A DNA stretch of 64,000 nucleotides from Brachyspira sp. SAP_772 (GTDB lineage Bacteria > Spirochaetota > Brachyspiria > Brachyspirales > Brachyspiraceae), in the NCBI RefSeq assembly GCF_009755885.1, contig NZ_VYIX01000001.1, positions 1-64,000 of the forward strand. Direction: 5' to 3'. Below are positions 1 to 64,000 of the stretch, one piece after another. The first letter of the stretch is position 1. Each line of letters starts with the position of its first letter. The notes beneath the pieces are model-generated. The model saw nothing but the letters and a program-made list of their open reading frames with translations. It ran no database searches and had not been told where the DNA came from. The position numbers were made by a program, and so were the translations under genes.

Positions 1-153
1 GTTGAGCTTATGAGAAAGACAGTTGGAGATAAAATAGGAGTAAAAGCTTCAGGCGGAATAAAAACTTATGAAGATGCCATAAAAATGATAAATGCTGGTG
101 CTAATAGAATAGGTACTAGTAATGGTGTCACTATAATGAAGTCTTTAAAGTAA
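1..153 (+). CDS. deoC: Deoxyribose-phosphate aldolase, C-terminal fragment
   Basis: This is the last 50 codons of a gene that begins left of the window. DeoC splits 2-deoxyribose-5-phosphate into glyceraldehyde-3-phosphate and acetaldehyde in deoxynucleoside breakdown. The fragment contains the family's late KASGGI motif (residues 15-20 of the fragment), which holds the second active-site lysine, followed by the end of the TIM barrel ([10 protein letters not shown]). It ends 37 bp before a nucleoside phosphorylase gene on the same strand, and the whole block up to 6.6 kb reads as one nucleoside salvage operon. The family is clear, but the start and the Schiff-base lysine lie outside the window. 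Confidence 0.9.
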
Positions 154-190
154 TTTCTTTAATAAAATAAAAAATCAAGGATTATTGTAA

Positions 191-991
191 ATGGAATATA
201 GAGAGCCTAAAGCATTCTATGATGAAGAAGCTTTTAATAAGGGGTTATTGCAGTATCATATAAAATTAAAAAAGGGTGATGTTGCAAGATATGTTTTACT
301 TCCTGGAGATCCTAAAAGAGTTGAGTATATAGCAGGCTTTTTAGAAGATGTAGAGTTTAAAGCTGACTATAGAGAATATGTTACAGTTACAGGCAAATAT
401 AAAAATATTCCTGTAAGTGTAACTTCAACAGGTATAGGAGGTCCCTCTGCTTCTATAGCTATGGAAGAGCTTATAAAGGTGGGTGCTGATACTTTTATAA
501 GAGTAGGCACAGGCGGAGGGCTTAGTTTAAAAGTGAAGCCCGGAGATTTAGCTATTGCTCAGGCCGCTATAAAAGATGAGGGCACTTCTTTAGAATATAT
601 ACCCTTTGAATATCCTGCTATTGCTAATACAGATATAGTGTTTGCTTTAAGAGATGCGGCAAAGTTAAAAAATTATAATTATCATATAGGTGTTGTTCAT
701 AGTAAAGATTGTTTTTATGGTGAGTTAGAACCAGAGAATTCTTTTTTTAGAGAGAGGTTTGAAAATAATCTTAAATATTATACATTATGCGGGGCTATAG
801 TTTCAGAGATGGAATGTGCGGCGCTTTTTTCTTGTGCAGCTATTAGAAATGTGAGGGCTGGCGGAATTATGCATGTTGTAGAGAACACTATGATAGAGAG
901 AATGGGTACGCATTTAAACTATTCTTCAAACATAGATAATATGATTTTAACTGCATTAGAAGCTATAGTATTATTAGAAAAGAGAGGGTAA
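191..991 (+). CDS. udp: Uridine phosphorylase-family nucleoside phosphorylase (paralogue 1)
   Basis: A 266-residue protein of the PNP_UDP_1 fold, which cleaves nucleosides with phosphate to a free base and (deoxy)ribose-1-phosphate in the cytoplasm. Visible family motifs are PGDPKR (38-43, phosphate binding), STGIGGPS (about 80-87), RVGTGGG, and SEMECAAL around 205-212, whose Glu-Met-Glu contacts the ribose. Length matches uridine phosphorylases (about 250-260). It follows deoC and is 8 bp upstream of a paralogue. The region that holds the uracil-binding Gln/Arg pair in E. coli Udp differs here (YGELEPEN), so the base specificity may have shifted. A Shine-Dalgarno-like AAGGA precedes the ATG. 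Confidence 0.88.
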   Translation: MEYREPKAFYDEEAFNKGLLQYHIKLKKGDVARYVLLPGDPKRVEYIAGFLEDVEFKADYREYVTVTGKYKNIPVSVTSTGIGGPSASIAMEELIKVGADTFIRVGTGGGLSLKVKPGDLAIAQAAIKDEGTSLEYIPFEYPAIANTDIVFALRDAAKLKNYNYHIGVVHSKDCFYGELEPENSFFRERFENNLKYYTLCGAIVSEMECAALFSCAAIRNVRAGGIMHVVENTMIERMGTHLNYSSNIDNMILTALEAIVLLEKRG

Positions 992-999
992 TATATTTT

Positions 1000-1803
1000 A
1001 TGTCTAATACAAAAAATGCTTTGCCAAAACCTTTTTTTATAGAAGATGAGAATTTAGTTCATCATTTAAAATTAAAAAAAGGCGATGTTGGAAGATATGT
1101 TATAATGCCCGGAGATCCTAAAAGATGCGTAAAGATAGCAAAGAGGTTTGATGATGCTAAACTAGTAGCAGATTTTAGAGAATATGTTACCTATACTGGT
1201 TATATAAATGGAGTTAAAGTTTCTACTACATCTCATGGTATAGGAGGCCCTTCTACAGCTATAGCATTAGAGGAGCTTATAAAGGTGGGGGCTGATACTT
1301 TTATAAGAGTAGGCACTTGCGGCGGAATGAATATGAATGTACTTCCAGGTGATGTTGTAATAGTTAATGGTGCTATAAAGGTTGGTGGTACTATGAGAAA
1401 CTATATACCAGATGAGTTTCCTTGCGTTCCAAATATAGATGTATTAGATGCTATGATTGATGCTTCAAAAAAACTCAATATAAAAACTCATACAGGTATT
1501 GTTCAATGTAAAGATGCTTTTTATGCACAGCATGCTCCAGAGAGTATGGCAGTTGATAAAGAGCTATTATATAAATGGGAATCATATATAAAGGCAGGAT
1601 GTTTGGCTTCAGAGATGGAGTCTGCTGCACTTTTTGCAGTTGGAGCTTCTAAGGGTGTGAGAACAGGTGCTTCTATGCTTGTGCTCCATAATCAAGAAAG
1701 AATAAAAAATGGTATAGATGATCCAAAAAATTACACAGGAGAAGAGGCTATAGATTTGGTTATAGAATCTATTAAAGTTTTGATAGATAATGATAAAAAA
1801 TAA
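1000..1803 (+). CDS. udp: Uridine phosphorylase-family nucleoside phosphorylase (paralogue 2)
   Basis: A 267-residue protein of the PNP_UDP_1 fold, clearly paralogous to the preceding gene and 8 bp downstream of it. It carries the PGDPKR phosphate-binding motif, SHGIGGPS, RVGTCGG, and the ribose-binding SEMESAAL (about 204-211). In the base-recognition loop it has YAQHAPES, so unlike its neighbour it keeps a Gln close to where E. coli Udp has one. The two enzymes may therefore divide pyrimidine and other nucleosides between them; that is inference. Its position between deoC and a nucleoside importer fits salvage of imported nucleosides. Confidence 0.87.
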   Translation: MSNTKNALPKPFFIEDENLVHHLKLKKGDVGRYVIMPGDPKRCVKIAKRFDDAKLVADFREYVTYTGYINGVKVSTTSHGIGGPSTAIALEELIKVGADTFIRVGTCGGMNMNVLPGDVVIVNGAIKVGGTMRNYIPDEFPCVPNIDVLDAMIDASKKLNIKTHTGIVQCKDAFYAQHAPESMAVDKELLYKWESYIKAGCLASEMESAALFAVGASKGVRTGASMLVLHNQERIKNGIDDPKNYTGEEAIDLVIESIKVLIDNDKK

Positions 1804-1857
1804 AATTGGCTTTAATAAAAATTAAGCAATAAATATTCTAGAAAAATAGGAGAAAAT

Positions 1858-2916
1858 ATGAAGAAACTTTTATGTTTATTAATTTCAGCGTTGATATTAT
1901 CTTGCGGAAGCGGCGGTAAGGGTTATGAATTAGCTTTGATTACTGATGTTGGTACTATAGATGATAGATCTTTTAACCAAGGGTCTTGGGAAGGTTTAAA
2001 AAAATATGCAGAAGAGAACAAAATTTCTCACAAATATTATCAGCCTTCAGAAAAGTCTACTGATGCATATGTTAATGCTATAGATTTAGCTGTTGCTGGT
2101 AAGGCTAAAGTTATAGTTACACCTGGATATTTATTTGAACCTGCAGTATATAAAGCACAAGATACTCATCCTGATGTTAAATTTATACTTTTAGATGGTA
2201 CTCCTCAAGATGGTACTTATACTGATTTTAGAATAGAAAGCAATGTTTATTCAGTATTTTATGCAGAAGAGCAAGCTGGTTTCTTAGCTGGTTATGCTAT
2301 AGTAAAAGAGGGATATACTAATTTAGGTGTTATGGCTGGTATGGCTGTACCTGCTGTTATAAGATTTGGTTATGGTTTTGTACAAGGTGCTGAATATGCA
2401 TCTCAAGAATTAGGATTAGCTAAAGGAAGAGTGAGAATTAATTATACTTATGTTGGAAACTTTAATCCTACTCCAGAAAATCAAACACTTGCTACTTCTT
2501 GGTATCAAAGCGGAGTACAGGTAATATTTGCTCCTGCGGGTGGTGCAGGAAACTCAGCTATGGCTGCTGCTGAACAAAATAATGGTCTTGTTATAGGGGT
2601 TGATGTTGACCAGAGTGCAGAATCTCCAACTGTTATTACTTCTGCTATAAAGATGCTAGGAGGATCTGTTTATGATGCTATAGATGCTTATTATAATGAC
2701 AATTTCCCTGGCGGACAATCTGTTGTACTTGATGCTAAAGTTAATGGTGTAGGTCTTCCTATGGAAACTTCTAGATTTAAAAATTTTACTAAAGACAATT
2801 ATGATGCTATATATCAGCAATTAGTTGCTGGAAATATAAAACTTCTTAAAGATACTGATGTTGATTCTGTTAATAAACTTCCTTTAAATATTGTTCAAGT
2901 TAATTTTATACAGTAA
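1858..2916 (+). CDS. BMP/PnrA-family nucleoside-binding lipoprotein
   Basis: A 352-residue periplasmic binding lipoprotein of the BMP (Med/TmpC/PnrA) family, which delivers purine or other nucleosides to an ABC importer. The N-terminus is a lipoprotein signal with lipobox LILSC (Cys16). The mature start, with TDVGTIDDRSFNQGSWEGL (28-46), is the family signature for nucleoside binding. It lies directly upstream of the ATPase and two permeases of the importer, after an AGGAG ribosome site. Transcription probably continues through a hairpin after its stop codon, which would leave the binding protein more abundant than the membrane subunits. The exact nucleoside preference cannot be read from the sequence. 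Confidence 0.92.
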   Translation: MKKLLCLLISALILSCGSGGKGYELALITDVGTIDDRSFNQGSWEGLKKYAEENKISHKYYQPSEKSTDAYVNAIDLAVAGKAKVIVTPGYLFEPAVYKAQDTHPDVKFILLDGTPQDGTYTDFRIESNVYSVFYAEEQAGFLAGYAIVKEGYTNLGVMAGMAVPAVIRFGYGFVQGAEYASQELGLAKGRVRINYTYVGNFNPTPENQTLATSWYQSGVQVIFAPAGGAGNSAMAAAEQNNGLVIGVDVDQSAESPTVITSAIKMLGGSVYDAIDAYYNDNFPGGQSVVLDAKVNGVGLPMETSRFKNFTKDNYDAIYQQLVAGNIKLLKDTDVDSVNKLPLNIVQVNFIQ

Positions 2917-2935
2917 AAAATTTGTTTTATATAAA

Positions 2936-2962
2936 AGGGATACCTTTTGATTAGGTATCCCT
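2936..2962 (+). promoter_or_regulatory. Intercistronic hairpin between binding-protein and ATPase genes
   Basis: A perfect 9-bp stem (AGGGATACC at 2936-2944 with GGTATCCCT at 2954-2962) encloses a 9-nt loop. It is followed by only a weak AT stretch and then by the AGGAGGG ribosome site of the ATPase gene (2970-2976). Without a proper U-tract it is more likely an RNA-stabilising or partly terminating element than a full terminator. Confidence 0.6.
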
Positions 2963-2983
2963 ATATTTTAGGAGGGATGTATT

Positions 2984-4507
2984 GTGGAATATGTAGTTGA
3001 GATGTTAGGCATTACTAAGAGATTTAAGGGAATAGTAGCTAATGATAACATTACCATACAATTAAAAAAGGGTGAAATACATGCTTTGCTTGGTGAAAAT
3101 GGTGCGGGTAAATCTACACTTATGAGCGTACTTTTTGGACTTTATAAGCAAGAAGAGGGTATTATTAAGGTTAACGGAAAAGAAGTTAATATTGATAACC
3201 CTAATACGGCAAATGCTTTAGGTATTGGTATGGTGCATCAACATTTCAAGCTTGTTCATAATTTTACTGCTTTAGAAAATATTATGCTTGGGGTAGAAAC
3301 TGTAAAAAATGGTGTGCTTCAAGTAGATGATGCTAGAAAAAAGGTTATGGAATTAAGTAAGACTTATGGGCTTGAAATTTATCCTGATGCTATTATTAGT
3401 GATTTAACTGTTGGAATGCAGCAGAGAGTTGAAATATTAAAAATGCTTTATAGAGACAATGAAATACTTATCTTTGACGAGCCTACCGCAGTACTTACTC
3501 CTCATGAAATTGAAGAACTTATGAAGATAATGAAATCTTTAACAAAAGAAGGTAAATCTATACTCTTTATTACTCATAAATTAAATGAAATAAAAGAAGT
3601 TGCTGATAGATGTTCAGTGCTTCGCAAAGGAAAATATATTGGCACTATTGATGTTAAGACTACTACAAAAGAAGAGATGTCTGAGATGATGGTTGGAAGG
3701 AAGGTTGCTTTGGTAGTAGAAAAGACAGAAGCTAAGCCAAAGGATGTAATATTATCTGTTAAGGATTTGAATGTTAAATCTCCGCATAGTGAAAAAAATA
3801 TAGTAAAGAATGTTTCTTTTGATGTACGTGCGGGAGAGATAGTGTGTATTGCTGGTATTGATGGAAATGGTCAGACTGAGCTTATATATGCTTTAACAGG
3901 GCTTATGGATATGTATAGCGGAAGTGTTAGTTTGAATGGAAAGGATATTACTAATTTATCTATAAGAAAAAAGACATTAAGCGGTATAGGGCATATTCCT
4001 GAAGATAGGCATAAACATGGACTTGTACTTGATTATACGCTTGCTGAAAACACTATACTGCAAACTTATTTTACTGACAGATTCCAAAAAAATGGATTTT
4101 TGAAATTTAAAGAAATAGAAGATTATGCTAATGGACTTATAAAAAGATTTGATATAAGAAGTGCTGAAGGGGCTAAAACTTTTGCAAGGAGCATGTCTGG
4201 AGGTAATCAGCAAAAGGTAATAGTGGCAAGAGAAATAGACAGAAATCCTGATTTGCTTATAGCGGTTCAGCCTACTAGGGGATTGGATGTTGGAGCTATT
4301 GAATATATACATAAAGAGTTAATAGCACAGAGAGACAGCGGAAAGGCGGTACTTCTTGTATCATTAGAACTTGATGAAGTTATGAATTTGAGTGATAGGA
4401 TACTTGTTATATATGAAGGTGAGATTGTAGCTAATGTGATAAATAATAAAGATATTACTATAAATGAATTAGGTTTATATATGGCTGGTTCTAAAAGGAG
4501 TGCTTAA
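2984..4507 (+). CDS. Nucleoside ABC importer, tandem ATP-binding subunit
   Basis: A 507-residue protein with two ABC domains in one chain, as in YufO/NupA-type nucleoside and sugar importers. The first domain has Walker A GENGAGKST (37-45), signature LTVGMQQR and Walker B LIFDEPT. The second has a degenerate Walker A (GIDGNGQTE), signature MSGGNQQK, and a Walker B region LLIAVQPT in which the catalytic Glu is Gln, so one site is probably poorly hydrolytic, as is common in this subfamily. The start is GTG, chosen because AGGAGGG lies 7 bases upstream. It overlaps the next permease gene by one base (TAATG), which suggests coupled translation. Confidence 0.93.
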   Translation: MEYVVEMLGITKRFKGIVANDNITIQLKKGEIHALLGENGAGKSTLMSVLFGLYKQEEGIIKVNGKEVNIDNPNTANALGIGMVHQHFKLVHNFTALENIMLGVETVKNGVLQVDDARKKVMELSKTYGLEIYPDAIISDLTVGMQQRVEILKMLYRDNEILIFDEPTAVLTPHEIEELMKIMKSLTKEGKSILFITHKLNEIKEVADRCSVLRKGKYIGTIDVKTTTKEEMSEMMVGRKVALVVEKTEAKPKDVILSVKDLNVKSPHSEKNIVKNVSFDVRAGEIVCIAGIDGNGQTELIYALTGLMDMYSGSVSLNGKDITNLSIRKKTLSGIGHIPEDRHKHGLVLDYTLAENTILQTYFTDRFQKNGFLKFKEIEDYANGLIKRFDIRSAEGAKTFARSMSGGNQQKVIVAREIDRNPDLLIAVQPTRGLDVGAIEYIHKELIAQRDSGKAVLLVSLELDEVMNLSDRILVIYEGEIVANVINNKDITINELGLYMAGSKRSA

Positions 4508-5628
4508 TGAGCAGTAATTTAAAAGATAAATTAGCAAATGTTTTAGAGAAAGAAGGTTTTGTAAATATCTTTTCATCTTTTCTTGCTATCATTATAGGTT
4601 TACTTTTAGGGCTTATAATACTTCTTGTAAGTAATGTGGGCGAAGCTTTTCCTGCTTTTATGACTATACTTTCTGGAGGTTTTTCTGGTGGCACAAGGGG
4701 TATAGGTCAGGTTATATATACAGCTACTCCTTTAATACTCACAGGGCTTTCTGTTGGTTTTGCTTTTAAAAATGGACTTTTTAATATAGGAGCTCCCGGT
4801 CAATTTATTATAGGGGCTTATGCTGCAGTGTTGGTTGCAATTAAATGCACATTCTTTCCTCCTGCTATTCACTGGATTATCGCTTTAATTGCATCTTTTA
4901 TAGCTGGCGGTTTATGGGCTTATTTACCCGGACTTCTTAAAGCAAGGTTTAATGTTAATGAAGTTATTTCAAGCATTATGATGAATTATATTGGTATGTA
5001 TCTTACTAATTATTTAGTTACATTAACAGTTTATGATATGCTTAAAAATCAATCGCAAAATATTCCTCCTTCTGCTACATTACCGGGTATGGGGTTAGAT
5101 GTATTATTTAGAGGCTCTAGTGCTAATGGCGGTTTTTTTGTGGCTGTTATTGTTGTTATTATAACTTATATAATACTTTCTAAAACTACATTTGGCTTCG
5201 AGCTTAAGGCTTGCGGATTAAACAAAGATGCCAGCAGATATGCAGGAATTAATGAAAAGAGAAATATTGTGCTTTCTATGGTGATAGCTGGTGCTTTAGC
5301 TGGGCTTGGCGGAGGACTTCTTTATTTATCTGGTATTGGTAAGCATATTGAGGTTATTGATGTACTTGCTGAAGAGGGTTTTATGGGAATACCTATTGCA
5401 TTACTTGGTCTTTCTCATCCTATTGGTATTTTGATTGCGGGGCTTTTCATTGCTCATATTACTGTTGGCGGATTTTATATGCAGGTTTATGATTTTACAC
5501 CTGAGATAATAGAGATGATTATTGCTTCTATCATTTATTTTAGTGCTTTTGCTTTGCTTTTTAAATCTATTGTTGGATTTATATCTAAAAAAGTAAATAA
5601 AAATAGAGAGACAAATGCTAATGAGTAA
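4507..5628 (+). CDS. Nucleoside ABC importer permease, first subunit
   Basis: A 373-residue membrane protein of the BPD_transp_2 family (YufP/NupB-like). It has a cytoplasmic N-terminal helix, a first membrane segment at about 19-43, and some eight to ten hydrophobic segments overall. The family stretch NIGAPGQFIIGAYAAV lies near 93-108, and ELKACGLNKDASRYAGIN near residues 230-247 is the coupling loop that contacts the ATPase. It overlaps the ATPase stop codon by one base and is followed 39 bp later by the second permease. Together with the BMP lipoprotein these genes form a complete importer. Confidence 0.92.
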   Translation: MSSNLKDKLANVLEKEGFVNIFSSFLAIIIGLLLGLIILLVSNVGEAFPAFMTILSGGFSGGTRGIGQVIYTATPLILTGLSVGFAFKNGLFNIGAPGQFIIGAYAAVLVAIKCTFFPPAIHWIIALIASFIAGGLWAYLPGLLKARFNVNEVISSIMMNYIGMYLTNYLVTLTVYDMLKNQSQNIPPSATLPGMGLDVLFRGSSANGGFFVAVIVVIITYIILSKTTFGFELKACGLNKDASRYAGINEKRNIVLSMVIAGALAGLGGGLLYLSGIGKHIEVIDVLAEEGFMGIPIALLGLSHPIGILIAGLFIAHITVGGFYMQVYDFTPEIIEMIIASIIYFSAFALLFKSIVGFISKKVNKNRETNANE

Positions 5629-5667
5629 AAATGCAATGAGTAAAAGACAAATAAAAAGGAGTTTTCA

Positions 5668-6621
5668 ATGGATACAATTTATTTTTTAGTACAGCAGACT
5701 ATGTTTTTTTCTATTCCTCTTTTACTTGTTGCTTTAGGGGGAATGTTTTCTGAGAGGAGCGGGGTTGTTAATATTGCTCTTGAAGGAATAATGATAATAG
5801 GTGCTTTCGCGGGAATATTTTTTATAAGCAGGCTTGGGCCAAATTTCCCTCCTGTTGTTACATTATTTTTGGCTATGATTATATCTGCTTTAGCGGGTAT
5901 TATATTTTCTCTTTTTCACGCTTATGCTGCTATTAATATGAGTGCCGATCAAGTTATTAGCGGTACTGCTTTAAATATATTTGCTCCTGCTTTTGCTATA
6001 TATGTTACAAGAGCTATACAAACTGTTCAGCAAATAAGTTTTGTTAATAATTTTAGAATAGAGTCTGTGCCTATACTTGGAAGTATTCCTGTTATTGGCA
6101 ATTTATTATTCAAAAATACTTATATAACAACTTATATAGGCTTTGTTATACTTGCTTTATCTTGGTTTGTTCTTTATAAAACAAGATTCGGCCTTAGGCT
6201 TAGAAGCTGCGGAGAGCATCCTCAAGCTGCTGATTCTGTGGGTATTAATGTTTATAAAATAAGATATATTGGTGTTGCTATTTCAGGTGCTTTGGGCGGA
6301 CTTGGAGGATTAGTATTTATTATACCTACTTCTACAAACTTTAATGCTACAGTTGCAGGATATGGATTTTTGGCTTTGGCAGTATTAATATTTGGTCAAT
6401 GGAAGCCTATTAAAATACTTTATGCTGCTTTTTTCTTTGGGCTTATGAAAACACTTGCTTCAGCATATTCTGGTATACCTTTGCTTGCTAATTTGCCCAT
6501 ATCAAACAGCATTTATAAAATGATACCTTATATTGCTACTTTAATTGTACTCTCATTTACTTCTAAAAGCTCTCAAGCCCCTAAAGCTTCTGGAGTGCCT
6601 TATGATAAAGGAGCAAGATAA
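5668..6621 (+). CDS. Nucleoside ABC importer permease, second subunit
   Basis: A 317-residue BPD_transp_2 permease (YufQ/NupC-like) and partner of the preceding subunit. The opening segment LLVALGGMFSERSGVVNIALEG is typical for this subunit, and the coupling loop RLRSCGEHPQAADSVGIN is at about 175-192. It has about eight hydrophobic segments and an AAGGAG ribosome site upstream of the ATG. It is the last gene of the salvage operon and converges on a minus-strand LacI-type gene; the 61-bp gap between them is AT-rich with no convincing GC-containing terminator. Confidence 0.92.
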   Translation: MDTIYFLVQQTMFFSIPLLLVALGGMFSERSGVVNIALEGIMIIGAFAGIFFISRLGPNFPPVVTLFLAMIISALAGIIFSLFHAYAAINMSADQVISGTALNIFAPAFAIYVTRAIQTVQQISFVNNFRIESVPILGSIPVIGNLLFKNTYITTYIGFVILALSWFVLYKTRFGLRLRSCGEHPQAADSVGINVYKIRYIGVAISGALGGLGGLVFIIPTSTNFNATVAGYGFLALAVLIFGQWKPIKILYAAFFFGLMKTLASAYSGIPLLANLPISNSIYKMIPYIATLIVLSFTSKSSQAPKASGVPYDKGAR

Positions 6622-6682
6622 TAATATTATTATTTTAGATAATATTTTATTATTAATTAAATAAGTAGTATTTTAATAAATA

Positions 6683-7666
6683 TTAAGTAGTTTCTCTTTC
6701 TATTAGATGCGGTTCAAATACTATGTGGCTAGCAGTATCTTTTTTATTTTTTATATTTTCAATGATTATGTTTGCTATTTTTTTGCCTACTTCTTTGGAA
6801 GGAATTTCTACAGAAGTTATTGCAGTTTCAAGCCAAGCCCCTATATAATTGCCTGTTAAACTGATTATTTTTATTTGCTGTGGTACTTTAATTTTTTTAT
6901 TTTTTAAAGCCCTCATTACTCCTATTCCTTGCATATCTGTTGATACTAATATTCCATCTATATTTGGGTTTGTTTCTAATAAATTATAAACAGCATTATA
7001 ACTGCCTTCTAAAAAATCAAGAGCCGTTATTTCTGCAACATTTTCTTGATAATTATTTTCTGCTATTGCTTTCTTATATCCATCATATCTTTCTTTATAT
7101 GGTATTATATCTTTAGACCCATTTATTAATCCAATATTTTTACATCCTTTAGAGATTAAATATTTAGTACCATCATAACCAATGGTTTCATAATTTGCTG
7201 CTACACTAGATATGGTATTATCATATTTCCTTATTATTTGAATTATTGGTATTCCTCTTTTATGTATTTCTTTTATTAATTTTTTATTTTTTCCGCAAGA
7301 AGCTATTGCTATTGCATCCACAAAACCTTTGCTTAAATGTTTTAAACAATTAGCTTCTATAGAAGGGTCATCTTGAGTATTTGATATTATGGTGTTATAA
7401 CCAAGTTTTCTGCATTCTATTTCTATGTAATATGTTATATCTGCAAATATATTTAAAGATATGCTTGGAACTATTACAGCTATAGTTTTACTTTTTCCTT
7501 CTCTTAAATTTTTAGCTAACAGATTTGGGCTATAATTAAGTTGCTTAGCAGCATTTAATATTCTTAATTTAGTTTCTTCCTGAACGTATGATTTTCCATT
7601 TAATGCTCTTGATACAGTACTCACATCAACATTTGCTAGCTTAGCAACATCTTTTAACGTACTCAT
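6683..7666 (-). CDS. LacI-family transcriptional repressor
   Basis: A 327-residue regulator with the LacI N-terminal helix-turn-helix (TLKDVAKLANVDVSTVSRAL, residues 3-22), hinge region LNYSPN, and a periplasmic-binding-protein-like effector domain from about residue 60 to the end. It is the last gene of a minus-strand group with a DHDPS/NAL-type aldolase and an Nramp-fold transporter, and it is probably their regulator: two perfect palindromes of LacI type lie at the aldolase promoter. It has its own consensus-like promoter and an AGGAA ribosome site. No copy of the operator was seen at its own promoter. The effector is unknown; substrates of the neighbouring aldolase are likely. Confidence 0.9.
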   Translation of the reverse strand: MSTLKDVAKLANVDVSTVSRALNGKSYVQEETKLRILNAAKQLNYSPNLLAKNLREGKSKTIAVIVPSISLNIFADITYYIEIECRKLGYNTIISNTQDDPSIEANCLKHLSKGFVDAIAIASCGKNKKLIKEIHKRGIPIIQIIRKYDNTISSVAANYETIGYDGTKYLISKGCKNIGLINGSKDIIPYKERYDGYKKAIAENNYQENVAEITALDFLEGSYNAVYNLLETNPNIDGILVSTDMQGIGVMRALKNKKIKVPQQIKIISLTGNYIGAWLETAITSVEIPSKEVGKKIANIIIENIKNKKDTASHIVFEPHLIERETT

Positions 7667-7705
7667 ATTATTCCTAATTTTTTTTAATAAAATAATTCGG
7701 AATAA

Positions 7706-7733
7706 AGTATATAATATAATTTTGATATGTCAA
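7706..7733 (-). promoter_or_regulatory. Promoter of the LacI-type gene
   Basis: Reading on the minus strand, TTGACA (7733-7728) is followed after 16 bases by TATACT (7711-7706), about 40 bp before the ATG. The match to a sigma-70-type promoter is strong. It lies downstream of the transporter gene, so the repressor can be made independently of the operon. Confidence 0.6.
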
Positions 7734-7772
7734 ATATATAGGGAGTATGTTAATATTACCCCCTATATATTT
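7732..7772 (-). terminator. Hairpin after the Nramp-fold transporter gene
   Basis: A perfect 12-bp inverted repeat (7732-7743 with 7761-7772, core ATATAGGG/CCCTATAT) starts 11 bp after the transporter's stop codon. On the minus strand no U-run follows, and its last bases overlap the -35 box of the lacI-type promoter. It may act as a weak terminator or an mRNA 3' end. Confidence 0.4.
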
Positions 7773-7783
7773 TTTATTTATTA

Positions 7784-9052
7784 TTAGAATAGGTCTAGTA
7801 TGGATTTTGCAAATTGAGGAAAAGAATTTTTTAATGCATATAATGTCATAAATAATGCAAACAAATAACTTATAGTCATACATATTTGTAATATAATAGG
7901 TTGTTTATAGCCTTCGTTTATATCCTTACGCCATATTAATAATACAATAAATAATCCCGCTACAGGAGTTGCTACAGATGTTGCAACATTTGCTAAATAT
8001 ATAAGCTGCACAGGAGAACCATTATATAAAAAACATATAATAGAGCATACTATTATTAAAATCATAGATTCTATTTTTACCATTTTATTTTCTAATTCTA
8101 CTGGCTTATTAAAACCTGCATTTAGAAGTACTATACTTCTTTGAGTATTTCCAAGTAAAGAAGAAAAAGCTCCCCCTAATAAAGCAATACCCATAATATA
8201 TTTTGAAGCATTTCCTAATATTGGTATTAAAAGTTCTGCTAATTGTTCTGGGGCTTTTATTGTTTTTCCTTCTGGGAAAAGCACTATTGCACCTACAACC
8301 ATTATAGCTCCGCTAATTAGTACTATTAATAATATATGTGCTATTGTATCAACTAAAACCACTCCATTAAAAAAATCTTCTTTTTTCCATTTCTTTTCTT
8401 TTCCAAGATAAGTACCGTATACGCCAGTATTTACAGAAGCATTGGTACTAATAAAACCTAAAGCCATAGCCATACTTCCAGCAGGCAATGTCCAATGAGT
8501 GACTCCATAAAAAGTTTCTTTTATATTTGGTCCCCCGCTTCCTATTAAAGTTACGTAGAATGATATTACCATTCCTAATATGCATAATGTTATTCCTTTT
8601 TCAACTTTTGAATAAACATTCCTAGAAAAATAGCAATATCCCATCACACATATCATTATAATAGAACCTAATTTCCAATTTAAATTAAATAAAAGATTAA
8701 ACCCTGTACCAGTACCCGAGATGTTTCCTATAGTAAAAAACATGCATGATAAAAAAGTAGCAAAGCCTACAAATCCCGAAGCAAAAGCTCCATAATATTT
8801 TCTAATTGCATGTAAAGAAGGAAGACCTGTTAATGTAGAAATTCTATATATTGTAAGTATGAAAGAACAGCCCATAAATATAATTGGAATTAAAAGCCAT
8901 ATAAGTTTATATCCATATTTTGCACCTATCATAGCAGCTGTAGTAATTGCCCCGGGTCCTATAACAATACCTGTAGATATAATGGCACTAGGTCCTATTC
9001 TTTTTAAGAGTTCTTTAATTGGAAGTAATTTTACATCATTAATATTATCCAT
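7784..9052 (-). CDS. Nramp-fold transporter lacking the canonical metal-binding motifs
   Basis: A 422-residue membrane protein with about 11 hydrophobic segments that aligns in layout with the Nramp (SLC11) family. In the first membrane helix the family's metal-binding DPGN is replaced by GPGAITTAAM (about 28-37), and in the sixth the usual MPHN is replaced by a stretch reading FISTNASVNTGVY. Metal transport is therefore doubtful. Nramp homologues without these residues occur beside catabolic enzymes, such as the 5-oxoprolinase cluster, where an organic substrate is suspected. Here it sits 65 bp downstream of a DHDPS/NAL-type aldolase, so uptake of that enzyme's substrate is the working guess. 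Start chosen on AAGGGAG upstream. Confidence 0.75.
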   Translation of the reverse strand: MDNINDVKLLPIKELLKRIGPSAIISTGIVIGPGAITTAAMIGAKYGYKLIWLLIPIIFMGCSFILTIYRISTLTGLPSLHAIRKYYGAFASGFVGFATFLSCMFFTIGNISGTGTGFNLLFNLNWKLGSIIMICVMGYCYFSRNVYSKVEKGITLCILGMVISFYVTLIGSGGPNIKETFYGVTHWTLPAGSMAMALGFISTNASVNTGVYGTYLGKEKKWKKEDFFNGVVLVDTIAHILLIVLISGAIMVVGAIVLFPEGKTIKAPEQLAELLIPILGNASKYIMGIALLGGAFSSLLGNTQRSIVLLNAGFNKPVELENKMVKIESMILIIVCSIICFLYNGSPVQLIYLANVATSVATPVAGLFIVLLIWRKDINEGYKQPIILQICMTISYLFALFMTLYALKNSFPQFAKSILDLF

Positions 9053-9068
9053 TTAATCACACTCCCTT

Positions 9069-9101
9069 AAAGCTCTGAAATAGTTGGAATTTCAGAGCTT
9101 T
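9069..9101 (-). promoter_or_regulatory. Intercistronic hairpin before the transporter gene
   Basis: A perfect 13-bp stem (9069-9081 with 9089-9101, core AGCTCTGAAA/TTTCAGAGCT) with a 7-nt loop lies in the gap between the aldolase and the transporter. On the minus strand it ends directly against the transporter's AAGGGAG ribosome site and has no U-run. It may tune relative expression of the two genes. Confidence 0.55.
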
Positions 9102-9117
9102 ATGCATATTATAATTA

Positions 9118-10062
9118 TTATAATGTTACATTTGGAACTTTACTTTTTGCCAAAGCATTTTTAATTATATCTTTTTCTTCCTGACATAAAGGTAGTACAG
9201 GTCTTCTCATTAAAGCAGATTTAAATATTCCTCTTTGTACTAAAGTCTCTTTTAATCTAGCATGAGCCTCACCTGAAGGTTGACCCTCTCCATATATAGC
9301 TTGAGAAATAGGGTAGATTAAATCATCGTATTTTTTTATTTCTGCATAATTTTGTGCTTTTACTGCTTTCCAAGCTTCTGTTATTAATTCTGGAATACAG
9401 CCTGCAAATCCTATTAATGCACCATCTACTCCAGGGAACATAGAACTTAATAAAGTTTCATCATGGCATGTTATTAAAGATATATGAGGAGCTTTTTCTC
9501 TAAGTTCTCTTATATCATGTTCATATTTTGGCATTACTCTTGTACCCATTTTTATACATTTTACATGTTCTATCTTATTAGCCATTTCGATTAAAGTTTC
9601 AACAGGATAAAATGCTTTTGTAGTTGCAGGATAAAGGTGTATAATAATATCTATATCGGCTCCTTCTGCTACATCTTTTACGTATTCAAAAGGTGCTCTA
9701 GGGTGCATTCCAAATCTTAACCACATATGAGGAGGCATTAAAAGTATACCATCAGCACCAGCTTCTTTAACCTCTTTAGCCATTTCTATAGATTCTATAG
9801 TGTTTTCACAGTTTATTCCTGATATAATAGTAACTTTATCTCCTACCTCATCAGCTACTATTTCTACTACTCTTTTTCTTTCGCTTCTTCTTAATGAAGT
9901 TATTTCTCCTGTGTGTCCGTTACAAACTAAACCTTTTATTTCATCAAAAGATGCTAACCATTTAACATATTTTCTTAATTCAGGCTCGTTAATACTATAA
10001 TCATCATTTAATGGTATTGATATTGCTGGAAATATAGTTTTCCAATTTTTTTGTTTTGACAT
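9118..10062 (-). CDS. Dihydrodipicolinate synthase / N-acetylneuraminate lyase-family aldolase
   Basis: A 314-residue class I aldolase of the DHDPS/NAL superfamily. The expected Schiff-base lysine lies in VKCIKMGT (about 170-177), the catalytic tyrosine in IIIHLYPATT (about 139-148), and the carboxylate-binding loop near residue 45 reads GHTGE rather than GTTGE. The usual role is reversible aldol cleavage of, or condensation with, pyruvate. The context (operator-controlled operon with a transporter and a LacI-type repressor, not lysine biosynthesis genes) points to catabolism of a sugar acid or hydroxyproline-like compound rather than to DapA. The substrate is not determined. It is the first gene of the minus-strand operon. 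Confidence 0.82.
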   Translation of the reverse strand: MSKQKNWKTIFPAISIPLNDDYSINEPELRKYVKWLASFDEIKGLVCNGHTGEITSLRRSERKRVVEIVADEVGDKVTIISGINCENTIESIEMAKEVKEAGADGILLMPPHMWLRFGMHPRAPFEYVKDVAEGADIDIIIHLYPATTKAFYPVETLIEMANKIEHVKCIKMGTRVMPKYEHDIRELREKAPHISLITCHDETLLSSMFPGVDGALIGFAGCIPELITEAWKAVKAQNYAEIKKYDDLIYPISQAIYGEGQPSGEAHARLKETLVQRGIFKSALMRRPVLPLCQEEKDIIKNALAKSKVPNVTL

Positions 10063-10089
10063 AAGAAACTCCTTAAAATTAAATATATT

Positions 10090-10133
10090 CTACAAACGTT
10101 TGTATACTTTATAGTATATACAAACGTTTGTAG
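10090..10133. promoter_or_regulatory. Twin LacI-type operators
   Basis: The perfect 14-bp palindrome TACAAACGTTTGTA occurs twice, at 10091-10104 and 10119-10132, with centres 28 bp apart. Each is extended so that 10090-10106 and 10117-10133 are exact reverse complements. The CG at the centre and the half-site spacing are typical of LacI-family operators. One copy lies between the predicted -35 and -10 of the aldolase promoter and the other around the transcription start. The repressor is most likely the LacI-type protein encoded at 6683-7666. Confidence 0.82.
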
Positions 10134-10140
10134 AAATCAA
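10113..10140 (-). promoter_or_regulatory. Promoter of the aldolase operon
   Basis: On the minus strand TTGATT (10140-10135) and TATACT (10118-10113) are separated by 16 bases. The upstream operator fills the spacer and the second operator covers the start region, which is the layout expected for repression by promoter occlusion. Confidence 0.55.
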
Positions 10141-10206
10141 CATATAATTTGTTTTTTTTATAAAAAATTAATTTTTTTTTATATTTTCAATAAAACTAAA
10201 ATATAC

Positions 10207-10234
10207 TTGAATTAGATTTTTTTTATGGTATTAT
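10207..10234 (+). promoter_or_regulatory. Candidate promoter of the Cof-type phosphatase pair
   Basis: TTGAAT (10207-10212) and TATTAT (10229-10234) are 16 bases apart. The -10 box ends 7 bases before the ATG at 10242 and no Shine-Dalgarno sequence is visible, so the transcript could be leaderless. Confidence 0.4.
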
Positions 10235-10241
10235 ATAAAGT

Positions 10242-11024
10242 ATGCGTAATATAAAACTAATAGCCACAGATTTAGACGGTACACTTCTTAATAATGATAG
10301 TGAGATAAGCGATTACAATAGAGATGTATTAAAAGATTGCATTAATAATGGTATAGAGCTTATATTAGCTAGCGGAAGACCTTTTGATGGGCTTAAAAGA
10401 TACAACAAATATTTAGACAATAATAATTATTCTATAGTTTGTAATGGTTCTGTTATTACTGATAGTGAAGGAAATATTGTATATAATGAAGTTATTAAAG
10501 AAAATGATGTATTGTATTTAATGGATATTGCTAAAAGCTATGATGTTTATTTGCATGTTTACAATGGCAATCAGTATATAGTTTCTCAAGAGGATATATA
10601 TTTCAAAAATTATGCAAAAAAAGAAAATATTACTGATGTTGTAATAGGATTCGATTTACTTGACAATTATAATTTTAGTAAGATGCTATTTATTGGTGAG
10701 AACAATGTGCTTTCTAATCTTGAAACTTATATAAGAGAAAATCTTGATGTTCACACTTCATTTTCGCATCCTAATTTTTTAGAGGTTTTAGCTTCTGGTA
10801 TAAATAAGGGCAGTGCTTTAAAATGGTTATGCGATAAGAAGGGCATTGATAGAAAAAATGTTATAGCTTTTGGAGATAATTATAATGATATAGAGATGAT
10901 TGAGTTTGCGGGTATTGGGGTTGCTATGGAGAATGCTGAGGATATTTTAAAACAAAGAGCTGATTATGTTGCTTTGTCTAATGAAGATGATGGATTAGGA
11001 AAGTTTTTGGAGGAAATTATTTAA
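10242..11024 (+). CDS. Cof-type HAD-superfamily phosphatase (copy 1)
   Basis: A 260-residue hydrolase of the HAD superfamily, Cof/YidA-like class IIB. Motif I is ATDLDGTLL (8-16, nucleophile Asp10), motif II is LASGRP (about 46-51), a lysine lies in the NKGSALKWL stretch, and motif IV is FGDNYND (about 208-214). Members dephosphorylate sugar phosphates or flavin and pyridoxal phosphates; the substrate here is unknown. It is followed 2 bp later by a clear paralogue. There is no ribosome site before the ATG, unlike most genes in the window. Confidence 0.88.
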   Translation: MRNIKLIATDLDGTLLNNDSEISDYNRDVLKDCINNGIELILASGRPFDGLKRYNKYLDNNNYSIVCNGSVITDSEGNIVYNEVIKENDVLYLMDIAKSYDVYLHVYNGNQYIVSQEDIYFKNYAKKENITDVVIGFDLLDNYNFSKMLFIGENNVLSNLETYIRENLDVHTSFSHPNFLEVLASGINKGSALKWLCDKKGIDRKNVIAFGDNYNDIEMIEFAGIGVAMENAEDILKQRADYVALSNEDDGLGKFLEEII

Positions 11025-11026
11025 TT

Positions 11027-11830
11027 ATGAACAACAATATAAAGTTAATAGCTACCGATTTAGATGGTACTCTTCTTAATGAAGATAAAAAAATAACAGA
11101 TTATAATAAAAATATTATAACTAAATTGATAGATAGAGGAATTGATGTTGTAATTTCTACAGGAAGACCTATATCTGCTATGCATTTTTTTTATGAAGAA
11201 TTAAAAAATAATAATGAATCTATAGTATTCAATGGGGCTATGGTTGTTGATAATAATTTTAATTGTATTTTTAGCAATCCTTTAAAAAAAGATATAGCAA
11301 AGAAAATAATAAATCTTTATAAAGAAAAATATATAAAAGATGCTTCATTAATTATATATTCTATAAAAGAATATATAGTTGCAAAAGATAATTTTAAATT
11401 TCAAACTCATACAGAAAAAATTGATAAAAAAAATAAAATAATAGGTTTAGAAAATTTTAATTATAATATTGAAGTTCAAAAGATGGTCATACTCGGAGAA
11501 ACTGATATGTTGGAAGAGATACAAAAAACAATTGATAATTTATTTACAGTTCACACTTCTTTCTCTGAGCCTCATTTTTTAGAGATACTTTCAGAAAATA
11601 CAAATAAGGCTAATGCTTTGAAATGGTTATGCGATAAGAAAGGTATTGATAGAAACAGTGTAATGGCTTTTGGAGATAATTATAATGATTTAGAGATGAT
11701 TAAGTTTGCAGGTGTTGGTGTTGCTATGGGTAATGCTGAGGATAATGTGAAAAAGAATGCTAAGTATATAGCAGATACCAATAATAATAATGGTGTAGGA
11801 GTATTTTTAAAAGATTTCTTTAATCTATAG
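11027..11830 (+). CDS. Cof-type HAD-superfamily phosphatase (copy 2)
   Basis: A 267-residue paralogue of the gene just upstream, probably from tandem duplication. It has motif I ATDLDGTLL (about 9-17), motif II ISTGRP, the conserved NALKWLCDKKGIDR block and motif IV FGDNYND. Its last 11 bases overlap the 3' end of the convergent HD-GYP-like gene. A decayed copy of this 3' end, still encoding the same C-terminal 14 residues (from NNGVG to FFNL and stop), lies at about 13516-13577. The substrate is unknown. Confidence 0.87.
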   Translation: MNNNIKLIATDLDGTLLNEDKKITDYNKNIITKLIDRGIDVVISTGRPISAMHFFYEELKNNNESIVFNGAMVVDNNFNCIFSNPLKKDIAKKIINLYKEKYIKDASLIIYSIKEYIVAKDNFKFQTHTEKIDKKNKIIGLENFNYNIEVQKMVILGETDMLEEIQKTIDNLFTVHTSFSEPHFLEILSENTNKANALKWLCDKKGIDRNSVMAFGDNYNDLEMIKFAGVGVAMGNAEDNVKKNAKYIADTNNNNGVGVFLKDFFNL

Positions 11831-13217
11831 ATAATGAAATTAATTTTATATCTGAAACTTCATGCAAAAAATTTGTAAATAAATTAAATAATATAGGGTC
11901 TAATTTTATTTTATTGGTTATAAGATTATCTCTCATGTTAATTAATACATCTTTTAAATTTTCTTTTTTCTTTGAATTCATAAAAACTAATACATCATAA
12001 GTATCTAATATCTCTAATATTTTAGAAGGTACATAAGCTAATGCCTCACCATTAATAATATCTTCTGCTTCAAAAGATAGTATATGTTCTTGATCTTTTT
12101 CAGTTGAGAATTTATTTATCAAACTGTTTGAAGAATATCCATAATAATCATGATGAAGTCCTACCAATAAAGAAATATCATCTTTAAATTTTAAAGTTTT
12201 CTTTATAAAGTTATAAGCTTTTAATGCATGCAGGTCTTGATTATTGTCTGTATCTCTTAGAAAGTTATTCATAGGTACTGAATCAAATATTTTAAGTAGT
12301 GATATATCATGATATAATGAGCCTATAGCAAAATATATTATTTCTGAATCTGTAAATTTTCTAATACCTAGTTTAAATACATTTTCTAAATTTTCTGTAG
12401 ATATATCGCTGTAAAAATTACTAGTAACTTTTCTATATATTTCTCTATATTTATTTTTATAATCTAATCTTAATTTGTTTCCTAATCCTTTCACAAATTC
12501 TCTGTTATAATAATGCAAAAAATCAATCATCATTAAACAAACTCTATTACTATGTGATAGCATGTTAATATCTTGTAAATCATTATACGCATTAAAAATA
12601 TAATTATAAATATACTCTTTTTCCAAATAATAAACTATATTCCTCATTATATGATAAAGATACATCTCTTTTCCATTAATTTTATTACTCTCAACAGTAG
12701 AATTTCCTATATTTTTTATATATTTAATAAAATCTGTTCTAATAAGAATGCCTATATCTGTTAATATTTGATCTATTAATAAAACTATTTCATTATTGAG
12801 TTTTTTATTTGATTTGAAAAGTTCTTTTAATCTATTTAGTTTAACATCTAATAATAAAAATTTTTCATCACTTTTTTCTTTGGAAATCTCTCTCAATGTA
12901 TTTAAGTTTTTATTCTTTAAATTATTTGAATAAGGTATACAGTTTAAATAAATATGATAAAAATATTCAGCTTCATTAAATATTTCTTTTTCAAATATTT
13001 CTTTTTCATCTAATAATACATTTGTGTAAAATCTTGAGTTTTTTAATAAAATATTATTATTCTTTATTTCTTCTATAAATATATCAATAGCCTTACCTTC
13101 AAAATGAGTAACTATTCCATTCATATTTTGGCATTTTATAGTAATGTCATCATTATATATTTTGGTCTTTGCTCTTATTATGGTTTCAAATTCTATTTCA
13201 TAGTATTCATTATCCAT
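11820..13217 (-). CDS. Divergent HD-GYP-like protein (copy 1)
   Basis: A 465-residue soluble protein. Its C-terminal half resembles HD-GYP cyclic-di-GMP phosphodiesterases: YHDIS around 304-308 stands for the HDIGK motif, LHALKAYNFIK follows, then GLHHDYYGYS where the family has HHE and GYP, then VPSKILEILDTYDVLV, matching the usual late helix of the family. The metal His/Asp pairs are largely kept, but the GYP motif and motif lysine are not, so activity is uncertain. The N-terminal half, beginning YEIEFETIIRAK, is not recognised. It is paralogous to the protein at 13567-14952 and belongs to a duplicated segment. The 3' end overlaps the convergent phosphatase gene. Confidence 0.68.
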   Translation of the reverse strand: MDNEYYEIEFETIIRAKTKIYNDDITIKCQNMNGIVTHFEGKAIDIFIEEIKNNNILLKNSRFYTNVLLDEKEIFEKEIFNEAEYFYHIYLNCIPYSNNLKNKNLNTLREISKEKSDEKFLLLDVKLNRLKELFKSNKKLNNEIVLLIDQILTDIGILIRTDFIKYIKNIGNSTVESNKINGKEMYLYHIMRNIVYYLEKEYIYNYIFNAYNDLQDINMLSHSNRVCLMMIDFLHYYNREFVKGLGNKLRLDYKNKYREIYRKVTSNFYSDISTENLENVFKLGIRKFTDSEIIYFAIGSLYHDISLLKIFDSVPMNNFLRDTDNNQDLHALKAYNFIKKTLKFKDDISLLVGLHHDYYGYSSNSLINKFSTEKDQEHILSFEAEDIINGEALAYVPSKILEILDTYDVLVFMNSKKKENLKDVLINMRDNLITNKIKLDPILFNLFTNFLHEVSDIKLISLSID

Positions 13218-13220
13218 AAT

Positions 13221-13380
13221 TTATTCCATTATATTTAAATTTCTTCTAAAGGAAGCTAATAAAGTTTAGCATAAACTATATAGCCATAATATTTTTTATA
13301 TTATGGTAGAATACTTCGTATATATTTTAGGATAGATTGCTAACAGATAAAATTATAAATAATACAATTAACTTCCTCAT
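13221..13380 (-). pseudogene. Decayed copy of the small exported protein gene
   Basis: Both ends match the intact gene at 14956-15567, but about 450 bp of the middle are missing. The start still encodes a signal-peptide-like MRKLIVLFIILSVSNLS and then hits a stop codon, where the intact copy continues with YPK. The end retains the same final ATG-GAA-TAA, 3 bp upstream of the HD-GYP-like start. This is the broken half of the segmental duplication and is not expected to make a protein. Confidence 0.75.
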
Positions 13381-13387
13381 GACTCCT

Positions 13388-13515
13388 ATTATATGATATA
13401 GCTATAAAAAAACAATTCTTTATTACAATTAAATTTTTGATTTATTTTATTATTACATTTTTTATTATATATAATTACAGTTGATAATTTTTTTGTAAAT
13501 TTATAATATTATATA
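13388..13515. repeat. Duplicated upstream region, copy 1
   Basis: This AT-rich stretch is highly similar to about 15573-15700, including a shared run of the form AAAAAACAATTCTTTATTA and the promoter-like TTGATA...TATAAT pair. It marks the end of the duplicated unit. The 349-bp gap 13218-13566 thus holds a pseudogene, this repeat, and a gene remnant, and no intact gene. Confidence 0.75.
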
Positions 13516-13577
13516 AGCATATAACATATACAAATAATGGTGTAGGTGTTTTTCTAAAAGATTTCTTTAATTTGTAA
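13516..13577 (+). pseudogene. 3' remnant of the Cof-type phosphatase gene
   Basis: The sequence matches the 3' end of the phosphatase gene at about 11770-11830 and still reads NNGVGVFLKDFFNL then a stop in frame. No start or upstream coding sequence remains. It overlaps the end of the second HD-GYP-like gene by 11 bases, exactly as the intact phosphatase gene overlaps the first one. Confidence 0.78.
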
Positions 13578-14952
13578 CATTTAATTTTATTTGATATGTT
13601 TCAGATAGATAATCAATAAATAAATCCAAAATAATAGGGTCTAATTTTATTTCTTCTGCCATTAGTTTATCTTTTATATATATTAATACATCTTCAACTT
13701 TTTCTTTTTTCTTTGAGTTCATAAAAACTAATACATCAAATATATCTGCTATTTCTAATATTTTTGAAGGCACATAGGCATATACTTCGCCTTTTATAAA
13801 ATCTTCTGCTTCAAATGACAATATATTATCTGGATATTTATTATTTAAAAATTGTTTTATAAGATTATTTTTTGAATATCCATAATAATCATGATGAAGT
13901 CCTACTAATAATGATACATCATCTTGAAAGTTTAAAGTTTTCTTTATAAAGTTATAACCTTTTAATGCATGTAAGTCTTGATTGTTATCTGTATCTTTTA
14001 GGAAATTATTCATAGGTACTGAATCAAATATTTTTAATAAACCTATATCATGATATAAAGCTCCTATAGAAAAATTAACTATTTCAGTACTGCTAAACTT
14101 TCTTATTCCAAATTTAAATACTCTTTCTAAATTATCTATTGGTATATCGCTTCCAAAATGTGATGTTATTTTTTTATATTTATCTATATATTTATTTTTA
14201 TATTCTAATCTTAATTTATTTCCTAATCTATTTTTAAACTCTTTATTATAATAATGCATAAACTCCATCATCATTAAAGCAGTTCTATTGCTATGTGATA
14301 TCATATTAATATCTTGAAAATCAGCATTATCAAAAATATAATTAAAAACTCGATTATGCTCTAAATAAGAAACAATGCTGCTCATTATATGATAAATATA
14401 CATATCTTTTTTATCCACTTTGTTCCCTATAGCAAGAGATTTTTTTATAGCTTGTATATATTTGATAAAATCAGTTCTTATTAATATTCCTATATCGCTT
14501 AATGTTCTATCTATTAAGTACAATGTATCTAAATTTATTTTTTTTGTAGATTTAAATATAGATTTTAATTTATCAACATTTGTCTCTAAAAATAAGAAAC
14601 GTTCTTCAGATTTTTCTTTGCATATTTTATTTAAAGTTTCATTATTTTCATCTTTTAGTTTATTAGAATAGGGTATACAATTTAAATAAATACGGTAAAA
14701 ATATTCAGCTGCATTAAATTTTTCTTTATTGGGGATTTCTTTTTTATCTAATAATACACTTGTGTAGAATTTTGAATTTTTTAGTAAAAGATTATTCTTT
14801 TTTATTTCATCTATAAATATATCAATAGCTTTACCTTCAAAATAAGTAACTATTCCATTCATGTTTTGGCATTTTATAGTAATATCATCATTATATATTT
14901 TTATCTTTGATCTTATTATGGTTTCAAATTCTATTTCATAGTATTTATCCAT
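13567..14952 (-). CDS. Divergent HD-GYP-like protein (copy 2)
   Basis: A 461-residue paralogue of the protein at 11820-13217, similar along its whole length. It keeps YHDIGLLKIF (closer to the HDIGK consensus than copy 1), LHALKGYNFIK, GLHHDYYGYS, and VPSKILEIADIFDVLV, which match the order of HD-GYP domain motifs, again without a true GYP. The N-terminal half is unrecognised, with no membrane segment. It starts 3 bp after the stop of the exported 203-residue protein, so the two are probably translated together. A cyclic-dinucleotide phosphodiesterase or a binding-only derivative are both possible. Confidence 0.7.
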   Translation of the reverse strand: MDKYYEIEFETIIRSKIKIYNDDITIKCQNMNGIVTYFEGKAIDIFIDEIKKNNLLLKNSKFYTSVLLDKKEIPNKEKFNAAEYFYRIYLNCIPYSNKLKDENNETLNKICKEKSEERFLFLETNVDKLKSIFKSTKKINLDTLYLIDRTLSDIGILIRTDFIKYIQAIKKSLAIGNKVDKKDMYIYHIMSSIVSYLEHNRVFNYIFDNADFQDINMISHSNRTALMMMEFMHYYNKEFKNRLGNKLRLEYKNKYIDKYKKITSHFGSDIPIDNLERVFKFGIRKFSSTEIVNFSIGALYHDIGLLKIFDSVPMNNFLKDTDNNQDLHALKGYNFIKKTLNFQDDVSLLVGLHHDYYGYSKNNLIKQFLNNKYPDNILSFEAEDFIKGEVYAYVPSKILEIADIFDVLVFMNSKKKEKVEDVLIYIKDKLMAEEIKLDPIILDLFIDYLSETYQIKLNVTN

Positions 14953-14955
14953 AAT

Positions 14956-15567
14956 TTATTCCATCATATTTAATATTTCTTCTATATGCTTTAATTGTCT
15001 ATCTGCTGTTTTATTATAATCTATTTCTCCAAGTGCTATTTTGTATGCTTTGTCTATTAAATTATCCATTTCTAGCTTTGATTTGTTTTTCATTACTTTT
15101 TGAGCCAATTCCTTAGTAATTATCCATCTTTCTTTAGCTAGATTATAAAAATAAACAGCATATTCAAAGCTCTTTTTTATATCTTCATCAAACTGCGAAT
15201 TATAAAAATAATAATTTTCTTTATCGTAAAGACCTGCTAAATATATGTAATTTTGAGTGATTAGATAATTAAATTGCATATGCATAAGATCTTTATATTT
15301 AGTATAAGCTTCTTCTGTTTCTATTATAGTTAATGCTCTATTTACAAAATCAAATGGTGCGTTTAATGCTCTTTCTAAATAATCCACATTTCTAAGCAAA
15401 TCATATTCAGCATAATATGAAGGAAGCGAATAAAGTCTATAATAATCTTCAGCATAAACTATATATCCATAATCTTTTTTTTCTATTATGGTTGAGCGTT
15501 TCATATCTATTTTAGGGTATAGATTACTTATAGATAAAATTATAAATAATATAATTAATTTTTTCAT
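14956..15567 (-). CDS. Small exported helical protein of unknown function
   Basis: A 203-residue protein with a clear N-terminal signal peptide (MKKLIILFIILSISNLYP) and no lipobox cysteine, so it is probably periplasmic. The rest is mostly helical, rich in Tyr, Lys, Asp and Glu, with segments reminiscent of tetratricopeptide-like helices (for example YAVYFYNLAKERW near 137-149), but no family is recognised. It is the first gene of a two-gene unit with the HD-GYP-like gene and has a decayed twin at 13221-13380. Pairing with the HD-GYP-like protein suggests envelope sensing, which is inference only. Confidence 0.7.
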   Translation of the reverse strand: MKKLIILFIILSISNLYPKIDMKRSTIIEKKDYGYIVYAEDYYRLYSLPSYYAEYDLLRNVDYLERALNAPFDFVNRALTIIETEEAYTKYKDLMHMQFNYLITQNYIYLAGLYDKENYYFYNSQFDEDIKKSFEYAVYFYNLAKERWIITKELAQKVMKNKSKLEMDNLIDKAYKIALGEIDYNKTADRQLKHIEEILNMME

Positions 15568-15671
15568 ATATCTTATTATATGATATCGGTATAAAAAAAC
15601 AATTCTTTATTATAATTAAATTTTTGATTTATTTTATTATTATTCTATTTTTTTGTTATATATAATTACAG

Positions 15672-15698
15672 TTGATAATTTTTTTATAAGTTTATAAT
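15672..15698 (+). promoter_or_regulatory. Candidate promoter of the TonB-dependent-receptor-like gene
   Basis: TTGATA (15672-15677) and TATAAT (15693-15698) have a short 15-base spacer. The -10 box is followed almost at once by ATG codons at 15701 and 15707 with no ribosome site, so a leaderless transcript starting at the second ATG is possible. Confidence 0.35.
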
Positions 15699-15700
15699 AT

Positions 15701-17026
15701 ATGTATATGAGAAGATTTTTATTATTAATATTTATTATAATTGTTATTCTTTCTTATAATTTGTTTTCATATATAGAGGAGAATACTAATTTTGACAATA
15801 TAACAGAAGAAAACACTAATCATTTTTTTGATAGTTATTTAATTATTAGAAAAAGTGACATTAAATCTTCTAAGTCAAAAAACCTAGCAGAGATTATAAA
15901 AGAGTTTAGCAATATTAATATAAAAAATAAAAAAGTATATTCTCAGTCCGCTTTTATAATTAATGGTACAAGATTAAATAATGAAGAGAAGAAGATATAT
16001 TTATTTTTGTATGATAAAAATAATATAGATTCTATTGATATAAGATATAATATTTATGATGGAAATATAGTTTATAATATAATTACTTCCAGATATTCTC
16101 AGGGTGAAGAATTGATTTATAAAAACATATTAGAAAATGTTTCTTTAGACTTTACAAATGAAAAAATAACTTATAAAAAAATAGAAACAAATTCAAGCAA
16201 AACTTATGGTAATTTAAATGTGTTGAATTACAAAATAAAAAAAGATGATAATTCACTCAATTTTAAATTAGATACATCTGGAGAGGAGAAAGGTTTTAGC
16301 GGAAGGAAGAGTAAGAATGCAGATTTAAGAACATATTTAAAAAGCGATGTAAGTTTTAATTTGAAACCCATTGATGAGATAAGCTTTACTGGTAAATATT
16401 TTTTAGATTTGCAAACAGATATTGGTTTACTCGGACAAAATGAAACAAATAATATAAAAAATCAGAATATATATCAAGGCGGAACTTTTGGAGTAAAACT
16501 TAAACCTGTTGATTTTATAATAATAGAAAGCATGTATTTTGTAACAAGCAAAAGAGATACTTTAACTATTACAAATAATAAATACTTAATGGCACAAGGA
16601 AATAAAACAACCATTACTTTTAATATACCATTAGCTTCTATCAATTCGAGTATTAGATTAAAGGGAAATTATTCTTATCTTTATGGAGAAAATACATATA
16701 ATTTAAGTGTTAATAATAATTCACTTCCCGGTCTTCCAAAGCATCAATTTAATACTTCTGTAGAATATGTTTATGGTATTAATTTAAATTATGAATATGC
16801 TTTGATGTTTAATGTTCAGTATATAGGAGATGATTATAATAATACTACTAAAAGTGATATGACTAAATCTTATACCACTTTTGATTTGATATCTTCTTTT
16901 AATTATAAAAAGACAGTTTCTTTAAAATATGGAATAAAAAATATTCTAGATGTAAAATATGAAACTATAAAGGGCTATCCTATATCGAGTAGGGAGTATT
17001 TTGCTGATATTACAGTAGTTTTTTAA
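15701..17026 (+). CDS. Small TonB-dependent-receptor-like outer-membrane protein
   Basis: A 441-residue protein with an N-terminal signal segment, a plug-like region around 45-130 (LIIRKSDIKSSKSKNLAEII, then AFIINGTRL), and a beta-barrel-like remainder of alternating polar and hydrophobic strands. It ends in the typical receptor C-terminus, with NILDVKYETIKGYPISSREYF and a terminal Phe. Common TonB-dependent receptors have 600 or more residues and 22 strands; the barrel part here is only about 300 residues. It may be a reduced receptor or a TonB-independent relative. The ligand is unknown. The ATG at 15707 is an alternative start. The last 4 bases overlap the convergent tspO gene. Confidence 0.65.
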   Translation: MYMRRFLLLIFIIIVILSYNLFSYIEENTNFDNITEENTNHFFDSYLIIRKSDIKSSKSKNLAEIIKEFSNINIKNKKVYSQSAFIINGTRLNNEEKKIYLFLYDKNNIDSIDIRYNIYDGNIVYNIITSRYSQGEELIYKNILENVSLDFTNEKITYKKIETNSSKTYGNLNVLNYKIKKDDNSLNFKLDTSGEEKGFSGRKSKNADLRTYLKSDVSFNLKPIDEISFTGKYFLDLQTDIGLLGQNETNNIKNQNIYQGGTFGVKLKPVDFIIIESMYFVTSKRDTLTITNNKYLMAQGNKTTITFNIPLASINSSIRLKGNYSYLYGENTYNLSVNNNSLPGLPKHQFNTSVEYVYGINLNYEYALMFNVQYIGDDYNNTTKSDMTKSYTTFDLISSFNYKKTVSLKYGIKNILDVKYETIKGYPISSREYFADITVVF

Positions 17027-17517
17027 TTAAATATTAATACATGAAAAGTTAGGTAGCTTGCAAATAAACACCATAAAATATAAGGTATCAATATATAACT
17101 TGCTGCTTTAGATATAGTTTTAAATTTCATCATTGTAATTATAATGAGTATATCTAAAATTATTATTTCTATAAAACCAAATAACGGACTTTTTAAACCA
17201 AAGAATATATAAGTCCAAAACATATTTAAAATAAATTGAACGATAAAAAGAAATATATAATTTTTAATATTTTTCTTTATTTCTAAATCTTTTTCATCTA
17301 TATATTTATTAATTATAATTGCTATTGATATACCCATTAAAATATATAATATACTCCAAGCTATGGGAAATATTATATTTGGAGGGTTTAGAGGAGATCT
17401 ATTTAGAGAATTATACCATGAGAAATTATCAGCTTTAACAGATATTCCAGCTAAATATCCCATAAATAAACAAATTGCAATAGTTATAATAGGAATTATA
17501 AAGTATCTTTTTTTCAT
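17023..17517 (-). CDS. tspO: TspO/MBR-family membrane protein
   Basis: A 164-residue protein with five membrane segments, the hallmark of the TspO/peripheral benzodiazepine receptor family. Typical patterns are LNPPNIIFPIAWSILYILMG (about 42-61), NMFWTYIFFGLKSP (about 105-118) and a late segment containing IPYILWCLFASYLTF. Family members bind porphyrins or related tetrapyrroles and act in regulation or stress. It is preceded by AAGGAG at good spacing and stands as a single minus-strand gene. Its tail overlaps the convergent receptor-like gene by 4 bases. The physiological role here is unknown. Confidence 0.88.
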   Translation of the reverse strand: MKKRYFIIPIITIAICLFMGYLAGISVKADNFSWYNSLNRSPLNPPNIIFPIAWSILYILMGISIAIIINKYIDEKDLEIKKNIKNYIFLFIVQFILNMFWTYIFFGLKSPLFGFIEIIILDILIIITMMKFKTISKAASYILIPYILWCLFASYLTFHVLIFN

Positions 17518-17611
17518 TTTATACTCCTTATAATTATTTTCTGTTATAATTATAGCAAAAATATAAAAATTTAAAAAGAACTATAATTCATATATTAATT
17601 ATTTTAGTTAA

Positions 17612-18610
17612 TTATTTATCTTCTTTTACTATTTTTTCATATTTCTCAGATAAATGAGTTTCTATCAAGTCTTCTAATTTTTTATTTGTATAATAGTTAG
17701 CCTTTGCTTTAGCAACAATATCCATAGTTTCTTTTTTTGGTATTTTAATAGGCTCGCCAGAAAACACATTATAATTGTTATACATTATTTTTAAGGTTTT
17801 ATATGCCATCAATGCTGCTATCAAACAAAAATGCCTATATCCAACAGCCTTTTTTTCTATCTCCATTATATATTTTATTGTATCTTCAAAATCGTCCATG
17901 GCATTATCAACCATCTTATTTAGAACCTCTATAGATTTATCTCTATAAGTTTCATCTTGAAAGTATGAACCTATATTATCATCATTAAATAAATTCTTAG
18001 GCCAAAATATTCTGTTTTCTTTAAAATCATTTCTCACGTCTTTTATAATGTTCACTTTTTGAAGAAATCTTCCAAACTTTTTTGCCTTTTCTCTGTCAAG
18101 TGATAAATTGTCCAAAGCTCTAATAAGCTCTGTTAAATATACTCCAACCGTTCCCGCAACATAATAACAATAATCATTTAAATCTTCAAAATTATTTATA
18201 GTATGGTCCTGATAATATATCATTCCATAACCCATTTCATTTAAATATGATATAGACATATTTTTTATATGATAATCAAAACTAAAAAATGTCTTTAATA
18301 CTAAATCAATATTTTCTATCAATATTTTATCATTATCATTTATTGTTTTTTCTAATACTATATGCTTAAAATTATCAAGATTTTTAACATTTTCTAAACT
18401 TGAAGATTTTAATATATTTATAAAACCTGTTATTAAAGTTTCTTTATCATTAGTGTTATGCATAGAATCTTCTATAGTGTCTATAATTCTTGCTAATAAA
18501 TATTGCACTTCCACTTTAGATTTTTTATTTTTGTCTAATAGCGGTATAGTTAAAGCAAAGCTTCTAGATACTAAGTCAAGTAAATATTTGTTTGTAATTT
18601 TTGTTCCCAT
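17612..18610 (-). CDS. Squalene/phytoene synthase-family protein
   Basis: A 332-residue all-helical prenyl-transferase of the head-to-head condensing class. The two Asp-rich motifs are present: ARIIDTIEDS (about 41-50) and KDVRNDF (about 193-199). AGTVGVYL (about 151-158) and GRFLQKVNIIKD are also typical. The first motif resembles true squalene synthases (DTIED) more than phytoene synthases. The reaction would join two farnesyl or geranylgeranyl diphosphates. It lies 10 bp downstream of ispF, so isoprenoid precursor supply and use are co-transcribed. No downstream carotenoid or hopanoid genes are seen nearby, so the product remains open. Confidence 0.82.
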   Translation of the reverse strand: MGTKITNKYLLDLVSRSFALTIPLLDKNKKSKVEVQYLLARIIDTIEDSMHNTNDKETLITGFINILKSSSLENVKNLDNFKHIVLEKTINDNDKILIENIDLVLKTFFSFDYHIKNMSISYLNEMGYGMIYYQDHTINNFEDLNDYCYYVAGTVGVYLTELIRALDNLSLDREKAKKFGRFLQKVNIIKDVRNDFKENRIFWPKNLFNDDNIGSYFQDETYRDKSIEVLNKMVDNAMDDFEDTIKYIMEIEKKAVGYRHFCLIAALMAYKTLKIMYNNYNVFSGEPIKIPKKETMDIVAKAKANYYTNKKLEDLIETHLSEKYEKIVKEDK

Positions 18611-18620
18611 ATTTTATCTC

Positions 18621-19094
18621 TTATATTTTTTCTAATAATGTTACGCAATGTACAGCTACGGCTTTACCTTCGCCCACAGCGTCCATTTTTTCATTTGTTT
18701 TAGCTTTAATAGAAATATTATCTATACTAGTATTAAGAGCCTTTGATAGATTCTCTCTCATTAAATCTATAAAATCTCTCATCTTTGGTTTTTCTATGAT
18801 GATAGTAATATCAGTGTTTGATATAGTATAATTTTTTTCTTTCATAATAGAGATTGTTTGTTTTAATAGTTCCATAGAAGATATGTCTTTATAGTTTTCA
18901 TCATTATCTGGAAAATGACTTCCTATATCTCCTAAAGCTAATGCTCCAAATATAGAATCTATTAAAGCATGTATTACAGCATCGGCATCTGAATGACCTT
19001 TTAATCCTAAATGATATGGTATTTCTATTCCTGCTAAAATTAATTTACGATTTTCTTGAAATATATGTGAATCATATCCATATCCTATTCTCAT
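18621..19094 (-). CDS. ispF: 2-C-methyl-D-erythritol 2,4-cyclodiphosphate synthase
   Basis: A 157-residue enzyme of the MEP isoprenoid pathway that cyclises CDP-methylerythritol phosphate and releases CMP. The metal ligands are in place: Asp8 and His10 in YDSH, and His42 after GHSDADAVIH. The TNEKMDAVGEG block near 132-142 is the conserved cytidine-binding and structural end of the family. Length is standard. It is the first gene of a two-gene minus-strand unit with the squalene/phytoene synthase. Confidence 0.96.
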   Translation of the reverse strand: MRIGYGYDSHIFQENRKLILAGIEIPYHLGLKGHSDADAVIHALIDSIFGALALGDIGSHFPDNDENYKDISSMELLKQTISIMKEKNYTISNTDITIIIEKPKMRDFIDLMRENLSKALNTSIDNISIKAKTNEKMDAVGEGKAVAVHCVTLLEKI

Positions 19095-19170
19095 TGTTTT
19101 TCCTAAAAATATAATATTTATAAAATTATATATAAAAACTTATAAATTGTCAAAATAATATATTTATAGT

Positions 19171-19210
19171 TAAATAAAAAAATAAGCCATTATTTTACTA
19201 ATGGCTTATT
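19171..19210 (-). terminator. Terminator of the efflux operon
   Basis: A perfect 12-bp stem (19181-19192 with 19199-19210, AATAAGCCATTA) has a 6-nt loop, and on the minus strand it is followed by a U-rich run. It lies 26 bp after the RND gene's stop codon. Confidence 0.85.
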
Positions 19211-19235
19211 TAATGTAAGAAAAATATGAAAAAGC

Positions 19236-22200
19236 TTATTTACCTGTACTAGTTATTATAGTAGATGTATCTTCGATTTTACTTTCAGGTATTTTTATTA
19301 ATCTCAAGTCAAACATAATCATAAACATACAAGGTAAGAATATGAGTGTAAGAAGAGAAGCAAATAAAAGTCCATAAGCTAATGCCATAACTATAGGAAT
19401 AATAATATCAGCTCTACCACCTATACCATACACAGTAGGTAAAAGTCCAACTACAGTAGTAACAGTAGTTAAGAATACAGGACGAAGACGCTGTTTAGCT
19501 CCTTCAACAATAGCCTTAGCCACTCCTTTTTTACCACCCTCAACACCTTCATCTATGATTTTGTTAATGAGGTCAACAAGTATAATACCATTGTTTACAA
19601 CAACACCTGCCAAACCAATAATACCTACAACACCCATGAATGATAAAGGCATTCTGTGAATAGCAAATCCTAAAAGCACCCCAATTAAACCAAATGGAAT
19701 AATTATCATTATCATAATAGGCTGTATGAATCTGTTTAACTGAAGCAATAATACAATATATACGAATATGAAAGCCATAGCAAAACTGAAAGCCAATTGT
19801 TTTAATGCTTTTACAGTTTCTTTAGCCTCACCACCAAACTCTAATTTTAATCCTCTATATTTTTTAGAGAAATCTTTAAACTCTTCTCTAACCGCATTCA
19901 TAACCTGTTGAGAAGTATTTTTACCATATTCAATATCAGCTGTAATAGTTATTGTTCTTTGACCATTATAGTGCATAAGTGTTGCAAGTCCATCTGCTGG
20001 TTCTATAGTTGCTAAGTTATGAAGATAAAGTAGTCTTCTGCTTGAATTAGGTATTAAAAGATTAGTAAGATATTGTGTATCATATGTAAATTTATCATCA
20101 AATACAACTCTAAAATTTAATTTATTTTCAAGCTCTTGTATATATGTAGCTTCAGTACCATAGTATGCTGTTCTAGCTTCATTAGCTACAGTTGCAACAT
20201 CAACACCAAGTTCTGCTATTTTATCATAATCAAGCATTATTCTTAACTCTTCTTTACCTACTTTGTCGTCATCATCAATATTGATAACACCCGGAACAGT
20301 AGCCAAAAATGCTTTTATTTCTTCTTTTGCCTCTTTAGCAAGTTCAGTTTTGTTACCTACTATTTTAATGTCTACAGGATCACCCGGGTCAATACTTCCT
20401 TTTGTATTCATACTAAATATAGGAACAGTTTGTCTTACATCAGTTTTATCTAATTCCTGATTAATTAATACAACAAGTTCATCAGCAGTTCTATCTCTTT
20501 GAGCTGCAGGAACCAAATAAACCATAATACCCGCTAAATTTCCTTTCTCTTCAGAAACAACCTCTTGGTCAACTTGCTTACCCACAAGAGAATATAAAGC
20601 AACAAGCTCTTCAGGTTTTACAACTCTTGCAACAGCAGCTTCAATTTTAGCAATTTCTTTTGTTGTATTTTCTTTAGTTGTACCTATAGGCATTTCTATA
20701 TTAATTACTATAGTGTCTGCACTTGTGTCATAAATAAGTACAAAGTTTTTGAAACTGCTTTGTGCTAAAAATATTGAAGCTATAAGCAGTACAACAAATG
20801 CTCCTACTACTATATATCTTACTTTTATTAATTTTTCTAATGCAACACCAAAAGGTATTTTCATTTTATCAAATAAAGCATCTTTGTCAAAATCAAGAGG
20901 GTTTTTGAAATTAAATCTTTTCTTTTTAGGTTTGTATGATTTATATTTATCTTCTTTGTCTTGTAATTGGTTAGGTAAGAGTAAAGTAGCCTGAAGCATA
21001 CTAACAACAAGAGTAAATATAACTATTTTTGGGAAAAGGTTTAATATTTTACCCATGATACCGCTTATTGTAAGCATAGGGAAAAATGCTGCAACAGTTG
21101 TAAGTGTTGAAGCGACCATTGGCATTACAACATCACTTACAGCAAGTCTTGTAGCTTCAAGTCCTTTATATCCAGAATTTTTGAAATTAAATATATTTTC
21201 AGATACTACTATTGAGTTGTCTACTATCATACCAAGTACAGTAATAATAGCTGCTAATGACATAGTATTGAATGTTATTCCTGTTACTTGCATATATATA
21301 AAACATGAGAACATGGTAATTATCATACCCAAACTTGTAAACATAGCACTTTTGAAATCCAAAAATATAATTAAAGTAATAAATATTACAATAAAACCTT
21401 GAATGAGGTTGGAAGTAACTATATCCAAAAGTGATTTAATTGTTCTAGAGTCATCACCCATAGGTGTTACTTGAACATTTTCAGGTATTAAGTCAGCATT
21501 ATCTTTTAAATACTGATTTACAGTTTCAATAGTTTTAAGAATGTCAGCGTTTTCATTTTTTACAACAGATAAAGCATAACCGGGAGATTGGTTTACTCTC
21601 ATATATACAGTTTTATCTTCAAAACCTTCAACAACTCGTCCTATATCACTTATTCTAACTTTTTGTCCATTGAATGTAGAACGTATAACAGTATTGCTTG
21701 CTTCTAAAGGATTGATAAACTCTCCATAAGTTACAACAGTCTCCTCTTTGTTGTTGGCTTCCATATCTCCGCCTGTAGCCCTAACATTCCTTACGGCAAG
21801 AGCATTAACTACATCACTTAAAGCTATATAATTCTGCTGCATTTTTATAGGGTCTACATATACTTTAATTTCTGGGTCAGTTCTTCCGTCTATTCTTACC
21901 TCTCCAACACCATCAAGCCTTACAAGTTCATTTTCAAGCCACTGACTTACATCAAATAATTCTCTCTCATCTCCTTCCATACCTTCTTTAAAGTGAACAG
22001 CTAATGTGTATATAGACCTTTTATTAGGGTTTAAGTCATAAGTTGTAACTTCTTCAACATCTTCTGATAAATCTGGAACGTTTTGCATCTGTCTAAATAC
22101 TTCATCTTTTACAGGCTGTCTGTCTGGCAGAGTTTCATCTAATGTAATTATAATAATAGCAACATTTTCAATTATTGTTGTTTCATATTCATCTATACCA

Positions 22201-22427
22201 GCTATAGCTTGTAATTCTTCTTCTATTGGTATAACAGCATTTTGTTCTACGTCAAGCGGAGTAGCACCGGGGTATGTTACTGCTACAAGCATTTTATCTA
22301 AATCTGTAGATGGGATTGATTCTTTTTGTAAGTTGAAATAGTAATAGCCTCCTACAAATAATATAGCCATTACTATTATATTAACAAGCATAGTTTTCTT
22401 TGCAAAAAATACTATAATTCTTTCCAT
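19236..22427 (-). CDS. RND-family efflux pump, inner-membrane subunit
   Basis: A 1063-residue proton-driven transporter of the AcrB/HAE family: an N-terminal helix (about 13-30), a large periplasmic loop, a membrane bundle near 335-510, a second periplasmic loop and a C-terminal bundle (about 870-1040). The fourth membrane segment has GMIVDNSIVVSEN, with the proton-relay Asp, and the matching C-terminal segment has GVVVNNGIILVDL. It is in an operon with a TolC-like gene and a TetR-type regulator. No periplasmic adaptor gene is present, although such pumps normally need one, so the adaptor must be encoded elsewhere. The substrate is unknown. Confidence 0.93.
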   Translation of the reverse strand: MERIIVFFAKKTMLVNIIVMAILFVGGYYYFNLQKESIPSTDLDKMLVAVTYPGATPLDVEQNAVIPIEEELQAIAGIDEYETTIIENVAIIIITLDETLPDRQPVKDEVFRQMQNVPDLSEDVEEVTTYDLNPNKRSIYTLAVHFKEGMEGDERELFDVSQWLENELVRLDGVGEVRIDGRTDPEIKVYVDPIKMQQNYIALSDVVNALAVRNVRATGGDMEANNKEETVVTYGEFINPLEASNTVIRSTFNGQKVRISDIGRVVEGFEDKTVYMRVNQSPGYALSVVKNENADILKTIETVNQYLKDNADLIPENVQVTPMGDDSRTIKSLLDIVTSNLIQGFIVIFITLIIFLDFKSAMFTSLGMIITMFSCFIYMQVTGITFNTMSLAAIITVLGMIVDNSIVVSENIFNFKNSGYKGLEATRLAVSDVVMPMVASTLTTVAAFFPMLTISGIMGKILNLFPKIVIFTLVVSMLQATLLLPNQLQDKEDKYKSYKPKKKRFNFKNPLDFDKDALFDKMKIPFGVALEKLIKVRYIVVGAFVVLLIASIFLAQSSFKNFVLIYDTSADTIVINIEMPIGTTKENTTKEIAKIEAAVARVVKPEELVALYSLVGKQVDQEVVSEEKGNLAGIMVYLVPAAQRDRTADELVVLINQELDKTDVRQTVPIFSMNTKGSIDPGDPVDIKIVGNKTELAKEAKEEIKAFLATVPGVINIDDDDKVGKEELRIMLDYDKIAELGVDVATVANEARTAYYGTEATYIQELENKLNFRVVFDDKFTYDTQYLTNLLIPNSSRRLLYLHNLATIEPADGLATLMHYNGQRTITITADIEYGKNTSQQVMNAVREEFKDFSKKYRGLKLEFGGEAKETVKALKQLAFSFAMAFIFVYIVLLLQLNRFIQPIMIMIIIPFGLIGVLLGFAIHRMPLSFMGVVGIIGLAGVVVNNGIILVDLINKIIDEGVEGGKKGVAKAIVEGAKQRLRPVFLTTVTTVVGLLPTVYGIGGRADIIIPIVMALAYGLLFASLLTLIFLPCMFMIMFDLRLIKIPESKIEDTSTIITSTGK

Positions 22428-22485
22428 ATATTAGTCATTCTCCTTGATATTAACTTTTATTATTGTTTTTGCTTAATAATAATTT

Positions 22486-23934
22486 TTAGTAGTCCATAGC
22501 AAGTAATGCTCTATAATCAAATATGGTTGTAATAAACTCATATTGTAGGTTTAAGAGCTCTGTTTGCGTTGCTACTAAATCTAATCTTGAAGTAAGCAAA
22601 TCATCAACTTCTAAACGTCCTTGATCAAGTTTTTGAAGCTGTGTGGCTATTCTTGAGTTAATTGCTCTGATTTGTGCTCTTTTACTATTCATTAAATTTT
22701 TATAGGTTTCAAATTTATAAATATATCCTTGTAGTTGTGTGTTATAATCTTTTTCAAGCATATCGTATTGAGCTATTATTCCGTATAAAGAGTTTTCAGC
22801 CATTTTGTATTGTGCCTCATTAGCTCTGTTTCCAAGAGGGTAGGAGAATTGCACACCAGCAAAAAAATCAACATTAGTCATGCTTCCAAATGAATTAAAA
22901 TAACCAGAAGTATTAGGACTTACACCATTTAAGCTTACACTTCCTACTATATCTAAACTTGGTAATGTACCGTTTTTCATTGCAGATAAAGCATATTCCG
23001 CTCTAATTTTTGATTGATATGCAATCTGTCCATTAACACTGTCAGCAAAAGCAACAGACTCCATAGTCATATTGCTTCCTAAATCTAAATAAGAATCCCA
23101 AGTAGTATGATCTGGTTTAAGATTAGTTACAGGGAAGAAGAAGCTTACTGTTGTTAATAGTGTATCTAAAGCAATTTTATTTTGTGCAAAATAATCGCTA
23201 TAAAGCATAGTTTGTGTTCTTGCATTTTGATAAGAGTCATTATCTATAAGACCGCTGTTGTATCTGTCTCTCATCTGATTTTCAAATCTTCTTGCTGTGA
23301 TGTACATATTTCTGTAATATTCTAATAGCTTTTCATACATTATCCATTGATAATAGATTTTTTGATAAGCTACTAATACGCTAGCATCATCTAATCTTCT
23401 TTGAAGTTTTGCTATGTTTAAGGCATATTCAGCATCTTTTATAGGGTATCTGTCTAATGCTCCGAAGAAGTTTCTTAAAATAGGCTGAGTTACTTCTAAT
23501 GTTAATGATGGCTGATAATTTTGAAATTTTGCTGTTGTACCATCAGGTGAAACTAAATCTCCTGTGAGAAAAGAGTTGTGTGTTAAATTAACAGACCATT
23601 TTGTACCTGTATATGGTATTAAACTTCCAAGACCAATTCCTGCTTGAATACCTGTAGCACCAATAGATGGACTTAAAGTTGGGTCAGTATATCCTGATGA
23701 TAAACTTCCATATTTACCAACTGCTCCAAGCTGTGCAGATAGATTAACATCTCCGCTGGATTTTGCACTAAGCAAATTCATTTCAGCATTTGTTTCTGTT
23801 ACAGCATTTATCTTTAATTCTGGTATCAAATCTCTAATATTTTCCATATACTGGGCGTAACTTAATGTATTAGTAGTTTGACCATATACCATACTGATAC
23901 TAAATAATATTAATAATAATAATTTTATCCTCAT
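22486..23934 (-). CDS. TolC-family outer-membrane efflux protein
   Basis: A 482-residue protein with a signal peptide (MRIKLLLLILFSISMVYG) and the two long repeated helical regions of the OEP/TolC fold. These end in a helical stretch rich in Gln, Leu and Asp (QLQKLDQGRLEVDDLLTS), as expected for the export duct. The central block around 290-360 carries strand-like Ser/Gly-rich segments typical of the barrel. It lies 58 bp upstream of the RND pump gene and 75 bp after the TetR-type gene, so all three are probably one transcript. It would form the outer-membrane channel of the pump. Confidence 0.88.
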   Translation of the reverse strand: MRIKLLLLILFSISMVYGQTTNTLSYAQYMENIRDLIPELKINAVTETNAEMNLLSAKSSGDVNLSAQLGAVGKYGSLSSGYTDPTLSPSIGATGIQAGIGLGSLIPYTGTKWSVNLTHNSFLTGDLVSPDGTTAKFQNYQPSLTLEVTQPILRNFFGALDRYPIKDAEYALNIAKLQRRLDDASVLVAYQKIYYQWIMYEKLLEYYRNMYITARRFENQMRDRYNSGLIDNDSYQNARTQTMLYSDYFAQNKIALDTLLTTVSFFFPVTNLKPDHTTWDSYLDLGSNMTMESVAFADSVNGQIAYQSKIRAEYALSAMKNGTLPSLDIVGSVSLNGVSPNTSGYFNSFGSMTNVDFFAGVQFSYPLGNRANEAQYKMAENSLYGIIAQYDMLEKDYNTQLQGYIYKFETYKNLMNSKRAQIRAINSRIATQLQKLDQGRLEVDDLLTSRLDLVATQTELLNLQYEFITTIFDYRALLAMDY

Positions 23935-24009
23935 TAATACTCCTTCTTATACCCATAAATCTACTCATTTACTAACTTTTTCTCTAATTTTTTATTTATT
24001 AACTTTTCT

Positions 24010-24720
24010 CTAATTTATAAAACCATACTTGTTTACATTTTTACTTCCAAGTAAAAGTAATAATGTTTTATATAATGTGTCAATTAAAGCATCTAAATTA
24101 ACTTCTAAATCTCTATCTTTTCTTTTTTCCCCCTTATAAAAATAAAGCTTTCTGTCTAAGTTATAATATTTGTCTAATATTAATTCATTACCAATTCCGC
24201 CAACACTAACTATCATATGCATATAAATGTCTTTTGCATTCAATACAGGAGTAAAATATTTTTCATCTATTTTTTTATCTATAAATACTAATAATTCACC
24301 AAACCAATAATTTAATATAATATCTTTATTAATATTTTTTTTTAATATTTTTAATTTCTCCATATTGTTGAAAAACATAGGCTGCAACTCAAACATTATT
24401 TTTCCAAATTCTTTTGCTGTTACAAAGAAAAATTTTCTAAAAGCACTAAATAATTCAAATATAGCCTTTTCGGGGTCATTACTATATTTATCTATAAGCT
24501 CTTTTGGCTGTACAGGTACAGTAATAGTATTAAGTAAAGCCGCAACAATTTCTTCTATATTTGAATAATATTTGTAAACACCCCCTTGACTCAATCCAGA
24601 TTCATTAACAATATCTTTCATTGTAACGCTATAAGCAGGCTTTCTTTGGAAAACTCTCATAGCAGCATTTAAGATTATTTTTCTCTTATTCTCAAAATAT
24701 TCTTCATCTACTTTTGGCAT
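24010..24720 (-). CDS. TetR-family transcriptional repressor
   Basis: A 236-residue regulator. The N-terminal helix-turn-helix is typical of TetR proteins: IILNAAMRVFQRKPAYSVTM then IVNESGLSQGGVYKYYSNIEE (about 14-59). The remaining helical part would bind ligand and dimerise. It is the first gene of the efflux operon and probably represses itself, the TolC-like gene and the RND gene through the palindrome just upstream (24761-24784). An effector exported by the pump is likely but cannot be named. A GGTGA sequence sits upstream of the ATG. Confidence 0.9.
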   Translation of the reverse strand: MPKVDEEYFENKRKIILNAAMRVFQRKPAYSVTMKDIVNESGLSQGGVYKYYSNIEEIVAALLNTITVPVQPKELIDKYSNDPEKAIFELFSAFRKFFFVTAKEFGKIMFELQPMFFNNMEKLKILKKNINKDIILNYWFGELLVFIDKKIDEKYFTPVLNAKDIYMHMIVSVGGIGNELILDKYYNLDRKLYFYKGEKRKDRDLEVNLDALIDTLYKTLLLLLGSKNVNKYGFIN

Positions 24721-24760
24721 TTTGGTTTTTTTGCTTTCACCTCATGTAAATAGAGTTAAT

Positions 24761-24784
24761 AAAAATGACAGGTCTGTCATTTTT
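24761..24784. promoter_or_regulatory. TetR-type operator
   Basis: A perfect palindrome with 11-bp arms, AAAAATGACAG and CTGTCATTTTT, separated by GT, is centred 52 bp upstream of the regulator's ATG and just downstream of the predicted start of transcription. Arm length and symmetry fit a TetR dimer site. It is the only such site seen in the neighbourhood. Confidence 0.8.
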
Positions 24785-24796
24785 ATTTGGAAACTA

Positions 24797-24825
24797 ATAT
24801 TAATACAATTAAAAAATAATGTCAA
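24797..24825 (-). promoter_or_regulatory. Promoter of the efflux operon
   Basis: On the minus strand TTGACA (24825-24820) and TAATAT (24802-24797) are 17 bases apart. The expected start falls a few bases before the TetR-type operator. The rest of the 24721-25066 gap is AT-rich, apart from the phosphoribosyltransferase terminator, and shows nothing else I can name. Confidence 0.6.
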
Positions 24826-25000
24826 TAGCTAAAATTTAAAAAAATATTATATTTATTTTTGCATGCGTTTTGATGCAGAAATTTAGTATTTGGAAATATA
24901 TTTTTTATTTATGTGGTAGGGTATATAATATTTTATTATTTGAATCGTAAAACTAATCTTTAATTTCTTATGCTTTTAAAATTAAATGTTTTACTGAAAA

Positions 25001-25038
25001 TAAAAAAATAAGCATTATTATTTAAATAATAATGCTTA
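25001..25038 (-). terminator. Terminator of the pheS-pheT-phosphoribosyltransferase operon
   Basis: A fully palindromic 30-bp stretch (25009-25038, arms beginning TAAGCATTATTATTT) is followed on the minus strand by a run of seven U residues (25002-25008). It lies 28 bp after the last gene of the operon. Confidence 0.8.
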
Positions 25039-25066
25039 ATATATTTAACTGTTTTATAAAAATTTT

Positions 25067-25465
25067 TTATTTGCTAGAAGATTTTGTCTCCCATGGAAAT
25101 AACAACCAATCATCATGATTTATACTTTTGTATATATATTTTGGTCTTATCTTACTAGTATGCTCTCTAATAAATAAAGCAGCTATATCAAATTTCTGGT
25201 CATCAAAATATTTTAAAGTTTCACCTGTATCAGATATATCATCCACAATTAAAGCAGACTTGTTTTTTACTTTTAATCTCCATACCTCTTCCATATTAAG
25301 AACCATAGGCACTTTTAATCTATGTGAAAGCATAACAGCAGGAACTAATCCTCCGCGAGCAAGCCCATAAATTACTTCATATTTTATTTTTGATTCTTCT
25401 ATCTGTTTAGCTAAAATCTCAATAGCCTCATCAATACTTTCCCAAGATATAACATCATATTTCAT
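25067..25465 (-). CDS. Purine phosphoribosyltransferase (Gpt-like)
   Basis: A 132-residue type I phosphoribosyltransferase. The PRPP-binding loop is ALIVDDISDTGET (about 71-83), with an early YGLARGGLVPAVMLSHRL (about 38-55) and an ending DDWLLFPWE like that of xanthine-guanine phosphoribosyltransferases. It would convert a purine base and PRPP to the nucleotide. The ATG at 25465 is chosen over an upstream TTG at 25474, because GGAG lies 10 bases before the ATG and only 2 before the TTG. It is 21 bp downstream of pheT, probably in the same transcript. Exact base specificity is not established. Confidence 0.82.
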   Translation of the reverse strand: MKYDVISWESIDEAIEILAKQIEESKIKYEVIYGLARGGLVPAVMLSHRLKVPMVLNMEEVWRLKVKNKSALIVDDISDTGETLKYFDDQKFDIAALFIREHTSKIRPKYIYKSINHDDWLLFPWETKSSSK

Positions 25466-25486
25466 AATAAGCAATCTCCAATTTGT

Positions 25487-27910
25487 TTATGAACGCAACT
25501 CTATACTAAATCTTGTTTTAAGCATTTCAAGTAAAGAGCTCTCTACAGCATTAATATCTTCTTCCCTTAAAGTTTTGTTAGGGTCATAATAAGTTATAGA
25601 TATTGCTATAGATTGTTTGCCTTCTTTTACCTGCTCTCCAACATATCTGTCTACTACATCAACATTTTGTATAATATCATTAAACTTAGAAATAGATTTT
25701 ATTACTTTACTAAACTCAATGTTTCTATCGCAGACTAATGCTAAATCTCTAAATACAGCAGGATATTTGCCTATATCTTTTAATTGCTGTTTTTTTACTC
25801 TTTTTTTAATAAGCTCAACGGCATATCTTATATTAATATCAGTAAAATAAACTTCAGTGTTAATATCGAATAGAGATAATATTTTAGGGTGAATTCTGCC
25901 AATAATACCTATTTTTTCACCAAATATCACTATATCAGCAGACATAGTAGGTATAAACCAATCATGTTCCTTAGGTATTAAGTTGTAATCAGTACTTTTT
26001 AAATCTCTTATAAGAAGCTCTTCTACAACACCGCTCATATCAAAGAAGTCATAAGCTCTTGATTCTTTATTCCATAATTTTTCTTGATAAAGCCCAAACA
26101 TTACAGCAGATAAATGCTTCTCTTCTACAAACTTATCATTTTCTTTGTAGAATATGTTTCCAACTTCAAACAAAGCACCATTTTTATGTCTGTGATTTTG
26201 ATTGTATGCAATGCTATTAAGAAGTGAAACTAATGTAGTAGGTCTTAAAACGTCCATTTCGCTTGTTAGAGGGTTTACAACTCTAATAAGATCTTCATCT
26301 TTAAAACCTATATTCTTAAACATTTTACTGTCACCAAGAGAATACTGCTTAGTTTCATAAAGCCCGTAAGAAGCCATTCTATGTTTAACAAAACTTATAT
26401 CAGCATAATCTGTTTTAATAGGGTTGCATTTAATATGAGGTACATTAGAATCAAGGTTGTTATATCCATAAACACGAGCTATCTCTTCTATAAGGTCTTC
26501 TGCTATTGTAAGATCATGTCTATAAAAAGGAATGTCTACTTTCAAATTGTTTTCACCCAAAGCAGATGCATTAAAGCCATATCTCTTAAATATAGAAGAT
26601 ATTTGCATTTTACTCATATCAAGACCTAAATATCTTTTTACAAGTCCGCAGTCAAATACTATTCTTGTAGCTTCAAATTGTTTTACATTTACTTCTTTAG
26701 CTCTTGATGCTATTTTAGAATTATTATCTAACGTCACTATTAAATCAACCGCTCTGTTTAATGCTGCTAAAGTGAGAGTATGATCAATTTCTCTTTCAAA
26801 TCTATATGAAGCATCAGTTTTTGTATTAATGGCTATAGTGGATTTTTTTACAGCTATATGGTCAAAATATGCACTTTCTATTAATATATTTTTAGTAGTA
26901 TCTTCTATTTTAGTGCCATCTCCTCCCATAACACCAGCTACACCTATAGGCTTTTCACTATCAGCAATAACCAAAACTTCATCTGTAAGGTCTACTTCTC
27001 TGCCGTCTAAAAGTTTAACTTTCTCACCAGTTTTAGCATTTCTTACTATAATTTTTCCGTCTTTTACCTTATCAAAGTCATAAGCGTGAAGAGGCTGACC
27101 ATATTCGAGCATAACATAATTTGTAATATCTACTATATTGTTTATAGGATTAATACCGCATTTTTTAAGTCTGTTTTGCATCCAATCTGGAGAAGGTCCA
27201 ACTGTTATATTGTTTATAAGTCTTCCAACATATTTATAGCAAGAGTTTTGATTTTCTACTGTAATATCAATGTTTCCGCCTGTAGCTTCATAAGTATTTA
27301 CAGAAGGTATGCTTACTCTTTTATTTAATACTAAAGCACATTCACGGGCAAAACCTATAATACTAACCAAATCTCCTCTATTTGCTGTAACTTCTACATT
27401 AAATATATGATCTGTAGAACCTACGATTGTTGAAAGTGAGTTGCCTAAAATACTGTCTTTGTCTTCTATGTTTAATTTCTCTATATGGTCATCTAATATC
27501 CAAATACCGTAAACGCCTTCAACTTCTTCGTATCCTAACTCTGTTCTAGAGCAAAGCATTCCATTACTTTCAAAACCTCTTATAGAAGCTTTTTTTATAG
27601 TAAGTCCATTAGGAAGTTTAGCTCCTATCATAGCTACAGGAACATATATATTTTCTTTCACATTAGGAGCACCGCATACTATAGAAAGCACATCATCACC
27701 TACATTAACTTTACATACGCTTAATTTATCAGCATCGGGATGTTTATGTACAGTTAGAACTTTACCAATTATAACGCCCGGTATATCACCGCCTGTAGTC
27801 TCTATAGAAGAAATCTCACTTCCAGAGAGAGTGATGTTTCTAGCAATCTCCTCTACATCTAAACCATCTAAATTAACAAATTCTTTTAACCAACTCAAAG
27901 GAATTCTCAT
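25487..27910 (-). CDS. pheT: Phenylalanyl-tRNA synthetase beta subunit
   Basis: An 807-residue subunit of the bacterial (alpha-beta)2 enzyme that charges tRNA-Phe. An N-terminal tRNA-binding (OB-fold) domain spans about 39-150, with VHKHPDADKLSVCKVNVG. The B3/B4 editing domain and B5 domain follow (about 210-475), then the catalytic-like core, and a ferredoxin-like anticodon-binding domain closes the protein (FPAVFRDLALVCD near 711). Length is normal. It lies 25 bp downstream of pheS on the minus strand. Confidence 0.96.
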   Translation of the reverse strand: MRIPLSWLKEFVNLDGLDVEEIARNITLSGSEISSIETTGGDIPGVIIGKVLTVHKHPDADKLSVCKVNVGDDVLSIVCGAPNVKENIYVPVAMIGAKLPNGLTIKKASIRGFESNGMLCSRTELGYEEVEGVYGIWILDDHIEKLNIEDKDSILGNSLSTIVGSTDHIFNVEVTANRGDLVSIIGFARECALVLNKRVSIPSVNTYEATGGNIDITVENQNSCYKYVGRLINNITVGPSPDWMQNRLKKCGINPINNIVDITNYVMLEYGQPLHAYDFDKVKDGKIIVRNAKTGEKVKLLDGREVDLTDEVLVIADSEKPIGVAGVMGGDGTKIEDTTKNILIESAYFDHIAVKKSTIAINTKTDASYRFEREIDHTLTLAALNRAVDLIVTLDNNSKIASRAKEVNVKQFEATRIVFDCGLVKRYLGLDMSKMQISSIFKRYGFNASALGENNLKVDIPFYRHDLTIAEDLIEEIARVYGYNNLDSNVPHIKCNPIKTDYADISFVKHRMASYGLYETKQYSLGDSKMFKNIGFKDEDLIRVVNPLTSEMDVLRPTTLVSLLNSIAYNQNHRHKNGALFEVGNIFYKENDKFVEEKHLSAVMFGLYQEKLWNKESRAYDFFDMSGVVEELLIRDLKSTDYNLIPKEHDWFIPTMSADIVIFGEKIGIIGRIHPKILSLFDINTEVYFTDINIRYAVELIKKRVKKQQLKDIGKYPAVFRDLALVCDRNIEFSKVIKSISKFNDIIQNVDVVDRYVGEQVKEGKQSIAISITYYDPNKTLREEDINAVESSLLEMLKTRFSIELRS

Positions 27911-27935
27911 AATTATAATAACCTCAACTAATAAT

Positions 27936-28958
27936 TTACCATTGTTTTAAGAAATCTATATCATTATCATAAAACATTCTAATGTCTGTAATGCCATATT
28001 TAATCATAGCAACTCTTTCAATACCCATACCAAAAGCAAAACCAGTATATTTGTTAGCATCATAACCAACATGCTTAAATACATTAGGGTGAATCATACC
28101 AGCTCCCATAAGCTCAAGCCAGCCCTCTCCTCCGCAAGTTTTACATCCCTTACCGCCACATATAACACATGTAGCACTTAAATCAGCACCCGGCTCTACA
28201 AAAGGAAAGAAATCAGGTCTTAATCTAATTTGAGTCTTATCTCCAAACATCTTCTTACAGAATAATTCTAATATTCCTTTCAAATCATTAAAACTTACAT
28301 TTTTATCAACTAAAAGTCCCTCTACTTGATGAAATATAGGAGAGTGTTTTGAATCTATAGCATCTCTTCTAGCACATTTACCGGGTGAAACAACTGCTAT
28401 AGGAGGCTCTGTTTCCATCATGGTTCTTATTTGCATGCCAGAAGTATGAGTTCTTAATACATACTCTTTTGATACAAAAAATGAATCATGACTGTCTCTT
28501 GCAGGGTGATAAGATGGTATGTTTAAAGCTTCAAAATTGTGAAAATCGTCTTCTATTTCATTGCCTTCTACAACTCTAAAGCCTATTTCTGTTAATATTC
28601 CTACAATTTCTTCTTCTACTTTAGTGAGTAAATTAACACTTGCTGCCTTTGGTCTTCTTCCGGGCATTGTTATATCTATTTTATTTCTTTCTAAAGATTC
28701 TAAAAATTCTTTGTCTGCTAATAATGTTTTCTTTTCTGTTAATGTGTTTTCACAATAAGATTTAAGTTCATTTATCTTTTTACCGAATTCTTTTTTCTCT
28801 TCAATACTTTCTATAGAAGACATGTTCTTTAGAAGTTCTGTAATTTTACCTTTACGCCCTAAAAAATTAATCCTTATCTCGTCTATTTCTATTTGGTTTT
28901 TTGCATTTGATATATTTTGCTCAAAAAGTTCTCGAATTGAATCTAAATTATCCATCAT
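27936..28958 (-). CDS. pheS: Phenylalanyl-tRNA synthetase alpha subunit
   Basis: A 340-residue catalytic subunit. It has the N-terminal coiled-coil arm (about 1-90) and the class II core, with motif 2 around FHQVEGLLVD (about 210-219), a FFPFVEPGADLSATC stretch and motif 3 GFAFGMGIERVAMIKYGI (about 307-324). A Cys-rich loop (CVICGGKGCKTCGGEGW) near 263-280 could bind a metal, as in some bacterial PheS proteins. The start is ATG with AGGA upstream; a second ATG one codon later is equally possible. It is the first gene of the operon with pheT and the phosphoribosyltransferase. Confidence 0.96.
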   Translation of the reverse strand: MMDNLDSIRELFEQNISNAKNQIEIDEIRINFLGRKGKITELLKNMSSIESIEEKKEFGKKINELKSYCENTLTEKKTLLADKEFLESLERNKIDITMPGRRPKAASVNLLTKVEEEIVGILTEIGFRVVEGNEIEDDFHNFEALNIPSYHPARDSHDSFFVSKEYVLRTHTSGMQIRTMMETEPPIAVVSPGKCARRDAIDSKHSPIFHQVEGLLVDKNVSFNDLKGILELFCKKMFGDKTQIRLRPDFFPFVEPGADLSATCVICGGKGCKTCGGEGWLELMGAGMIHPNVFKHVGYDANKYTGFAFGMGIERVAMIKYGITDIRMFYDNDIDFLKQW

Positions 28959-29141
28959 ACCAATCCTAACTAAAAATAAAATTATAGTTTGCTATTATAA
29001 TACATATAAAAATATTTTCAAGGAAAAAATTAATATATAAATAAGAAATAAGATGTTTTTTATATCATTTAAAATAATTTCACTATTTACTTATAATATA
29101 TAATATATTAAAATAAGATAATATGTTAGGATATTATTTAT

Positions 29142-30887
29142 ATGAAAAAAAATATTTTGAATGATATATTTAGTAACAAAAAGAAGTCTATACTTCAATC
29201 ATTAGATGAAATTTTAAGAAGGCTTTCAAATTTAATTGCAATAGCAGGCTCTATATTTGCAATATTTGTTCTTTTGATGCAAGTAAGGCAGATTACAGTT
29301 TATAATTTTTATATATATCATTATGATAAAATAATAAATATCATCACAGTTTGTTTTATTATTATTTTGATAGACCAAATAAGAATAGCACCGAGGAAGT
29401 TATATATAATAGTTCCTATAATACAGATTATAGGGCTTTTGCTTCTTAATTTCTTCAGCAGAAAATATTATGGTATATATGCAAATAGAATTATATGGAC
29501 TATAGCGGGTTCTATACTGTTTTTTTTAATAATAGTAATAAATTGGCTTAGATTATCCTATTCAAAGTTTACTCTCTATCAGATGATTATAGCGTCTTTT
29601 ATTTTTATAATTACATTAGGGGCACTGCTTTTATATTTACCATTGAGCACAACCAGCGGAAGGCTTCCTTTTATTGATGCTTTATTTACTGCTACTAGTG
29701 CCGTTTGCGTCACGGGGTTAAGTGTAATAGATATTTCTAGAGAGTTTACTTTTTTTGGGCAGATTGTTGTATTAATATTAATACAGATTGGCGGGCTTGG
29801 AATAATGTCCATATCTGCAATAGTAATTTTATTTTCTATTAACAAAGGAAGCGTGCAAGACAGAATAAGAACGCTTGAAATGTTTAACACAAAAAATAAA
29901 GATATTATACGCTCTACTGTAAAGGCTATATTCTTGGCTACTTTTTTAGTTGAGTTAATTGGGGCAATATTGCTTTTTACTGTTATGGATAATAATAGAA
30001 TAGGGGAGAGGATATTTTATTCTTTGTTTCACTCTATAAGTGCATTTTGTAATGCCGGATTTGCTTTATATACCGACAGTCTTCACAGGTTTTCTGATAA
30101 TGCTCTTTTGACTATTACTGTGAGTTTCTTAATAGTGCTTGGAGGAATAGGTTATCCTGTATTTGTAAGCATATACACTGCTATTATTAGCAAGATTAAA
30201 GGTAAAAGATATGTTATGGATGTGCAGACAATAATTATTTTGTTTACAAGTGCTTTTCTTTTGTTATTTGGAACTTTATTTATATTTTTCAATGAATATT
30301 CTAATGCTTTAGAGGGTATGCCTTTAAAAGAAAAGATTTTAGCTTCAATATTTCAAAGTGTAAGTACCAGAACAGCTGGTTTTGAGACTATTGCTTATAA
30401 TTCTATGAATAGCGTTACGATTGGCGTTGTAATATTTCTTATGTTTATAGGTGCTTCTCCAAGCAGTACAGGCGGAGGAGTTAAGACTACTACTTTTTTT
30501 GTATTTATAGCTTCAATTATTAGGGCTATTACAAACAGGCCTTTTATTATTGTAAAGGGAAGAAAGATTAAAGATGATGCTATTAATAAATCTATTGCCA
30601 TATTTACTTTAGCTATGGCTATATCTGTTTTTGGTGCATTGCTTATATTTTATATTGACGGGCATAAAGCTATGATGCCAGTAATATTTGAAACTGTTTC
30701 TGCTATATCTACAGTTGGGCTTTCACTTGGTATTACTGCTGGGCTTTCTGTGTGGAGCAAAATTATAGTGATAGCATTAATGTTTATTGGACGTGTGGGA
30801 TATTTAACATTATTTATGAGTATTGGTTCAGTGGACAGCAGATACGGTTTAATAGATTTGCCTACTGCGGAAGTTAATATTGGTTAA
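29142..30887 (+). CDS. TrkH/KtrB-family potassium transporter subunit
   Basis: A 581-residue membrane protein of the superfamily of potassium transporters. Four selectivity-filter-like pore loops are visible: TSAVCVTGLSV (about 185-195), ISAFCNAGFAL, SVSTRTAGFET and SAISTVGLSLG, each with the conserved Gly. Four to five extra N-terminal membrane segments precede the first pore repeat, so it is longer than classical KtrB (about 450). It would import K+ using an ion gradient together with a regulatory TrkA/KtrA subunit, which is not encoded next to it. A TAGGAT ribosome site precedes the ATG. Confidence 0.9.
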   Translation: MKKNILNDIFSNKKKSILQSLDEILRRLSNLIAIAGSIFAIFVLLMQVRQITVYNFYIYHYDKIINIITVCFIIILIDQIRIAPRKLYIIVPIIQIIGLLLLNFFSRKYYGIYANRIIWTIAGSILFFLIIVINWLRLSYSKFTLYQMIIASFIFIITLGALLLYLPLSTTSGRLPFIDALFTATSAVCVTGLSVIDISREFTFFGQIVVLILIQIGGLGIMSISAIVILFSINKGSVQDRIRTLEMFNTKNKDIIRSTVKAIFLATFLVELIGAILLFTVMDNNRIGERIFYSLFHSISAFCNAGFALYTDSLHRFSDNALLTITVSFLIVLGGIGYPVFVSIYTAIISKIKGKRYVMDVQTIIILFTSAFLLLFGTLFIFFNEYSNALEGMPLKEKILASIFQSVSTRTAGFETIAYNSMNSVTIGVVIFLMFIGASPSSTGGGVKTTTFFVFIASIIRAITNRPFIIVKGRKIKDDAINKSIAIFTLAMAISVFGALLIFYIDGHKAMMPVIFETVSAISTVGLSLGITAGLSVWSKIIVIALMFIGRVGYLTLFMSIGSVDSRYGLIDLPTAEVNIG

Positions 30888-30945
30888 TTTATATTTAAAT
30901 TGCTATATTTTATAAATTTCTATATTATTTTTATGAATGTAATAT

Positions 30946-31160
30946 CAACTTTTTTGTCGCTCAAAAAAGTTGCAAAAAACGCAAATATTTAACCTTATAT
31001 TTTAGTAATATATATAAATGAATGTAAGATAATATCTATATTTTGTTTATACATAAGGATTTATAAAATGCAGCCTTTTTGGTTCTTTGCGGCAGCAAAA
31101 GAACTGGGGGTGTGTACCCTCCGGGCACGCTTCGCAGGGGGCAAAGCCACCACAAATAAA
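30946..31160 (-). repeat. Composite intergenic repeat A-B, minus orientation
   Basis: Reading on the minus strand, module A (31160-31069: GGGG/CCCC-rich start, AGTTCTTTTG, then CAAAGAACC and GGCTGCA) is followed by an AT-rich spacer and a decayed module B (30990-30946). Module B keeps a perfect 11-bp hairpin (CAACTTTTTTG with CAAAAAAGTTG). The spacer shares CAAAATATAGATATTAT with the copy at 59.8 kb. The element fills nearly all of the 296-bp gap between the potassium transporter and thpR genes. Confidence 0.75.
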
Positions 31161-31183
31161 AAAATTAAAAATATTTAGTATAT

Positions 31184-31714
31184 TCAAAACGTTACTTTGA
31201 ATATTTCTCTGTAATTAACAAAGTCGCTTTCATAAAGTGTGATAGAGTTCGCTAAATAACTGCTCTTTTCAAAACTAATATTATTTACTATCTCTTTTAA
31301 TTTATCATTATCATAAACCTTTTTTACTCTTGCTAATGTGAAATGCGATTTAAAATCTTTTTTGTCATATTTTATATTAATATTATCTCTTAAATGCTTT
31401 ACATACTCATCTAATTCTTTGCAATTTGCTTTTACAAACAAAACATTTATATCATTAAACTTATTTGTGAAATATGATAGTTTTTCAAACAATATATTAA
31501 AAGGCTTTATTATATTGCTTGTCTTTTCTAATGATGATTTTATTTTTTCTATATCGCTTTCTTTTATATTTTCAAAAAAAACTAATGTGATATGCATTTT
31601 GTTTTTATTTACAAATTTTACTTCTGCTATATTATCATCTATCTTTTTTAGTAAAAGATTATGGTATTTATTTTTTATATTTTCATCAATATTTAATGCT
31701 AAGAACGCTCTCAT
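31184..31714 (-). CDS. thpR: RNA 2',3'-cyclic phosphodiesterase (2'-5' RNA ligase family)
   Basis: A 176-residue member of the 2H phosphoesterase superfamily. The two catalytic His-x-Thr motifs are HIT (41-43) and HFT (124-126), in the usual halves of the fold. Members of the ThpR/LigT group open 2',3'-cyclic phosphates on RNA and can join 2'-5' RNA ends in vitro. It lies 16 bp downstream of an Ogg2-type glycosylase gene and is probably co-transcribed with it. There is no clear ribosome site before its ATG, which suggests coupled translation. Confidence 0.87.
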   Translation of the reverse strand: MRAFLALNIDENIKNKYHNLLLKKIDDNIAEVKFVNKNKMHITLVFFENIKESDIEKIKSSLEKTSNIIKPFNILFEKLSYFTNKFNDINVLFVKANCKELDEYVKHLRDNINIKYDKKDFKSHFTLARVKKVYDNDKLKEIVNNISFEKSSYLANSITLYESDFVNYREIFKVTF

Positions 31715-31730
31715 AAATCAGTAAATAATA

Positions 31731-32408
31731 TTATTTAAATATATCGTTAGTGGCATCATACCAAAATACGAAATCCAAATATTCCATTGGTATTTTTTCT
31801 TTTTTTGAGTACTCTACTAAATTCGCTTCACAGCTCATATAATTATTTTTAGTTAAGCTTGTTTTTGGCGTCATAGATTCTGGAAGTATATCTAATTTGC
31901 TCATTACCCTCATTATGTGCCTGTCAAGTATAGCAATCTTTTGACCAAAACCAATATTCCTTAAAAAATGGCTAGCCTCTTTAAGCCCATAGCCTTTAAC
32001 TTCTTTTGCTAATTCATTTCTCAAACTCACAATAGAATCGTTTTTTATAGCATCATCAATTCTCTCTCTCAATATAAATTTCTCTTTTGGAAAATATAAC
32101 TTCCTAGCAAGAACTATATTTCTAGCTTTCATGTTGTGAAAACGTACATGCTTTATTAATATATTAGCAATACTCTCTTCAGAACCCTTAAAAAGTAAAT
32201 TATGATTATAAAGGTCTATTATAGCAGCAGCTCCGCTTCTTGCTTTTGTCTGAGGAGTGCATATACAAAAGGCTAATTCAGCAAATAACCTTTTATCATT
32301 TTCTCTCTTATAAACTCTCTCGAAATATTCAAGTCTTCTTTTCATTCTCTCATGAAGTATTTTATCTTTGTATATACCCATTAGATGTTTAGCGTATTCT
32401 TTATCCAT
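31731..32408 (-). CDS. 8-oxoguanine DNA glycosylase/AP lyase, Ogg2 type
   Basis: A 225-residue helix-hairpin-helix glycosylase of the Ogg2 family, best known from archaea and Thermotoga. The hairpin and catalytic block read VKGYGLKEASHFLRNIG, with the Schiff-base lysine at about 143, and AILDRHI holds the catalytic Asp at about 162. The protein ends in Lys, and in archaeal Ogg2 enzymes the C-terminal lysine contacts the oxidised base. It would remove 8-oxoguanine and nick the abasic site. It is the first gene of a pair with thpR. Confidence 0.86.
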   Translation of the reverse strand: MDKEYAKHLMGIYKDKILHERMKRRLEYFERVYKRENDKRLFAELAFCICTPQTKARSGAAAIIDLYNHNLLFKGSEESIANILIKHVRFHNMKARNIVLARKLYFPKEKFILRERIDDAIKNDSIVSLRNELAKEVKGYGLKEASHFLRNIGFGQKIAILDRHIMRVMSKLDILPESMTPKTSLTKNNYMSCEANLVEYSKKEKIPMEYLDFVFWYDATNDIFK

Positions 32409-32552
32409 TCTTTAAGCCTTTATTTTATAAAATTACAAAAATTATGCTCATTATAATACTACCATAATAATTAAATTTCAATTCTTGATTAATTAATATA
32501 TATAATCTATAATACAAAAAATAATATATATACTTCAGAGAAAATAAAAATT

Positions 32553-33608
32553 ATGCCAAAATTATTAATAGCTTCAGATTTGCATTTAAGCGTTTCAGAG
32601 AGAGAATATTCTTTTAATGTGCTTAGAGAAATAATAGAAATATCAAAAGATTATGATGCTTTAGTTTTGCTTGGGGATACTTTTGATACATTTGAAGATT
32701 TGAAAGAGCTTAAAGAAGAGTTTATAAATATAATAGAGGAAAACAAAATATATCTTCTTAAAGGTAACCATGAAAACTTAAAATCTAAAGGAATTAGCCT
32801 AAGCCAATTAAATTTCCCAAACAATATTACAGTATTAGAAGAGATAAGTACTTTTAGTATAGATGATTTGGATATAATTGCATTGCCTTATAATGATAAA
32901 TATTCAGTAAACAATGAGTTTTTAGAGTTGGTTGATAGTCTTAAAAATGAAAAGAGAATACTTTTAGCACATGGTATAGTAGAGGGTACTTTATGGGCTA
33001 TAGAAGAAAATGAGGATTCTGCAAGTATCCCTATTGATATAATAAAAAAGTCTAATGTTGATTTAGCAATAGTAGGGCATATTCATAAACAGATGGATAC
33101 AAGAATAGAAAATATTGAAATAGTTTATCCGGGTTCTTCGAGAGTTTGGAGAAGAAGCAAGGCAGAAATTGGTGTTAGAAGATGTTTGGGCTTAGAGATA
33201 AAAAATAATAAAATAAAAAAAGAGTATATTAGTATAGAATCTGCTGGAGAGTATAGAGTTTATGAATGTAATAGTTACGATATTGAAACAAAGATAGATA
33301 GTTTATCTGTTAATTGGAAAAAAAATGATATTATAAACATTAATATTTATGGCATTATAGAAGATGAAAATGAACTTGAAAAAACTAAAAAATCTATAAT
33401 AAATAAATATTCAAAAAATGTAAGAGATATTAATTTAAAAAACAGTCAATTATATTTTTTGGAGAATGCCTACAATGAAAGAATAATTAAAGAGTTTTTG
33501 GATGTTGTAAATAGTTATGAGTTTGATATTAACAATAAAGATAATTTAGAAATATTAGAGCTTGCTAAACGTTTGGGTATAGAGAAAATATATAATGCTT
33601 TACAATAA
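32553..33608 (+). CDS. SbcD/YhaO-like metallophosphoesterase
   Basis: A 351-residue calcineurin-like phosphoesterase. The metal motifs run in order: ASDLHL (about 6-11), LGDTFD, LKGNHEN, LAHGIVEG and VGHIHKQMD (about 174-182), which is the layout of the DNA nuclease half of SbcCD/Mre11-Rad50. The C-terminal part (about 210-351) is helical and probably binds the partner ATPase. It is 19 bp upstream of the YhaN-like ATPase gene, so the two should form a nuclease-ATPase complex for DNA end processing. Confidence 0.86.
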   Translation: MPKLLIASDLHLSVSEREYSFNVLREIIEISKDYDALVLLGDTFDTFEDLKELKEEFINIIEENKIYLLKGNHENLKSKGISLSQLNFPNNITVLEEISTFSIDDLDIIALPYNDKYSVNNEFLELVDSLKNEKRILLAHGIVEGTLWAIEENEDSASIPIDIIKKSNVDLAIVGHIHKQMDTRIENIEIVYPGSSRVWRRSKAEIGVRRCLGLEIKNNKIKKEYISIESAGEYRVYECNSYDIETKIDSLSVNWKKNDIININIYGIIEDENELEKTKKSIINKYSKNVRDINLKNSQLYFLENAYNERIIKEFLDVVNSYEFDINNKDNLEILELAKRLGIEKIYNALQ

Positions 33609-33627
33609 AAAATAATGGGTTTTGTTT

Positions 33628-35781
33628 ATGCTTTTGAAACTAAATAATTTTGGAAAGTTTAAAAATAAAAGTTTTGAGATATCAGATTTTATTACTTTAT
33701 TTTATGGGGCAAATGAATCTGGAAAGACTACTATATTTGATTCACTTATGTATTTATTTTCTGAGAATAAAAAGAGTTTAGGTTTTTCAAAGACGATAAA
33801 AAATAGGTACGGTGATGAGATTGATGTAGAGAGTGTGCCTGCAATTGATGATAGCATCAAACTTCACCCAGATTCTTATAATAATTTATACGCTATAAGA
33901 CAAAGCGAAATAATATTTAACATGTCTGATAATAAAAAGGATTCAAAAGAGTGGGAGAGTGAAATAAAGAAAAAATTATTCTCTTCTGACATTGATATAG
34001 GAAAGATGATTTCAGAAATTAGGGCGGAATATAACGGAAGAGCTCAGTCGTCTATTCCATATCAGATTAATTTAATGGAAAATAAAAAAAATAACATAAA
34101 AGAAGAATTAAATATTTTGTATGATAAAATGAGTAATGAAAGCTCTAAAAAAGAAAAGATAAAAGAATTAAATGATAAGCTTAATTTTAATGCTAATCTC
34201 ATGAAAAATAAAATTAAAGAATATGATGAAATATTTAAGACATTTGATTTAAAAAAGAAAGCACAATTAAAAAATTATAAATTGGATTTACTCTCTCTAA
34301 TAAATAATTTTTATAAAAAGAATAATTTTTTAAGTGAAAATAAAATACTTCAAAATGATTATTCTAATGAAATAAAATCTATAACAAATAATATTGATGA
34401 ATTAAAAAATAAAGAGTCTTATTTGAATGGAAAAATAGAGAGCCTTAAAAAAAATATAGAAGAGAGAAAATCTATTGATTATAACAGCATAAAAATAAGA
34501 ATAGAAAATGCAATAAAAAAAATAGATGAGGTAGTAAATAAAAATAAAAAAGTTCCTAAATTTGTTTTTATATTAATTGTAGCATTTATCTCTATTCTTC
34601 TTAGTGTTTATTTTAAGAATGCATTTTGGCTTGTTATAATACTTCCTTCTTTGCCATTCTTGTTTATAAAAGAAAATACAAATACAAAAATTATAAAAGA
34701 TATTTTGGATACTTTGCCAGAATTAGATATAAATAATGATATTAATGATTATAATTATTTGAGAGATTTATTAAATAAAGAATTGGCAAAAATAGAATTA
34801 ATAATTAACAGTAAAGATAATGAAGAGATTGATAAATATTTAGAAGAGTTAGAGTCAGTAAAAAAAAGTTGTGAAGAAGAAAACTCAAAATTAGAAAATC
34901 TATTAAACAAACTCAATGCTAAAAATATAGAGCATTACTATTCTATGAAAAGAGATTATGATGCTTTATATAAAGAGACAAGTGAGCTTTATAATAAACT
35001 TATGCAGGAAGCTAAGAAAAACTCTCTAAAAGATATTAATATGCTCGAGGCTGATTGTAATAGGATTATAAAAGAATTAGAAAGCATAGGCTATGATGAT
35101 TTTAATGAGGCTGAGTTTAGAGGATTAGAAAATCAATTAAAAGGCTTAGAAAAAGAGATTGAGTTAATAAAAGAAAATATAAATAAAATAGAAAAAGAAA
35201 TATCATATACAAGCGGAGAGCTTAATAATTTTGATAATATACATAATACTATAGTTAATCTTGAGAGCGATTTGTCTAAATTAGATGATGAAACTATAAA
35301 TATAAATAAAAGAAAAAAAGCCTTACAGCTTCTTGAAGATATTTTATCCAATATAAATCAGAAAAATGATAATGTGTTTGAATCATTGTCTAATGAGGCT
35401 AAAGTTTTATATAATCATATTACAGGCAAAAATCTTCATGATGACGGAATAACGATGTCAGGTTTTGATAAAAATAAAATAATGGTTTTAGATAAGCAAA
35501 ATGAAAAGAGAAATATTGAGTTTTTATCTTCTGCTACTAGGGACGCCGTTTATATAGCAATGCGTCTTTCAATACTTACAAAAATACACAAGCAAGGCAG
35601 ATTAATTTTACTAGATGACCCTTTTATCACTTTTGACAATAACAGAATATTAGAAGCTCTTAAGTTTATAGTTGAATATTCAAAGGATTATAATATACCT
35701 ATAGTTATTTTTACGAAAGATGTTTTTATAAGAGATGTATTAAAAGAGTTTGAGGCGGTTAATATTCATGAACTTTCTTGA
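33628..35781 (+). CDS. Membrane-anchored SMC/Rad50-like ATPase (YhaN type)
   Basis: A 717-residue protein with the ATPase head split between the ends: Walker A YGANESGKTT (about 26-35) and, near residue 660, Walker B RLILLDDPFITFD. Long coiled coils lie between. In place of a zinc hook the middle holds a hydrophobic hairpin (about 307-350, from VPKFVFILIVAF to LPSLPFLFI) flanked by Lys, as in Bacillus YhaN, which suggests that the apex sits in the membrane. It pairs with the upstream SbcD/YhaO-like nuclease. The ATG at 33628 is preferred to the TTG two codons earlier. It would act on DNA near the membrane; that is inference. Confidence 0.85.
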   Translation: MLLKLNNFGKFKNKSFEISDFITLFYGANESGKTTIFDSLMYLFSENKKSLGFSKTIKNRYGDEIDVESVPAIDDSIKLHPDSYNNLYAIRQSEIIFNMSDNKKDSKEWESEIKKKLFSSDIDIGKMISEIRAEYNGRAQSSIPYQINLMENKKNNIKEELNILYDKMSNESSKKEKIKELNDKLNFNANLMKNKIKEYDEIFKTFDLKKKAQLKNYKLDLLSLINNFYKKNNFLSENKILQNDYSNEIKSITNNIDELKNKESYLNGKIESLKKNIEERKSIDYNSIKIRIENAIKKIDEVVNKNKKVPKFVFILIVAFISILLSVYFKNAFWLVIILPSLPFLFIKENTNTKIIKDILDTLPELDINNDINDYNYLRDLLNKELAKIELIINSKDNEEIDKYLEELESVKKSCEEENSKLENLLNKLNAKNIEHYYSMKRDYDALYKETSELYNKLMQEAKKNSLKDINMLEADCNRIIKELESIGYDDFNEAEFRGLENQLKGLEKEIELIKENINKIEKEISYTSGELNNFDNIHNTIVNLESDLSKLDDETININKRKKALQLLEDILSNINQKNDNVFESLSNEAKVLYNHITGKNLHDDGITMSGFDKNKIMVLDKQNEKRNIEFLSSATRDAVYIAMRLSILTKIHKQGRLILLDDPFITFDNNRILEALKFIVEYSKDYNIPIVIFTKDVFIRDVLKEFEAVNIHELS

Positions 35782-35805
35782 AAGTTATTATGAATTAATT
35801 TAAAA

Positions 35806-35846
35806 ATAAAAAAGAGATATAGTTTTTGCTATACCTCTATTTTTTA
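35806..35846. terminator. Bidirectional terminator between convergent genes
   Basis: A 10-bp stem with one mismatch (35813-35822 AGAGATATAG with 35829-35838 CTATACCTCT) has an A-run on its left and a T-run on its right, so it can work in both directions between the YhaN-like and thioredoxin-like genes. Confidence 0.75.
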
Positions 35847-35863
35847 TTTGATTATTAAATTTA

Positions 35864-36691
35864 TCAATTTTCGTTTATATATGATAATAATGTGTTGTAT
35901 TGTACTTTCATCTCTTCTGGTATTTTAGGGTCGTCCAATAATTTTTCTAAATATTTCTTAGGCTCTTCCTTTTCTCCTGCCAACACCATTGTTACTGCTT
36001 TATAATAATGTGCTATATAAACCTCTTGAGAGTTTGGATATTCTTTTATAATTCTGTCAAAATAAGAATTAGCTGTATCATAATCATTTTTTTGTGCTCT
36101 CATCAAACCAAAGCCTAATATATATTTAGACATAGCTTCTTTTGATATAGCATTTTTTTCTAATAAAGCATTGAATATTTTTGAAGATTCTTCTTCATTT
36201 CCAGATTCCATATATAAATCTAATTTTTCTAAACTAGGCTCTTTGCTTTGAAGAACTATTCTTATTTTTTTTAATTTCTCTTGAGCATTCTTCATGTATG
36301 GAACAAACTTTTCACCTTCCACATATCCGCCGACATTCTCTAAAACAAAACCGTCATGGCTAATAAATAATATAGTAGGATAACCTTGAACACCATATTT
36401 CTGAGCTATATCAGCACCCTCTTTAGATGTTTCTGGATTAAGTTTTACAGATACCATTTTTTTGGCAGCGTCAATTACTTCTTTGTTGGCATAAGTGTTT
36501 TTATCTAATTCCTTACACCAACTGCACCAATCAGTATATACATCTATCATTATAGGCAAATCTTTGTCTTTTGCTTTTTTTGTAGCAGAAGCTAAATCTT
36601 TTTCCCATTTTATAGCAGCATAAGAATCACTACAAGAAATAGTAAAAGCTATTACAATCAATGAAAAAATCATCATTATATTTTTATTCAT
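35864..36691 (-). CDS. Thioredoxin-fold lipoprotein
   Basis: A 275-residue exported protein. The N-terminus is a lipoprotein signal with lipobox FTISC (Cys20). A thioredoxin-like domain follows (about 28-140) with redox motif WCSWC (Cys56, Cys59) and the cis-Pro loop GYPTILF. The C-terminal half (about 150-270) is helical with tetratricopeptide-like pairs. It would be anchored in the envelope and act in disulfide reduction or protein folding. It stands alone, separated by 86 bp from fliO on the same strand. Confidence 0.86.
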   Translation of the reverse strand: MNKNIMMIFSLIVIAFTISCSDSYAAIKWEKDLASATKKAKDKDLPIMIDVYTDWCSWCKELDKNTYANKEVIDAAKKMVSVKLNPETSKEGADIAQKYGVQGYPTILFISHDGFVLENVGGYVEGEKFVPYMKNAQEKLKKIRIVLQSKEPSLEKLDLYMESGNEEESSKIFNALLEKNAISKEAMSKYILGFGLMRAQKNDYDTANSYFDRIIKEYPNSQEVYIAHYYKAVTMVLAGEKEEPKKYLEKLLDDPKIPEEMKVQYNTLLSYINEN

Positions 36692-36777
36692 AATTCTTTA
36701 ATCCTTTATAATAAGATATTTAATATTTATCATATATTATTTTGTATAAAAAACAAGAATGGTATAGTGGGTATATA

Positions 36778-37416
36778 TTATTCTTTATTATTGTTTTCAT
36801 TTAGGGATTTTAATTTCTCTCTTATATCTGCTGTTGTTTTTAGAGCATCTTCTTTTTTCATCTTTGGCTGTTTAAATATTGTTAGAGTTTGGTCTAATAT
36901 ATTTTTGAAGCTATCTTCTACAGAGTTTTCTTTAGAATTAACATACATCATTTTTATTTGATCTTTCATCTCTTTATCTTCTATTTTTGAAAGCAAGTTT
37001 ATGTTATGGTCAGATACAGATATTAAATACATTTCATTTGCTATCTCTATAATAGAAACATATCTATTTGATGCTATGGCAGTAGTAGCCAACACTTTTA
37101 TAATTTCGTTAGAACCAGATATTTTTTTAGTTTTATTTTTCAAATACATAAATACAATATATATTCCAACCAATGTTAATATAAAACCAATAATTGCCCT
37201 TATAAACATAGAAGTAGTACTAACATTTGCTCTGTTTTCTATGTTTCTAATATCTTGAAGAATTGCAGGTTCATCGTTTGTATTATTTATTATTGTATCT
37301 TCTTGAATATTAAAATAATTTGATTGAGTAGTATTAGTTTGAATGATTTCATTTGTATCTTGTGAATATAGAAGCGATAGAGTGAATATAGTAAGTAATA
37401 ATATTTTTTTTATCAC
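36778..37416 (-). CDS. fliO: FliO-like flagellar export protein
   Basis: A 212-residue protein from the chosen GTG start, with a signal-like N-terminus (IKKILLLTIFTLSLLYSQ), an acidic periplasmic stretch, one membrane helix (about 70-93, containing IGFILTLVGIYIVFMYL) and a cytoplasmic domain. In that domain IKVLATTAIASNRYVSIIEI then EMYLISVSDHNINLL matches the FliO pattern. FliO helps assemble FliP in the flagellar export gate. GTG at 37416, after GGAAATAGCT, is preferred to a TTG at 37428, which lies only 2 bases after the tRNA. No other flagellar gene is nearby. The gene abuts tRNA-Ser and is probably transcribed with it. Confidence 0.72.
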   Translation of the reverse strand: MIKKILLLTIFTLSLLYSQDTNEIIQTNTTQSNYFNIQEDTIINNTNDEPAILQDIRNIENRANVSTTSMFIRAIIGFILTLVGIYIVFMYLKNKTKKISGSNEIIKVLATTAIASNRYVSIIEIANEMYLISVSDHNINLLSKIEDKEMKDQIKMMYVNSKENSVEDSFKNILDQTLTIFKQPKMKKEDALKTTADIREKLKSLNENNNKE

Positions 37417-37430
37417 AGCTATTTCCAATG

Positions 37431-37516
37431 CGGAGAGAGCGGGATTCGAACCCGCGGTAGGGGTTGCCTACGACAGTTTAGCAAACTGCTCCCTTCGGCC
37501 TCTCGGGCATCTCTCC
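37431..37516 (-). tRNA. tRNA-Ser (anticodon GCT)
   Basis: An 86-nt class II tRNA: a 7-bp acceptor stem (GGAGAGA with TCTCTCC), discriminator G, anticodon loop TTGCTAA with GCT (complement at 37480-37482), a long variable arm (CGTAGGCAACCCCTACC) and T arm GGGTTCGAATCCC. No CCA is encoded; the next bases are CAT. Long variable arm and anticodon make this serine AGC/AGT decoding. Confidence 0.96.
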
Positions 37517-37733
37517 AAATATTATCAATTATTAGTTTATCTATATTAACATAAATAAGTTTTTTAGTCAATATAGTTTATTAGTTTTATTTTGAATATA
37601 TATATTTCTATTTATGTATTAGTAAAAGTGTTTTGTAGAGTATCTAAAAATTTTCTTTTTCAAAAAATATTTTTTACATAGTGATTTTATATAATATCTA
37701 CTATATTATATAAAATAAATGGAGAATGGAATT

Positions 37734-39329
37734 ATGGCTAAATATAAACCAACAACAAAAGAAGAATTGCAAAAATTAGTACAAGATGAAAGTATTTATT
37801 TGGGCTATATTGATACAAGTTTAATTACCGATATGAAATATTTATTTTTAAATAGCAAGAGAGAAAATTTTGACGGCATAGAAAATTGGGATACTTCTAA
37901 TGTTACAGATATGTCAGAAATGTTTATGTGGGCAATAAATTTTAATTCAAATATAAATAATTGGAATGTTTCAAAAGTCATTAATATGTCAGGTATGTTT
38001 TCAAATGCCAAAAAATTTAATCAGCCTTTAAATGACTGGGATGTTTCTAATGTAAAAGATATGGAGTTTATGTTTTTTGAAGCTGAAAGTTTTAATCAGA
38101 CTCTTAATAATTGGAATGTTTCAAAAGTTACTAATATGTCAGGTATGTTTGAGGGAGCTAAAAGTTTTAATCAGGATATCAATAATTGGAATGTTTTTAG
38201 TGCAATTAGTATCTCATATATGTTTAGCGGTGCTGAAAGTTTTAATAAATCTATAGAAAATTGGATCATTAATGAGGCTTGCTTTATTGATAATATTTTC
38301 GAAAATGCTTTTTCTTTTAAGGATATTAAGTCTATATTAAATATTTATTTTATATCTAAAGGAAATAATAGAAAAAAACTTTTAAGTATGCTTGAAAACT
38401 GCAATATAAAAGAAGTGTATAAAGAAGTTCTTAAATATAATAAACTTAAAGATTTTATTAAAAAACTTGAGAATACTTATTATGATGAATTAAAGGAACT
38501 CATTGAAAATAAAGAGAATATTATATTAGAATATAAAAAAGCTAAAAAAATAGAATTAAAAGATGATGAAAAATATAAACCTAAAGATAAGATTGAGTTA
38601 TTAAGATTAATAATACAAAAAGTTAAATTTTCTAAAATAGATACTAGTTTAATAACAGATATGTCAGGGTTATTTCAGAACTCAAAACTTAAAAAATTTG
38701 ATGGGCTAGAAACTTGGGATACTTCAAATGTAGAAGATATGCATAGTATGTTTAAAGAAGCTGTATATTTTAATCATAATATAGAAAATTGGAATGTATC
38801 TAAAGTAGAAGATATGGCTTATATGTTTGAGAGATGTGCTAGATTTAATCAGCCTCTTAATAATTGGAATGTTTCTAATGTGAAGTATATGAATTTTATG
38901 TTTTCACATTGCATTATTTTTAATAATGATTTAAGTAATTGGAATGTTAGTAATGTAGAGATTATGAACTTTATGTTTGAAAGTGCATATTCTTTTAATC
39001 AGGATATTTCTAAATGGAATATAAGCAAATTAAAATATGCAGATGCTATGTTTAGGCATGCAAAAAGTTTTAATCAGCCTTTAAATGATTGGAATATGAG
39101 TAATGTTGAATCTATAACCTCAATGTTTCAATGGGCTTCAAATTTCAATCAGCCTTTAGACAAATGGAATATGTCTAATATTAAATATATATCATTTTTA
39201 TTTGATAACTGTATTAATTTCAATCAGGATTTAGAATCTTGGAAGTTAGGAGAAAATGTTAGTATGGAATATGCTTTTTCAAATTCGCTTATAGGAAATA
39301 ATCCGCCTTCTTGGTATGTAGAAAAATAA
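37734..39329 (+). CDS. DUF285 repeat protein with two repeat modules, no DUF4132
   Basis: A 531-residue protein of about 25-residue DUF285 (BspA-like) repeats, each of the type FNQPLNNWNVSNVKDMSGMF. It holds two complete N-terminal modules in a row: residues 1-180 open with KYKPTTKEEL and DTSLITDM, and about 280-531 open again with KYKPKDKIEL and DTSLITDM. The stretch between them matches the linker that follows the repeats in the two larger paralogues downstream, so this gene looks like one truncated copy joined to another. There is no signal peptide. The ATG at 37734 is chosen on GGAGA and on the MKKYKP start of its paralogues. Function unknown; repeats suggest protein binding. Confidence 0.75.
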   Translation: MAKYKPTTKEELQKLVQDESIYLGYIDTSLITDMKYLFLNSKRENFDGIENWDTSNVTDMSEMFMWAINFNSNINNWNVSKVINMSGMFSNAKKFNQPLNDWDVSNVKDMEFMFFEAESFNQTLNNWNVSKVTNMSGMFEGAKSFNQDINNWNVFSAISISYMFSGAESFNKSIENWIINEACFIDNIFENAFSFKDIKSILNIYFISKGNNRKKLLSMLENCNIKEVYKEVLKYNKLKDFIKKLENTYYDELKELIENKENIILEYKKAKKIELKDDEKYKPKDKIELLRLIIQKVKFSKIDTSLITDMSGLFQNSKLKKFDGLETWDTSNVEDMHSMFKEAVYFNHNIENWNVSKVEDMAYMFERCARFNQPLNNWNVSNVKYMNFMFSHCIIFNNDLSNWNVSNVEIMNFMFESAYSFNQDISKWNISKLKYADAMFRHAKSFNQPLNDWNMSNVESITSMFQWASNFNQPLDKWNMSNIKYISFLFDNCINFNQDLESWKLGENVSMEYAFSNSLIGNNPPSWYVEK

Positions 39330-39359
39330 GAAATTATAATCAAGATAATATTTTATAGA

Positions 39360-39424
39360 TTTTTATTGTTCTTTTCCAGCCTTACACTGTACGTACTTCA
39401 TCAAAGAATAAAAAGTGCAAATAA
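39360..39424 (-). repeat. Module B of the composite repeat, minus orientation
   Basis: On the minus strand the sequence begins TATTTGCACTTTTTATTC and ends GGAAAAGAACAATA. It matches module B at 49.7 and 59.9 kb with scattered changes; the outer arms of its hairpin are kept. It sits alone between the first two DUF285 genes. Confidence 0.65.
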
Positions 39425-39508
39425 AAAAACAATAAATATTTATTTTTTGATAAAACACAAAATTTTTAATATATGATAAAATTATAGAACAATGTTTAGG
39501 AGGAACTT

Positions 39509-42001
39509 ATGAAAAAATATAAACCAACAACAAAAGAAGAATTAGAAAAATTAGTATATACTGATGGAATAAAACTCTATGATGTAGATACTAGTCTTAT
39601 AACAGATATGAGTGAGCTTTTTTATAAAAGTGAAAGAAAAGATTTTGAAGGCATAGAAGAGTGGGACGTTTCTAATGTTGAAGATATGTCATATATGTTT
39701 GCTTTTATGAGTTATGATAGTTTTGAAAGCCGTTCTAAAGCTAAGTTTAATCATAATCTTAATAATTGGAATGTATCTAAAGTTAAGCATATGAGTTTCA
39801 TGTTTTATTATTGTCATGATTTTAATCAGCCTTTAGATAAATGGGACGTTTCTAATGTTGAGGATATGTTTAGAATGTTTGATAATTGTAAGAAATTCAA
39901 TCAGCCTTTAAATACTTGGAATGTATCAAATGTAACAAATATGAGCGGTATGTTTCAGGCAGCGGAAAGTTTTAATCAGCCTTTAGAGAAGTGGGACGTT
40001 TCTAATGTTACAACTATGAGGGCTATGTTTAATTATGCTAAAGCGTTTAATCAAAATATAAATAATTGGAATGTTAGTAAAGTTGAAGATATGGGGTATA
40101 TGTTTAGTACATGTGTTAATTTTAATCAGCCTCTTAATGATTGGGACGTTTCTAATGTAAAAACTATGGAGGGGATGTTTAATGAATGTTTTAAATTTAA
40201 TCAGCCTTTAAATAGTTGGAATGTTTCCAATGTGAAAACTATGGAATCTATGTTTCGTAGTACTGAATCTTTTAATCAGCCGCTTGATAAATGGGATACA
40301 AAAAAATTAAAAACAATGTTTGGAATATTTGATTTTGCTGAAGGTTATAATAGTTTTGACTCATTAGCAAACTGGGATTTAAATAAAGTATCAGAAATGA
40401 GTAATTTATGTTTTAACAGGTATGAAGAACTGCCTTTAAGAATTAAAGCTTATCTTCAGGCATTTTATGGTTCTTATAAAGATTATTTAAATATCACAAA
40501 AGAGAATGTTAAAGAAGTATATAATTCAATATCAAAAGACACAAACAAAAAAGTTTTGTCATTTAAAAAGAGATTAGAAAGCGAGTTTAGCGAAGAACTT
40601 TCATCTGTTACAGAAAATTATAATTTCAAAACTATAGAAGAAGCAGAAAAGTATGTTGAAAATAATTATAATAAAAAAGATGATAAGAAAGTAAGCTTTA
40701 TAAGTGATTATAAGGTTTTGATAAAAGATAAATCAAGAGAAGTTGACAATAAAGTTTTAAAATATATATACTTGGAATATTTGCTTCTTAAAAGAGATGT
40801 TAAAAGATTGATACAAATTGACAATATAATTAATTTGCTTGATAAAGAATCATTCATAAAGTTTATTAAAAATATTTATGATAAAACTAATAAAGAAACT
40901 GCTGCTATTATTTATTGTATATATGGGGGAGATGAAGCTTTATATAATATATATAAAAAAGAACAAGATACAAAACTTTCTCTTTTAATAATTAAATTAA
41001 ATATTGAAAGTAAATATGCACTTAGGTTATTATACAAAATATATACAAACACAAAAAAATCTGAAGTTCGTTATGAAGCTTATAATTTGGTTGAGGAAGT
41101 GATGAAGAGAAAGGATATTGACTATAATGAGTTTCAATTAAGATTTTCTTCAAATTTGTTATTTAATTCTGAAGGTGAGATGCTTTTAAATAAAGATTAT
41201 AAATTAATTTTAAATAGTGATTATACCCTTACTTTATTTGACATAAAAAATAATAAAGAACTTAAAAAGACACCTCAAAACCTTCCTGAACAGTTAAAAG
41301 AAGAGATAAAAAGTTTGAGAAAAGAAGTAGTTGACTTTATAAAAAATACTTCTCATCTTTTGAGTGTTTTGTTAATAGATGGCAAAATATATAGTTATGA
41401 TTTTTATAAAGATGTTTTTGTTGATAATATAATGATGAATAAGTTTGCATCAACATTGATATGGAATCTATATGACAAAGATTATAAGTTCTTAACGACT
41501 TTTAGATATTCAGGAGACGGAAGCTATTCAAACTGTGATGATGAAGAAATAAAAATTGATGATAATAGTTTTGTGGGTTTAGCAAGCCCTGTAGAAATGG
41601 ACGATGGAATTATAGCTAAATGGAGAAAGCAGCTTGAAGATTATGAACTATCTCAGCCATTAGAACAATTATCACTTATAAAATTAGATAAAAATAATTT
41701 GCAAAAAGAAATAGAGAAGCTTCAAAATATGGAAATAAGCTATGTTGTTTTTAAGAATTTTGGAAGCAGATACGATATGGATGCGGATTTTGTAGGATAT
41801 AAAGTTATTAAGTCATATTCATTTGAGTCAGATGATGGAAATAGCTTTTTAATAACTGCAGATGTTAATGCTGACAGAAGCTACAGCGATAAAGTAAAGA
41901 TTAATATTTATTTTGAAAATGGAGAAAAAACAAGTAAAAGATTTATTTATAGTTTATTAATATTGATGATTCATGATTTTAGATTGACAGATTTATTTTA
42001 A
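39509..42001 (+). CDS. DUF285 repeat-DUF4132 fusion protein (copy 1)
   Basis: An 830-residue protein without signal peptide or membrane segment. Residues 1-45 form a cap (MKKYKPTTKEEL, DTSLITDM). About ten DUF285 repeats of 25 residues follow (about 48-300), a helical linker region (about 310-560), and a C-terminal region (about 570-830) resembling DUF4132 of MolR/YehI proteins. That resemblance rests on the order of DYKLILNSDYTLTLFD, STLIWNLYD, TFRYSGDGSY, GLASPVEM and W-QLEDYELSQPLEQL. DUF4132 has no settled activity; relatives occur with WGR, MoxR ATPase and VWA genes, none of which is here. It has a strong AGGAGG ribosome site. Annotation as a surface protein would be unsupported. Confidence 0.8.
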   Translation: MKKYKPTTKEELEKLVYTDGIKLYDVDTSLITDMSELFYKSERKDFEGIEEWDVSNVEDMSYMFAFMSYDSFESRSKAKFNHNLNNWNVSKVKHMSFMFYYCHDFNQPLDKWDVSNVEDMFRMFDNCKKFNQPLNTWNVSNVTNMSGMFQAAESFNQPLEKWDVSNVTTMRAMFNYAKAFNQNINNWNVSKVEDMGYMFSTCVNFNQPLNDWDVSNVKTMEGMFNECFKFNQPLNSWNVSNVKTMESMFRSTESFNQPLDKWDTKKLKTMFGIFDFAEGYNSFDSLANWDLNKVSEMSNLCFNRYEELPLRIKAYLQAFYGSYKDYLNITKENVKEVYNSISKDTNKKVLSFKKRLESEFSEELSSVTENYNFKTIEEAEKYVENNYNKKDDKKVSFISDYKVLIKDKSREVDNKVLKYIYLEYLLLKRDVKRLIQIDNIINLLDKESFIKFIKNIYDKTNKETAAIIYCIYGGDEALYNIYKKEQDTKLSLLIIKLNIESKYALRLLYKIYTNTKKSEVRYEAYNLVEEVMKRKDIDYNEFQLRFSSNLLFNSEGEMLLNKDYKLILNSDYTLTLFDIKNNKELKKTPQNLPEQLKEEIKSLRKEVVDFIKNTSHLLSVLLIDGKIYSYDFYKDVFVDNIMMNKFASTLIWNLYDKDYKFLTTFRYSGDGSYSNCDDEEIKIDDNSFVGLASPVEMDDGIIAKWRKQLEDYELSQPLEQLSLIKLDKNNLQKEIEKLQNMEISYVVFKNFGSRYDMDADFVGYKVIKSYSFESDDGNSFLITADVNADRSYSDKVKINIYFENGEKTSKRFIYSLLILMIHDFRLTDLF

Positions 42002-42019
42002 TTAAAAAATAATTTGTAA

Positions 42020-42155
42020 TATTTGCCTGGGTACCGCACACTCTAGTTATTTTACGACTAAAATAAGTATTTGTGTTATACAACATAGTTGAGTATTATG
42101 TTTTATTTGCACTTTTTGGTTCTTTTTGCTGCGGGAAAAAGAACAACATAAAAAT
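42020..42155 (+). repeat. Composite intergenic repeat A-B, decayed copy
   Basis: A degenerate module A (42020-42066, ATTTGCCTGGGTACCGCACA then AGTTATTTTACGA) is followed by a short spacer and a good module B (42103-42155, TTTGCACTTTTTGGTTCTTT to GGGAAAAAGAACAA). It lies between the two DUF285-DUF4132 genes. Confidence 0.7.
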
Positions 42156-42244
42156 TTACAAACTGAAAAATTTTTAGTATATATAAATAATTTTTAGTAT
42201 TTAATTTAGTGATATATTTAAATTTGTAATTAGGATATGAGATT

Positions 42245-44800
42245 ATGAAAAAATATAAACCAGCAACAAAAAAAGAATTAAAAAAATTAGTATTCACCAA
42301 CAACGATATAAAACTCTACGATATTGATACAAGTCTTATCACAGATATGAGTGAACTTTTTTATAAAAGTAAAAGAAAAGATTTTGAAGGCATAGAAGAT
42401 TGGGACGTTTCTAATGTTACAAATATGGAGATGATGTTTGCATATATGGATTATCATCTTATGGGAAAATATTCTATGACAGATTTTAATCCTAATTTAA
42501 ATAATTGGAATGTATCTAAAGTTAAAAACATGAATAATATGTTTACTTATTGTTCTAATTTTAATCAGCCTTTAGATAAATGGGACGTTTCAAATGTTGA
42601 AGATATGGCTTTTATGTTTTTTGGAGCGAAAGAGTTTAATCAGGATTTAAATAATTGGAAGACTTCTAAAGTAAAAGATATGAGAGGTATGTTTCAGCAT
42701 TGTGAAAAATTTAATCAAGCTCTTGATAAATGGGACACTTCTAATGTTCAAGATATGTCTTATATGTTTGCTTGGGCTAAGGAGTTTAATCAGCCATTAA
42801 ATAATTGGAACATTTCTCAAGTTGAAAACTTATCAAATACGTTTCGTTATTGCCATAGCTTTAATCAGTCTCTTAATGATTGGGACGTTTCTAATGTAAA
42901 AAATATGGAATCTTTGTTTAGGGAATGCGAAAAGTTCAATCAGCCTTTAGATAAATGGAACACTTCTAATGTTGAAACAATGGAAAATACATTTTTTTCA
43001 TGCCGTAAATTTAATCAGCCTTTAAATAGCTGGAATGTTTCCAAAGTAGAAAATATGGACTGCTTGTTTTATTTAGCAAAAGAGTTTAATCAGCCTCTTG
43101 ATAAATGGGACACACAAAAAGTAACTACTATAGCAGGACTATTTAGATTTGCGGCAGTGTTTAATCATTATGAGTCTTTAGAAAATTGGAACTTGGATAG
43201 TTTAGAGAATATAGGCACTTTTTGCGATGATTATGAAAGATTAGGTTTAAGATTAAAAATATATGTTAAGGCTTTTTATGGTTCTGATGAAGATTGTATC
43301 ACTATAACAAATAATAATGCAAAAGAAGTATATAATTTAATACTTAAAGATAAAAATAAAAAAGTTGTAAGATTAAGAAAAAAAATAGAAAGTAATTTTA
43401 AAGAAGAGCTTTCTCTCTCTGAAGATAATTTTACAAATATAGATGATGCAGAAAATTATATAAAAAATAATTATAAAGAAGATAAAAGACTTAAGTTTAT
43501 AAAAGAATGCCATGTGCTTGTAAAAGATAAATCAAGAGAAGTTAATATTAAAGTAATAAAATATATATATTCAGAATATTTGTCTTTAAAAAATATTATA
43601 AGATTAAAAAGAATTGATGATATAGTAAACTTGTTTGATAAAAAATCATTTATAAAGCAAATTAAAGAGTTCTATTTAGAAAATAAGGGAGATGCTGCTT
43701 GTTTGATTTATGGGATATACGGAGGAGATGAAGCTTTAAAAGATATATATGAATTGAAATTCGATTCAATGTTTTTTCTTTCACTAATAAAACTTAATAT
43801 AGAAAGCAAATACGCTCTTAAATTATTATACGAAATATATACAACTACAAAGAAAAGTGATATTAAAAAAGAAGCTTTAAAAATAATTGATGAAGTGCTT
43901 GAACAAATGAATATTAGCTATAGTGAGTTTAAATTAAAGAGCTTGCCAGATTTTGAATTTAATTCTAAGGGAGAAAGAGAGTTAAATAAAGATTATAAAT
44001 TAATTTTAAATAATGATTATTCTTTAAGTTTGTTTGATATAAAAAATAATAAAACATTAAAAAATATGCCTAACAAATTTGATGAGGAATTAAAAGAAGA
44101 AATAAAATCCATAGAAAAAGAAATAAATAAGTTTATGAGGGCTAATTCTTATCTTTTAAGCATTATATTAATAGACGGTGAAATATATAGTTATGATTTA
44201 TTTAGAGAATATTTTATTGATAATGTTTTAATGAATAAATTTGCTTCAACTTTAATATGGAATTTCTATGATAAAGACAAAAAAATTATAGCTACTTTTA
44301 GATATTTAGGAGAAGGTAAGTATATAGATTCTGAAGATAAAGAAATAAAAATTAATAATGATAGTTTTGTTGGTTTAGCAAGCCCTGTAGAGATGAGTGA
44401 TGAAATTATAGATAAATGGATAAAACAGTTTGAGCGTTATAAATTATCACAGCCTTTAGAACAATTAAAAGTAGTAAAATTAGATAAGAAAAACTTGCAA
44501 AAAGAAATAAAAAAATTCTCTAGCATAGAAGGAACTTACGGAGCTTTTAGAGATTTTGCTAAAAGATATGAAATGCATACTAATGATAAGTTTGGAGAGA
44601 CTATAACATATACATTCACTTCAAATGATGATGATATATTTTCAATGTCTGCAGATATTGATGAAAATACAGAATATGATGATATAATAAAAATTAATAT
44701 TAGTTTTGGAAATAAAAATTATAAAAAAGTTAGCAGCAGATTTATTTATAGTTTTTTAGTGTTTATAATTTGTGGTTTAAAATTGAGAGATTTATTATAA
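42245..44800 (+). CDS. DUF285 repeat-DUF4132 fusion protein (copy 2)
   Basis: An 851-residue paralogue of the preceding gene along its full length. The cap MKKYKPATKKEL and DTSLITDM is followed by about eleven DUF285 repeats (about 50-325), the helical linker (about 330-585) and the DUF4132-like C-terminus (STLIWNFYD, TFRYLGEGKY, GLASPVEM, FERYKLSQPLEQL). It has no signal peptide or membrane helix, so a cytoplasmic location is expected. The repeats diverge from copy 1 more than the linker and tail do, as if the binding surface is under diversifying pressure; this is an impression from reading, not a measured rate. Its ribosome site (TTAGGAT) is weaker. Function unknown. Confidence 0.8.
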   Translation: MKKYKPATKKELKKLVFTNNDIKLYDIDTSLITDMSELFYKSKRKDFEGIEDWDVSNVTNMEMMFAYMDYHLMGKYSMTDFNPNLNNWNVSKVKNMNNMFTYCSNFNQPLDKWDVSNVEDMAFMFFGAKEFNQDLNNWKTSKVKDMRGMFQHCEKFNQALDKWDTSNVQDMSYMFAWAKEFNQPLNNWNISQVENLSNTFRYCHSFNQSLNDWDVSNVKNMESLFRECEKFNQPLDKWNTSNVETMENTFFSCRKFNQPLNSWNVSKVENMDCLFYLAKEFNQPLDKWDTQKVTTIAGLFRFAAVFNHYESLENWNLDSLENIGTFCDDYERLGLRLKIYVKAFYGSDEDCITITNNNAKEVYNLILKDKNKKVVRLRKKIESNFKEELSLSEDNFTNIDDAENYIKNNYKEDKRLKFIKECHVLVKDKSREVNIKVIKYIYSEYLSLKNIIRLKRIDDIVNLFDKKSFIKQIKEFYLENKGDAACLIYGIYGGDEALKDIYELKFDSMFFLSLIKLNIESKYALKLLYEIYTTTKKSDIKKEALKIIDEVLEQMNISYSEFKLKSLPDFEFNSKGERELNKDYKLILNNDYSLSLFDIKNNKTLKNMPNKFDEELKEEIKSIEKEINKFMRANSYLLSIILIDGEIYSYDLFREYFIDNVLMNKFASTLIWNFYDKDKKIIATFRYLGEGKYIDSEDKEIKINNDSFVGLASPVEMSDEIIDKWIKQFERYKLSQPLEQLKVVKLDKKNLQKEIKKFSSIEGTYGAFRDFAKRYEMHTNDKFGETITYTFTSNDDDIFSMSADIDENTEYDDIIKINISFGNKNYKKVSSRFIYSFLVFIICGLKLRDLL

Positions 44801-44896
44801 GATTATTATTATTTTATCTAAGTTTAGAATTGTGTGTAAATAATTATAGTAAATTTAAATTTTTAGAATGTTTTGTTTAAGAATAATTTAAAAGTT

Positions 44897-44930
44897 TAAT
44901 AAGAGTATATTGATTCATATACTCTTATTA
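44897..44930. terminator. Terminator hairpin between DUF4132 gene and speB
   Basis: A perfect 14-bp stem (44897-44910 TAATAAGAGTATAT with 44917-44930) and a 6-nt loop lie between convergent genes, 6 bp from the speB stop. U-runs are short on both sides, so efficiency is uncertain. Confidence 0.65.
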
Positions 44931-44936
44931 AAAAAT

Positions 44937-45779
44937 TTATACTATCATTAATAATTCTCTTATCACCTTACAAGCTGTTATAGTTGATACTTTGCTATGG
45001 TCATAATCTGGAGAAAGTTCATTAACATCTAAACCTACTATATTTAAGCCTCTCATATCAAGTATAGCTTTTTGTAATTCTTTATATGTTAATCCGCCCG
45101 GTTCAGGAGTGCCTGTTCCAGAGAATATAGAGGGGTCTAATACATCAAGGTCTATAGTTATGTATACTGGTTTATCTTTTATTTTTTCTTTTGCTTCAAG
45201 CACAGTATTTGCTGAAAACTTTTCTAACACAGTATGCTTATTTGCAAAGTTATGTTCTTCTTTAGTCATAGACCTTATTCCAAATTGATATAATTCTTTT
45301 GACTTCATAATTTGGTAGCATCTTTGCATTACGCATGCATGACTTAATTCTTCTCCTAAATAATCATTTCTTAAATCAGCATGAGCATCAAATTGTATAA
45401 GCACCAAATCATTATATTTTTCTAATACAGCCTTAAATGCAGGCAATGTTACAAGATGTTCTCCGCCTATCATAAATGGTATTTTATTATTATCAGTTAT
45501 TTCTTTAGTTGTTTTGTATATTATATCAAGTGCCTTTTCTCTGTTTCCCATTGGAAGCTCTAAATCACCATAATCAAAAACTTTCAAATCTTCTAAATCT
45601 TTTTCTTGATATGGAGAGTAAGTTTCTATTCCGAAAGATTCTTGTCTTATAGACTGAGGAGCAAACCTTGTACCGGGTCTATAGCTCACCGTGCCGTCAT
45701 AGGGAGCACCGAACAAAACTATACTGCTTTCTTCAAAACTAGAATCAAGTGCCATAAATATATTAGGCTGATTATTCAT
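44937..45779 (-). CDS. speB: Agmatinase
   Basis: A 280-residue ureohydrolase that converts agmatine to putrescine and urea. The manganese ligands are in GGEH (105-108), DAHAD (131-135) and DLDVLDP (about 209-215), and the family end GLDVNELSPDYD is present. It is the last gene of the spermidine operon and overlaps the 3' end of speE by 8 bp, with its ribosome site inside speE. Together with the upstream decarboxylase it supplies putrescine. Agmatinase is favoured over arginase or formiminoglutamase because of the arginine decarboxylase in the same operon. Confidence 0.92.
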   Translation of the reverse strand: MNNQPNIFMALDSSFEESSIVLFGAPYDGTVSYRPGTRFAPQSIRQESFGIETYSPYQEKDLEDLKVFDYGDLELPMGNREKALDIIYKTTKEITDNNKIPFMIGGEHLVTLPAFKAVLEKYNDLVLIQFDAHADLRNDYLGEELSHACVMQRCYQIMKSKELYQFGIRSMTKEEHNFANKHTVLEKFSANTVLEAKEKIKDKPVYITIDLDVLDPSIFSGTGTPEPGGLTYKELQKAILDMRGLNIVGLDVNELSPDYDHSKVSTITACKVIRELLMIV

Positions 45780-46632
45780 GATGAGATTCCTCTAATAATT
45801 TTTTTACATAAGTAGGTAAAGCAAAACAGCCTTTATGTATATCTAAATTATAATATTTAGTATCTAAATTATGTTTTAGCCACTCTTCTTCTTTAAGGTC
45901 TTTTATAGGGTCTATAGTTTTTGAAGCAAATCCGAAAAGCCAATGTCCGCTTGGGTATGTTGGTATATGTACTTGATAAACTTTAGCTATATTAAAAGTT
46001 TCATATATGTTTCTATGAGCTCTTTGCATATTATAAGCATAATCGCTGTAATAAGGACATTCATGCTGATTTACTAATATTCCGTCTTTGCTTAATGCTT
46101 TATGACAATTGCCGTAAAACTCTTTTGTAAATAATCCTTCTCCCGGTCCGAATGGGTCTGTTGAATCTACTATTATTAAATCGTATTCTCCTTCTTTAGC
46201 ATCTCTTACAAATTTAAGTCCGTCTTGAAAATATAATGTAACTCTTTTATCGCTTAATCCTGAAGTTGTTGTAGGAAAATATTTTTTGCATGTTTCTACA
46301 ACTTGTTCATCTATTTCTACCATATGTATTTTTTCTATAGTTTTGTAGCGTGTTAATTCTCTTACAGTGCCTCCGTCTCCTCCGCCTATAACCAATACAT
46401 TTTTAATATTGCTATTGCTTGCCATAGGTATGTGCACTATCATGTCATGATAAATAAACTCATCTTTTTCAGTTACCATAATTAAGCCGTCTAATGTAAA
46501 GAACTTTCCAAACTCTTTTGATTCAAATACATCTATTCTCTGAAAGTTAGTTTGTGCAGAATATAATTGTTTTTCTACCTTTATTGAAAATTTTACTTCT
46601 TCAGTATGATTTTCTGTGTACCAAAGATCCAT
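45772..46632 (-). CDS. speE: Spermidine synthase
   Basis: A 286-residue aminopropyltransferase that joins putrescine and decarboxylated S-adenosylmethionine. An N-terminal beta domain begins with LWYTE and the signature loop GKFFTLDGLIMVTEKDEFIYH (about 42-62). The Rossmann domain has GGGDGGTVRE (83-92) and DSTDPFGPGEGLF (about 151-163), which carries the catalytic Asp. Length is standard. It follows the decarboxylase gene by 5 bp with a GGAGGAA ribosome site and overlaps speB. Every step from arginine and AdoMet to spermidine is thus encoded here. Confidence 0.96.
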   Translation of the reverse strand: MDLWYTENHTEEVKFSIKVEKQLYSAQTNFQRIDVFESKEFGKFFTLDGLIMVTEKDEFIYHDMIVHIPMASNSNIKNVLVIGGGDGGTVRELTRYKTIEKIHMVEIDEQVVETCKKYFPTTTSGLSDKRVTLYFQDGLKFVRDAKEGEYDLIIVDSTDPFGPGEGLFTKEFYGNCHKALSKDGILVNQHECPYYSDYAYNMQRAHRNIYETFNIAKVYQVHIPTYPSGHWLFGFASKTIDPIKDLKEEEWLKHNLDTKYYNLDIHKGCFALPTYVKKLLEESHHE

Positions 46633-46637
46633 TTTTA

Positions 46638-48089
46638 TTATTCCTCCATTATTTGTATATTATTTAATTCTATATCTTCTGTGCCTTGCATTACACAGCC
46701 TTTTTCTTTTGCATATTTTATATAAGTGATTATCTCTTCTGTAATTTCTTCACCGGGTGCTATTATAGGTATTCCCGGGGGATATGCCATAACAAATTCA
46801 GCCGAAGTTTTTCCTGCTGAATTATCCAATAACACAGAATGCTTGTTACTATAAAAAGCTTTTTGAGGACTATATTTTACTATTGGGTTAATATATTCAT
46901 GGTCAAATAAATGAGTATAGTCTTTTTTATATTTTCTTTTTAATTCTGCCAAAGCCGCAATTAAGCGTTCTAATTCAAGAGTTCTGTCGCCTACAGATAT
47001 TATAGCTAAAATGTTTCCAATATCTCCAAACTCTATTTGTATATTGTATTCATCTCTAAGCTTATCATATACCTCAATTCCAGCGAGTCCTATTTTTCTG
47101 GTATGTATGCAAAGTTTTGTATTATCAAAAGCATATACATCATTATTATTTACTATCTCTTCCCCAAAAGCATAATAATCGCCTATTTTGTTTATTTCTT
47201 TTCTAGCATAATCAGCCATATTTACAACTGTTTTAAAAATCTCTTTTCCATTAATTGCTAATTCGCTTCTTGCTATATCCAAACTGCTCATAAGTATATA
47301 ACTAGGGCTTGTAGTCATAGTGAGATTTATTATTTGTCTTACATGATTTCCATTTACATTATCATTTATTAAAAGTACAGATGATTGAGTGAGAGAGCCT
47401 CCTGTTTTGTGAAGACTTACACAGCTCATATCAGCTCCTGCCTCCATAGCAGTTATAGGAAGATTCTCCCCAAAATAAAAATGTGTTCCATGGGCTTCAT
47501 CTGCCAAAACCATCATGCCTTTTTCATGTGCCAATTTTACTATTTTCTTTAAATCAGAACATATTCCATAATAGGTTGGGTTATTAATAAATATAGCCTT
47601 AGCATCAGAGTGTTTTTCTATTGCTTTTTTTATATCTTCTACACTCATTCCAAGAGATATGCCTAATTCTTTATTAACTCCCGGATTTACATATATAGGT
47701 ATAGCCCCGCACAACACTAAAGCGTTTATAGCACTTTTATGAACATTTCTCGGAAGTATTATTTTATCTCCATGCTTACACGCAGTAAATATCATAGCCT
47801 GTACAGCTGAAGTGGTGCCTCCAACCATTAAAAAAGATTCCTTAGCCTTAAATGCTTCAGCCATTAACTCTTGAGCTTCTTTTATTATTCCTATAGGGTG
47901 AGTTGCATTATCTAAGGGCTTTGATGAATTATAATCTATATGCACGCATTTCTCTCCTAAAATATTGGCAAGAACTTTTGTGCTTTTGCCCTGTTTGTGT
48001 CCCGGAACATCAAAACTTACTATACGTTTTTTTCTGTATTTATTTAATGCATCAACAATAGGGGTTCTTTTCTGATTATTCATTGTCAT
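46638..48089 (-). CDS. Arginine decarboxylase of the Orn/Lys/Arg decarboxylase family
   Basis: A 483-residue PLP enzyme of fold type I, short form as in Bacillus SpeA/YaaO. The cofactor lysine is in SLHKTGGS (Lys228), with DEAHGTHF (about 198-205) binding the pyridine ring. DVPGHKQG near 28-35 and [13 protein letters not shown] near the end are family marks. Ornithine or lysine are possible substrates, but agmatinase in the same operon makes arginine the best choice. The start at ATG 48089 overlaps speD by 14 bp; an ATG two codons later is also possible. Confidence 0.9.
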
Positions 48090-48888
48090 ATATATTTGTT
48101 CCTGAATATATTTCTATCATCTCCTCACGAAGGTCATTCGATATTTTTAATCTCTCTTTTGGAGTAAATTCATTAACATCTTTTCCAAATAAATAATTAC
48201 TTAAATTTAATTCTTTAATTATCATCATAGTATGGAAAATATTAGAACCATATATATTAACATCATGAGCATCATACTTCTCTTGTATCTCTTCGCTTAT
48301 ATAATCTTGTATGCTTGTTATTTTGTGGTCTATAAAACACTTCTTGCCGTCTACTGTTCTAGTAAAACCTCTTACTCTGTAGTCTATAGATATTATATCA
48401 GAATCAAAACATTGAATAAGATAATTAAGAGTTTTAAGCGGAGATATTTTACCGCAGGTAGACACATCAATATCAACTCTAAATGATGATATGCTTTTGT
48501 TGGGGTGATATTCGGGGTAGGTGTGAACTGTGATATGGCTTTTATCCAAATGTGCACATACTGTTTCTTTTTCTACAAATGGGATATTTCCTTTGTTGCA
48601 TGTTTCATCTAATAAAGTATCTTTTAGAGGCTCTTCAGAAATAAGTATAGTTACGCTTGCACCTTGAGGGTCATAGTCTTGTTTTGATATGTTTAGAATA
48701 TGAGCACCTATTAAATTGGTTACATTGCATAAAATTTCTGTAAGTCTTTTAGAATTATATTGCTCATCAATATAATCTATATACTTCATTTGTTCCTGTT
48801 CCGTTTTAGCATAGCATACATCATAGATATTGAAGCTTAAACTTTTTGTGAGATTATTAAACCCATATAGTTTAATTTTGTCTGGCAT
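48076..48888 (-). CDS. speD: S-adenosylmethionine decarboxylase proenzyme
   Basis: A 270-residue class IA pyruvoyl enzyme like that of E. coli. The self-cleavage site is the Lys-Ser of [13 protein letters not shown] (Ser117 becomes the pyruvoyl group), and [11 protein letters not shown] and DYRVRGFTR follow. The product, decarboxylated AdoMet, donates the aminopropyl group to SpeE. It is the first gene of the spermidine operon, with a very strong AGGAGG ribosome site. An RNA region with promoter, folded segments and terminator lies immediately upstream and may control the operon. Confidence 0.95.
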
Positions 48889-48929
48889 AAAAATCCTCCT
48901 AACAATATTGTATAGAAGGAAATCTTAGA

Positions 48930-48988
48930 TAAAAAAATACAATTATTTTTCTAACATAAGTTTCCTTACATAAAGATAAATAATTGTA
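48930..48988 (-). terminator. Terminator/attenuator hairpin upstream of speD
   Basis: On the minus strand an 11-bp stem (TACAAUUAUUU type, 48988-48978 with 48948-48938) encloses an internal loop and an inner 7-bp helix capped by a GAAA tetraloop, and it is followed by seven U residues (48937-48931). The U-run ends 42 nt before the speD start. It either ends an upstream small RNA or acts as a leader terminator for the polyamine operon. Confidence 0.75.
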
Positions 48989-49244
48989 CTTGATTAGATC
49001 TTAACTATTTATGAATATTAGTTTATTTGAGCCTATACAGTAATTTCTACTTTTACTGCTCATGTTGATCATTCACAAGTACGTTTATACCTTATAAATA
49101 AATTAACACGATTGAATCGCAAATCGGCTTTTGACCCGGCTGTCCGTATGGCCTCTTTTCCCCTTTTTAAAGGTTAAGGTCAAAATATTTTTACCAAAAT
49201 GGATGCAATAGGAATCAAATAAACCACTCGATTTTCTATTACGA
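48989..49244 (-). ncRNA. Candidate structured RNA or leader of the speD operon
   Basis: Between a good promoter (49278-49251) and the hairpin at 48988-48930 lies about 255 nt with no convincing gene but several foldable segments, GC-richer than other spacers. An 8-bp helix (49129-49136 with 49178-49185, TTTTGACC with GGTCAAAA) closes a loop with GGCCATACGGACAGCCGG on the minus strand. A CGAT-TGA-ATCG hairpin lies near 49109, and a CAGTAA/TTACTG hairpin near 49038-49060. I could not match it to tmRNA, RNase P, SRP, 6S or a named riboswitch. A 20-codon open frame beginning MSSKSRN lies inside it without a ribosome site. Confidence 0.5.
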
Positions 49245-49250
49245 TTAGGA

Positions 49251-49278
49251 ATTATATATTTTTTTGATTTTTGTGCAA
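49251..49278 (-). promoter_or_regulatory. Promoter upstream of the speD leader/RNA
   Basis: On the minus strand TTGCAC (49278-49273) and TATAAT (49256-49251) are 16 bases apart. The predicted start is near 49244, so a transcript ending at the 48930 hairpin would be about 310 nt. Confidence 0.6.
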
Positions 49279-49399
49279 TAGTTTTTTAGTAGTTTTTGTA
49301 TATTTTTGATAAGAAAATTTATGAATTATGTAAACAAAATTTTGTGTAAATATATTTAAATAACAATCAAAAGATTTAATATTATATTTTACTTGAAAT

Positions 49400-49434
49400 A
49401 AAAACCTGACCTACATCAATAAACATAAGCCAAG
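49400..49434 (-). terminator. Second copy of the valS terminator
   Basis: This is a near copy of the valS terminator at 49760-49797, sharing 23 identical bases (49412-49434 and 49775-49797). Its stem still pairs with G-U help (49426-49434 with 49405-49413) and is followed by five U residues on the minus strand. It lies on the far side of the composite repeat, with no gene of its own to terminate. Confidence 0.65.
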
Positions 49435-49490
49435 TTTTTAATTATTCTTTTTATATATAAAAAATGTATTTTATCAAAAATAATCTTTTA

Positions 49491-49730
49491 TTATTTACGG
49501 GGACTAGCCCCCGCACCCCAGTTCTTTTACGACCGGAGGAAGTGCCCGTGGTATTGGTATAAAAGAACCAAAAGAACTGCATTTAATGAAATCTACCTTT
49601 AGGTGTATGTTAATATTATATTATATTGAGGATATATTGTAAAATATAAAGTTGTAGTATTTGCACTTTTTGGTTCTTTTGACGAAGTCCGCACCGCGAG
49701 CTGCGGGAAAAAGAACAATATAAAAATTTA
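49491..49730 (+). repeat. Composite intergenic repeat A-B
   Basis: Module A (49491-49585) begins ATTTACGGGGACTAGCCCC, has an outer GTTCTTTTA/TAAAAGAAC hairpin and ends AAAAGAACTGCATTTA. A 73-bp AT spacer follows, then module B (49659-49730), beginning TTTGCACTTTTTGGTTCTTT, with an inner CCGC/GCGG hairpin and ending GGGAAAAAGAACAATA. It is flanked by two copies of the valS terminator. The 48889-49824 gap thus contains the speD leader, this repeat and the terminators, and no gene that I can support. Confidence 0.8.
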
Positions 49731-49759
49731 GAAAATATAGTTTTTTATCTTAGTTAAAA

Positions 49760-49797
49760 TAAAAAAACTTGACTTACATCAATAAACATAAGCCAAG
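49760..49797 (-). terminator. Terminator of valS
   Basis: On the minus strand CTTGGCTTA (49797-49789) pairs with TAAGTCAAG (49776-49768) across a 12-nt loop and is followed by seven or more U residues. It is 28 bp after the valS stop codon. Confidence 0.85.
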
Positions 49798-49824
49798 CTT
49801 TTAATTATAAAATATTATTAAAAA

Positions 49825-52479
49825 TTATAAAGAAGCCAAAACTTCCTCTATACCCTTCAGTTTATCTTCAAACTCTTTTTTCTTTCTGTTTTCTGTGTCA
49901 ATAGCTTCTTGTCTAGCTTTTTTTATAAAATTTTCATTAGAAAGTTTTTTGTTTACAGCTTCCAAATCTTTTTTGTAGCCTGCCGCTTCTTTTTCTAATC
50001 TCTTCTTCTCTGCTTCTAAATCTATTATGCCAACAAGATTAACATTTATCTCTCCGCCTTCAAACACTTTAACAAATGAGCCTTTATTTCTTTCACTATC
50101 TTTTGAAGAGACTATATTTAATGACTCTGTAAGTGAAAGTGCTGATATAATATCTTTATAGCTTTCTGAAGTATTTTTGAAATAATCTGAACTATAACGA
50201 ATTATTACATCAAGTTTTTTGTTTGGAGGTAAATTAAATGATGAGCGGGAATTTCTTATTCCTGATACTATATCTTGAATTAAGTTGAAATCTTTTTCTA
50301 TATCTTCAAATATATATTTATTATTAGCTTTTGGATACTCTCTAATCATCAATGCTTTTGAATTAATATTATGTTTTGGTAAATTAGAATAAATCTCTTC
50401 TGTGATAAATGGCATAAATGGGTGAATCATAGCCATTGATTCTTCAAGTACATATAAAAGAACAGCAATAGTTTTTTCTTTCTTGCTTTCATCTTTCAAA
50501 TCGAATTTACTTATTTCTATATACCAATCGCAAAACTCATTCCAATAGAATTTATAAATTGTCTGAGAAGCTTCATCGAATCTATATTCTTTTAATTTCT
50601 GAGTAGTTGATTCAATAGCTTTCTGAAGTCTTGATAATATCCATTTGTCTTTATTTTCAAGAGTGTAGCTGTCTAAATCTTTTATATTAGCATTATCTTC
50701 AATGTTTCCAAAAATATATTTAGCACTGTTATAGATTTTATTAGCAAACTTTCCGCCCATTTTGAAAAGTTCTCTGTCAAGCCAAATATCTTGTCCGCCT
50801 AATGAAGTTATAAATGATAAAGTAAATCTAAATGCATCAGCTCCATGCTCGTCTATAATTTCTATAGGGTCAATACCATTTCCTAAACTCTTAGACATCT
50901 TCCTTCCGATTTTATCTCTTATAAGTCCATTAAGATAAACATCTTTAAAAGGCACATCATTCATAAAATGAGTACCTGCTATAATCATTCTAGCAACCCA
51001 GAAGAATAATATATCATAACCTGTAACAAGTGCAGTAGTAGGGTAGAAATATTTTAACTCTTCATTAACTTCAGGCCAGCCGAAAGTAGAAAAAGGCCAT
51101 AACCAAGAAGAAAACCAAGTATCAAGCACATCTTCATCTTGATGAATATTTTTGCTTTTACATTTACAGCATTCTGTAATATCAGTTTTTGAAACCATCA
51201 TCTCGCCGCAGTCATCGCAGTACCAAACAGGAATCCTATGTCCCCACCATAATTGTCTGCTTATACACCAATCTCTAATATCAGTCATCCAGTGATTGTA
51301 AGTGTTAATCCATCTTTCAGGATATATTTTTGTATTGCCGTCATTAACAGCCTTATATGCCTTTTCTGCTAATGGCTTCATTTTTACAAACCATTGGTCA
51401 CTATAATAAGGCTCTACAACATTATGACATCTATAACAGTGTCCTACTTGGTGCTTGATATTATCCTTTCCAACGAATGCACCTATCTCTTCAAGCTCTT
51501 TTATAATTAAATCTCTTGCTTCTTTTACAGTTTTTCCTTGATAGTTAGATGGAGTGTTTTCATTAAATGTACCGTCTGCATTAAGTATATTTATTATTTC
51601 TAAATTATGTCTTTGAGCTATAGCAAAGTCATTAGGGTCATGAGCTGGAGTAATTTTTAAAGCTCCTGTACCAAACTCTTTATCAACATAAGTATCTTTT
51701 ACAAGTTTTAATTTTCTTCCAACTATAGGAAGTATTAAAACGTCTTGTTCTGTAAGATGTGCATATCTTTCATCATCTGGGTGAACAGCAATAGCAACGT
51801 CTGCCAAAATTGTTTCAGGTCTTGTAGTAGCTATTTCAATATACTCATCTTTTCCTTCTATTTGGTATTTAACATGATATAAAGCACCAGCAACTTCTTC
51901 GTGTTCAACTTCATCATTAGCCAAAGCAGTGCCGCAGCTTGGACAATAGTTAATAAGATATTTTCCTCTATATATTAAACCCTGATTATAAAGCTCAACA
52001 AATACCTCTCTAACAGCATTGCTTAATCCCTCATCAAGAGTAAATCTCTCTCTCTCCCAATCGCATGAACATCCTATTTTCTCTAATTGCTTTACTATTA
52101 TAGAGTGATGCTCATTAGCTACTTCCCAAGTTTTTTTAACAAAAGCCTCTCTTCCTAAATCATGCTTATTTTTGCCTTCAGCTTTTAATCTTCTTTCAAC
52201 AACATTCTGAGTAGCGATTCCTGCATGGTCAGTACCCGGCATCCATAAAGTGCATTTTCCAAGCATTCTATGAAATCTTATAAGTATATCCTGAAGCGTA
52301 TTATTGAGACCATGTCCCATATGAAGTACGCCTGTAACATTTGGAGGAGGTATGACTATAGAATATGGTTCTTTATTTTTATCCATAACTGCATGAAAAA
52401 ATCCGCTAGTTTTCCAGAAATTATATAATTTGTCTTCAATGTTCTTAGGGGTGTATGGCCCTTCTAAAGTATGTTTCAT
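49825..52479 (-). CDS. valS: Valyl-tRNA synthetase
   Basis: An 884-residue class I synthetase that charges tRNA-Val. The HIGH-type motif is HMGH in PNVTGVLHMGHGLNN (about 45-59), the editing domain lies around 190-340 with TTRPETI, and KMSKS is present as GRKMSKSLGNG (about 520). A Zn-binding-like Cys pair set (CDDC, CCKCKSK) lies near 430-450. The C-terminus is the ValS coiled-coil arm rich in Lys and Glu. The ATG at 52479 is chosen over a TTG at 52503, because GGAGGAAA lies just before the ATG. It is a single gene with its own terminator. Confidence 0.96.
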   Translation of the reverse strand: MKHTLEGPYTPKNIEDKLYNFWKTSGFFHAVMDKNKEPYSIVIPPPNVTGVLHMGHGLNNTLQDILIRFHRMLGKCTLWMPGTDHAGIATQNVVERRLKAEGKNKHDLGREAFVKKTWEVANEHHSIIVKQLEKIGCSCDWERERFTLDEGLSNAVREVFVELYNQGLIYRGKYLINYCPSCGTALANDEVEHEEVAGALYHVKYQIEGKDEYIEIATTRPETILADVAIAVHPDDERYAHLTEQDVLILPIVGRKLKLVKDTYVDKEFGTGALKITPAHDPNDFAIAQRHNLEIINILNADGTFNENTPSNYQGKTVKEARDLIIKELEEIGAFVGKDNIKHQVGHCYRCHNVVEPYYSDQWFVKMKPLAEKAYKAVNDGNTKIYPERWINTYNHWMTDIRDWCISRQLWWGHRIPVWYCDDCGEMMVSKTDITECCKCKSKNIHQDEDVLDTWFSSWLWPFSTFGWPEVNEELKYFYPTTALVTGYDILFFWVARMIIAGTHFMNDVPFKDVYLNGLIRDKIGRKMSKSLGNGIDPIEIIDEHGADAFRFTLSFITSLGGQDIWLDRELFKMGGKFANKIYNSAKYIFGNIEDNANIKDLDSYTLENKDKWILSRLQKAIESTTQKLKEYRFDEASQTIYKFYWNEFCDWYIEISKFDLKDESKKEKTIAVLLYVLEESMAMIHPFMPFITEEIYSNLPKHNINSKALMIREYPKANNKYIFEDIEKDFNLIQDIVSGIRNSRSSFNLPPNKKLDVIIRYSSDYFKNTSESYKDIISALSLTESLNIVSSKDSERNKGSFVKVFEGGEINVNLVGIIDLEAEKKRLEKEAAGYKKDLEAVNKKLSNENFIKKARQEAIDTENRKKKEFEDKLKGIEEVLASL

Positions 52480-52726
52480 ATTCTTTTTCCTCCAATGAAT
52501 CAATATAATTAAATAAATATATAATAATCTTCAAAATTGATATGATATTTTATACTATATACAATATTTTTCAATTATTAATTTTATTGTGATTAAAAAA
52601 TAGTAACAAGTATGTTTATGTTAATAAAATTTTAATGGGCATAATTTAATTTTTTGATATATGTACTAAATTAAAAATAACATTGTATATAAAAACATCT
52701 AAAATTAAACTGAAACACTATATTAC

Positions 52727-53782
52727 TTATTTCATAGATTCTTTATGTAAATTGTCAAAAAAACATTTTCTGTTACCCAATACAGTTATATTGCCTCCTA
52801 ATCCCCCATTAAAAGGCCTATTTTTAGTAACATCTATATACTTAGAATATTCTTTTATTTTTTGAAATATATTATTTCCTTTATAAGTGTTTATTATTAC
52901 TAAAGAAACACCTTTATTATCATATTCTTCTACAGCCCAATTATCGCCAATAGAAATATCTCCAACTCTTTCATATCTTCTATATTTACAATTTAAACAT
53001 TCTTCTTTTACGCCAGTATGATTTAGAAATGCTTTCATATATGAGCTGTTCTTTTCAATATATTCTTTGTTCTTTAATCTAAAATATATTCCTCCTGCCT
53101 CCCATCCGAATTTATCTTTGTCTCTAAAACTTATATACTCCATATCTTTTATTTCATCATCAGTAAATCTGTCTTTTAAATATTTTTCCCATATTTTCTG
53201 AGGAACTATACTATCGCAAAATAAATCTATAGTAATTAAATTATCATAATCTTTAGATAAATATGATTTTAAAGCAGATACTTGACAAGGACATCCGCTA
53301 AATAAAACTAATTTTTTATCAGAAAGCATTTTTTTTATCTCTATAAAAGTATTTCCTAAATTACTTTCTATATACTTAGAGCCTCTTAATTTGTCTAAAT
53401 CTTTTTTATTATTAATAAATATATGTTCAACTCCAAGCCAATCATCGGTAAAACTAACTCCGCATACATATCCGTTATTATCGAATACATAATCAGCTAA
53501 AAGAGTAAACACTCCACCCGAAGAGCTTTTCATTCTTATTTCATCATTTGCCCTTACATCATATATTAACTGATTGAAATCTTTATTAAAATTATCATTT
53601 AGAGCATGACATTTTTTTACACATAGTCCGCAGTTAGTACATTTTTCTTCATTTATAATAGGATGATAAACACATTCTTTGGATTCTTTCATTTCTATAG
53701 CATTATGCGGGCATATTTGATAACAAACTCTGCATCCTGTACATTCTGCTTTATTTAAAATATCTATACTGTTATTTTTCAT
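52727..53782 (-). CDS. 4Fe-4S protein with FrhB-like (F420 hydrogenase beta) domains
   Basis: A 351-residue protein. Two 4Fe-4S clusters open it: CTGCRVCYQICPH and CTNCGLCVKKCH (about 10-60). FrhB N- and C-terminal domains follow, with MKSSSGGVFTLLADY (about 83-97), LFSGCPCQVSALKSYL (about 160-175) and a late CLNCKYRRYERVGDISIGDNW. The ATG at 53782 is preferred to a TTG nine codons upstream, because TTTAGGA precedes it. Such stand-alone FrhB-like proteins often act as oxidoreductases in surface polysaccharide modification; the partner and substrate here are unknown. A strong terminator-like hairpin lies just upstream of its ribosome site. Confidence 0.83.
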   Translation of the reverse strand: MKNNSIDILNKAECTGCRVCYQICPHNAIEMKESKECVYHPIINEEKCTNCGLCVKKCHALNDNFNKDFNQLIYDVRANDEIRMKSSSGGVFTLLADYVFDNNGYVCGVSFTDDWLGVEHIFINNKKDLDKLRGSKYIESNLGNTFIEIKKMLSDKKLVLFSGCPCQVSALKSYLSKDYDNLITIDLFCDSIVPQKIWEKYLKDRFTDDEIKDMEYISFRDKDKFGWEAGGIYFRLKNKEYIEKNSSYMKAFLNHTGVKEECLNCKYRRYERVGDISIGDNWAVEEYDNKGVSLVIINTYKGNNIFQKIKEYSKYIDVTKNRPFNGGLGGNITVLGNRKCFFDNLHKESMK

Positions 53783-53798
53783 CGCTAAAATCCTAAAA

Positions 53799-53844
53799 AT
53801 AAAAAACAACGCTTCAATATATTTTACAATATTGAAACATTGTT
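53799..53844 (-). terminator. Terminator upstream of the FrhB-like gene
   Basis: On the minus strand a 16-bp stem with two G-U pairs (53844-53829 with 53820-53805) is followed by six U residues, an A, and more U. The G-U pairs show that the RNA is made from the minus strand. It ends about 17 bp before the start codon of the FrhB-like gene, so it could also act as an attenuator. Confidence 0.7.
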
Positions 53845-53999
53845 TTTATTTGAATGATAAAAGTATATAATTATCTCTTGTCATTTATTATTCCTAACTT
53901 ATCATATTTTTATATGATATCACATATTATAATAAACACAAGTTATAAAAATAATAAAGCAAAATACATTATAAAACTTTTTAAATATATGAATTATTA

Positions 54000-54671
54000 T
54001 TATTCACCAAAATCAAATATATCTAAGTATAAACCTATTTGAGCACCTATATCAACAGACCCCAACTTTCCGGGATATGCATATCCTGCTCCTAATGCAG
54101 ATAAATTATCTTTTATTTGCATATTTGGTATATCAAAGTTAACATATAATGATAAACTTATAATAGATAAGTCTATACCTGTATAAAGTCTTATATAAGG
54201 TATTAAAACATTATTAAATCTTGATGAGAAATTTCCTCCGCTTAAAGTAGTATTATTATTTCCTTCCCAATATTTACCTATAAAAGGAAATTTAACACCC
54301 CCTCCTATGCCTAATTGAAATATTGAAGGACGCCATCTAAAATTAAGACCTGTCATAACAGTATCAAATTCATGTGTAAAGTTTTGTGAACCATTATCAA
54401 ATTTAAATGTATCTCTATACCAACCAACATCTACACCTATAGATACATCGTTATATTCATTTACATTAAAAGTAACTCTGGGATTAAATATAACTCCCAT
54501 TTCAAATGCAGTTTTTGGTGATAATGTTAAATTTGGATTTAAATCATTGTTTTGATAGAGACTAGGAATACTTCCGCCCAATGGTATATACATTCCTATT
54601 CCAATAGAGTTAGAGTATGCTAATACAGATGTTACCAGCAATAAAGAAATTGATACAATTAGTTTTTTCAT
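54000..54671 (-). CDS. Small outer-membrane beta-barrel protein
   Basis: A 223-residue protein with a cleavable signal peptide (MKKLIVSISLLLVTSVLAYS) and a Gly/aromatic-rich remainder of short alternating strands: IGIGMYIPLGG, FEMGVIFNPRVTFNV, VSIGVDVGWYRD, GLNFRWRPSIFQLGIGGGVKF, VDIGAQIGLYLDIF. This fits an 8-10-strand outer-membrane barrel. No specific family or function is recognised. It is a single gene, with a long AT-rich region upstream and a terminator-like hairpin about 155 bp downstream. Confidence 0.72.
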   Translation of the reverse strand: MKKLIVSISLLLVTSVLAYSNSIGIGMYIPLGGSIPSLYQNNDLNPNLTLSPKTAFEMGVIFNPRVTFNVNEYNDVSIGVDVGWYRDTFKFDNGSQNFTHEFDTVMTGLNFRWRPSIFQLGIGGGVKFPFIGKYWEGNNNTTLSGGNFSSRFNNVLIPYIRLYTGIDLSIISLSLYVNFDIPNMQIKDNLSALGAGYAYPGKLGSVDIGAQIGLYLDIFDFGE

Positions 54672-55270
54672 AATTTTTTTCTCCTTAGTTTTTCTACTTA
54701 AACAATTGTAGCGTGTAATTATAAAATTGTCATTGATTTGAATAATGAATAAAAGCTTGTATATTACCTAAATTAATTTTGTAATTTTTTAAAGCTAATT
54801 TCAATACAAATCATTTTTTATTTTTAACCTCCTTTTTATTATTTTACGCTTTATTTTATGATTATTAGACGTATATAAAAAATAAAAGTTCCAAGAAAAA
54901 ATAAAAAAACTTAATTTTTTTCTACACTATACTAGGGTATAGCAAATAGATTTTTTAAAATATTGTTTGTATATTGGCATAAAATATATTAATCATTTTT
55001 TTATATCCTTATGATTAAATTATTTTGCAATATAAATAAAATTATGCTTTATTTGTTAATAATTGTTAAGTTTTGATATCTTTATATCTAATTAAGTTTT
55101 AATATTTTAATATATATATTGTTTATATATTAAAATATTCATTTTTATGATTGCTTTAAATAGTTACATCTATAATGCCGATGATATAAAAGATACTTTA
55201 TATATAATTTTATATAGTTTTAATATATTTGTTTATAGTATATAATAAAGTAATTAAGGTTTTGTAAATT
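54672..55270. other. AT-rich intergenic region without recognised gene
   Basis: This 599-bp divergent gap holds the upstream regions of the barrel gene (minus) and the 7-TM receptor-like gene (plus). Visible items are a small CTATAC/GTATAG inverted repeat near 54930-54945 and a 16-bp perfect AT-only inverted repeat (55101-55116 with 55124-55139). TATAATAAAG lies near 55240. No open frame of convincing character and no known RNA was seen. Confidence 0.6.
55101..55139. repeat. AT-only inverted repeat
   Basis: Arms AATATTTTAATATATA (55101-55116) and its exact complement (55124-55139) are separated by 7 bases. With no GC pairs it may be a chance AT-rich palindrome, a cruciform, or a DNA-bending site in the promoter region. 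Confidence 0.4.
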
Positions 55271-57199
55271 ATGAATTATATTTTTCATAGCGTAATTATA
55301 GAATTAGGTGTATCTACAATAGCAGCTGTTATAGCATTTGTAGCTATAATAGTGCATTTTTATATATTTTTTAAGTTATTTCAAGAAAGTCAGTTAACAG
55401 CTTTAGCACTTTCTATACTATGTTTTATTTTTACACTTTCAGAAACAATAAATATTATAGTTGCTATTTCAATACAAAATACGCAATTATCTCTTTTAAT
55501 GTATAGAATAGAACAAATAGCCGTATCATTAACAATACTTCCTTGGATTAGATATACAAAAAATAGTCTAAAACTAAATGATAAATTGCATTCTTTTTTG
55601 GATAGGGCAGAAAGTGCAGCTATATTTTTATCTATGGTAATATTAGTTATTGCTTTAATATATTCACAATTATTTGTTTCAACAACAGATGTAATAACAA
55701 CATTAAATAGTTCTGCTTCTAATAGTGTTAAGATAAGAGGGGAAATAGGACCTATATATATTTTTAGAGATTTTATATTTTCAGTTTATAGTGTAATAAT
55801 AATATGTATGCTGCTTTATGAAATATTTGTTAATAAGATATATAAAGTTAATATAGGTACATTAGTATTATTTTCTATAATAACACTTGCTTTTTTTGAT
55901 GATTTTAATGGAATTTCTAAATATACTAGTAATTATTTATTATTTCCAGCTTTTTCTTTTTCTAGATTTTCTTTAGTTTATATGATTTTTAATGTTTTTT
56001 CAGTTTATGGATACACTGTTAATTTTATTAATGCTGTTTATAAGAAATCTGATGCTGAAAAATATGATTTGGAATCAATTAAAGCTCAAGATGCTATTAT
56101 TATTAATACAGCAATGAATACTTCATCAAAATTACTTGAGATGAAAGAACATTTTTATAGTCTTGTTGGTACTTTAGTAGATAAAGTAAAAAATACAAGT
56201 TTATCTGTTAGCAACTTAAAAACAGATATAGCTAAAGTAATAGATAATACTAATGAGTTTATCACTATAGAAAATTTCCAAGTAAATGACGGTAATACAA
56301 ATATAGAAAAAATAGAACAGCTTATAGAAACATATCCTAGTTTACAAGTTAGTTCTGAAATGCAAAAAAATATGCTTGAAGAGTATATTAATATATTACA
56401 AGAATCTGTAAAAGAAGTTTATGTTTTACAATCTGAGAGTGTTCAGATATTAAGAAGTTTTGAAGAGTTTCAGCTTAATATAGAGAAAGAAAGAAATGAT
56501 ATAATAAAAATATTAGATAAAACTTTAGTGTTTAACCAATTATCTTTTCAAATAAATAAGATATTATCATTTATGACAAACATGCAAGATAAAGTAAAAA
56601 CCCTCTCTATTAATTCTAGTATACAGGCTTCTAAATCTGGAGAATGGTATCATAACTTTAATGTAGTTTCTAAAGAGGTTGCTGATTTAGTAGTAGAGAC
56701 TGGAAACATTACTGAAAATATGCAAAAACTTTTGTTTCAGATAGAAGAAATTTTTAAAAAGTATAATTATGCCAGCAATAGTATAAAAGCGGGTACTATG
56801 GAATTAATACGTGAAACTTCTTCTCATTATAATAGATTAATAAAATTCAATAATACTATGGAAAGACAAAATGATTATAATATTAATATTATAAAGAGTA
56901 CAGATAAGATGTATAATTCTATATCTGATATGAGTACTATTATAGTTAATGAAGAAAATGATTTTATGAACATAAAAACAAAAATAGAAGAGTTTAATGA
57001 ATATATATCAGATATATCACAAAATGCTAATAATCAAAATATTGATATAAAAAATATTATGAAAGATATGAATAAATTAGTTGCTACGAGTGAAGATTTT
57101 GAGGATATAACAAATAAACTTGATGATGAAACTAAAAAATTATTAGAGTATTCAGATAATCTTAAAAAAGTAATTAATGAATATTCTAAAGTAATATAA
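55271..57199 (+). CDS. 7-TM protein with degenerate chemoreceptor signalling domain (copy 1)
   Basis: A 642-residue protein with seven hydrophobic segments in the first 260 residues, then long coiled coils. Near 445-475 it has LSINSSIQASKSGEWYHNFNVVSKEVADL, split by position as LSINSSIQASKSGE (442-455) and FNVVSKEVADL after it. This follows the hairpin tip of methyl-accepting chemotaxis proteins (LNAAIEAARAGE...FAVVA-EVR-LA), but with key Glu and Arg replaced by Gln and Lys. It may therefore signal to CheA/CheW weakly, or not at all. It is 14 bp upstream of a paralogue. The ligand and role are unknown; a membrane sensor for chemotaxis or motility is the best guess. Confidence 0.68.
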   Translation: MNYIFHSVIIELGVSTIAAVIAFVAIIVHFYIFFKLFQESQLTALALSILCFIFTLSETINIIVAISIQNTQLSLLMYRIEQIAVSLTILPWIRYTKNSLKLNDKLHSFLDRAESAAIFLSMVILVIALIYSQLFVSTTDVITTLNSSASNSVKIRGEIGPIYIFRDFIFSVYSVIIICMLLYEIFVNKIYKVNIGTLVLFSIITLAFFDDFNGISKYTSNYLLFPAFSFSRFSLVYMIFNVFSVYGYTVNFINAVYKKSDAEKYDLESIKAQDAIIINTAMNTSSKLLEMKEHFYSLVGTLVDKVKNTSLSVSNLKTDIAKVIDNTNEFITIENFQVNDGNTNIEKIEQLIETYPSLQVSSEMQKNMLEEYINILQESVKEVYVLQSESVQILRSFEEFQLNIEKERNDIIKILDKTLVFNQLSFQINKILSFMTNMQDKVKTLSINSSIQASKSGEWYHNFNVVSKEVADLVVETGNITENMQKLLFQIEEIFKKYNYASNSIKAGTMELIRETSSHYNRLIKFNNTMERQNDYNINIIKSTDKMYNSISDMSTIIVNEENDFMNIKTKIEEFNEYISDISQNANNQNIDIKNIMKDMNKLVATSEDFEDITNKLDDETKKLLEYSDNLKKVINEYSKVI

Positions 57200-57213
57200 G
57201 GGCATAAGAATAT

Positions 57214-59157
57214 ATGGATGTATTAACTAGTTTTATACCGGGATATAATGTTTCTATTATAGAATTATTAGTACCTATTGTTGGTACTTCTATGGTTTTT
57301 ATATTTATTATGCTTTATACAATATTGCTTATCAAAACTAGAGATCGTATTTATATTATAGTAGAATTAGCACTTTTATTTTTGCTTGTATATAATATAT
57401 TATCTTTTGTTATAATATTTTTAGGTATATCTGGTAATAATGTTGTATTAGCTTCAAATCTGTATGTTATTAATCATATAATATTTTTATTTGTTATTGC
57501 TTTGCTTCCAATTAACAATAGATTTTTCTTAAAAAATAAAAAATTTGTTGGCGGGTTTAGTAATTTAATTATATTTATTACTATATTGGTTGTAGTTTCT
57601 CTCGTTGTTATTAGTATAATAAATAAAAATACATTTTTTAATACGACTTTAAGAACTTATCCAGATAAGGCATTTAGTGTTATAGGAAATGGTAATTTTT
57701 TTGTTTATCTTACTTATTTAAGTTTAATTATATATGCCATGGCTTTTGTGCCTATGGTAATTGATATATTTTTTGGATACAATATAGTTGGAAATACTAT
57801 TATTATACTTTCTAATCTTTTATCTTTTGTTTTAGTTATTACAAATATAGAGATTTTTAATTTAAGAAAAGATATATATTTTGATAAATTAGACTTAGCT
57901 GTTATATTATCTTATTTAATTAGCTCTGTTGCTATATTTTCTTCTTTTACAAGAAATGCTTTAGAATCTATAAGAAAGGATACCATATTAAATAATAGAT
58001 TAAAATCTAATTTAAATATTGTAACTGAGATAAATGAAATATCAGAGAAATTAAACTCTATAGATAAGAATTTTATGGATTCTTCTATGTTTGTTTTTGA
58101 AGTAGATAAAGAGAATAAAGATGCTCTAAACATTATAGAATCTAAAATAAATACTGTTATAGATTCAAAAAATAAATTAATAGATACAAAAGAGAGTAAG
58201 AAACATCTTATTATAGATGGTATAAAGTTTACTAATACTATATTTACTTTTTTTGATAAGTATAAAAATCAAATGCAGGATCATTTTAGGGCATTAGCTC
58301 AAACTATGGCTAATATGAATGTTTCTAATTTATCTTATGAACAAATATCTTCTCTAAATAATGATTTAAAAGAAATAAGAAACAATATAGAAGAGAGTTC
58401 TAATAATGCTATAGTTAGTATAAAAAAACATTTTGAAAGTTTTAAGGATGTAAATAAAGTAACAGAAGATATATATGATACTATAGAATATATAAAGAAT
58501 ATGACTAATAAAACCAATTTACTTTCAATTAATGCTGGTATACAGGCATCAAAAGCTGGTGTTTTAGGTAAAAGTTTTTCTGTTGTATCTAAAGAAATAG
58601 GGGTGTTGTCTTTTGAGATTTCAAAGGGTACAGCATCTATAGAGAGTATGCTTACAGATATATTTGGAGGATTGGTTTTAATAGAGAATTCTTCATTTTA
58701 TATAGATGATCATTGTAAAAATATAGAAAATGAAACTAAGCAAATGCTTGATAAGATAGATGCTTATAGTAAGAATATAGAAGAACGTATTAGCAAAATT
58801 TCTACAGAGTTTGAAAATTTCAAATTACTAGAAAAATATAATAATGTTATGTATAAAATAGTAGAAGAGCAAAATGATATAGTATCTTCTGTAAGAGAAA
58901 ATATCGTTGCTATGCTTGATATTCAAAATAGCTTAAACCTCAAAATAGATTCTCAGGGTGCTGATATAATTAAAATTTTAGGAAGTTTTAGCAGAATTAT
59001 AGAAGTAAAAGATGAACTTGATGATGTTATAATGAAAATAGGTAATTATTCATCTGCTTCACACACTTATATAGAAATGCTTTCAAATATTATAAGCACT
59101 CATAGCAATAAGAGCAGTATAGCTTTTAAACCTATAATAACTTTATTGAAAAAATAG
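57214..59157 (+). CDS. 7-TM protein with degenerate chemoreceptor signalling domain (copy 2)
   Basis: A 647-residue paralogue in layout of the preceding protein. Seven hydrophobic segments lie within about 1-250, followed by coiled coils with a chemoreceptor-like tip near 430-460: NKTNLLSINAGIQASKAG, then FSVVSKEIGVL. The pattern of small residues and VVSKE is kept, while the consensus Glu/Arg of the CheA/CheW contact site are changed as in copy 1. The two are in one operon and could form a mixed receptor. There is no periplasmic sensor domain beyond short loops, so a membrane-embedded or lipid signal is conceivable; this is inference. Confidence 0.68.
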   Translation: MDVLTSFIPGYNVSIIELLVPIVGTSMVFIFIMLYTILLIKTRDRIYIIVELALLFLLVYNILSFVIIFLGISGNNVVLASNLYVINHIIFLFVIALLPINNRFFLKNKKFVGGFSNLIIFITILVVVSLVVISIINKNTFFNTTLRTYPDKAFSVIGNGNFFVYLTYLSLIIYAMAFVPMVIDIFFGYNIVGNTIIILSNLLSFVLVITNIEIFNLRKDIYFDKLDLAVILSYLISSVAIFSSFTRNALESIRKDTILNNRLKSNLNIVTEINEISEKLNSIDKNFMDSSMFVFEVDKENKDALNIIESKINTVIDSKNKLIDTKESKKHLIIDGIKFTNTIFTFFDKYKNQMQDHFRALAQTMANMNVSNLSYEQISSLNNDLKEIRNNIEESSNNAIVSIKKHFESFKDVNKVTEDIYDTIEYIKNMTNKTNLLSINAGIQASKAGVLGKSFSVVSKEIGVLSFEISKGTASIESMLTDIFGGLVLIENSSFYIDDHCKNIENETKQMLDKIDAYSKNIEERISKISTEFENFKLLEKYNNVMYKIVEEQNDIVSSVRENIVAMLDIQNSLNLKIDSQGADIIKILGSFSRIIEVKDELDDVIMKIGNYSSASHTYIEMLSNIISTHSNKSSIAFKPIITLLKK

Positions 59158-59161
59158 TGGT

Positions 59162-59617
59162 ATGTTTAATAATATTGATATAGTTATAATAATATTTTTA
59201 GTATTTATATTTATTTATGGTTTTTACAGAGGTATTATATCTATTACAATACCAGTAATAGCAATAATATCCACTTTTATTATAGCACCAATTATATATA
59301 ATCATGCTTCTAAATATTTTGACCATTCTATTATATTAAAAATAGTATCATTTCTTATAAGTTATTCTTTTATAAGGATAATACTTTCAAAGGCGGCTGA
59401 TAGTATAAAAAAAGTTTTGAAGATGATATTTTTATCTTGGGTGGATAGGATTCTTGGTGCAATAGTTATGCTTTTTATAGTTTCGCTTATAATTTCTATT
59501 GTATCGTATTTTGTATTAAATATGACAGAGTATGGTGGAATTATATATAGCTCAAAGGTTTTGATGTTTATATATGATATATTTAACACTAATAATTACA
59601 TGAATAATTTTGTATAA
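59162..59617 (+). CDS. CvpA-family membrane protein
   Basis: A 151-residue protein with four membrane segments and the CvpA (colicin V production) family pattern: an N-terminal DIVIIIFLVFIFIYGFYRG (about 6-24), a middle loop with KAADSIKKVLK, and WVDRILGAIVMLF (about 93-105), matching the conserved late helix. Family members affect envelope functions and secretion, but their activity is not settled. It starts 4 bp after the second receptor-like gene and is probably the last gene of that operon. Confidence 0.8.
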   Translation: MFNNIDIVIIIFLVFIFIYGFYRGIISITIPVIAIISTFIIAPIIYNHASKYFDHSIILKIVSFLISYSFIRIILSKAADSIKKVLKMIFLSWVDRILGAIVMLFIVSLIISIVSYFVLNMTEYGGIIYSSKVLMFIYDIFNTNNYMNNFV

Positions 59618-59660
59618 AAATACTAAAAACTTTTAAGTTTGTCGAAATCATATTTTTAAT

Positions 59661-60092
59661 TATTTGCACGGAAAGAGAACAATAAAAAAATTAATAAAAT
59701 ATAATTATTTGCGGGGACTAGCCCCCTGCGAAGCGTGCCCTTAGGGTGCGCACCCCAGTTCTTTTATTGGTATAAAAGAACCTCATATCCTTCGGATACG
59801 CTTCGCGAGAACTGCATTTAATAAAGTTTAGCTTTTTATGCATATACAAAATATAGATATTATTTTATATATTCCAAAGATATAAAACTAAAACATTCGC
59901 ACTTTTTGGTTCTTTTGACGAAGTCCGCACCGCGACCGAAGGAAGTGCCTATGGGTGCGAGCTGTGTGAAAAAGAACAATGAAATTATCTTAATTTTTTT
60001 GTAAAAAACATTTATTTAAATAAAATATTTGCAGGGCTTTGCCCCGCACCCCACTTCTTTTGGTGACCCAAAGAAGCAAAAAGACTGCAATT
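59661..60092 (+). repeat. Composite intergenic repeat cluster (B', A, B, A')
   Basis: The 641-bp gap is mostly repeat: a deleted module B (59661-59692, TTTGCACGGAAAGAGAACAA), a full module A (59704-59820, GCGGGGACTAGCCCC to AACTGCATTTA), an AT spacer with CAAAATATAGATATTAT, a full module B (59894-59980), and another shorter module A (60025-60092, GCAGGGCTTTGCCCC to AGACTGCA). All are on the plus strand. No gene was seen in 59618-60258. Confidence 0.8.
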
Positions 60093-60258
60093 TTTATGAA
60101 GTATAGTTAAAAACATATAGTATTATTTTATATGTATTTTCTAGATACAAATAAAATATATTCTATTAATACACAACAATATTTTATATCATAAAAAATT
60201 ATAATTAATATTCATAAAAAACTAAAAATTGACAAAATATATTTTTTACTAATAGGTT

Positions 60259-61662
60259 TTATTCTGTCAATTTTCTCACCCATCTTTCTTTTTTAAGCAT
60301 TATAACACCTATAGTAATTTTTGCGAAGTCTGATAATTTAGCTATACCAAACATAGCAACAGGTCCTACAGTAGTGAATTTTGCAAGTATCAAAGCCAAA
60401 GGTGCAAATATAAGTAAAGACACAGGTACATCTACAGCGAAACCAAATATAGTATCTCCTCCAGCCCTTGAAACAGCAAATTGAGCATTGATATAAGTCC
60501 AAACAGGCATATATGAAGCTATTAATATTACTAAACTTCTAGTTATACCCTGAGCATCGGGAGTAAGTTTTGAGAATATAAAAGGTATTAATAGTGTAGA
60601 AGACATTTGCACAATCCCAACTACAGCCCCCGCTATAACAGAACCATTTAATATCCACTTTGCCTTATTTCTTGCATCTTCAAGTTCACCCCTTCCAAGT
60701 GTACCCCCAACTACAACCATAGTAGATACAAATATTCCCTGAAATACTAAATAAAATATATTAGCTATAGTAAAACCAGATGCCATACCTGCAACAGTTT
60801 CAGCTCCTCCTCTGCTGTTGTAAAGAGCTGTCATAAACATCTCGCTAAGCCCCCAACTTATCTCACTTAAAAATATTAAACTTGACTTCTTTAGCATAGA
60901 ATAAAATACATTAAGTTTTACTTTTAAAATTTCTCTAGTTCTTACATAAAACTTTTCTTTATGCAATTTAATGTAAACTATAAATAATATCATCTCTATT
61001 ATTCTAGCGATGAGAGTAGCAATAGCAGCCCCAGTCTCTTCAAGTCTTGGAGCTCCAAAGTTACCATATATTAGAATGTAGTTTCCAATAGTATTACAGA
61101 ATGTTGCTATTACTGATATTATAAGCGGTATATGCGGTTTGCCTATTTCTCTGTATGAAGTTCCTATTGCACCAGAAATTGATATAGGTATAAAAGTGAA
61201 TGCTATTATACTCATATATTTTGTGCTTGAAGCTAGTATTGCCTCTTGTGAATTGTTGCCGTTTGTCATTAAACGCATGAATATTTCAGGGTTTATAAGC
61301 ATTAATATCATGTATATAGCAGATATAGTAAAAGGAAGTATTACTTTAAATCTAAAAGCTTGCTGCATACCTTCTTTGTTGTCAGCCCCAGCATTTTGTG
61401 CCATATATATTCCGCCCGCACCATAACATGTATTGAGTATTACTAAATATATAAAATTAAGCTGATTAGATACATTTACAGCAGCCATTTTTATATCACC
61501 GAGTTCAGCCACCATAAAGTTGTCTATTAGAGATACCATTCCCATTATAAGCTGCTGAAGCATTACAGGCACAGCAATAGAAATGCATAATCTGTAAAAA
61601 TCCCAATTTCCAAATAATTTATTTTTAATCAAATGATTACTATTCATGTTTTGTTTACTCAA
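60259..61662 (-). CDS. MATE-family efflux transporter
   Basis: A 467-residue protein with 12 membrane segments in two six-helix halves, typical of multidrug and toxin extrusion transporters. Family stretches are VPVMLQQLIMGMVSLIDNFM (about 35-54), IGTSYREIGKPHIPLIISV (about 164-182) and a comparable second-half repeat. It would export cationic drugs or metabolites using a Na+ or H+ gradient. It is a single minus-strand gene with a divergent neighbour. The substrate is unknown. Confidence 0.92.
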   Translation of the reverse strand: MSKQNMNSNHLIKNKLFGNWDFYRLCISIAVPVMLQQLIMGMVSLIDNFMVAELGDIKMAAVNVSNQLNFIYLVILNTCYGAGGIYMAQNAGADNKEGMQQAFRFKVILPFTISAIYMILMLINPEIFMRLMTNGNNSQEAILASSTKYMSIIAFTFIPISISGAIGTSYREIGKPHIPLIISVIATFCNTIGNYILIYGNFGAPRLEETGAAIATLIARIIEMILFIVYIKLHKEKFYVRTREILKVKLNVFYSMLKKSSLIFLSEISWGLSEMFMTALYNSRGGAETVAGMASGFTIANIFYLVFQGIFVSTMVVVGGTLGRGELEDARNKAKWILNGSVIAGAVVGIVQMSSTLLIPFIFSKLTPDAQGITRSLVILIASYMPVWTYINAQFAVSRAGGDTIFGFAVDVPVSLLIFAPLALILAKFTTVGPVAMFGIAKLSDFAKITIGVIMLKKERWVRKLTE

Positions 61663-61792
61663 AGAATTATATGTATTTTAGTGCAATATTATATACTATA
61701 GATTTATTGTTTGTCAACATATATTAAAGAGTTTTATATATATATATTTTTTTTATAATGATTTATAATATTCAATAGATGGGGTTTTTATC

Positions 61793-62359
61793 ATGAAGAG
61801 AAATGATGAATTAACTTTTAATAATAATAATTTTTCTATTAAAGTTTATATAAACAATATAAGATATTTTTCAGTTATGATGATAGGGCTTATAGTGAGT
61901 ATACTTCTCACTAGCATTTTATTTATAGAAGAAGATAGAGATATGAGAATTGCTGTAATATTTGTTTTGTTATTTCTTATATTTGGGGTTTTATTATTAT
62001 CTCTTATTTTAATTAGAAGTGTGTTTCTTAAAAATCCTAGTTTTATATTAGATAATAATGGAATATATTATAATAATTTAATAGTTAAAAAATATTTATA
62101 TGTATTTTGGTCTGATATTAAAGATTTAGATATAATTGGAAGTTATCTTTTTATATATTTAAAAAATCCAAGACTTTATCATTTAAAAAGGTTTAATAAA
62201 ATATCTGATAATCCATTATATATACATATAGGTGATTTGGATATGAGTAATAGATTTGTTAATAGTATGTTTAATTTTTTCTATGATAACTATTATAAAG
62301 AAGATGAAGAGAAAATTATTGAAGATGATTATAGAAAGTATTATAGAGATTATTATTAA
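61793..62359 (+). CDS. Small membrane protein with PH-like cytoplasmic domain
   Basis: A 188-residue protein with two adjacent membrane helices (about 28-46 and 53-76) and a soluble remainder. The segment PSFILDNNGIYYNN...FWSDIKDLDIIG...YLFIYLKN around 82-128 resembles the bacterial PH-like domain of STM3941-type proteins. It ends in a highly charged tail rich in Asp, Glu, Tyr and Lys. No function is known. The gene stands alone; its stop codon is inside the first arm of a terminator shared with the convergent gene. Confidence 0.6.
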   Translation: MKRNDELTFNNNNFSIKVYINNIRYFSVMMIGLIVSILLTSILFIEEDRDMRIAVIFVLLFLIFGVLLLSLILIRSVFLKNPSFILDNNGIYYNNLIVKKYLYVFWSDIKDLDIIGSYLFIYLKNPRLYHLKRFNKISDNPLYIHIGDLDMSNRFVNSMFNFFYDNYYKEDEEKIIEDDYRKYYRDYY

Positions 62360-62400
62360 TTTGTAATGACGCCAATAAAAAATCAGCATCATTACAAATT
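62358..62400. terminator. Bidirectional terminator between convergent genes
   Basis: A perfect 12-bp inverted repeat (62358-62369 AATTTGTAATGA with 62389-62400) encloses a 19-nt loop between the PH-like and OppA-like genes. It has AT-rich flanks on both sides. Confidence 0.65.
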
Positions 62401-62410
62401 ATTTATATAT

Positions 62411-64000
62411 TTATTCTTCTAAATATGAATAAGAGAATTTATATTGAGCAAAAGGTATATAGAACACATCTTTTAATTTAGGGCTTTTTAATACAGCAGG
62501 TTCAAAATATGCTATAGGTATAATAACAGCCTCATCTTCTATAAGTATTTTTTCTGCTTTATGTAACTCTCTCATTCTAATATTTTGGTCAGTAGTTTTT
62601 GACGCTATACTAATTGCCTCATCAAAAGCCTTATTTGTAAATAGAGAGTGGTTCTTATATGAATAGCTAACAAACATTCCTAAAAACGTAGTAGGGTCAT
62701 TGTAGCTTCCAGTCCAGCTTGCAGCTGCCATAGTATAGTTTCTCTCTGTTCTAAATGCATGAATAAACGGTGCAAACTCCATTTGTGTAAGTTTAACATC
62801 TATACCAAGATTTTCTTTCCACATATTCTGCACAGCTTCAAACATGGGTATATCATTACTAAATGTAAGATAAAACTCTAATACAGGAAAACCTTCACCG
62901 TTTGGATATCCTGCTTCTGCCATTAACCTTTTAGCCTCTTCTACATTTTTTTGATAATCTGCTTTGTTTGTGCTTATATATTCGCCAGCATTATCTCTAA
63001 AATAACCTTTTACATCTGTAACACCCCAAGGCACTAATGCACCAGCAGGTCTTCCAGATTTTATAATATTATCTACTATGTAGTTTCTGTCTATAGCAAG
63101 TGATAATGCTTTCCTCACTCTTTTGTCTTTTAGAGTTTCATTTGTGGTATTGAGTGCATAATATTGAGTTCCTATTCTTGTAGCTATATCTATTAAACCT
63201 TCTTCTTTTAAGGTGTCTACATCTTGATATGGAAATTGATCAGAGAAATGAAGAGAGCCTTCTTTAACACCCGCAACTGCAGAATTAGGATTATCCATAA
63301 GAACAAATTTAATTCTTTCGGCAACTATTGTGTCAGCTCCCCAATAATTAGTATTTTTTACAACAGTAATACTTTCATCCGGCTTTCTCTCTTTTAACAT
63401 AAAAGCACCATTACCAATACAAGTTTTAGGATCCCTAGTCCAGTTATCAGGATTTTTTTCAACCATATCTTTTCTCACAGGTGAAAATACAGGAAGGTTC
63501 ACAAGCTCCAAAAAATAAGCTGTAGGATATTCTAATTTTACTTCTAATGTGTAATCATCTAAAGCCTTTATACCAAACTCATCAACAGGCATATATCCAG
63601 CATTAACATTAGAAAAATTAAGTATAGGTTCAAATAAATAACTAGGCTCGCTTGCCGTATCTGGATCAACAACTCTCTTCCAAGAATATTCAAAGTCCTG
63701 TGCTGTTAGAGGTTTTCCGTCAGACCATTTGCCATTTGTTCTTAAATGGAATATATATGTAAGCCCATCTTCAGATATGTCCCAACTTTCTGCAGCTCCC
63801 GGCTGAATAGCTATGTCTTTATATTTTGTAGTTAAGCATTCAAATAGATGAGTTACATAAGTAGAACCTTGCAATGTAATATTTAAAGCAGGATCAATAG
63901 TTTTTGGTTCTGCTCCTAGATTTACATAAATAGTGTTTTCGTCAATAGTTTTTTTAGTTGTACAAGATAAAAAAGATAAGAATAAAGCGGTAAGAATAAT
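62411..64000 (-). CDS. oppA: Oligopeptide ABC transporter substrate-binding lipoprotein, 5' end beyond window
   Basis: An open frame of 530 codons that runs off the right edge, so only a few residues of the signal peptide are missing. It begins inside a lipoprotein signal with lipobox LSFLSC (residues 8-13 here). The mature protein is an SBP_bac_5 (OppA/DppA) protein: LGAEPKTIDPALN near the start, SDGKPLTAQDFEYSWKRVVD further on, and WVT-like ligand loops. It would bind peptides in the periplasm for an ABC importer whose other genes are not in view. A shorter form starting at TTG 63874 would lose the signal peptide and is rejected. Confidence 0.9.
   Translation of the reverse strand: MILTALFLSFLSCTTKKTIDENTIYVNLGAEPKTIDPALNITLQGSTYVTHLFECLTTKYKDIAIQPGAAESWDISEDGLTYIFHLRTNGKWSDGKPLTAQDFEYSWKRVVDPDTASEPSYLFEPILNFSNVNAGYMPVDEFGIKALDDYTLEVKLEYPTAYFLELVNLPVFSPVRKDMVEKNPDNWTRDPKTCIGNGAFMLKERKPDESITVVKNTNYWGADTIVAERIKFVLMDNPNSAVAGVKEGSLHFSDQFPYQDVDTLKEEGLIDIATRIGTQYYALNTTNETLKDKRVRKALSLAIDRNYIVDNIIKSGRPAGALVPWGVTDVKGYFRDNAGEYISTNKADYQKNVEEAKRLMAEAGYPNGEGFPVLEFYLTFSNDIPMFEAVQNMWKENLGIDVKLTQMEFAPFIHAFRTERNYTMAAASWTGSYNDPTTFLGMFVSYSYKNHSLFTNKAFDEAISIASKTTDQNIRMRELHKAEKILIEDEAVIIPIAYFEPAVLKSPKLKDVFYIPFAQYKFSYSYLEE

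Follow-up and report, generated by a model that had tools for sequence, protein, structure and literature searches.

The polyamine operon and its leader

The window, that is, the whole 64,000-nt stretch of Brachyspira sp. SAP_772 DNA that was analysed, carries on its minus strand four polyamine genes behind a leader, in the order speD–speA–speE–speB as assigned with NCBIfam models. speD (48076..48888) encodes an adenosylmethionine decarboxylase of the E. coli type (TIGR03331, 427 bits against a cut-off of 256). It is followed by a speA-like Orn/Lys/Arg decarboxylase gene (46638..48089; sub-cut-off NCBIfam matches to lysine, arginine and ornithine decarboxylases), by speE, encoding a polyamine aminopropyltransferase (spermidine synthase; 45772..46632; NF002010 and TIGR00417 above cut-off), and by speB, encoding an agmatinase (44937..45779; TIGR01230 above cut-off). 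The upstream neighbour, at 52503–49825, is by sequence the valyl-tRNA synthetase gene valS, and the 940-nt gap between valS and speD contains a dispersed repeat and the structured leader. The repeat (49400–49810; ..GGTTCTTTT..GGGGTGCGGGGGCTAGTCCCCG..) has 87 matching stretches in the genome. A likely valS terminator (AAACTTGGCTTATGTTTATTGATGTAGGTCAGGTTTTT-like) occurs twice, at 49802–49763 and at about 49440–49404, flanking the repeat on both sides as if duplicated.

Transcription of the leader is predicted to start near 49244 on the minus strand, from a promoter at 49251..49278 (−35 box TTGCAC at 49278–49273, 16-nt spacer, −10 box TATAAT at 49256–49251). The initial annotation had called this promoter consensus-like; its letters, its spacing and the perfect −10 box hold, but the term is generous for a −35 box that shares only three of six letters with TTGACA. 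The promoter is absent from the output of our automatic scan, which requires four of six matches at −35. Five other Brachyspira loci retain both boxes, TTGCA(C/G)...TATAAT, at an identical spacing despite diverged surroundings, and the predicted promoter is therefore probably genuine, its weak −35 box notwithstanding.

The leader ends in an intrinsic terminator (48931..48991, minus strand) with its stem at 48991–48935, a GAAA loop and seven U residues at 48937–48931. The GAAA-capped hairpin forms only the top of a 24-base-pair stem with small internal loops, worth −18.4 kcal/mol alone, and the U tract lies exactly 42 nt from the speD ATG (48888). A stable hairpin and a U tract before a start codon meet the definition of an intrinsic terminator. 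The leader length, the GAAA-capped hairpin, the seven U residues and the 42-nt gap had all been described beforehand and proved right to the base in a letter-by-letter check; the transcript from 49244 to the U tract is computed at about 313 nt, bearing out the predicted RNA product of roughly 310 nt. The 309-nt RNA folds more stably than expected from its composition (z = −5.3), with none of 100 shuffled sequences as good.

A conserved RNA with covarying helices

Read from the sequences, conservation across homologues runs over about 200 nt, shortened to 156 nt in the Brachyspira form. We built a covariance model of 200 positions, R1, from 43 homologues including the window itself. In the window it matches 49028..49183 (minus strand; 105.3 bits), its sole match at E ≤ 1, and we refer to this conserved structured RNA as the putative aptamer domain. 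In 73 sequences aligned to R1, 94.7% of cells are paired, compared with 25–43% once the partners are slid; both sides have changed in 35 of the 58 pairs, and none of 500 shuffles scored as high on any measure. Parsimony on a tree requires at least 132 two-sided changes, which involve all helices and are concentrated in P2, P4 and P9. These figures carry caveats. The tree was built from the very alignment being tested, and that alignment had been fitted to the structure. RNAalifold recovered only 22 pairs from the raw alignment; we derived the fuller structure manually from the sequences before counting its pairs, and the pairing control therefore somewhat flatters it. A structured 5′-leader aptamer supported by covariation, the first general requirement of a riboswitch, is met.

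The architecture begins with P1 (GACC/GGUC), which encloses a variable hairpin, P2, and the hairpin P3 (GGC-CAUACGGACA-GCC); a further variable hairpin, P4, follows. The long-range helix P5 (UAUUGAUU/GGUCAAUA) encloses P6 and P7, and P7 (AUAAGU/ACUUGU) in turn encloses P8 and P9. P10 generally consists of AGAGU/ACUCU and AGUAA/UUGCU with the bulge AUAUAG. The RNA of the window is a short form that lacks P6, P8 and P9 and has P7 as a simple hairpin.

In the window, P1 (49132..49182, minus strand, as are all helices here) pairs UGACC at 49182–49178 with GGUCA at 49136–49132; across homologues 98.3% of its cells are paired, and its closing pair occurs as UA, CG and GC, with at least six independent double changes. 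P3 (49138..49153) presents the strongly conserved loop CAUACGGACA, and a G–C pair in its stem is swapped to C–G in seven sequences. The CGG of this loop (49146–49144) may form a pseudoknot with the CCG (49127–49125) of a conserved GCCGA, a pairing that variation cannot test, both triplets being invariant in 72 distinct sequences. P5 (49062..49109) joins GUGUUAAU (49109–49102) to AUCAACAU (49069–49062) with one mismatch in the window, where its positions were taken from the sequence; 97–100% of its cells are paired, and it covaries. P7 (49074..49096) pairs UAUAAG (49096–49091) with the switch strand CUUGUG (49079–49074). Although 97.1% of its cells are paired, it has few double changes, is weakly tested by variation and thus rests on constancy. 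P10 (49028..49062) is formed in the window by UGAGC/GCUCA and AGUAA/UUACU with the bulge GUAUAG; its two parts are 98.0% and 95.7% paired, and AGAGU/ACUCU elsewhere has become UGAGC/GCUCA here. Taken together, P5, P7 and P10 show little change, though some.

Two further features lie at the edges of the model. A recurring box (UUUC..UGCAAAUAUUUUU or CCAGCAGAUAAUUUUU) stands immediately 5′ of P1 in Bacillota homologues, which hints that the conserved RNA begins slightly before the modelled start. In many potA leaders (L123, L129, L130, L133, L135 and L136), P10 is shortened to AGAGUACGCGUA..CUCU and lacks both the AGUAAAAGUA loop and the AUAUAG bulge, and the potA subgroup may differ in function.

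Rfam match and distribution

The 5′ domain of the RNA (49124..49182, minus strand) matches Rfam family RF02440 (SpF59_sRNA, titled ‘ldcC RNA’) at 56.9 bits, above the gathering threshold of 37.2 (E = 1.5 × 10⁻⁷). The match spans all 54 model positions (1–54), and membership by score is met. The family does not extend beyond the 5′ part of the RNA: its structure consists of a hairpin and P1, without P3, the pseudoknot candidate, P4–P10 or the expression platform. The statement in the initial annotation that no named RNA class fits therefore needs amending, though it remains apt in that RF02440 is an ‘sRNA’ of unknown function that reaches no further than this part. Neither finding named there as a refutation came about. 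Rfam returned no housekeeping RNA, and aligned relatives conserve the helices and the terminator far beyond close relatives. Only two other families, GEBRO and a nematode snoRNA, came up in this region at E ≤ 1; both score far below their cut-offs and were set aside as chance matches.

SpF59 corresponds to F59, an RNA that sequencing revealed between SP0915 and SP0916 of S. pneumoniae; it is also listed as SN20, srn235, Spd_sr49 and, by its D39V position, srf-13 (PMC3395615, PMC2887815, PMC6212727, PMC12323649). It is a discrete species of about 314–328 nt, classed as ncRNA of unknown function (PMC2887815, PMC6212727, PMC12323649), and the accessible annotations under all five names speak of sRNA or ncRNA only and propose no cis mechanism. 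In the polyamine pathway of the pneumococcus, SP_0916 serves as arginine decarboxylase, and deletion of speA reduces capsule (PMC7531197). No published account of ‘ldcC RNA’ or its structure was found in a search that left out most subscription journals and preprints; to judge from the Rfam title, someone has given the RNA this name, and an earlier description elsewhere under that name cannot be excluded. In our view, both the type (sRNA) and the extent (54 nt) of RF02440 are wrong.

The 54-nt model finds the element in 17 of 398 genomes of a Bacillota phylum sample, in 41 of 391 genomes of a class sample centred on a Clostridium and in 7 of 51 Deferribacterota genomes. The full model matches 29 of 300 genomes from the class of a Sporolactobacillus (Bacilli), comprising 22 strong matches, four streptococcus-like loci (67–90 bits) and three of another architecture. 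The four streptococcus-like loci, which are more distant, are all recognised by the full model; L163, the only one of them to be rescanned, misses the Rfam cut-off. Wherever the element occurs, in Bacillota, Spirochaetota or Deferribacterota, there is one copy per genome. A search of plasmids gave one Paenibacillus record, which was taken in as a homologue, and a search of viral contigs gave no match. A 25-bit match in another spirochaete (L173) looks like chance and was excluded.

Within Brachyspira the element was found in five of the searched genomes. speD is present in 4 of 26, and all four speD-bearing genomes carry the element, indicating that RNA and operon come and go together; the fifth element sits at a contig end, where the operon is not visible. 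Only 4–5 of the 26 genomes (G000–G024, G041) have the spermidine operon and leader, which marks the unit, within this genus, as accessory or as acquired by horizontal transfer.

The three Bacilli loci of different build (L166, on the minus strand, L167 and L168) lie upstream of speA-like genes. They have the 3′ domain (GCUUGUGAAAACGAU...GUAAGAGUAGUAAAAGUA...ACUCU) and terminators as in the main architecture, joined to a different 5′ domain (GCCAAACUUAUUGCUGUU...ACAGAUUUGA..GGGGCUUUCGCGCCC); CAUACGGACAGCC is absent from them, and no Rfam family matches them at gathering.

A predicted terminator–antiterminator switch upstream of polyamine genes

An intrinsic terminator follows the RNA within 260 nt in 70 of 73 loci, compared with 16 of 80 shuffled controls. 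The three loci without one are all from Mucispirillum (L010, L026 and L027). Two of them, L010 and L026, seem to enclose GGGAG in a short hairpin close to the start codon, and L010 has a segment GUAAGU adjoining the Shine–Dalgarno sequence; this arrangement suggests that the switch may act on translation in Mucispirillum.

Almost every terminator has CAAGY or CAGGY in its 5′ arm, a motif that can pair with xCUUGUG, which forms the 3′ side of P7. In the window, the putative antiterminator (48986..49082, minus strand) pairs GUACUUG (49082–49076) with CAAGUAC (48992–48986), a duplex of −8.9 kcal/mol that overlaps both P7 and the terminator foot. Upstream extensions of the pairing are clade-specific: AUCG-A-CUUG with CAAGCGAU, GCAG-A-CUUG with CAAGCUGU, UCACACUUG with UAGGUGUGG and, in Brachyspira, GUACUUG with CAAGUAC. 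The duplex between switch strand and terminator arm averages −9.7 kcal/mol for native arms, −4.4 kcal/mol for shuffled arms and −8.4 kcal/mol (s.d. 0.21) for arms permuted among loci, with none of 2,000 permutations as low (63 loci). This permutation test ignores relatedness among the sequences, and the automatic terminator picker took the wrong hairpin for one locus (L136). L127 does not conform to this pattern, and the pairing is weak in L003 as well as in the streptococcus-like loci, where it amounts to −3.3 to −4.7 kcal/mol.

Folding of the window RNA gives −56.9 kcal/mol with the terminator and −50.9 kcal/mol with the antiterminator forced. For transcripts ending at 48985–48980 the calculated probability of the antiterminator is 0.76; it then ranges from 0.17 to 0.70, alternating with P7, up to an end at 48960. 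Such a near-balance of antiterminator and P7, in a folding model, is what a switch would be expected to show. The second general requirement of a riboswitch, a mutually exclusive expression platform, is thus met by sequence and energy only, and the anatomy of terminator arm and switch strand is that of a putative transcription-terminating OFF riboswitch.

The third requirement, consistent association with the genes of one metabolite, is met throughout. The first downstream gene is a polyamine gene in 73 of 73 loci, encoding carboxynorspermidine synthase in 23, SpeD in 22, SpeA in 17 and PotA in 11, and nothing else. Two synthesis routes and an importer converge on spermidine, and AdoMet is used in only part of them.

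A proposed polyamine-sensing OFF switch

We propose, with a probability of roughly 70%, that the leader is a polyamine-sensing riboswitch acting as a transcriptional OFF switch. Comparison of sequences shows that the structure is conserved, that the terminator is present, that switch strand and terminator arm are complementary and coevolve, and that the RNA is linked to polyamine genes exclusively; direct binding of a small molecule to the RNA, spermidine as that molecule and the direction of control are inferred. RNA polymerase would start near 49244 and make the aptamer of about 156 nt (49183–49028) first. At low levels of spermidine or a closely related polyamine, the switch strand GUACUUGUG (49082–49074) would leave P7 and pair with CAAGUAC (48992–48986); with its foot occupied, the terminator would be weakened and speD–speA–speE–speB transcribed. 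When the polyamine is plentiful, it would bind and stabilise the aptamer, P7 (UAUAAG:CUUGUG) would keep the switch strand, and the terminator would form, stopping transcription at the U tract and leaving an RNA of about 313 nt. The OFF direction is inferred from the complementarity and from the logic of an end product shutting off its own synthesis and uptake.

The literature yielded no data on this RNA from binding, probing or reporter experiments. In S. pneumoniae D39, blocking polyamine uptake raised SPD0811, SPD0813 and SPD0815, in the operon behind the F59 homologue, 2.4–3.3-fold by qPCR, whereas DFMO lowered SPD0815 1.5-fold (PMC10887117). The former result agrees with an OFF switch; the latter does not fit simply. 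Polyamines also bind RNA unspecifically, which makes a specific site harder to argue than for other ligands.

The same cis-acting riboswitch might answer to a different ligand: putrescine, agmatine, cadaverine, decarboxylated AdoMet, MTA or AdoMet itself. AdoMet derivatives are used by speD and speE, agmatine and putrescine concern speA and speB, potA imports putrescine besides spermidine, and the proven spermidine riboswitch derives from an AdoMet aptamer (PMC10853860). We nevertheless regard another ligand as unlikely, if worth keeping in mind. Both routes, and uptake too, lead to spermidine as their shared end product, the 23 carboxynorspermidine synthase and 11 potA loci use no AdoMet, and no AdoMet riboswitch family matches. 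Since carboxynorspermidine synthase, arginine/lysine decarboxylase and the polyamine importer do not use it, AdoMet appears a poor fit to the genes, and spermidine, no ligand having been shown, appears the best. The original suggestion that the leader senses polyamines or AdoMet thus survives in its first half only. Somewhat more doubtful is a protein-dependent attenuator, in which the choice between terminator and antiterminator would fall to a protein that binds the structured leader and itself senses polyamines or nitrogen status. Its terminator/antiterminator anatomy would look alike, and covariation is strong, too, in the large leaders that ribosomal proteins bind. On the other hand, the element spans Bacillota, Spirochaetota and Deferribacterota, always in one copy per genome, and no regulator gene lies within the operon here (partner genes elsewhere were not systematically covered). 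The conserved unpaired stretches CAUACGGACA and GCCGA moreover resemble small-molecule pockets, of which strongly conserved unpaired stretches are typical.

A trans-acting sRNA of about 310 nt that merely precedes the operon, as the Rfam and pneumococcal annotations would have it, would account for the strong terminator and for the discrete RNA of about 314–328 nt detected in S. pneumoniae (PMC3395615, PMC2887815, PMC6212727, PMC12323649), but a prematurely terminating riboswitch gives an identical RNA. Such an sRNA would have no need to keep its place in front of polyamine genes at every one of 73 loci in different phyla, and coevolution between the 5′ arm of its terminator and an internal strand of the RNA would not be expected. 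We judge an independent sRNA very improbable, and a trans-acting role as the sole function unlikely, with all evidence pointing to cis control of the adjacent gene. Of the two readings that the initial annotation had left side by side, comparative evidence consequently disfavours the stand-alone sRNA, although termination can still leave behind a stable RNA of about 310 nt. It favours the riboswitch or attenuator, through polyamine genes at 73 of 73 loci, terminators at 70 of 73 and the coevolving complementarity between switch strand and 5′ arm. Ribosome-coupled attenuation through a leader peptide deserves hardly any credence: a 20-codon ATG frame, read from the sequence, does overlap P10 in the window, but it has no counterpart in other clades, where the segment reads CAAUAAGAGUAGUAAAAGUA with no ATG, and it is the pairing that is conserved, not the codons.

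Relation to known systems

We return to the leader as a proposed polyamine-sensing riboswitch. A riboswitch is a known kind of element and not categorically new, and our literature search found only one polyamine riboswitch class with convincing evidence, with 13 examples. That spermidine riboswitch (Salvail et al. 2023, PMC10853860) is a rare variant of the SAM-I aptamer with a four-stem fold and 13 known examples. Like our leader, it precedes polyamine genes (speE, speB and ldcC, in Gram-positives) and acts as a terminator/antiterminator OFF switch, and the ligand that we propose is identical; our RNA differs in having another architecture and in being far more widespread. SAM families gave no match at E ≤ 1 in 48850–49850 and none at gathering in 12 homologous loci, and the leader RNA matches no riboswitch model. 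With no SAM-class model matching, membership of the SAM-I-variant class and of other AdoMet riboswitch classes was rejected; the leader may work like the SAM-I-variant class but is not a member of it.

RF02440 homologues precede the same kind of gene (speA/ldcC). The pneumococcal F59 RNA, the namesake of that family, resembles our leader in length (about 314–328 nt) and in position upstream of SP_0916 (speA) and the polyamine operon. If our interpretation is true, this pneumococcal ‘sRNA of unknown function’ upstream of speA becomes the likely sensor of its polyamine operon. The analysis also shows that Rfam entry RF02440 represents a mere fragment of the real RNA. The ABC-leader of potABCD in Pasteurellaceae (Naville and Gautheret 2010, PMC2965389) is likewise a predicted attenuator upstream of a spermidine/putrescine importer, but was reported from two Gammaproteobacteria.

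The leader is therefore a candidate second polyamine-riboswitch architecture filed under an sRNA label. On balance we lean towards a second, structurally independent natural class of polyamine (spermidine) riboswitch, typically of about 200 nt. In the samples searched it would occur in Spirochaetota, Deferribacterota, about 4% of Bacillota-phylum genomes and about 10% of genomes in the Clostridium-centred class and in Bacilli. It would use terminators and, in Mucispirillum, perhaps Shine–Dalgarno sequences as platforms, and have in L166–L168 a sister architecture that keeps the switching 3′ domain and replaces the 5′ domain. The discoverers of the SAM-I-variant class expected additional classes of polyamine riboswitch (PMC10853860), and a conserved leader on four types of polyamine gene in several phyla, with a readable switch, makes that expectation directly testable.
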